Part shown: positions 1-34,318 of the stretch, one piece after another
How positions within the stretch are numbered: the stretch's first letter is position 1
Layout: each line of letters starts with the position of its first letter
Program-made: the position numbers and the translations under genes
Assembly (NCBI GenBank): GCA_938042355.1
Contig: CALIRD010000184.1
Span: 1 to 34,318, forward strand
DNA length: 34,318 nucleotides
Reading direction: 5' to 3'
Origin: an uncultured Thiotrichales bacterium
Lineage (GTDB): Bacteria > Pseudomonadota > Gammaproteobacteria > CAZUMV01
The notes under the pieces: generated by a model
What the model saw: the letters and a program-made list of their open reading frames with translations, nothing else
Told to the model about the DNA's origin: nothing
Database searches by the model: none

Positions 1-1668
1 GGCTTTTTTGTCGTGGTTACCGTATTCCTGTTTCAGCAACAGTTAATCATTGCACTTTATTTGCTGATATGTGGATTCATGTTGACCCTGTCATTACTAA
101 AACTTAATGATTACACCGGCAGACAACCACATCGCCAACAAATCAAAACTACCTTTCAGTTAAGCATCGGATCCATTCCAATAATTTTGATTCTGTTTTT
201 TATTTTTCCGCGCCTAGATTCACCACTATGGTCTCTACCAGGAAACAACGGTCAGGGGCAGACCGGAATGAGCGAATCGATGTCACCAGGGAATTTCACC
301 AAACTCGTCCAGTCCAGCGCTCCTGCATTTCGCGCCACGTTCAATCAAAAAGCGCCTGCACAACATCAACTGTATTGGCGCGGACCCGTACTGGAAAATT
401 TTGATGGCAAGCGTTGGTCGCGCTCCAGTACTACAAAAAAATACTCTGATAAAAGCGAACCTTTGCTGTTAGATAACATCGAAAACGCTTTTAGTTATCA
501 AATCACGCTGGAAGCACAGCAAAACCGCTGGGTATTTCCTCTGGATATCGCGATTGATAGTGGCAAGGATGCAATGACTAACCAAGCAGGAGAAACATTC
601 TCGAATGAAGTGATCCGTAAAGCTTCATTGTTCCAATTTAGTTCTGCAACCTCCTTCAAGCTCGATAGTACAGCTAACACAGCAAAACTATACTCATCGT
701 TACAGTTACCCGGGAGAACGGCACCAAAAACCAGAGCACTGGCAGAAAAGCTCTTTCTTGAAGTGAATGGCGACAAAAAACGTTTTGTTGATCGGGTAAT
801 GAACCGCTTCAATGAAATGCCATATGCCTACACTCTGGAACCGAAACCCATGTCATCTGATTACATCGATAGCTTTATGATCGATACCATGGAGGGTTTT
901 TGTGAACACTATTCAAGTAGTTTCGTGGTCATGATGCGCGCGGTCGGTATACCTGCGCGAGTCGTTACTGGCTATCAAGGTGGAGAATACAACAACAATG
1001 GTGGCTACTATTTAATTCGACAGTCGGATGCACACGCCTGGACTGAAGTGTGGTTGGAAGGAGAAGGCTGGGTACGAAAAGATCCGACTGGCATGGTCTC
1101 TCCAGAACGAGTAAATCAAGGCTTGGAATCGGCTTTTGCTGGCAATAGCTTACTGCCCAATACTATCCGAATTTCATTTCTTAAAAAATTGAGTATGCGC
1201 TGGGATACCATGAACTACTATTGGTCTAAATGGGTGATTTCATACAACAACACGCTGCGTAGCGAATTGATATCAAGATTCAAATCACTCATGGGGAGCA
1301 TTGGTAAACAGCTGGTGTTTTCACTGGCTGCACTCGCGCTATTGGTTTTTATTACGTTAATTCTGAAACAACTCATATTCTCATCCAGAAACAATAGATC
1401 AGAAGAAGAATCATTGTACCGACGCTTTATTACACACAATAATAGAATCTATTCAGCGAAGAAAAATGACAGTGAAACTGAAATGCAGTACGCCACCCGT
1501 CTGGCAAACGAGAACTCGCAATACGCCGGGCAAATTCATGCCATCACATCAATCTATCTCGGAATACGATATGGCAATAAAAAATCAGATCAAGAACTTC
1601 AAAAGCTGAGAAGCTTTATCTTGGAATACTGTGACTTTAGCTCAAATCGGCCGGCGGCGGCATCATAA
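1..1668 (+). CDS. TgpA-like membrane transglutaminase (DUF3488/transglutaminase-like), 5' end cut by window
   Basis: The reading frame is open from base 1, so the GTG at 13 used by the ORF track is not a real start; the N-terminal membrane segments lie outside the window. Visible in order (track residue numbers) are two remaining N-terminal membrane helices (about 1-65), a periplasmic domain, a transglutaminase-like core with a Cys-His-Asp triad (Cys297 in GFCEHYSS, His341 in DAHAWTEVW, Asp357 in KDPTG), a C-terminal membrane helix (about 434-456) and a cytoplasmic tail. This is the TgpA layout; the Pseudomonas member is an essential inner-membrane protein with an active periplasmic transglutaminase domain. 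The natural substrate is not known to me. In many genomes it follows moxR and DUF58 genes, which would lie upstream of this window. The 3' end overlaps the convergent iscR-like gene by 32 bp. Confidence 0.88.
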   Translation, partial: GFFVVVTVFLFQQQLIIALYLLICGFMLTLSLLKLNDYTGRQPHRQQIKTTFQLSIGSIPIILILFFIFPRLDSPLWSLPGNNGQGQTGMSESMSPGNFTKLVQSSAPAFRATFNQKAPAQHQLYWRGPVLENFDGKRWSRSSTTKKYSDKSEPLLLDNIENAFSYQITLEAQQNRWVFPLDIAIDSGKDAMTNQAGETFSNEVIRKASLFQFSSATSFKLDSTANTAKLYSSLQLPGRTAPKTRALAEKLFLEVNGDKKRFVDRVMNRFNEMPYAYTLEPKPMSSDYIDSFMIDTMEGFCEHYSSSFVVMMRAVGIPARVVTGYQGGEYNNNGGYYLIRQSDAHAWTEVWLEGEGWVRKDPTGMVSPERVNQGLESAFAGNSLLPNTIRISFLKKLSMRWDTMNYYWSKWVISYNNTLRSELISRFKSLMGSIGKQLVFSLAALALLVFITLILKQLIFSSRNNRSEEESLYRRFITHNNRIYSAKKNDSETEMQYATRLANENSQYAGQIHAITSIYLGIRYGNKKSDQELQKLRSFILEYCDFSSNRPAAAS

Positions 1669-2113
1669 AATTCATGCGGCGCGCTTCATCATCCTGCTGC
1701 GACGTCAAATCCTTAATACCGGGTTGAGGGATAAATTGATCCAGTGTCATCGCATCAAGAAATTCAAACAAACGGCCACTCAGTTCACTCCACAATCTCG
1801 ACACATCACCCGTAACGTACTCATCTGAAGTAACCACTTGATTGCCAAGGTCTTCCTGCTCGTCTACAGCCAGGATTATGTCTGCTATAGATATCTTCTC
1901 GGGTCGCTTGGCTAGTCGATAGCCGCCACCTGGGCCACGTACACCTTCTACCAGGCCGGAATGTCTCAGTTTTGCAAAAAGTTGTTCCAGATATGACAAG
2001 GAAATACTTTGGGTTAACGAGATGCCCGTCAAGGTTACTGGCCCTTTACGATCATTTATCGCCAGGTCCAGCATTGCAGTGACCGCATAACGTCCTTTTG
2101 TAGATAATTTCAT
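1637..2113 (-). CDS. IscR-like Rrf2-family transcription regulator lacking all Fe-S ligands
   Basis: This 158-residue protein aligns well with IscR: N-terminal MKLSTKGRYAV, winged-helix recognition region SLSYLEQLF with Glu43, wing VRGPGGGYRLAK, and a dimerisation helix ending LDAMTLDQFI. IscR normally holds a [2Fe-2S] cluster through three cysteines and a histidine in the loop between about residues 92 and 107. Here that loop reads DEQEDLGNQVVTSDEYVTGDVSRLW, with no cysteine and Ser in place of the ligand His; the whole protein contains no Cys. It is therefore predicted to be a DNA-binding regulator that cannot sense Fe-S status. No isc genes are nearby. The gene stands alone, converging on tgpA. 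What it regulates is unknown; an AT-rich leader with a tandem 11-bp repeat lies upstream. Confidence 0.88.
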   Translation of the reverse strand: MKLSTKGRYAVTAMLDLAINDRKGPVTLTGISLTQSISLSYLEQLFAKLRHSGLVEGVRGPGGGYRLAKRPEKISIADIILAVDEQEDLGNQVVTSDEYVTGDVSRLWSELSGRLFEFLDAMTLDQFIPQPGIKDLTSQQDDEARRMNFMMPPPADLS

Positions 2114-2131
2114 AGATTACTAGTTAAAAAT

Positions 2132-2153
2132 AATACTTATACAATACTTATAT
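2132..2153 (-). promoter_or_regulatory. Tandem 11-bp repeat in the iscR-like leader (possible operator or -10 region)
   Basis: The sequence AATACTTATA occurs twice in tandem at an 11-bp period (2132-2141 and 2143-2152) in a very AT-rich stretch just upstream of the iscR-like start. On the minus strand each copy gives TATAAGTATT, which could serve as a -10 element, and the one-turn spacing would suit a dimeric regulator. Its role, including possible autoregulation, is inference. Confidence 0.3.
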
Positions 2154-2279
2154 ATTACTATTACAATAATTACAAACTATTTAGCAGAAACAAGCAGATA
2201 ATTGAGATATGCAGCGGCTAAAGCAGCAAGCTCGCACCGGTTTTTGAGTCAGATATTGAGGGGCGGTGGTGAGTTTTAC

Positions 2280-2753
2280 TCAGGGATTCAAGGGAGTCCA
2301 TTCACGGTCTTGAAAACTATGGCCTTGTCGCTTGCAATAGCGAAGCCACTTATACAAGAAACGATTTAATTGCCAGCGACAGTGCAAGGCTGTATCGCTA
2401 ACACCACTGTCGACCTTGAGGTTCTTGCCTGTGACACGACACTTGCGACTCAGCACCTCGGCCTGTTGAGCGTCCTTGTATATCCTCACCATAAGGTCAG
2501 GTTTTAGCTCATGATTTGGAAACAGATAGGTTAACTTCAAAGTCACCGTATGGGGGGTAGATTCAATCATAAACAGATGTAAATCTTGCGCTTTACCCGA
2601 GACCCTGGAAACCACTTTTGCAGGACTCTCAGGAATCTCACCGCATAGTACACGTAACATTAAATAATTTTGCTCATACATATCCATCAACGCCGAAAAT
2701 GTCATCGGCATAGCGTGAACCGGGTCTCTTCTTAGTAATTCTTCGTGGTACAT
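2280..2753 (-). CDS. DUF1249 family protein (YqiB-like)
   Basis: This 157-residue soluble protein of unknown function resembles the DUF1249/YqiB family: an N-terminal helix with the pattern FSALMDMYEQNYLMLRVL, then a beta-rich middle (TVTLKLTYLFPN, PDLMVRIYKDAQQAEVLS) and a C-terminal QLNRFLYKWLRYCKRQGH segment. E. coli yqiB lies in the nudF-cpdA-parE cluster; here the gene is alone, 65 bp from the divergent pgm. The start ATG at 2753 has no strong Shine-Dalgarno sequence, and an internal Met (MPMTFSAL, residue about 15) could be the true start because it matches the usual family N-terminus better. No catalytic motif is visible. Confidence 0.72.
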   Translation of the reverse strand: MYHEELLRRDPVHAMPMTFSALMDMYEQNYLMLRVLCGEIPESPAKVVSRVSGKAQDLHLFMIESTPHTVTLKLTYLFPNHELKPDLMVRIYKDAQQAEVLSRKCRVTGKNLKVDSGVSDTALHCRWQLNRFLYKWLRYCKRQGHSFQDREWTPLNP

Positions 2754-2818
2754 ATTTCAAGCATATCATGCAGTATGTTATTTTGATCATAACTTAATCA
2801 CGTATCGAACAATCTTTT

Positions 2819-4444
2819 ATGATCGTTAAAAGTAAACCATTTCAAGAACAAAAACCTGGCACTTCAGGCTTGAGAAAGTCGGTCAGTATTTTTCAGCAAC
2901 AACACTATCTCGAGAATTTTGTACAGGCAATTTTTGATAGTTTACCCAGCGTAGAGGGAGCCCGAATCGCACTTGGTGGAGACGGTCGCTACCATAATAG
3001 TGCTGCCATCCAAACCATAATTAAAATGGCCAGTGCAAATGGTGTAGCAGAACTCATTGTTGGCTTGAACGGAATACTATCTACACCAGCTGCCTCACAT
3101 ATTATTCGAAAATACGGCCTCGATGGTGGGCTGGTTTTGTCTGCCTCACATAATCCAGGTGGTCCCAATGGCGACTTCGGCATTAAGTACAACATTCAGA
3201 ATGGCGGGCCGGCACCGGAAGCGCTGACCAACCAGATTTATCAACGAACAAAAACCATTGACCAATACAAAATTATTAATGACTTCAGTGCAGATCTGTC
3301 AACTGCAGGTGTTTATGATGCCGACAATATGCGCATTACAGTCATCGACACAGTCGATGATTACCTGACATTACTCGAAGGTATTTTTGACTTCGACTTG
3401 ATAAATCAGTATTTACTAGAGAATGATTTGACTATTGCATTCGATGCTATGCATGCGGTTACCGGTCCCTACGCTACGGCTCTATTCAAGAAACTACCCG
3501 CAAATCAAGATCATGTATTAATGAATGCCATACCCCTGGAAGATTTTGGTGGCGGCCATCCCGACCCCAGCCTTGCACATGCACATGAATTGGCCGAGTT
3601 GGTCATGTCTGCAGGAAACCCTGTATTTGGTGGCGCTTCTGATGGCGATGGTGATCGCAACATGGTGCTAGGAGAAGACTGTTTTGTTAGTCCCAGTGAC
3701 AGCCTCGCCATACTCGCCGCAAACGCTGAACTCATTCCGGCGTATCGCAAGGGTATAACCGGTGTTGCACGCTCCATGCCCACCAGTTGTGCTGTCGACA
3801 GAGTGGCGAAAAGTTTAAATATCCCCTGCTTTGAGACACCCACCGGCTGGAAGTTTTTTGGCAACTTGCTCGACGCTGGCAAAATCACCTTTTGTGGCGA
3901 AGAAAGTTTTGGCACCAGTTCGGACCATGTTCGAGAAAAAGACGGTTTATGGGCAGTCATGTTCTGGCTCAACCTGATTGCCGCACGTAAGCAAAGCGTT
4001 AAAGAAATTGTGCATGATCATTGGCAAAAATTTGGTCGTAACGCTTACCTCAGACATGATTATGAAGCGATTGAGAGCGATGACGCTCAAGCGTTGATGA
4101 AAGCATTAATCAACAAACTACCTAGCCTGGTTGGCACAACGGTCGCGAACAGCAAGGTCACCAATGCGGATGAATTCACCTACCATGACCCGGTTGATCA
4201 ATCAGTTAGTGAACATCAAGGCGTTCGAATATTGCTGGAAAATGAAAGCAGAATTATTTTTCGTTTGTCAGGCACGGGCACCCAGGGTGCAACATTAAGG
4301 GTCTATCTCGAAGCGCTTATTGATAACACGGAGCAATACCATCTAAGTAATGCTGAACTGGTTGCAACATTGGCGACAGCATCGGTCGAACTGGCTGAAA
4401 TAGAACGTTATACCGGACGAACCTCACCCTCAGTGATCACCTGA
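2819..4444 (+). CDS. pgm: Phosphoglucomutase (alpha-D-glucose-phosphate specific, PGM1-type)
   Basis: This enzyme interconverts glucose-1-phosphate and glucose-6-phosphate, linking glycolysis to glycogen, trehalose and nucleotide-sugar (LPS, capsule) synthesis in the cytoplasm. All four phosphohexomutase signatures are present: N-terminal KPGTSGLRK, the active-site phosphoserine loop LSASHNPGG, the metal-binding loop DGDGDRNMV, the sugar-specificity loop CGEESFGTSSDHVREKDG, and the C-terminal phosphate-binding RLSGTGTQGATLRVY. The loop forms are those of the eukaryotic PGM1 type rather than the E. coli Pgm type. At 541 residues it is close to that subfamily's usual length, and it looks intact. 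The start ATG has only weak ribosome-binding signals. It converges on and overlaps the ygfX-like gene by 15 bp. Confidence 0.96.
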   Translation: MIVKSKPFQEQKPGTSGLRKSVSIFQQQHYLENFVQAIFDSLPSVEGARIALGGDGRYHNSAAIQTIIKMASANGVAELIVGLNGILSTPAASHIIRKYGLDGGLVLSASHNPGGPNGDFGIKYNIQNGGPAPEALTNQIYQRTKTIDQYKIINDFSADLSTAGVYDADNMRITVIDTVDDYLTLLEGIFDFDLINQYLLENDLTIAFDAMHAVTGPYATALFKKLPANQDHVLMNAIPLEDFGGGHPDPSLAHAHELAELVMSAGNPVFGGASDGDGDRNMVLGEDCFVSPSDSLAILAANAELIPAYRKGITGVARSMPTSCAVDRVAKSLNIPCFETPTGWKFFGNLLDAGKITFCGEESFGTSSDHVREKDGLWAVMFWLNLIAARKQSVKEIVHDHWQKFGRNAYLRHDYEAIESDDAQALMKALINKLPSLVGTTVANSKVTNADEFTYHDPVDQSVSEHQGVRILLENESRIIFRLSGTGTQGATLRVYLEALIDNTEQYHLSNAELVATLATASVELAEIERYTGRTSPSVIT

Positions 4445-4867
4445 GGCCCCCAGAGCGAGCACCAAGGCTCTCAGCTCACTGTGCTGTTTGCCTGAAAGTG
4501 CGTCTGCAGCGATAAAACACTGATAGCGACGCTGGTTTACGGGGTTTTCCAGCTTCAGAATTACCAACGACTTGAAGACTCTCGCTCCTACATGATTAAG
4601 CCTGAGTGTAGTTTGATTGCCAAACTCTGCCAGCCATATTCTCTCAACGTGTTTTGAGCGTAACCCAGTAATTGCCCCCTGATCTAACATCAGTATTTGT
4701 CGCATAGTGGTATTAAATGATCCGGTCAACAACAAAACCAGAACAACCTTAATCAGCCAGTGAGCCTGCAAGATGACTACGGCGACAAACGACAAAGAAA
4801 ACAGCAGAACGGTTACCACCAGTAGCACTCTGGATCGACCCAGTTTCAGATCTACATCCTTGCTCAC
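4430..4867 (-). CDS. YgfX/CptA-like small membrane protein
   Basis: This 145-residue protein has two close N-terminal membrane helices (about 13-33 and 37-53) followed by a cytoplasmic beta-rich region and a C-terminal helix (YQCFIAADALSGKQHSELRALV). That layout, including the final W/F-x-A-D-x-(L/M)-x-x-x-(E/Q)-x-x-x-LR pattern, matches E. coli YgfX (CptA), proposed as the toxin of a toxin-antitoxin pair with YgfY/SdhE and to act on the cytoskeletal proteins FtsZ and MreB. No sdhE gene is adjacent here, so a toxin role is not supported by context. The start is GTG in a GTGA overlap with the prmB stop, so the two genes are translationally coupled. Assignment rests on pattern similarity only. 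Confidence 0.6.
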   Translation of the reverse strand: MSKDVDLKLGRSRVLLVVTVLLFSLSFVAVVILQAHWLIKVVLVLLLTGSFNTTMRQILMLDQGAITGLRSKHVERIWLAEFGNQTTLRLNHVGARVFKSLVILKLENPVNQRRYQCFIAADALSGKQHSELRALVLALGASGDH

Positions 4868-5754
4868 GTACTATCTGACATTGCAAGCAGCTGTTCTTTT
4901 GTGAGCAACAATACTCCGTGACCGCCATGTTCAAATTCCAACCAGGTAAATGGCACCTCTGGCCAGGCATTGATAACCGCCTGCTCAGAGTTACCAACCT
5001 CCATAATCAACACAGCACCATCAGCCATATACTTTGCGGCACCCGCAAAAACACGTCTCACAATATCAAGACCATCAGCACCTGCACGCAAACCCAGGTC
5101 AGGCTCTTGCAAATATTCCCTGGGTAACTCAGACATCTCTTCATCGCTGACATAGGGTGGATTGCAAAGAATCAGATCGTACTCTCCATTCCCAAGATGC
5201 TTGAACAGGTCTGACTGGATAATCTTGATGCGCTGTTGAAGTTGATGTCGGGTTACATTTTTAACCGCCACAAGCAGTGCTTCTTTTGAAATATCACTCA
5301 GCGTGACCAGCGCAGATTCGAATTCAAGCGCAGTGGCAATACCAATACAACCAGAACCCGTACACAGATCCAGAACTCGCGCGGGCGGATACGCCAACCA
5401 TGGTGAAAATCGCTCTGCAATCAACTCCGCAATGGGAGAGCGAGGAATCAACACATCAGAAGTGACAGTAAAAGGTAGGCCATAAAACCAGGCTTCACCC
5501 GTCAGGTAAGCCATTGGTATTGCTGAAGTAATTCTTTTTTCGAGCAGTGTTTGTACTTTTTCCTGATCAGCCGGATCGACTCTCAAGCCAAAGTTAAGCT
5601 CGGTAGATTGTGGCGATATGCCCAGTGCCGACAACACCAGCCAGTAGGCTTCATCAACCGCATTATTAGTGCCATGACCAAAGAAAACATCAGAGCCTTG
5701 TAATTGTTCAACACATTTGTCGAGACACTGCTGAAGCGTGATACTGTTTGCCAT
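4864..5754 (-). CDS. prmB: Ribosomal protein L3 N5-glutamine methyltransferase PrmB
   Basis: This SAM-dependent methyltransferase modifies a glutamine of ribosomal protein L3 during 50S assembly. The N-terminal helical domain carries the PrmB hallmark FFGHGTNNAVDEA, which separates it from the release-factor methylase PrmC. The Rossmann domain has the SAM loop VLDLCTGSGCIGIA and the catalytic NPPY motif (LILCNPPYVSDEEM), which binds the target glutamine side chain. At 296 residues it is within the normal range (E. coli PrmB is about 310). It is first in a two-gene unit with the ygfX-like gene and divergent from psd across about 65 bp. Confidence 0.95.
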   Translation of the reverse strand: MANSITLQQCLDKCVEQLQGSDVFFGHGTNNAVDEAYWLVLSALGISPQSTELNFGLRVDPADQEKVQTLLEKRITSAIPMAYLTGEAWFYGLPFTVTSDVLIPRSPIAELIAERFSPWLAYPPARVLDLCTGSGCIGIATALEFESALVTLSDISKEALLVAVKNVTRHQLQQRIKIIQSDLFKHLGNGEYDLILCNPPYVSDEEMSELPREYLQEPDLGLRAGADGLDIVRRVFAGAAKYMADGAVLIMEVGNSEQAVINAWPEVPFTWLEFEHGGHGVLLLTKEQLLAMSDST

Positions 5755-5822
5755 AGGCGGGAGTAATAGTAAGATTTACGCTAGAATAACAGTATCTACT
5801 GAACACTCCCAAGGCTATTTTG

Positions 5823-6698
5823 ATGGACCGACTCAAGGCCCTTCTTCTTACGGTATTACCTCACCATCTGATCTCAAGAATACTGTTCTTTGCCAGTCGT
5901 CTGGAGAACACATCATGGCAGCAATTTCTGATCAAACGTTATATTAAAATGTTTAAAGTAGACCTGCATCAGGCACAACGTCAATCAGCCAAAGAGTATA
6001 AAACTTTAAACGAGTTCTTCACCAGAGAACTTTTAACTGCCGCCAGACCGATTAACTTTGCTCATGATGTGTTGGTATCTCCGGTTGACGGCCAGATCAG
6101 CCAGATCGGCATATTAAGTTCTGGTCAGCTACTACAGGCCAAAGGACGACATTATGAAGTAGCTGCGCTATTAGGAGAAAGCTACGATACGTGCTTTGAT
6201 GAGGGATCGTTTGCAACGATCTACCTGTCTCCCAAAGATTATCATCGTATACATATGCCAATGAATGGGAGTGTAGATAACATATCCTATATTCCAGGCA
6301 GACTATTCAGCGTCGCCCCCTTTTGCGTTGAAAATGTATCCAGCGTTTTTGCGAGAAATGAACGGGTAGTGTGTATCTTCAATACTGACATTGGGAAAAT
6401 GGCACTGGTGCTGGTCGGTGCAATCAACGTCTCGGCAATTGAAACTACCTGGGAAGGTTTGATTACGCCCAAGCGCGGTCAACAGTCATTCAACAAACAC
6501 TATGATGACGAAGAGGTCACTATCGAGAAAGGAACCGAGATGGGGCGCTTTAATATGGGGTCTACGGTTATTTTAATTACCTCTGGAGAAAAAATAGAAT
6601 GGTCAGAGTCCTGTACTGCAGGCACATCCCTGATCATGGGTGAAAAAATTGCGACTGTCATCAGCCACGCTAACTCCGGAATGAAATCACTTCTTTAA
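5823..6698 (+). CDS. psd: Phosphatidylserine decarboxylase proenzyme
   Basis: This inner-membrane-associated enzyme decarboxylates phosphatidylserine to phosphatidylethanolamine. The proenzyme cleaves itself between Gly and Ser to form the pyruvoyl prosthetic group; the cleavage motif is MGST (FNMGSTVILI) rather than the commoner LGST. The Asp of SPVDGQISQIG and the His of DYHRIHMPMNG fit the self-cleavage triad. The N-terminus MDRLKALLLTVLPHH and the block YKTLNEFFTRELL are typical of gammaproteobacterial Psd. I prefer the ATG at 5823 over the TTG three bases earlier used in the track; an AAGG lies about 9 bp upstream. The 3' end overlaps the convergent epmA by 29 bp. Confidence 0.96.
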   Translation: MDRLKALLLTVLPHHLISRILFFASRLENTSWQQFLIKRYIKMFKVDLHQAQRQSAKEYKTLNEFFTRELLTAARPINFAHDVLVSPVDGQISQIGILSSGQLLQAKGRHYEVAALLGESYDTCFDEGSFATIYLSPKDYHRIHMPMNGSVDNISYIPGRLFSVAPFCVENVSSVFARNERVVCIFNTDIGKMALVLVGAINVSAIETTWEGLITPKRGQQSFNKHYDDEEVTIEKGTEMGRFNMGSTVILITSGEKIEWSESCTAGTSLIMGEKIATVISHANSGMKSLL

Positions 6699-7596
6699 TA
6701 TCTTCAAGATCAAATTTCTTCATCAACAACCGATCAACACCTAAGGCCACACCAGCACAATCAGGCAAACCAGCAGCCAGTGCAGCGAGTAAATTTTCAT
6801 CCACCTCAACTTCTTTCAGACCATCAGTGCTGCGCTGCTGATTGTCCTCTATAAACCGTGAACGTTGTTCGGCACTATCCGTTAATTCATGGAAGCCATT
6901 GGCGAGTTCCAGTGATCCCCAAAACACTTCAAACCGAGCCGCTACCCTTGGATCTTTCTGGTTTATTTTTGCGAGTGACGCATCTTCGGCTGGATAGTCA
7001 TGAACGACAGTTATGTGGTCATCGGCAAACTGTTTCTGTACCAATTCGGTAAAAACGAGTTCACGTAAGGCCTTGTCACTACACTCCCCCACGAGCTCAA
7101 TATCTGCTTGCTCCAAAGCGTTACGGTAATCTTTACCACGGGCTGAAAACAAATCAAGATCAACCCTTGCCAGACATTCGGCATAAGTGGTCATTACCGG
7201 CTTCAGGTTTTTTACAGCTGCAAGATGTTGAATCAGGTCCACCACCTCTTGTGCCAACGCTCTTTCATCCCAACCAAGTCGATACCATTCAAGCAAGGTG
7301 AATTCATGATGATGCCGCCAACCGGACTCTGACGATCTAAAGACTTTCGCCAGTTGATAAATATCTCCTGAACCATCAGCCAGTAAGCGTTTCATGAAAT
7401 ACTCGGGAGAGGTTTGCAAGTACCAGTGTTCCACCTTGTAGCTGTGTATCTGAGGGTCGGTAATACCGGCATCGCCAAGGACAGGTGTCTCTACTTCTAA
7501 CACGCCACGCTTTTCAAACCAGTTTCTGATGAGATTGTTCACTTCCGCACGCTGACGCAAAATTGTCAGCTTGGCATCTGGCTGCCAGCTAGTCAT
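6670..7596 (-). CDS. epmA: EF-P beta-lysylation ligase EpmA (PoxA/GenX)
   Basis: This paralogue of class II lysyl-tRNA synthetase lacks the anticodon-binding domain. It attaches (R)-beta-lysine to Lys34 of elongation factor P. Seen in the sequence are N-terminal RGVLEVETPVL, motif 2 FRSSESGWRHHHEFTLLEWYR and motif 3 GVALGVDRLLMKKF, with a short C-terminus ending EVISFRS. The length of 308 residues is slightly below E. coli EpmA (325). It sits 20 bp after efp on the same strand, so enzyme and substrate are co-transcribed. The beta-lysine donor enzyme EpmB (a lysine 2,3-aminomutase), often divergent to efp, is not in this window. Confidence 0.96.
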   Translation of the reverse strand: MTSWQPDAKLTILRQRAEVNNLIRNWFEKRGVLEVETPVLGDAGITDPQIHSYKVEHWYLQTSPEYFMKRLLADGSGDIYQLAKVFRSSESGWRHHHEFTLLEWYRLGWDERALAQEVVDLIQHLAAVKNLKPVMTTYAECLARVDLDLFSARGKDYRNALEQADIELVGECSDKALRELVFTELVQKQFADDHITVVHDYPAEDASLAKINQKDPRVAARFEVFWGSLELANGFHELTDSAEQRSRFIEDNQQRSTDGLKEVEVDENLLAALAAGLPDCAGVALGVDRLLMKKFDLEDIKEVISFRS

Positions 7597-7616
7597 TGCC
7601 TGAACTTCTCGCTCAG

Positions 7617-8186
7617 TCAGTCTTTAACTCTGGAGACATACTCTCCGGTACGCGTATCCACTTTGAGTACTTCGCCCTCTTCTATAAACAAAGGCACTTT
7701 TACTACAGCACCCGTTTCTAAAGTTGCAGGCTTGCTGCCACCCGATGCGGTATCACCGCGCAAGCCGGGATCGGTTTGGGTTATTTTCAACTCAACAAAA
7801 TTCGGTGGACTGACGCTTAGCGGACTATCATTCCAGAGCGTTACCGTGCAGGTGTCCTGCTCTTTCAGCCACAGCTTGGAGTCTTCGACCGCTGTTACTG
7901 GAGCTGCGTGCTGATCGAAAGAATCCGGGTCCATGAAATGCCAGAAGTCACCGTCGTTATAGAGATACTGCATTTCTGTTTCCATCACATCAGCCGCTTC
8001 GATACTTTCTCCAGACTTGAAAGTTTTATCGACAACTCGACCATTTTTCAAATTGCGCATCTTGACACGATTGAAAGCCTGACCTTTACCGGGTTTGACA
8101 AACTCATTTTCAATAATGCTGTAGGGGTCCGAATCGAGCATTACTTTTAGTCCTGAACGAAACTCGTTAGTTGAGTAAGTTGCCAT
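7617..8186 (-). CDS. efp: Translation elongation factor P
   Basis: EF-P binds ribosomes stalled at polyproline stretches and promotes peptide-bond formation. The protein has the three-domain OB-fold pattern: the KOW-like N-domain with the modification loop [11 protein letters not shown], the middle domain with [22 protein letters not shown], and the C-terminal [17 protein letters not shown] chose the ATG at 8186 (MATYSTNEF) over the upstream ATG at 8198 because it aligns with E. coli EF-P and puts the modified lysine exactly at position 34; the product is then 189 residues. Neither start has a clear Shine-Dalgarno sequence. The adjacent epmA supports beta-lysyl modification. Confidence 0.97.
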
Positions 8187-8523
8187 AGGGTCGAGCATCC
8201 AAATTTGGTTGAGCCGCCAATTATTCGGCAGTTGACAGAAATCTGCAACCGCCTTGTGTATTTAACGCTGACGACCCTGGAACCAGAGTATGAGATGTAC
8301 TGCCCAAAAGGCGGTTAAAACCTACCGTTGATACCCTTGCTTTTGCATATGGGGAGCCGCGTACAAGAGAAAATATGCTAAAATCCGCAGTCAATATTAA
8401 TGATTAGATAACAACCGCTTAGGGTATTTTAAGAGTTAGCTGTCACAGAGGTGTGAAGCACCCCTAAACACCGTGGTGTAGGTTGTCGTACTCTATGTTA
8501 TGAACCGGATTTCGTAACCAGTA
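8187..8523. other. 337-bp divergent intergenic region between efp and the fimW-like gene, with inverted repeats
   Basis: No gene is visible here. On the efp side, AACCGCCTT (8247-8255) is the perfect inverse of AAGGCGGTT (8308-8316), 52 bases apart. On the fimW side, nested inverted repeats suggest a folded leader: ACAACC (8411-8416) with GGTTGT (8481-8486), and inside it TTAGGG (8419-8424) with CCCTAA (8462-8467), followed by a small hairpin ACAC-CGTG-GTGT (8468-8479). A possible -10 for the rightward gene is TATGCTAAAAT near 8376-8386. I could not match the leader to a riboswitch I know; it lacks the GEMM c-di-GMP aptamer core. Confidence 0.4.
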
Positions 8524-10224
8524 ATGAACCTGTATTTACCAGCATCACAAAAACCAATAGAAGCCACGGGCTCGTTAACCGTGCGCAATGCCAAACGCTG
8601 GCTCGACAGTTTGCCTATCGTCAATATGGGTGAAACGACCCGGCAATTTTATCAGGAACTACAAGCCTTCAATCGAAGTGAGATACCCGGTAAACAACGC
8701 TTTGACACCATGGGGAAGCTACTACCTACCAGCCTGCTGATAGTTGACCATCTCAATAAACATTTCGCAAACAATGCCTTTCCGCTGGCGCGCAAAACCA
8801 AACAAATGCAACGACTCGCCACCGCCTTCTATCAGGAGATGTCAGTTGGTTATAAAATCATCATTAATGATGTATCGCGTGACCAGTTAAAAATAGATAA
8901 ACAGACTCTTGCTGTCAGCCTGCATCACGCGATACATGAGCTTTATCAAATCATGCTGTTGAATGCAAAAACCTACACTAGCATGCCGGGAAAAGTGTGG
9001 CATGACATTCATCAGATGTATGAGTTTGCGGATAAACAAGGCGTCAGTGACATACAGGTAGTCAGCTTGTTGCCGGCAGACTGCCCCGACAAAAACACGA
9101 TAACCGATGTCTATCTGAAATGCTGCCTGCTCGGTCTCAGCGAACCCTATGCCTTGCGTAATGGCGAAGCAGTCAAAATGGATCGCTTTCTCGACAAAGT
9201 AGTGGGCTTGTGCACAATCACAAAAGTGCTCAATGCTGATGAACATGGAGTACTTCATGTTATCGGCCTCAAGTCAGCTGGACCTCCTGTTCATGTCAAC
9301 CTGGCCGAGCTTACGACATTTAGTAATTTGCGTGGACTGGAAATAAAAAAATTACTCCAGTACCTCGAACGTACCATTCTCGACAACCCGAAAGAACTGG
9401 AACCGATCTCGGAGGTCGCGGCTCGACGATTACTTGAAGTCTGGAACAATAAAGAACAGCGCAAATTCAGCCGGGTCGAGGCTAATGAAAGACTGATTGC
9501 AGCGATTGGCATCAGCGATATTCTGCATGCCATCAGAAGCGATAAATACCCGACCATGGATGGCGAACAAATCATCAAGAAACTCACCGATGATGAAGCA
9601 GCTAAAACCACTCCCGGAATCAGTTTGAGTACCACCCAGTTCAATATCAAACCGAAAAACGATACCTGGTATAAAACCACGATAACTGATCCGCGCTATC
9701 CCGATTCATGGCATTACTGGCGCTTAATCAATACCAGTGCTGGCGGCTATGGCTTGCTCTGGGAAGCAGACTCGGCTAGCCGAGCCCAAGTTGGTGATGT
9801 GATTGCCCTTCGCGAAAATGAAAATGGACGTTTCCAATGGCGCATGGGTCAAATCGTACGTCTACGCCATAATGAAAAAGAACAACTAATTGCCGGTGTA
9901 AAAATGTTGGCGCCAAGAACCGTGATCGCCACGGTCGAAGATATAGAAAGTCAGGCAACTCGCTTTGAATCACCGTTTGAGATCATCATGCTGCCTGGCA
10001 TGAAAACCTTTAAACAGCCCCCAAGTATTCTGGCACCTAAAAACTCGTTCAAGATTGGAGACCGATTAATCGTCTCGATGTTGGGTAAGCAGTTAACCGT
10101 GAAACTTAAAACCATTGGTGATTCACAAACTTTCTTTAGCCAGTATTACTACCAATCAAGTCAATTGATGGACAAGCCTGACGAAAAGGTAGAATTTGAA
10201 ACCTTGTGGCAAAAACAAGAATGA
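8524..10224 (+). CDS. PilZ-motif c-di-GMP-binding protein, FimW-like
   Basis: This 566-residue cytoplasmic protein has a long helical N-terminal part (about 1-300) and a C-terminal part with PilZ-type c-di-GMP binding signatures: an arginine motif RKFSR at 313-317 and an NxSxxG motif NTSAGG at 403-408, followed by beta-rich segments (GDVIALRENENGRFQWRMG, QLIAGVKML). The long insertion between the two motifs is unusual for a plain PilZ domain. The next gene, 21 bp downstream, is a FimX-like protein. In Pseudomonas aeruginosa, from memory, a c-di-GMP effector for surface-induced type IV pilus activity (FimW) is encoded beside fimX, and this gene occupies that place. There is no clear Shine-Dalgarno sequence before the ATG. 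No signal peptide or membrane helix is evident. Confidence 0.7.
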   Translation: MNLYLPASQKPIEATGSLTVRNAKRWLDSLPIVNMGETTRQFYQELQAFNRSEIPGKQRFDTMGKLLPTSLLIVDHLNKHFANNAFPLARKTKQMQRLATAFYQEMSVGYKIIINDVSRDQLKIDKQTLAVSLHHAIHELYQIMLLNAKTYTSMPGKVWHDIHQMYEFADKQGVSDIQVVSLLPADCPDKNTITDVYLKCCLLGLSEPYALRNGEAVKMDRFLDKVVGLCTITKVLNADEHGVLHVIGLKSAGPPVHVNLAELTTFSNLRGLEIKKLLQYLERTILDNPKELEPISEVAARRLLEVWNNKEQRKFSRVEANERLIAAIGISDILHAIRSDKYPTMDGEQIIKKLTDDEAAKTTPGISLSTTQFNIKPKNDTWYKTTITDPRYPDSWHYWRLINTSAGGYGLLWEADSASRAQVGDVIALRENENGRFQWRMGQIVRLRHNEKEQLIAGVKMLAPRTVIATVEDIESQATRFESPFEIIMLPGMKTFKQPPSILAPKNSFKIGDRLIVSMLGKQLTVKLKTIGDSQTFFSQYYYQSSQLMDKPDEKVEFETLWQKQE

Positions 10225-10245
10225 AGACACTAAGGGATTAAAGCG

Positions 10246-12333
10246 TTGGAAATTCTTAATATTGTTGCCATTGATGACAACCCGAATGATTTGCAGGTAT
10301 TACTATCAGCCATCAAAGCGGCGGGCTATGGCACCAAACCCAATTTAATCGAGTCGGAAGATTCACTGCGCGAGGTGCTGGAAAATCACAATCCAGATCT
10401 GTTGTTATACAAACTGGGGAACTCTACACCCACCCTTGAAACCGTCAGCACGATGGTCACCAATTCTGGCAAGCAAATGCCTATTCTGGCGGTCTGTGGT
10501 CATGCAGACAACGAGACTGAAGACAGCTACCCAGACGTCGTCAGCTGCATGAAAGCCGGTGCTCTCGATCGTGTCTGCATGAATGACCTGGATCACTTCA
10601 AACTGGTCGTCGACCGTAGCATGAAGTCGCACCTTAACCAGCGTCTCATGCTGTCCTTGAAAACCGAGCTAATCGAAACTGTAGAACGCAGTAATACACT
10701 GATGAACAGTTCCAAGGATGCAATCGCGTACATACACGATGGTATGCATATTCATGTGAATGAAGCCTATCAGGAACTGTTTGGCTTGAATGAAGAAGCT
10801 GATTTTGAAAGTATTCCAGTACTTGATTTGGTCATGCCGTCAGAGCAAGAAAACTTCAAGAAATTTATTCGTAATTACCAGAAAAGTGATACAAAAAAAG
10901 CCACACTAACGACTTCGATACTTGCAGCGGATGAAGTAGAGCTCAGGCGAACCATTGAGCTCTGCCCGGCAAAAATTCAGGGCGAAGAGTGCACGCAGCT
11001 CGTGATTCGTATGGAAAATAATCCCGAGACTGCTTCCAGCCTGACGAGTCAGACAGACTTTCTTGAGCAACATGATTTATCCAGCGGTCTATTCAATCGT
11101 CGTAAACTTCTTGAAGGCCTAGAAGTTGCCATACATGAAGTTGATGAAAACCAGGCACGCTATGCCATGGTGTTATTGCAAATTGATAACTATGATATGC
11201 AACAGAAAAACCTCGGGGTACTAGGCGCCGATCAATTATTCGTGCAGCTTGGTGATCTGTTGATCAGTCAGGTACCCAGAAAAATCAATGTGGCGCGCTA
11301 CGATACCTCAATCTTCGGCTTTCTCATGCCCACAGACAAAGAAGATGATATACGACAGCTCAGTGGTGAATTACTCGAATGCGTAAGCAATGAGCTATTT
11401 GATATTGATGGTAAAACCGCTTCTTGCAGTATGAGTGCTGGTGCAGCGATAATCTATGGTGGTTCAAGTGATGGACACGAACTGATTTCTCGCTGTTTAC
11501 GTTCTGTGGAAAAAGCCTCTAAAGTCACCAATCATGTAGAAATATACGAACCAGATAATAGCGAAAAATCACAAAAGCTGATTGATGAGGAATGGGGCAA
11601 AACACTCAAGCGAGCACTTAAAGAAGATCGCTTGAAACTGGTGTTCCAACCTATCGACTGTATCAAAAATGATGAAAAACATCGCTTCACTATTTTTGTT
11701 CGGCTGCTGGCTGAAAACGGTGAACTGATTAATGCGGGTGATTTCATGCCCAGCATCGAAAGACTGGGGCTCGCTAAAGGCCTGGATCGCTGGGTACTGT
11801 TAAAATCTTTAAAGGTACTGGCAAATGCGAACAAGAAAGATAAAGACACCATCTTCTTCATCAAATTGACGGCAGGTACGCTACAACAACCGGACGAGTT
11901 TGGCTGGTATCGCGATCAAATTCTGGCACACAATATAAAGCCTTCGCAGTTAGTCTTTGAATTACGTTCAGATACCATCAACGACTACATCAAAACCGCG
12001 CGAGCTTTTTATGAAACGATCAACCCTCTAGGCTGCAAACTCGCGGTTGACGGTCTTTCATCTGGCAGTGAACCATTCAAATTGTTTAAGCACATTGACG
12101 CTGAGTACATCAAAATTGGCCTCGCTTACGTCAAAGACATAAACAGCAATCAGGAAAATCGAGACGCGATCAAGAACATATCCAAAGAAGCGAGCAGTCG
12201 CGGACAACAGTTGATTGTTACGCAAATCGAAAACGCCCAACAACTCACCACTCTCTATACACTGGATGTACATTATGTGCAGGGGAATTTCCTACGCCCT
12301 CCCAGTGAAGAGCTGGACTATACCTTTACCTGA
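10246..12333 (+). CDS. fimX: FimX-like degenerate REC-PAS-GGDEF-EAL c-di-GMP receptor
   Basis: The 695-residue protein (P. aeruginosa FimX: 691) has four domains: a REC-like domain (about 1-125) with no phosphoacceptor Asp (PDLLLYKLG), a PAS domain (about 145-260), a GGDEF-like domain in which the signature is replaced by RYDTSIF (Asp353), and an EAL-like domain in which EAL is replaced by TIF (TIFVRLL, 482-488) although the preceding FQPI is kept. It should therefore neither make nor break c-di-GMP. FimX is known to bind c-di-GMP through its degenerate EAL domain and to promote type IV pilus assembly and twitching at the cell pole. The start is TTG at 10246 after TAAGGGA; an in-frame stop at 10231 limits alternatives. 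It is probably co-transcribed with the fimW-like gene. Confidence 0.85.
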   Translation: MEILNIVAIDDNPNDLQVLLSAIKAAGYGTKPNLIESEDSLREVLENHNPDLLLYKLGNSTPTLETVSTMVTNSGKQMPILAVCGHADNETEDSYPDVVSCMKAGALDRVCMNDLDHFKLVVDRSMKSHLNQRLMLSLKTELIETVERSNTLMNSSKDAIAYIHDGMHIHVNEAYQELFGLNEEADFESIPVLDLVMPSEQENFKKFIRNYQKSDTKKATLTTSILAADEVELRRTIELCPAKIQGEECTQLVIRMENNPETASSLTSQTDFLEQHDLSSGLFNRRKLLEGLEVAIHEVDENQARYAMVLLQIDNYDMQQKNLGVLGADQLFVQLGDLLISQVPRKINVARYDTSIFGFLMPTDKEDDIRQLSGELLECVSNELFDIDGKTASCSMSAGAAIIYGGSSDGHELISRCLRSVEKASKVTNHVEIYEPDNSEKSQKLIDEEWGKTLKRALKEDRLKLVFQPIDCIKNDEKHRFTIFVRLLAENGELINAGDFMPSIERLGLAKGLDRWVLLKSLKVLANANKKDKDTIFFIKLTAGTLQQPDEFGWYRDQILAHNIKPSQLVFELRSDTINDYIKTARAFYETINPLGCKLAVDGLSSGSEPFKLFKHIDAEYIKIGLAYVKDINSNQENRDAIKNISKEASSRGQQLIVTQIENAQQLTTLYTLDVHYVQGNFLRPPSEELDYTFT

Positions 12334-12352
12334 TGCGAGCTATGCTCGCATC
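12332..12352. terminator. Stem-loop between convergent fimX-like gene and htpX
   Basis: GATGCGAG and CTCGCATC form a perfect 8-bp stem with a 5-base loop, starting inside the fimX-like stop codon and ending 2 bases before the htpX stop. The T-run after it (TTTC) is short, so it is a modest terminator serving one or both genes. Confidence 0.6.
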
Positions 12353-12354
12353 TT

Positions 12355-13221
12355 TCAAGACATATTATTCAGAGCTGCTATTCTGTCTTCCAGCGCAGGA
12401 TGGGTTCTCGCCAGCTTCTTGACGTGACTACTACTGATGCCAAAGGCCTGCAACTCGGATGGCATTTCAGCGCGACCATGTGAACCACGTAATCTTTCCA
12501 GAGCAGCAACCATATTTTCACGACCGGCTAATTTTGCACCACCCTCATCTGCTCGGTACTCCCGGCGACGAGAAAACCACATGACAATAATGTTCGCCAG
12601 AAACCCTAATGCAACCTGAGCAATCGTTCGCGTGATGTAAAAACCAAATCCATGCCCACTTTCATTTTTGAATACTGCGCGGTCAACAAAGCGACCGATA
12701 ATGGAAGCAAAGAAAAATACGAAGGTATTCATCACGCCCTGAATCAGGGTCATGGTAACCATGTCACCATTAGCAACATGAGAAACCTCATGAGCCAACA
12801 CGGCCTCTACTTCATTCTGAGTCATGTCATTCATCAAACCGGTACTAACGGCGACTAAAGCGTTATTTTTATTCCAGCCAGTAGCAAATGCGTTTGATTC
12901 GGGGGCATTGAAAATACCGACTTCCGGCATACCGATACCAGCTGCTTCCGCTTGACGACTCACTGTATTCACTAGCCAGTGTTCGGTTTCGTTGCTTGGA
13001 GTTTCGATGATTTGCACGCCCATAGAGCGCTTGGCAGAACCTTTAGACATGAACAATGAGATCAAACTACCAACAAAACCGAGTACCGCCGAATAGACCA
13101 ATAACGCTGCATTACCACCACTAAGATTGATCCCAAACACTCGTGAGAGGATTGACATAACAATGCCAAGAACAACCATCACAGCCATATTGGTAGCCAA
13201 AAACATTCCAACGCGCATCAT
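12355..13221 (-). CDS. htpX: Membrane metalloprotease HtpX
   Basis: This zinc-dependent inner-membrane protease degrades misfolded membrane proteins alongside FtsH. The 288-residue protein begins MMRVGMFLATNMAVMVV, a typical HtpX start and first membrane helix, with a second helix at about 36-57 and two further helices after the active site. The zinc site HEVSH (HEXXH) lies in VLAHEVSHVANGDM, and a downstream glutamate in EYRADEGGAKLAG is the likely third ligand. E. coli HtpX is 293 residues. An AAGG precedes the ATG. In E. coli the gene is under Cpx control; I see no recognisable CpxR site here. Confidence 0.96.
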   Translation of the reverse strand: MMRVGMFLATNMAVMVVLGIVMSILSRVFGINLSGGNAALLVYSAVLGFVGSLISLFMSKGSAKRSMGVQIIETPSNETEHWLVNTVSRQAEAAGIGMPEVGIFNAPESNAFATGWNKNNALVAVSTGLMNDMTQNEVEAVLAHEVSHVANGDMVTMTLIQGVMNTFVFFFASIIGRFVDRAVFKNESGHGFGFYITRTIAQVALGFLANIIVMWFSRRREYRADEGGAKLAGRENMVAALERLRGSHGRAEMPSELQAFGISSSHVKKLARTHPALEDRIAALNNMS

Positions 13222-13301
13222 AAGCCTTACTCCGTACTATCGTTTAATGTGCATAATATGAGGGATTTTCGAGGTATTTCAACCCAGGAAACACAAGTTA
13301 A

Positions 13302-15551
13302 CTAGATCGCTTCGAGTCGTTGCACTTTCTGATAACCACGTGGCAGTTTTCGGCCTCTTTTTCCGCGCTCACCTAGATGATCTTTCAAATCAGCGACACT
13401 CATCACTTTGTGTTTTTTGCCCACGTAGACGGCCAGTTTTTGTTTCTTTTGTAACACCGCTATGGCAGGCATCGCTTCTTCACCTGACTTGAATTTAGGG
13501 CCAGGAATATTAATGATTTTATTTCCTTTTCCTCGCGCCATTTGCGGCAATTCATCTAGTGTAATGACCAATAAGTGCCCAGCTGTAGAGGTAGCTGCAA
13601 TAGTGGCATCTTTGACCGCTTCAATTTTGACAGGAGGCAATACATCCGCACCCTTAGGCACCGTCAGAACCGCCTTTCCAGCCTTCGCACGCGACACCAT
13701 ATCCTCCAACTTGCAAATAAAGCCATAGCCAGAACTGGTAGACAACAGGAATAAATCATCGGGCTTACCCGCCAACACACCGACAAACTTATTACCGGAT
13801 GGAGGATTGAAGCGACTACTTAACGGCTCGCCCTGCCCTCTTGCCGACGGCAATAAATGCGCCAGGCTGGTGTAGGCACGTCCACCGGAGTCCATGAAAA
13901 TAACCGGATCGGTACTTTTAGCCCTGGCGCTGGACTGATATTTATCACCCGACTTGTAGTTCAGCGACAATGGGTCAACTTCATGCCCTTTCGCTGCTCT
14001 GATCAAGCCATTCTTTGATAAGACAACGGTAACCGGCTCGGATGAAATCAGACTACTTGGATCAATCGCTTGAGACTGCTCACGCTCAACGATCGGAGAA
14101 CGTCGGTCATCGCCGTATTGCTCGGCATCCGCCTTGATTTCTTTTTTGATCAAGGTTTTCAAGCGAGCCTTAGAACCCAGCAATTTTTTCAGCTCTTTTT
14201 GCTCGGCTTTGAGCTCTTTTTGTTCGGCTTTTATTTTGACTTCTTCGAGACGCGCCAACTGACGTAACTTGGTATCGAGTACGTAATCTGCCTGGATTTC
14301 GCTCAGCTTGAAGCGTTTCATCAAGACCGGCTTGGGTTCATCTTCGGTACGAATGATCTTGATCACTTCATCAATGTTGAGGAAAGCGATTAACAAGCCA
14401 TCTAACAAATGCAAACGACTCTCTACTTTATCAAGACGCCATTGCAACCTGCGCGTAACCGTAGCTGTTCTGAACTTGATCCATTCCTTGAGAATATCAA
14501 CCAGCCCTTTTACTTTGGGTCGGCCATTTATTCCAATCATGTTCATATTGACACGGTAGCTGCGCTCGAGGTCGGTGGTCGCAAACAAATGCGATAACAG
14601 CTCTTCTTTATCGACTCGATTCGAGCGCGGCACAACGACCAGCCGGGTAGGATTCTGATGATCAGATTCATCACGCAAATCATCGACCATCGGTAATTTT
14701 TTGGCGCGCATCTGATTGGCAATTTGTTCGATAATTTTATTGCCAGAGGTCTGATACGGTAAGGCCTGAATGATGATGTTACCTTTTTCAATCTCATAGG
14801 TTGCACGCATCCGCAAAGAGCCATGACCGGTTTTATAGATCTCGTCAATATCCTCTTTACTACTGATCAGTTCGGCGTCGGTTGGAAAGTCAGGACCTTT
14901 TACAATCTTGCGTAGCTCGGGCAAGCTCGCTCGTGGTGAGTCAAGCAGTTTTATGGTTGCCCTGGCTATCTCGCGTAAATTATGCGGTGGAATGTCTGTC
15001 GCCATACCCACCGCAATACCACTTCCACCATTGAGTAAAATATTGGGTAGCCGCGCCGGTAAAATCTCGGGCTCTTGCATGGTGCCATCAAAGTTTGGCA
15101 TCCAGTCGACCGTGCCCTGCCCCAGCTCGGACAGTAAGGTTTTGGCATAAGGCGACAAGCGTGATTCGGTATAACGCATGGCTGCGAATGACTTCGGGTC
15201 ATCTGGTGAGCCCCAGTTTCCCTGGCCATCAATTAACGGGTAACGGTAGGAAAAACTCTGCGCCATCAATACCATAGCTTCATAACAGGCGCTATCGCCG
15301 TGCGGATGAAACTTGCCCAGCACATCACCCACAGTACGAGCAGATTTCTTGTGCTTGGAGGCAGCTGATAAACCCAGCTCTGACATGGCATAAATGATAC
15401 GTCGCTGAACCGGTTTCAGACCGTCGCCAATATTTGGCAAGGCTCGGTCCATGATGACGTACATTGAATAATCCAGATACGCCTTCTCGGCATACTGTTT
15501 GAGAGGCATTTCCTCAACGCCTTCATAATTTAATTCCAGATTCTTACCCAT
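13302..15551 (-). CDS. parC: DNA topoisomerase IV subunit A
   Basis: ParC is the DNA-cleaving subunit of topoisomerase IV, which unlinks daughter chromosomes. At 749 residues (E. coli 752) it has the cleavage domain with the catalytic tyrosine in [10 protein letters not shown], the quinolone-resistance region [13 protein letters not shown] with the sensitive-type Ser and Glu, a coiled-coil region ([20 protein letters not shown]) and the C-terminal beta-pinwheel repeats. It lies 18 bp downstream of the HAD gene in the order parE-HAD-parC, so it is the last gene of the operon. The coiled coil has a short near-duplicate, [15 protein letters not shown]. The gene is complete. Confidence 0.97.
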
Positions 15552-15569
15552 GAACTACTTACCTATTTA

Positions 15570-16493
15570 TTAATCGTTAATATGCTGTGGTGCTGAGCCA
15601 ACCTGCGATCCTAGCTCACGCAGTCGATCTGCCACAATGCGGTCGGCAATTTGCTCAACCTCATCCTGTAGCCACATGCTGGTTGATGAACGCTCACTGT
15701 AATCAGCCTCACCCATGCCATCGATACGGCCATCGGATTGCAAACGTTTGATTTGTTTAAACTCTTTATCTTCGTCGGGGTTGTAGACCCCGTAGGTTTT
15801 TCCGCCATTACGCTTAACCACTGAAAAAACCGGCACATCTGATGGACCATCCGCAATATAAATAATGTTCTCGAATGGAATACGGCGATCATTGGAATCC
15901 ATGCTGGAATTGACACTGATTTTATCGGGGTGCTTGTTGACGCCTTTATTGATCTCAAAAATCACCCGCGTTTTAGATGTGTCGTCCAACATATAGGCGA
16001 CCTGCTCAATAACCGGCTTTGCGTCTCTACTCTCAATAAATTCGCAACCCCAAATACCATCTACGTATTCAGAAATAGCACTTCCACGGATGGTTTTGGT
16101 AAAACCGGTACTGGCAATATAATGTTCTAGCGTAATTTCCTGCTCTCGATACCTCGGGTTTTCCAGCACCATGCTTTTCAAACGAGAGAAAAAATCGGGT
16201 AGCCCGGGATAAAACTCGAGCTTTTCGCCCAGCTTCTCCAGCATCGCATTATCGAGACCGGCAAAATCTCCCTGTTTGACATAACTCAGCACATGATTGA
16301 GGTAACACAAAGTACCCGATACCTGCTCACACGCTTGCGCATAGTACTGTTCCTGTTGACTCACCTCTTTCCAGAACTTTGAACCGTCAACGTTAAAGTG
16401 TTCAAACAGTGGTTGCTGCATATAACCGGGAATCAAGGTTTTATCAAAATCCCAGACCAGCGCAATTTTATTCTGACTGATTATGGATGACAC
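15570..16493 (-). CDS. HAD-superfamily hydrolase inserted between parE and parC
   Basis: The protein (307 residues) starts with the HAD motif I VWDFDKTLIPG, with nucleophile Asp15 and general acid Asp17, and has motif IV IADGPSDVPVFSVV near residue 215. Between them lies a long mainly helical cap region (about 25-130). It is probably a phosphatase, but the substrate cannot be read from the sequence. The start is GTG at 16493, 6 bp from the parE stop, and parC begins 18 bp beyond its own stop, so it is certainly placed to be co-transcribed with both topoisomerase IV genes. No link between HAD phosphatases and topoisomerase IV is known to me; the position may only reflect shared expression. Confidence 0.85.
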   Translation of the reverse strand: MSSIISQNKIALVWDFDKTLIPGYMQQPLFEHFNVDGSKFWKEVSQQEQYYAQACEQVSGTLCYLNHVLSYVKQGDFAGLDNAMLEKLGEKLEFYPGLPDFFSRLKSMVLENPRYREQEITLEHYIASTGFTKTIRGSAISEYVDGIWGCEFIESRDAKPVIEQVAYMLDDTSKTRVIFEINKGVNKHPDKISVNSSMDSNDRRIPFENIIYIADGPSDVPVFSVVKRNGGKTYGVYNPDEDKEFKQIKRLQSDGRIDGMGEADYSERSSTSMWLQDEVEQIADRIVADRLRELGSQVGSAPQHIND

Positions 16494-16499
16494 GACAGC

Positions 16500-21917
<5,418 letters not shown>

Positions 21918-21918
<1 letters not shown>

Positions 21919-21945
21919 AAAATGCTCGCCTAGGCGAGCATTTTT
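21918..21945. terminator. Bidirectional intrinsic terminator between the AddA-like gene and dsbC
   Basis: A perfect 28-bp palindrome, AAAAATGCTCGCCT followed by AGGCGAGCATTTTT, gives a GC-rich stem flanked by A and T runs on both sides. It lies directly after the stop of the helicase gene and before the convergent dsbC stop, and should work in both directions. Confidence 0.9.
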
Positions 21946-21966
21946 AAATTACACCACTACTATTCT

Positions 21967-22707
21967 TTACTGAGCAGCAGCTAACTGATTAAGCGCCTGT
22001 AACATATCCGCCGGCTTTCTGTAGCCAGGGATAATTTGACCGCCTTCGGTAACAATAGCTGGCGTTCCTGTAACACCCACTTCCTGACCCAGTAGATACT
22101 GAGCGGCAATCGGGTTGTTACATTCAAGCGAAGGAATGGATTTACCATTTTTTGCCTTGGTTAACTCACCTCGATTGTCTTCCGCACACCAGGCACTGAC
22201 CGCCTTCTTGAAAGAGTCAGACTGTAAACCGGCGCGTGGAAACATCATATAGCGAACTTCAATACCGAGATCGTTATATTCAGCCATTTGATTATGTAAT
22301 TTGCGACAATAACCACAATCGATATCAGTGAACACCGTAATCACATGTTTGGTATCACCCTTGGCTGGAAAAATAATACTTTGATCAGCTGGCATGCTGG
22401 CAATCTTGTCCTTTCTGGCAATCGAAATGGCACTGGAAGTAAGACTGGTACGTGTAGCCAGATTAATAATCTCGCCATCAACAATATAGTTACCATCTTC
22501 ACTAATGTAATAGATCTGCATACCGTAGTTCGCTTCATACAAACCAGGTATCGGCGTCTTAGTAATACTTTCAGGTGTTTCATTAGGAATAACTGACTTC
22601 AACTTTTGCTTCAAATTATCGGTTATCTGATCAGCGAAAACGCTGCCGCTGGCTAATGTAGCGAGAGCTACAACTAATAGTGTGATTTTTTTCATGTGAG
22701 TGCTCAT
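21967..22707 (-). CDS. dsbC: Periplasmic thiol:disulfide isomerase DsbC
   Basis: DsbC reshuffles wrong disulfides in periplasmic proteins and is kept reduced by DsbD. The 246-residue precursor has a signal peptide (MKKITLLVVALATLASGSVFA), an N-terminal dimerisation domain, and a thioredoxin-like domain with the active site TDIDCGYCRKLH, the cis-proline loop GVTGTPAIV and a second cysteine pair (AWCAED and LECNNP), as in E. coli DsbC. The start is ambiguous: ATG at 22707, or ATG at 22695, which gives a more usual signal peptide beginning. It lies downstream of xerD on the same strand, an arrangement kept from E. coli (xerD-dsbC-recJ), though 161 bp separate them. Confidence 0.95.
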   Translation of the reverse strand: MSTHMKKITLLVVALATLASGSVFADQITDNLKQKLKSVIPNETPESITKTPIPGLYEANYGMQIYYISEDGNYIVDGEIINLATRTSLTSSAISIARKDKIASMPADQSIIFPAKGDTKHVITVFTDIDCGYCRKLHNQMAEYNDLGIEVRYMMFPRAGLQSDSFKKAVSAWCAEDNRGELTKAKNGKSIPSLECNNPIAAQYLLGQEVGVTGTPAIVTEGGQIIPGYRKPADMLQALNQLAAAQ

Positions 22708-22764
22708 TCGGGTTGTACTGAATAGACAACAATATTAGTGCTAAATTCTACCGTTTATCGAAGT

Positions 22765-22804
22765 CTTGTAATATTTCGGACTAAATATTACACGATCTTA
22801 CAAG
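22765..22804. promoter_or_regulatory. Overlapping inverted repeats in the dsbC leader
   Basis: GTAATATTT (22768-22776) and AAATATTAC (22783-22791) are perfect inverted repeats around a 6-base centre. CTTGTAA (22765-22771) can instead pair with TTACAAG (22798-22804), so the two stems exclude each other. This could be an operator in the dsbC promoter region or the weak end of the xerD transcript; the sequence alone does not decide. Confidence 0.35.
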
Positions 22805-22868
22805 ATGCTCATAAAATTATCTCGCCTTGAGTGTGACTTGGATCATATTCACCCGCTTCTCGCAGGTT

Positions 22869-23771
22869 TTAGCCTCTCGGATGATGCGCTTGATGCAGTG
22901 CTTGTAAGCGTGCTTTTGCCACATGCGTATAGATTTGAGTAGTAGAAACATTGGCATGACCTAACAACATCTGGACCACACGCAGATCCGCACCATGATT
23001 TAACATATGTGTTGCAAAAGCATGACGTAAGGTATGTGGTGAAACATGTTTTTTTATTCCAGCTGCGTATGCGTGTTTTTTTATCGCATGCCAAAAAGTT
23101 TGTCGCGTCATTCCCCCTCCCCGTCTCGTTACGAACAACGCGTCTGACAGACCTTTAGCCGTTAACAAGTCAACACGCACGGTTTTCATATAGGTAGACA
23201 ACCACTCTTGCGCTTCGTCACCTACAGGTACCAGTCGCTCTTTATTTCCTTTACCAATCGTTTTAATCACACCCAGGTTGAAGTTAACCTGATCAACCTG
23301 CAACCCCACCAATTCACTGACCCGTAAACCACTGGCATACAACGTTTCGAGCATCGCCCGATCTCTGAAACCCTCGGGGGTCTCGGTATCTGGCGCATTG
23401 AGCAATGCATCAACATCTTCCTCGCTTAGCGTATCTGGCAATTTTCTGCCTTGTTTAGGTGTATCAACCAGAGCAGTCGGATCCTCCTCAAGCAGTTCTT
23501 CGCGCAGAGCATAGCGATAAAATCGTCGCCATGCCGACAACGCTCTGGCAACCGACCTGGGACTCATGCCTTTTTGGTGCCTTTGTTTTATGCACTCTTG
23601 TAACAAGCTTGCGTTTGCTGTTAACAGGGTCTCACCGCTCTTGTCCAGGTGAAACACTAATTGATTTAAATCGGTTCGATACGCAGACAAAGTATGTTCG
23701 CTCAAGCCTCGTTCGAGCCAGAGCGCATCAAGAAATTGCTCAATTAAAGGTGTCTGGTCTTGCTTAGTCAT
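22869..23771 (-). CDS. xerD: Site-specific tyrosine recombinase XerD
   Basis: XerD acts with XerC and FtsK at the dif site to resolve chromosome dimers. The 300-residue protein has the N-terminal core-binding domain (IEQFLDALWLERGLSEHTLSAYR, very close to E. coli XerD) and the catalytic domain with Arg in ASGLRVSELVGL, Lys in GKGNKERLVP, the box HTLRHAFATH, His in LLGHANVSTTQIYTH and the nucleophile Tyr of TQIYTH. The N-terminus identifies XerD rather than XerC. There is no visible Shine-Dalgarno sequence, and a strong intrinsic terminator ends only about 16 bp before the start codon, leaving no room for an ordinary promoter between them. Confidence 0.95.
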   Translation of the reverse strand: MTKQDQTPLIEQFLDALWLERGLSEHTLSAYRTDLNQLVFHLDKSGETLLTANASLLQECIKQRHQKGMSPRSVARALSAWRRFYRYALREELLEEDPTALVDTPKQGRKLPDTLSEEDVDALLNAPDTETPEGFRDRAMLETLYASGLRVSELVGLQVDQVNFNLGVIKTIGKGNKERLVPVGDEAQEWLSTYMKTVRVDLLTAKGLSDALFVTRRGGGMTRQTFWHAIKKHAYAAGIKKHVSPHTLRHAFATHMLNHGADLRVVQMLLGHANVSTTQIYTHVAKARLQALHQAHHPRG

Positions 23772-23787
23772 TGATTTTCAATATAAA

Positions 23788-23817
23788 AAAAGGTCTGCAA
23801 TTACTTGCAGACCTTTT
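23788..23817 (-). terminator. Intrinsic terminator just upstream of xerD
   Basis: AAAAGGTCTGCAA and TTGCAGACCTTTT form a 13-bp inverted repeat with a TTAC loop. Read leftward, the stem is followed by seven T residues, so it is a strong terminator for the histone-like gene; the T-run on the other strand is shorter. Confidence 0.85.
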
Positions 23818-23842
23818 CCACTTACTCAGGAGAGTCAGGTAT

Positions 23843-23870
23843 CTGGTCCCCGCGAAATTGCGGGGACTAG
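23843..23870 (-). other. GC-rich stem-loop after the histone-like gene
   Basis: GTCCCCGC (23846-23853) and GCGGGGAC (23860-23867) form a strong stem around GAAATT, extended by three more pairs including one G-U. It has no T-run, so it is not itself a terminator. It lies in the 3' untranslated region of the Lys/Arg-rich gene, 25 bp before the intrinsic terminator, and may stabilise that mRNA or be part of a 3'-derived small RNA; both are inference. Confidence 0.55.
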
Positions 23871-23900
23871 ATATTCTACCGATGTAACTACTAACGAAGT

Positions 23901-24161
23901 TTACTTACGCTTTCGCTTAGCAGTTTTGCGTTTTGCCGCTTTACGCTTGGCCGGCTTACGCTTGGCAACCTTTTTCTTGGCTACCTTACGCTTGACCGCT
24001 TTGCGTTTGGCTTTTTTACGAACAACTTTCTTCTTCGCTGGCTTACGCTTGGCTTTTTTGCGTACAACTTTTTTCTTTGCAACTTTTCGTTTAACTGGTT
24101 TCTTCTTAGCCACTTTACGTTTAGCGACTACCTTTTTCTTTGCTTTTTTCTTAACTGCCAT
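23901..24161 (-). CDS. Histone H1-like Lys/Arg-rich repeat protein
   Basis: This 86-residue protein is made only of Met, Ala, Val, Lys, Arg, Pro and Thr. I count 41 Lys and 12 Arg, about 62 percent basic. Basic triplets (KKK, KRK, RKK) alternate with one or two small residues, as in histone H1 C-terminal tails and the bacterial AlgP/HctB type of DNA-binding protein. It contains a 14-residue tandem repeat KKKVVRKKAKRK plus two residues. It probably binds DNA or RNA without sequence specificity and compacts the nucleoid, but the role is inferred from composition. The Shine-Dalgarno sequence AAGGAGAT is strong and a good promoter lies upstream, so it is likely well expressed. Confidence 0.85.
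   Translation of the reverse strand: MAVKKKAKKKVVAKRKVAKKKPVKRKVAKKKVVRKKAKRKPAKKKVVRKKAKRKAVKRKVAKKKVAKRKPAKRKAAKRKTAKRKRK
24001..24084 (-). repeat. 42-bp tandem repeat inside the histone-like gene
   Basis: Two 42-bp units (24001-24042 and 24043-24084) encode the same KKKVVRKKAKRK block. They differ mainly at third codon positions, which suggests an old duplication kept under selection for the basic pattern. Confidence 0.75.
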
Positions 24162-24196
24162 TACTTATCTCCTTGTAAAGTAAGTTAACGAGGCGA

Positions 24197-24224
24197 ATTA
24201 TAGGGTTCAAGCACAAATTTGCAA
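24197..24224 (-). promoter_or_regulatory. Sigma70-type promoter of the histone-like gene
   Basis: On the minus strand TTGCAA (24224-24219) and a perfect TATAAT (24202-24197) are separated by 16 bp. Transcription would begin near 24190, about 30 bases before the ATG, leaving room for the strong AAGGAGAT ribosome site at 24167-24174. Confidence 0.6.
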
Positions 24225-24379
24225 TCAATTTGTAAAAAAAGTTGTGACCTATGTCTTTCTTTTTTCAACTAAAAAGATCGTTTATTGGTTTGAATAATTT
24301 TAATCATTGTTCGCTACAACAATAAACCAATTACAATTACACTCTGCACATAAGCACAAATGAGTTATAACAACACTAA

Positions 24380-24814
24380 ATGCAAAGCGATAAACATAAC
24401 AAAATAACTTTTATCAAAAGAATGTTGATCATTATCTATGAATCAATTTTATTGTTTGCGGTTTATATGCTGGTTGGTACACCACCAACAATTCTGTTTC
24501 AAATAACACCGGAACAAACGATTAAGTTTGTACTGTATTGGTTTTACATTCTTGCTATGTTTTTTATTTACTTTGGTTATTGCTGGACTAAATCAGGACA
24601 AACGCTGGCAATGAAAGCCTGGCGCTGTAAAGTGAGTAATCAAGATGGCAGTCTGATCAGTTGGTCACAAGCATTCAAACGTTATCTATTTGCGATGATT
24701 TCGTGGCTAATATTTGGTGCAGGTTTTTTAATGAGCCTGTTTAGAACTGATCACGCTACCTTGCACGACATGGTTTCGAACTCATATTTATACAAAATAG
24801 AAAAACAGGATTAA
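24380..24814 (+). CDS. RDD family membrane protein
   Basis: This 144-residue protein has three predicted membrane helices (about 16-33, 47-68, 104-120) and the RDD family pattern: an Arg before the first helix (KRMLIIIYESILLF), the central SGQTLAMKAWRCKV segment and a terminal DHATLHDMVSNSYLY. The usual Asp of the first helix is replaced by Glu. RDD proteins are small membrane proteins, some linked to cation/proton exchange, but the function of this subgroup is unknown. It has a low-GC, AT-rich leader. The stop overlaps the convergent lptG by 4 bp. No operon partner lies on its strand. Confidence 0.85.
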   Translation: MQSDKHNKITFIKRMLIIIYESILLFAVYMLVGTPPTILFQITPEQTIKFVLYWFYILAMFFIYFGYCWTKSGQTLAMKAWRCKVSNQDGSLISWSQAFKRYLFAMISWLIFGAGFLMSLFRTDHATLHDMVSNSYLYKIEKQD

Positions 24815-25872
24815 ATTTTTCTAACGAAATACCAACCAGTAGCAACCGTTATTATGGGCACTAACAAGGCACTGATTAGTACCGGCACGCCGTAAACAAC
24901 ACCCAACTCATTAAACAGTTTGTTCAAGATATAAAAACTCAAACCCAGCAAGACACCAAAAAATAACCGCTGCCCAGCTCCGCCACCACGTTGGTGTGCA
25001 AATAGAAACGGCACAGAGATGAACATCATTACCAGAATTGTCAGCGGATGAATCAAGCGATTTACAAAAGCTAATTGATAACTGGCGCCATCGAGTTCAT
25101 TGGCACGCATGTATTTAATGTACTGGAACAAATCACGTCCAGACATTTGTTCAGGCACGATTCTCAACACATCCAGCATACCTTCGGGAACCAATTGACC
25201 AAGATCAACACTGGTTCCAACATTCGACACCACTTGTTCTTTAGAAATAGTGGTGATCATGGCATCACTCATTACCCAGGATGAGCCTTTGAGTTCCACC
25301 GAATCTGCCTGAGTAACACTGGTTAATTCCAGATCATTAAAACTATAAACCGTGACATCCTTGAGGCGCCTGTCATCTATGACCGAGCCGGCATGCACAA
25401 AACGATTCTGCTCGCGCAACCATAAACCACCTTTTCGATTAATATTTAACTGCTCAGATAACGCAGTGGCGCGCATCTCTTCACCCAGCTGCCAACTCAC
25501 TGGCGACAACCACTCACCAAGCGCAAATGCAATTAATGCTATGACCAAACCAGATTTAAAACTCGACAATATAAAATCAACGACTGACACACCTGCAGCA
25601 CGCATAGCGGTGATTTGACTACTCGAGGCCAATGTACCCAAACCCACTAACGAACCGATCAAGGTTGCCGTTGGTAATAACTCATAGATACGACCGGGCA
25701 AGGTGTAGAAAACATAAATCGCCGCTTGCAAACTACCGTATTGATGTTTGCCTACATCTTCAAACTGATTTAACAACTCAAGAAAAGCATTAATAGAAAC
25801 CAATACAAATAACACCAGTAAGGTACCCATTAATACATGAGTGAAAATATATCTATCCAGTAACTTAATCAC
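24811..25872 (-). CDS. lptG: LPS export ABC permease LptG
   Basis: LptG forms with LptF the membrane part of the LptB2FGC transporter that extracts lipopolysaccharide from the inner membrane and passes it to the periplasmic LptA bridge. The 353-residue protein has the family layout: three N-terminal helices with the coupling region SQITAMRAAGVSV, a periplasmic beta-jellyroll domain (about 125-260), and three C-terminal helices ending GVPVLISALLVPIITVATGWYFVRK. The start overlaps the end of lptF by 8 bp, so the two are translated together. The length is normal (E. coli 360). Confidence 0.96.
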   Translation of the reverse strand: MIKLLDRYIFTHVLMGTLLVLFVLVSINAFLELLNQFEDVGKHQYGSLQAAIYVFYTLPGRIYELLPTATLIGSLVGLGTLASSSQITAMRAAGVSVVDFILSSFKSGLVIALIAFALGEWLSPVSWQLGEEMRATALSEQLNINRKGGLWLREQNRFVHAGSVIDDRRLKDVTVYSFNDLELTSVTQADSVELKGSSWVMSDAMITTISKEQVVSNVGTSVDLGQLVPEGMLDVLRIVPEQMSGRDLFQYIKYMRANELDGASYQLAFVNRLIHPLTILVMMFISVPFLFAHQRGGGAGQRLFFGVLLGLSFYILNKLFNELGVVYGVPVLISALLVPIITVATGWYFVRKI

Positions 25873-26971
25873 GCTTTAGCTCCAACTTGTTGCCGGGCTT
25901 GAAGCGATTTAACAAATAACGCAGCGGATACTGGCGTGTTAAAAACCAGAAAGTAAGCAGGACTAACAATATATGTACCCACCAAATGCCTAACCATGCC
26001 GGTGTTGTTCCTTTAACCATCCAGTTTTGCGCGACACCGAGTAGATTCTGATAAACAATATAAATGACGATCGCCAATGCCAATTTGGTGAACTGCCCTT
26101 TTCTAGGTGTGGTGTAACTCAGCGGCAATGCCAGCACAACCAATAGAAAAGCACTTAAAGGATAAGCCAATCGCCACTGAATTTCGGCACGCTCCTCGAG
26201 TTTTCCAGAGCCCAATAAAGTCGTGGTTGGTGTCGACGACAGTCTGGTGCGGTAATTTATCTCCTGTTCATTCGGCAACTGCAAACCCTGTTTGGAAAAT
26301 TCAACCAGACTTAACTTTTCTTGATCAGGGCCCATCTCAAACAAAGCACCTTGTTGTAACTCGAGAATATTCAGACTTTCTTCAGGTGTCACTTGTAATG
26401 CAGAGTCCGCTGCAATCACCCGCATACCTTCTTCACCGGAGCTGAACATGTAGACATTTTGCAGCGCATCGTCTGCTATAGATTCGGCAAAGATGACCGA
26501 ACCGGATGATGGAATAGTGATGAACTTACCCGGCGTGATACCGGCTATATCAACATGCTGGGCCGCTTCGCTGCGTAAATTGTCCTGCATTTGTTGCGCG
26601 CGCGGTTGTATTTGAAATGAAAGCCACGCAACGAACAACGCCACCACTACCGCCAATAACAACAACGGGCGAGCAATTCGTTCATAACCCACTCCGCCAG
26701 CACGCAAGGCAGTCATCTCGCTATCTTTATAAAAACGCCCAAGGGTAACCAGCACACCCAAATACAGTGCTACCGTAATTAACGTAGGAAAAGACTTGAT
26801 ACCGACTACAAATACCAATGGCAGCAAGACAGTGACATCTATTTTACCGGCCGCTACCTGGCCCAGCATTTTCGCGAATAATCCACCCAGCAGGATTAAC
26901 AGCAATACCAATAGCACGGCAAACACCGTAGACAGTGCTTCGCGTAACAAGTAGCGGTTGATAATGCTCAT
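25865..26971 (-). CDS. lptF: LPS export ABC permease LptF
   Basis: LptF is the partner permease of LptG. I chose the ATG at 26971 (MSIINRYLLREALSTVFAVLL) over the track start at 27004 because it matches the usual LptF N-terminus; the product is 368 residues (E. coli 366). Three N-terminal membrane helices carry the ATPase coupling region SEMTALRAGGVGYERI, then a periplasmic jellyroll domain (about 125-255) and three C-terminal helices (LAYPLSAFLLVVLALPLSY, LALAIVIYIVYQNLLGVAQ, GIWWVHILLVLLTFWFL). It is divergent from pepA, a gene arrangement conserved in gammaproteobacteria. Confidence 0.96.
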   Translation of the reverse strand: MSIINRYLLREALSTVFAVLLVLLLILLGGLFAKMLGQVAAGKIDVTVLLPLVFVVGIKSFPTLITVALYLGVLVTLGRFYKDSEMTALRAGGVGYERIARPLLLLAVVVALFVAWLSFQIQPRAQQMQDNLRSEAAQHVDIAGITPGKFITIPSSGSVIFAESIADDALQNVYMFSSGEEGMRVIAADSALQVTPEESLNILELQQGALFEMGPDQEKLSLVEFSKQGLQLPNEQEINYRTRLSSTPTTTLLGSGKLEERAEIQWRLAYPLSAFLLVVLALPLSYTTPRKGQFTKLALAIVIYIVYQNLLGVAQNWMVKGTTPAWLGIWWVHILLVLLTFWFLTRQYPLRYLLNRFKPGNKLELKRD

Positions 26972-27137
26972 TCCGAGAGAATACTTCCTTATTTTGCAGA
27001 CCAATTGAAGTCATCATGACATCAATGAATATTATGCATTATGATTAGCCAAAGGTCTGCGGGTTCCCTTTATTTAATGGAACTGGCACACAGTCAGATG
27101 AACTGACGCCACACATTCAGCTAAAAAGGACGAACTA

Positions 27138-28625
27138 ATGAAATATTCAGCCACCGTTAACTCTGCCAAAACCGCCAACACCGCTTGCCTGGTAGTCCCG
27201 GTCTTTGCGAGAAGAAAATTATCCAGCGCCGCTGATGAATTGGATAAAGCAAGTCGAGGCAAAATTAAAAGTTTTCTCAAAAAAGGTGATTTCAGTGGTA
27301 AACGTAATCAGCTGGCCTGGTTATATGATTTACCCTACGTGAAATCCACGCGCATTCTTCTGGTGGGTTGTGGCGATGTAAAGTCCGTTAATAAAGCCGT
27401 CTATAAAAAATTAAACACAGCAGCGGCTAATGCCATGATTGAAAAGTCGGTCACTACCTGCACCAATTATCTCGGCACCATCAGAAACAAACATCTGGGC
27501 ACGGGCAGCGTTAGCAAACTGACACCCATCGCATTTGCCGACAGCACCTATCGCTTTACCAGTTTTAAAAGCAAAACAGGCGCCAAGGTTAGTCTACGCT
27601 CCTGCGCACTGGCGATGAACGATAAGAAACAGCTGGGTAAAGCACGCAAAGCACTCGCAACAGGGTCAGCCATCAGTGCCGGCATGAATCTCACCCGGGA
27701 TCTGGGCAATACGCCACCGAACGTTTGTCATCCAACCTATCTGGCTGAGCAAGCCATAGCTCTGGGCAAAGAGTTTTCAAAGATGAAAGTGGAAGTACTC
27801 AATGAAGCGCAAATGAAAAAACTGGGCATGCATTCATTACTCTCTGTTTCTGCCGGTAGTGAACAACCCGCCAAGCTGATTTGTATGCACTATAACGGCA
27901 TTGGCGCTAAAGCTGGCAAACCGGTTGTACTGGTCGGTAAAGGCATTACGTTTGATACCGGTGGTATATCCATCAAGCCTTCACCGGCCATGGATGAGAT
28001 GAAGTTTGATATGGGTGGTGCTGCCAGTGTGTTTGGAACCATGCGCGCGCTAGCCGAGATGGGCGCAGAGGTGAATGCGATTGGTGTCGTGGCGGCGGCG
28101 GAAAACATGCCGGACGGCAAGGCAACCAGACCTGGTGATGTGGTAACAACAATGTCCGGACAAACGGTGGAGATCCTAAACACCGATGCCGAAGGCAGAC
28201 TGGTGCTGTGTGATGCGCTAACTTATGTTAAAAAATACGATCCAACCAGCGTCATCGACATTGCCACCTTGACTGGTGCTTGTATCGTTGCGCTCGGTCA
28301 CCAAACGACCGGCTTGATGAGTAACAATCAAAAGCTGGCAAACAAATTACTTAAAGTCGGCAAGAAAATTGACGACCGCGCCTGGCAACTGCCACTCGGC
28401 AGCGAGTATGACGAGCAACTGAAATCAAACTTCGCTGACATTCCCAACATCGGTACACCGGGTGCTGGCACTATTGTTGCCGGTTGCTTCCTGGGCCGCT
28501 TTACCAGTGAATACAAATGGGCGCACCTTGATATTGCGGGTACAGCATGGAAAGGCGGTGCTGCCAAAGGCTCTACCGGTCGACCAGTACCCCTGCTCAC
28601 CAGTTATGTGCTGAGTCAGTTCTAG
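27138..28625 (+). CDS. pepA: Cytosol (leucyl) aminopeptidase PepA
   Basis: This M17 family di-metal aminopeptidase releases N-terminal residues, notably Leu, in peptide turnover; in E. coli it is also a DNA-binding accessory factor in Xer recombination at ColE1 cer. Active-site motifs are GKGITFDTGGISIKP, MKFDMGGAASVFG and the family signature NTDAEGRL (348-355), which includes metal ligands and the catalytic Arg. At 495 residues it has the usual length and an N-terminal macro-like domain. A good AAGGA lies before the ATG. It heads pepA-holC-small protein-valS. Confidence 0.96.
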   Translation: MKYSATVNSAKTANTACLVVPVFARRKLSSAADELDKASRGKIKSFLKKGDFSGKRNQLAWLYDLPYVKSTRILLVGCGDVKSVNKAVYKKLNTAAANAMIEKSVTTCTNYLGTIRNKHLGTGSVSKLTPIAFADSTYRFTSFKSKTGAKVSLRSCALAMNDKKQLGKARKALATGSAISAGMNLTRDLGNTPPNVCHPTYLAEQAIALGKEFSKMKVEVLNEAQMKKLGMHSLLSVSAGSEQPAKLICMHYNGIGAKAGKPVVLVGKGITFDTGGISIKPSPAMDEMKFDMGGAASVFGTMRALAEMGAEVNAIGVVAAAENMPDGKATRPGDVVTTMSGQTVEILNTDAEGRLVLCDALTYVKKYDPTSVIDIATLTGACIVALGHQTTGLMSNNQKLANKLLKVGKKIDDRAWQLPLGSEYDEQLKSNFADIPNIGTPGAGTIVAGCFLGRFTSEYKWAHLDIAGTAWKGGAAKGSTGRPVPLLTSYVLSQF

Positions 28626-28627
28626 CT

Positions 28628-29044
28628 GTGGCAGAGAGTATTGATTTTTATATCCTCTCTGAAAGACATAACAGAATGTCTTTTATGGGTCGCCTCACGG
28701 AGCAATTGCAACGTGATCAGCAAGCCGTGCACATTCATACCGATGATGAAGAGCTGGCAAAAAAAATCGATACAGCCCTCTGGACAGCCCGAGATATCAG
28801 TTTTGTGCCTCATGAACTGATGGGCAACAAAGATCAGGCACTGGTCATGATTGGCGTCAATGACAAACCGGAACACACCAACATCATGATAAACTTTGCC
28901 AATGAAGTGCCAGAGTTTTACAACGAGTTTACACGGGTGGTCGAGATTATCGATCCGGATGACACATTAAAAATGATTGGCCGTGAGCACTACAAGTTTT
29001 ACAAGGACAAAGGCCATAGCATCAACGACCATAAAATAGATTAG
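28628..29044 (+). CDS. holC: DNA polymerase III chi subunit HolC
   Basis: Chi is the clamp-loader accessory subunit that contacts single-strand-binding protein. I chose the GTG at 28628, giving VAESIDFYILSE, which matches the HolC N-terminal strand; the track's ATG at 28547 would overlap pepA by 79 bp and reads shadow sequence. The resulting 138 residues include HIHTDDEELAKKIDTALWT, ISFVPHELMG and the C-terminal FTRVVEIIDPDDTLKMIGREHYKFYKDKG, all in the E. coli order (147 residues). It begins 2 bp after the pepA stop, so coupled translation is likely. The pepA-holC-valS order is as in E. coli. Confidence 0.92.
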   Translation: MAESIDFYILSERHNRMSFMGRLTEQLQRDQQAVHIHTDDEELAKKIDTALWTARDISFVPHELMGNKDQALVMIGVNDKPEHTNIMINFANEVPEFYNEFTRVVEIIDPDDTLKMIGREHYKFYKDKGHSINDHKID

Positions 29045-29052
29045 GTGCACAA

Positions 29053-29352
29053 ATGAATGATGATGACGATTTTGATGAAATACCAACGCTTAGCAATATA
29101 GTCTTTCCTGGCAACCCGGAAAAAATCATTTCCAAACGCAATGAAACCAACCCGGGCATGAGCGTCAGAGAAGAGATAGCGGCTAACAACAATGCTGACA
29201 ATCTGGAAGCAATCAGCCCGTCACCAAAAAACACCTACATTGAAGATGAAATCAACGATATTGTAGAAGCTGTGCTCGCGCGTCATCTCGCTCAGGCACG
29301 ACGGGACATTGTTGACGAGATCATGGTCGAACTCCACAAACGTCTTCCCTAA
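29053..29352 (+). CDS. Small acidic protein between holC and valS
   Basis: This 99-residue soluble protein has a very acidic start (MNDDDDFDEIPTL), a variable low-complexity middle and a conserved-looking amphipathic C-terminal helix (INDIVEAVLARHLAQARRDIVDEIMVELHKRL). The IPTL near the N-terminus and the helical tail resemble the small hypothetical proteins found between holC and valS in Pseudomonas and relatives, which I recall only by pattern. It starts 8 bp after holC, so it is in the operon. The function is unknown; the position next to a clamp-loader gene makes a replisome link a possibility and nothing more. Confidence 0.75.
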   Translation: MNDDDDFDEIPTLSNIVFPGNPEKIISKRNETNPGMSVREEIAANNNADNLEAISPSPKNTYIEDEINDIVEAVLARHLAQARRDIVDEIMVELHKRLP

Positions 29353-29387
29353 CCGCAGTTTTTCAAACATTCATTGGCACGCTGGTT

Positions 29388-29393
29388 TATAAT
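29388..29393 (+). promoter_or_regulatory. Candidate -10 element before valS
   Basis: A perfect TATAAT lies in the 72-bp gap between the small acidic gene and valS. No good -35 hexamer stands at the right distance, so an extra valS promoter is only possible. Confidence 0.3.
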
Positions 29394-29424
29394 TCGCGTT
29401 ATCACTACGCCTACTTAAGATCAC

Positions 29425-32196
29425 ATGGATAAAACATACGACCCGGCCGCCATTGAGGCTAGCTGGTATTCTCGCTGGGAAGATAAAGGCTGGTTCGAGC
29501 CCTCTGGCAGTGGCGACTCCTACTGCATCATGATTCCGCCGCCCAATGTCACGGGCACCTTACACATGGGTCACGCTTTTCAGGACACGCTCATGGATAG
29601 CCTGATTCGCTATCATCGGATGCTGGGCAAGAACACACTGTGGCAACCGGGCACCGATCACGCCGGCATTGCTACCCAGATGGTTGTTGAAAGACAACTT
29701 CAGGCTGACGACGTCAGTCGCCATGATCTCGGTCGTGAAAAATTCACCGAACGCGTGTGGCAATGGAAAGAAGAGTCTGGCGGCACCATTACCAACCAAT
29801 TACGACGCATGGGCGCCTCCTGTGACTGGAGTAAAGAACGCTTCACTATGGATGAGGGCTTGTCTGAAGCCGTCAGCAAAGTCTTTATCTCTCTTTACGA
29901 TGAAGGCTTGATCTTTCGTGGTAAGCGACTGGTTAACTGGGACCCGAAACTGTTAACCGCGATTTCAGATCTGGAAGTTATTTCAGAAGAAGAAAATGGC
30001 CACATGTGGCACTTCCGCTATCCGCTCGCTGACGAGCAAGGTGTTGCGACTGATGAATATCTGGTGGTAGCCACGACCCGGCCCGAAACCATGCTCGGTG
30101 ATTCAGCCGTTGCGGTGCATCCGGATGATGAACGCTATCAACACCTGATCGGAAAATTTGTGCGCCTGCCATTGTGCGATCGCTTGATACCCATTGTTGC
30201 CGATGACTATGCCGATCCGGAAAAAGGCACGGGCTGTGTCAAGATTACCCCGGCTCATGATTTTAATGATTATGAAGTCGGCACGCGTCACGACTTGCCG
30301 ATGCACAACATTTTCACCGCACAAGCGTACATCAATGATGAAGCCCCGGAGATATACCAGGGACTGGAGCGCTATGCGGCACGCAAACAGATCGTCAACG
30401 ATCTACAAGAGTTAGGACTGGTTGAAGAGATTGAAGAACATAAATTGATGGTGCCACGCGGTGACCGATCTGGCGTGGTAATTGAGCCGTGGCTGACAGA
30501 TCAGTGGTACGTAAAGATTGAGCCGCTGGCAACACCAGCCATTGAAGCGGTTAAAAATGGCTCGATCAAATTTATCCCCGAGAACTGGGACAAGACCTAC
30601 TATGAATGGATGAACAACATTCAGGACTGGTGCATCTCTCGCCAGCTGTGGTGGGGGCACCGAATTCCAGCCTGGTATGACGAACAAGGCAAGATCTACG
30701 TCGCCGCCACAGAAGCGGAAGTTCGCAGTAAATACAAACTTGATGAGAGTATCGCACTCAAGCAGGACGATGATGTACTGGATACCTGGTTCTCATCGGC
30801 ACTGTGGCCCTTCTCTACCCTGGGCTGGCCAGAGAAAACCGACTCATTAGATACCTTTTACCCTGGCAATGTACTGGTAACCGGTTTCGACATTATTTTC
30901 TTCTGGGTGGCCAGAATGATCATGATGGGCTTGAAGTTCATGGATGATGTGCCGTTCAAGGAAATCTATATTCACGGCCTGGTACGCGATGCCGATGGAC
31001 AAAAAATGTCCAAATCCAAAGGTAATGTGCTTGACCCGCTGGATGTTATTGACGGTATTTCTCTGGAAGACCTGCTCGAAAAACGTACCAGTAATATGAT
31101 GCAGCCCGAGAAAGCCGAAAAGATCAAGAAATCGACCTTGAAACATTTTCCGGAAGGTATGCCTGCCTACGGCACAGATGCCATGCGCTTTACGTTTGCT
31201 GCCATGGCGACCACCGGTCGCGATATTCGCTTTGATCTACAACGAGTAGAGGGCTATCGCAATTACTGTAACAAAATCTGGAATGCCGCACGCTATGTGA
31301 TGATGCAGGTGGAAACACCGGTCAGCACCGATAGCAACGCAGCTTATACCGCGGCTGACCAATGGATATTATCGCGCTTGCAGGAAACTACCGCTGAAGT
31401 TACCCGGCATATGGAACAGTATCGATTTGATTTGGCCGCGAGTGCCTTGTACGAGTTTACCTGGCATGAATATTGTGACTGGTACCTTGAGCTCTCAAAA
31501 CCTGTGTTGTTTGCCGACGGTAATGATGAGGTAAAAGCAGCAACACGCCAAACGCTAGTGGTAGTGCTGGAAAGTATTCTGCGTTTACACCACCCCGTCA
31601 TGCCATTCATTACAGAAGAAGTCTGGCAACAGATAGCTCCGCTGGCTGGCATAACCGGCGAATCTGTGATGTTACAACCTTACCCGGTTAGCAACACTGA
31701 TTTGATTGATCAATCTGCGGCTAGCAAAGTTGAATGGATGAAAAATATTATTCTCGGTGTACGTCAGATACGTGCCGAAATGGATATCAAACCCAGCCAG
31801 AGCATTCCTGTGTTGTTTGATAACTGGACCAAAGAAGATCAGGACAATTATCAAAGCTGTGAAGAAACGCTATTGAAAATAGCCAAGCTGGAAAGCGTGA
31901 CCTGGCTGGATGATGCCAGCGATGCACCCGAATCTGCCATGGCTCTGGCAGGCGATCTTAAAATTCTGATTCCACTGGCAGGCTTGATTGATAAAGACGC
32001 TGAAATAGCACGCTTGAATAAAGAAATTGACAAACAAAATGCCAACCTGGAGAAAACCACAGCGCGACTTGAAAACCCGTCGTTTGCCGACAAGGCTCCT
32101 GAAAAAGTGGTTAATGAAGCACGCGAGTTACAAGCCAGTCAGCTAGCCGCTATTGATCAACTTAAAGCGCAATTGGAAAAAATCAGTCAGCTTTAG
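29425..32196 (+). CDS. valS: Valyl-tRNA synthetase
   Basis: This class I synthetase charges tRNA-Val and edits misactivated threonine. The HIGH-type motif is HMGH (47-50) in [14 protein letters not shown] and the KMSKS motif is at 527-531 ([15 protein letters not shown]). The inserted editing domain contains [17 protein letters not shown] and [19 protein letters not shown]. The anticodon-binding helices and a C-terminal coiled coil ([24 protein letters not shown]) complete the protein. At 923 residues it is slightly shorter than E. coli ValS (951). It is the last gene of the pepA operon and is followed by a hairpin terminator. Confidence 0.97.
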
Positions 32197-32214
32197 ACTC
32201 TTCTCAAGCTGATG

Positions 32215-32246
32215 CCTGCAAGGAGATGACTCGTTCTCCTTGCAGG
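32215..32246. terminator. Stem-loop between valS and the convergent carbonic anhydrase gene
   Basis: CCTGCAAGGAGA and TCTCCTTGCAGG form a perfect 12-bp stem with an 8-base loop, 18 bp after the valS stop and 17 bp before the carbonic anhydrase stop. The T-run is poor (TCCTTGTT), but the stem strength and the convergent position favour a shared terminator. Confidence 0.7.
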
Positions 32247-32263
32247 TCCTTGTTAGCTACAAC

Positions 32264-33115
32264 TTACTCTATTGGTGAAAGCAGCTCAGGCGCTGTGACT
32301 AACTGTCGAACACCGTGTGACTTGGTCTCATTAAAGACATTACCATTTGCCGCCCACTCATTGAGCGAGTTGATGTCCAGCTTGGCGCACTGTGGTCGCA
32401 CATTCCATGTGACTTTCATTGGAGAACAGGTCGCCTGGGTATAGCTTGGGCCTGTCGTTGAACCGCGGAACAACACAGGCTCGCCGGTACCGTTAGGAAT
32501 ACTCAACGCTTGATGCAGATTGTTACGCTTGTTACCTGCATACGCAAAATCATTGAAATCCAGCGCATTTTCATCGTTGACTACCAGGAATACCTGAGCT
32601 TCAACACGTAGCAATGGATCAGTGCACGTGTCACTCAGACACGAACCAAGGCCTTCACCAGGTTCAATATCACATGAGGTATGCACCCAATGTACTTCTA
32701 TCGTGTCACCCGGCTTCACTTCTTTAAATTTACCCGCATTGACTGTCGGCGCTGCAAGCTCGGCAGCAGTGAGACTGGCCGCTCCATTACAGGCGTAACC
32801 GCCATAATCTGAGTCATTAACAAAGACACTAAAACCAGGACCTTTATGCTCGGCATTGGTGTGTGTATGGATATTACACAAGTTAAGCTCGGCGGCTGGT
32901 GGTGCCATTGGGAAATCAGCCGTATTCAAACCGACTACACTACTGATGTCTCGTGGAGTTTGTGGACCAAAATCCACACACAAATCACCCGCCATCTCGC
33001 TCTTGGCCATAGCCTCGGCAGATTTTGCCTCATTCGCGACAGCAGCCTCTTGCTCCACTGCTGCACAAGCTGAAAGAAATGCGAGTGACACCATTACTAA
33101 AAAAAGCTTTTTCAT
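32264..33115 (-). CDS. Delta-class carbonic anhydrase, predicted lipoprotein
   Basis: The 283-residue protein begins with a lipoprotein signal (MKKLFLVMVSLAFLSAC, Cys17 lipidated, Ala at +2 so probably outer membrane), then an Ala/Glu-rich linker to about residue 43. The rest resembles the delta carbonic anhydrases first found in diatoms and also seen in marine bacteria. It has a histidine cluster NIHTHTNAEH (His83, His85, His90), a second VHWVHTSC (His142, His145), many cysteines (46, 80, 109, 148 and later pairs) likely to form disulfides, and C-terminal CAKLDINSLNEW. It would interconvert CO2 and bicarbonate outside the cytoplasm. The class is recalled from memory; exact zinc ligands are inferred. 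AAGGAGATC gives a strong ribosome site. Confidence 0.75.
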   Translation of the reverse strand: MKKLFLVMVSLAFLSACAAVEQEAAVANEAKSAEAMAKSEMAGDLCVDFGPQTPRDISSVVGLNTADFPMAPPAAELNLCNIHTHTNAEHKGPGFSVFVNDSDYGGYACNGAASLTAAELAAPTVNAGKFKEVKPGDTIEVHWVHTSCDIEPGEGLGSCLSDTCTDPLLRVEAQVFLVVNDENALDFNDFAYAGNKRNNLHQALSIPNGTGEPVLFRGSTTGPSYTQATCSPMKVTWNVRPQCAKLDINSLNEWAANGNVFNETKSHGVRQLVTAPELLSPIE

Positions 33116-33168
33116 ACTATTTGATCTCCTTATTGACCCTGAGGTATTACATTGTTTGATTCTAAAAT

Positions 33169-33198
33169 ATTATCAGGTTTCAGGCATAATTCTTACAA
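33169..33198 (-). promoter_or_regulatory. Candidate promoter of the carbonic anhydrase gene
   Basis: On the minus strand TTGTAA and GATAAT are separated by 18 bp, about 55 bp before the start codon. It is a plausible but imperfect sigma70 promoter. Confidence 0.35.
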
Positions 33199-33297
33199 AA
33201 TCAGTCTTGATATATCAAACGGCGAAACTCTTTATGACTAGCTTAACCACGAATATACTACTGATAATAAATACTGCAGTGACCAATCCGGTTTTCA

Positions 33298-33330
33298 ATG
33301 TCATGCTGTTGTCATATTCTTCCGTATCAT
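33298..33330 (+). promoter_or_regulatory. Pho box and -10 element of the phoBR operon
   Basis: Two 7-bp repeats, ATGTCAT (33298-33304) and TTGTCAT (33309-33315), separated by 4 bp, match the PhoB-binding consensus (CTGTCAT, 4 bp, CTGTCAT). A -10-like TATCAT (33325-33330) follows 9 bp later, as expected for a promoter in which the Pho box replaces the -35 element. This suggests that phosphorylated PhoB activates its own operon under phosphate limitation. Confidence 0.8.
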
Positions 33331-33360
33331 CCACTAAGGACTGTAACAGTAGTATTCGAG

Positions 33361-34050
33361 ATGACTAAACTTCTGATTGTTGAAGATGAGCAACCTATTC
33401 GTGAAATGATCTGCTTTGCTTTAAAGCGTGAGAGTTTTGAGGTGGCCGAAGCTGCTAGCGGACGTGAAGGTCTCGAAATGGTGGTCTCTGAACAACCTGA
33501 TTTAGGCATCATTGACTGGATGCTACCAGATATGTCGGGCCTTGAACTGATCTCCGAATTACGCCAATCAGAAATCTACCAGTCATTACCATTAATCATG
33601 CTGACTGCCAGAGCACAAGAAGATGACAAAGTCCGCGGATTGGATAGTGGCGCGGATGACTATTTGACCAAACCGGTCTCTATGCGCGAGCTCACTGCAA
33701 GAATCCGTGCCTTGTTAAGACGGACAGATCGGAGTAAGGATGAAGTACTCAAAATGGGAGATTTAGTACTGGATGTTGCTGCACAGCAACTGCTAATTCA
33801 TGGCAAACCGGTTAAAATCGGCAACACCGAATTCAAGCTGTTGAAATTCTTTATGTCTAACCCAAACCGGGTCTATAGCCGCTCAAGTTTACTGGACTTC
33901 GTCTGGGGTCAAAATGTGTATGTTGAAGAACGTACCGTCGATGTGCATATTCTTCGCTTGCGTAAAATACTCAAGCCTTCGAAAACCGATAAAATGCTAC
34001 AGACGGTCAGAGGCGCAGGCTATCGTTTTGCCCTGAACTCATCTGCATGA
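33361..34050 (+). CDS. phoB: Phosphate-regulon response regulator PhoB
   Basis: PhoB activates phosphate-starvation genes when phosphorylated by PhoR. The receiver domain has the acidic pocket (VEDEQ, Asp9), phosphoacceptor Asp52 in GIIDWMLPDMSG, Thr in MLTARAQEDD and Lys in YLTKPVS. The C-terminal OmpR-type winged helix includes EFKLLKFFMSNPNRVYSRSSLLDFVWG and VEERTVDVHILRLRKIL. The ATG at 33361 gives 229 residues, the same as E. coli PhoB; the track's upstream start at 33298 would translate the Pho box. The stop overlaps the phoR start (ATGA). Confidence 0.97.
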   Translation: MTKLLIVEDEQPIREMICFALKRESFEVAEAASGREGLEMVVSEQPDLGIIDWMLPDMSGLELISELRQSEIYQSLPLIMLTARAQEDDKVRGLDSGADDYLTKPVSMRELTARIRALLRRTDRSKDEVLKMGDLVLDVAAQQLLIHGKPVKIGNTEFKLLKFFMSNPNRVYSRSSLLDFVWGQNVYVEERTVDVHILRLRKILKPSKTDKMLQTVRGAGYRFALNSSA

Positions 34051-34318
34051 ATCACTTTTGGCGTAACGAACTGGATCGTCTGCTGCTGGTTATTCTGGCA
34101 ACTATTATTATCGGGTGGCTAACGCAGTTATGGTTCGTTGCAATTCTTCTACCGCTTTGCACCTATATCGGCTGGAATATCTACCAGCAATTTCGACTTA
34201 ACCAATGGATTAAAAGTGGTATGCAGACCGACCTGGCTCCCGAAGGTGGTGGCTTATGGTCAACGCTGGTTACCCACTTGCACCGTCGCGAAGTCAGCGA
34301 CCGAAAACGCGAACAGGA
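34047..34318 (+). CDS. phoR: Phosphate-regulon sensor kinase PhoR, 3' end cut by window
   Basis: The frame opens with ATG at 34047 inside the ATGA overlap with phoB and runs without a stop to the window end (90 codons); the ORF track omits it because it is unfinished. The translation starts MNHFWRNELDRLLLVILATII, with two close membrane helices (about 11-27 and 29-44) and then QQFRLNQWIKSGMQ and a GGLWSTLVTHLHRREVSDRKRE stretch, which matches the PhoR N-terminal region before its PAS and kinase domains. Those domains lie outside the window. Confidence 0.9.
   Translation, partial: MNHFWRNELDRLLLVILATIIIGWLTQLWFVAILLPLCTYIGWNIYQQFRLNQWIKSGMQTDLAPEGGGLWSTLVTHLHRREVSDRKREQ

Follow-up and report, generated by a model that had tools for sequence, protein, structure and literature searches.

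A delta-class carbonic anhydrase with a predicted lipid anchor in an uncultured Thiotrichales bacterium

The window, that is, the whole 34,318-nucleotide stretch of contig CALIRD010000184.1 from an uncultured Thiotrichales bacterium, encodes a delta-class carbonic anhydrase (delta-CA) that, judged from its sequence, is a real lipid-anchored member of a known family and is probably active. We assign a probability of roughly 0.8 to the reading that it is a catalytically competent delta-CA, which passes through Sec for export, carries a lipid on Cys17, is placed in the periplasm via Lol, and equilibrates CO2 and bicarbonate. The family assignment, motifs, conservation, lipobox, and distribution are grounded in the data described below. 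The open reading frame starts with ATG and has an AGGAG ribosome-binding site closely 5' of the start (Table 1). In a Pfam profile search, PF10563.14 (“Delta carbonic anhydrase”) matched the protein with 227 bits (E 2.4e-67; curated cut-off 26.3 bits), and residues 75–250 aligned with profile positions 2–181 of 181, which bears out the delta-class identity proposed in the preliminary description. No NCBIfam model gave a meaningful score for the protein, and a PDB sequence search returned no solved delta-CA structure. The AlphaFold model of the whole protein had a mean pLDDT of 87.3 and a pTM of 0.81, and the strands bearing the predicted ligands (residues 78–86 and 138–146) were both confident. 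Comparison with the delta-CA family (PF10563/IPR018883), of which TWCA1/TweCA-delta of Thalassiosira weissflogii is the type enzyme, revealed that (i) the protein shares the full-length match, the conserved three-His set, and export; and (ii) it differs in being a bacterial lipoprotein with a tether, with 8 cysteines conserved in the lipoprotein subclade.

Table 1. Positions in the window of the delta-CA gene and of the features predicted in its product.
Feature	Position	Strand	Basis
Delta-class carbonic anhydrase gene, 283 aa	32264..33115	-	ORF and AGGAG ribosome-binding site; Pfam PF10563
Signal peptide, residues 1–16, lipobox LSA at its end: MKKLFLVMVSLAFLSA followed by C	33068..33115	-	
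Cys17, predicted lipidated residue, Ala at +2	33065..33067	-	Lipobox pattern
Ala/Glu-rich tether, residues 18–45, before C46	32981..33064	-	
Catalytic domain, residues 46–283	32267..32980	-	Pfam match (75–250) and structure model
H83-x-H85-x-x-x-E89-H90, two predicted ligands and invariant Glu-His pair; compare alpha-CA HxH...EH	32846..32869	-	
E140-x-H142-x-V144-H145, third predicted ligand H142; E140, H142, and V144 invariant; compare alpha-CA ExHxVH	32681..32698	-	
GSTTGP, residues 218–223, invariant; predicted counterpart of alpha-CA Thr199-Thr200	32447..32464	-	hhalign to GSLTTPP
Trp237 in VTW, invariant; predicted counterpart of alpha-CA Trp209	32405..32407	-	hhalign

In an alignment of 83 diverse bacterial delta-CA sequences filtered at 82% identity, 50 positions were invariant, and residues H83, H85, E89, H90, E140, H142, T220, and T221 were among those kept in 83/83 sequences. 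H267 was nearly invariant, and position 145 varied among H, Y, and F. A metal site of five histidines (H83, H85, H90, H142, and H145) had been proposed earlier; its positions were right and the first four are invariant, but H145 is not, which leaves a site of probably three histidines. From this conservation pattern, H83, H85, and H142 are the likely metal ligands, and H90 fits better as a second-shell residue than as a ligand. Three-His metal coordination has been reported for delta-CA (PMC8132391; PMC4730368), and cobalt can substitute for zinc in the diatom enzyme (PMC4730368). The proposal that the protein carries several conserved cysteines also stood: besides Cys17, all 8 mature cysteines are invariant in the nearest sequences (47/47), and 2 of them, C80 and C159, are invariant in 83/83 sequences of the wider alignment.

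The N-terminal region accords with the earlier claims of a lipobox and an Ala/Glu-rich tether. Under a strict rule, at least 62 of the 81 close relatives, the window protein included, kept the lipobox (LSA followed by Cys17); the number is a lower bound, since L004, L008, and L025, at least, seem to be lipoproteins that the rule missed. By the same rule the lipobox was present in 1 of 55 sequences of the second numbered set. The Pfam lipoprotein model LPAM_1 scored 14 bits on the window protein, under its 20-bit cut-off. In several members from Alphaproteobacteria, an ordinary cleavable signal takes the place of the lipobox. Thus read, the predicted lipoprotein form marks one delta-CA subclade; the literature that we searched contained no description of a lipid-anchored delta-CA. 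The tether consists of 28 residues, 10 of them Ala and 5 Glu, and in the AlphaFold model it forms a helix as far as residue 39 with pLDDT mostly of 55–76. The distance from the lipid-bearing Cys to the GPQ motif is 25–47 residues in nearly all lipobox sequences. None of the 62 lipobox sequences has Asp at +2. Under the Lol rule known from Escherichia coli, a +2 residue other than Asp, for example Ala, leads to sorting to the outer membrane, and the default side of outer-membrane lipoproteins sorted by Lol is the periplasmic leaflet. For the window protein, the predicted location is therefore more likely the periplasmic side of the outer membrane than the cell surface; of the surface anchoring suggested in the preliminary description, the outer membrane agrees with Ala at +2, and “surface” is too strong.

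For the activity, metal, membrane side, and physiological role, we infer the following sequence of events. Sec would export the protein, Cys17 would be lipidated, and Lol would most likely deliver the protein to the outer membrane; the folded domain with its disulfide bonds would then hang in the periplasm from the flexible Ala/Glu tether. H83, H85, and H142 would hold the metal, which may be zinc or, following the diatom enzyme, perhaps cobalt, and the metal-bound hydroxide would attack CO2 to yield bicarbonate, with the reverse reaction also taking place. E89 and T220/T221 would probably orient the hydroxide in the manner of the Glu106-Thr199 pair of alpha-CA, with H90 in the second shell. 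CO2 and bicarbonate in the periplasm would thereby be held near equilibrium, which would aid CO2/bicarbonate supply and pH; a general periplasmic role of this kind is our best guess for this organism. The same periplasmic equilibration has been proposed for an enzyme of a different class, the periplasmic alpha-CA of Rhodopseudomonas palustris, as cited in PMC10880623. The literature searched yielded no activity assay of a bacterial delta-CA.

A more specialized role, in which the enzyme would feed, at the cell surface, a CO2-concentrating system built on RuBisCO, as is thought for the algal external delta-CA, is unlikely here. RuBisCO-family matches occur in 22 of the 30 delta-CA genomes of the class sample and in 165 of the other 339 (Fisher p 0.012, uncorrected for relatedness, with a count that takes in weak, probably RuBisCO-like matches), a co-occurrence somewhat above expectation that speaks for such a role, and a family mate of the window's organism (G002) has both RuBisCO-family matches and DabA. 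In the window's own genome and that of its genus mate (completeness 72% and 84%), however, there was no match to the RuBisCO large-chain family, DabA, alpha-CA, or beta-CA (alpha and beta being the other carbonic anhydrase classes sought), and the chance of missing one shared gene in both genomes is about 0.28 x 0.16 = 4.5%. The heterotrophs Hellea, Henriciella, and Hirschia carry relatives of the same subclade, which also argues against RuBisCO feeding. In the class sample, delta-CA and alpha-CA also co-occur mildly (p 0.021, without correction for relatedness).

It is still less probable, and in our view quite improbable, that the protein has lost catalysis or been repurposed and serves as a zinc-binding envelope lipoprotein. 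The subclade-specific cysteines are compatible with such a change, as is the motif IHTHTNAEHKGP of the near set, which differs from IHFHKNAEHKGGEF of the other clade; the second set, typically with IHFHKNAEHK, is 47–63% identical to the window protein. However, all predicted ligands and second-shell residues are invariant across both clades, which argues against a dead enzyme because these residues would be expected to vary more once catalysis was lost. Elsewhere in the family, 4 delta-CA matches contain an internal stop or are split (G186:C1:664182-664715, G256:C2:1344568-1344887, G400:C24:82970-83239, and G610:C38:4130-4565), which suggests that the gene is decaying in certain lineages or that the sequences contain errors, and 2 matches lie about 6 kb apart at G058:C8:134837-141541, one of them covering profile positions 2–129 only.

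Relatives of the window protein were found at 221 loci in one genome-collection scan; 80 of these were retained, with members from Hellea, Robiginitomaculum, Henriciella, Hirschia, Parvularculaceae, Woeseiaceae, Roseibium, Stappia, Acidobacteriota bins, and others. In evenly drawn samples, delta-CA was matched at E <= 0.001 in 32 of 369 genomes of the class and 77 of 399 genomes of the phylum, of which 30 and 77, respectively, were above the curated PF10563 cut-off; most matches of the phylum sample came from one family (f207), and none of the 14 control genomes had a match. Seven plasmid records, 4 of them conjugative, carry relatives with 46–50% identity over 83–85% of the query, annotated “delta-class carbonic anhydrase”, the name that RefSeq already gives to bacterial copies. 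The plasmid delta-CAs of Shewanella baltica, Pseudoalteromonas, and Piscirickettsia salmonis are more distant from the window protein than the lipoprotein subclade is. On a conjugative plasmid of S. baltica, an IS6-family transposase gene lies on one side of the delta-CA gene and a recombinase gene on the other (L183:3009-5568). The wide occurrence in genomes and plasmids, together with the existing annotation, means that bacterial delta-CA was already known: a count of carbonic anhydrase Pfams across finished genomes of bacteria and archaea includes delta-CA (PMC10880623), and PMC13098186, which describes the class as largely confined to diatoms and protozoa, mentions BLAST searches for delta-CA. 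The class, which the preliminary description called best known from diatoms, was first described there but occurs commonly among bacteria.

A quick tree of bacterial sequences (SH-aLRT supports only) paired the window protein with that of a Thiotrichales MAG (92% identity, SH-aLRT 98); gammaproteobacterial and alphaproteobacterial copies stand next to this pair, and the nearest relatives are all bacterial. Bacterial classes are interleaved in this tree, which suggests transfers of delta-CA between bacteria. A recent acquisition of the window gene from an alga, for which the first description of the class in diatoms might speak, is highly improbable, since the gene nests within a bacterial clade beside the Thiotrichales MAG (in a bacterial-only tree) and the bacterial family is large and diverse across classes and phyla. 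The old gene exchange with algae suggested in the preliminary description is likewise not supported by this tree. No relative was found among viral contigs or phages, and a phage or viral source was rejected.

As a bacterial delta-CA the window protein is ordinary, and the testable wider question is the origin of the delta class, which has been listed as evolutionarily independent of alpha (PMC10880623; PMC8132391). We lean toward the view that delta is a divergent branch of the alpha-CA fold, with the same order of ligands and second-shell residues and a trefoil knot, and that it is diverse in bacteria, where it would include a lipid-anchored periplasmic subfamily in organisms without RuBisCO CO2 fixation. 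Comparison of bacterial alpha-CA (PF00194) with delta-CA revealed that (i) both have the order QxPxxI, HxH, EH, ExHxVH, GS(L)TT, and VxW, as seen in the pairs QSPIDI/QTPRDI, HFHxPSEH/HTHTNAEH, ExHxVH/EVHWVH, GSLTTPP/GSTTGP, and VxW/VTW; (ii) in Foldseek searches of the PDB with two models, the top 50 matches were all alpha-class enzymes (best E 2.7e-4 and 3.7e-4); and (iii) the two differ by a long insertion that separates the HxH strand from the ExH strand, and the TM-scores were low (0.17–0.35), so that a global superposition of alpha and delta is not supported. PF00194 itself did not match the window protein even with an E-value limit of 1, and an hmmsearch of the PDB reached an alpha-CA at E 0.77 for query A1 and none for query A2. 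When the alpha profile was run over 1,908 open reading frames, the best non-alpha matches were delta-CAs in 50/50, and the best non-delta matches of two delta profiles were alpha-CAs in 8/10 and 9/10, rank counts that overstate significance because antisense frames are part of the background and members of one family are not independent of each other; the best single E-values were only 0.04–0.2. A spacing-aware chain of conserved residues scored 16.1, the highest value among 2000 residue shuffles being 14.0, with a scoring scheme and shuffle tests that were our own choice, set after the motifs had been seen. The hhalign score of alpha against delta (32.4) exceeded all of 200 column shuffles and was beaten by 1 of 200 block shuffles, with P of 0.0007 when one alpha alignment was used and 0.02 with the tool's own alignments. 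Taken together, motif order, reciprocal profile ranks, and Foldseek suggest kinship, the sequence statistics alone being weak; convergence on a similar metal site is a possible alternative. Part of this point is anticipated by a 2024 survey of AlphaFold models, in which alpha- and delta-CA were grouped together, both with 3_1 knots (PMC11184937). If delta is an alpha branch, there would be one fewer independent invention of carbonic anhydrase, the delta active site would be readable from alpha-CA chemistry, and bacterial delta-CAs would be convenient for a first delta structure; a 2018 study noted that neither a structure nor a homology model was available (PMC6009927).

The adjoining valS and phoB-phoR were found beside the delta-CA gene in this genus only; in the family mate G002, phoB by our own reading follows a lipA-like gene. 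Across the 80 named loci, the commonest neighbor clusters within about 400 bases resemble antisense reading frames overlapping the carbonic anhydrase gene, and each remaining cluster occurs at no more than 9 of the 80. DsbC, which had been linked with delta-CA, is indeed encoded in the window (21967–22707, minus strand), but the link does not follow: dsbC directly follows xerD (22869–23771), as it does in E. coli, and lies about 9.6 kb from the delta-CA gene, so that it was rejected as a partner and regarded as part of a housekeeping xerD-dsbC unit. A terminator scan between valS and the delta-CA gene gave no hit. Inspection by eye of the region between these convergent genes revealed a perfect 12-bp inverted repeat, CCTGCAAGGAGA / TCTCCTTGCAGG (32215–32246), which lacks a T-run and is possibly a two-way terminator. 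Two adjoining genes of LptF/LptG-family permeases, the usual LPS export pair, lie at 24811–27004. In another genome (G243), an alpha-CA gene with a lipobox-like signal, a gene for what we take to be a TerC-like membrane protein, and a delta-CA gene stand in a row (L180:3929-6743).
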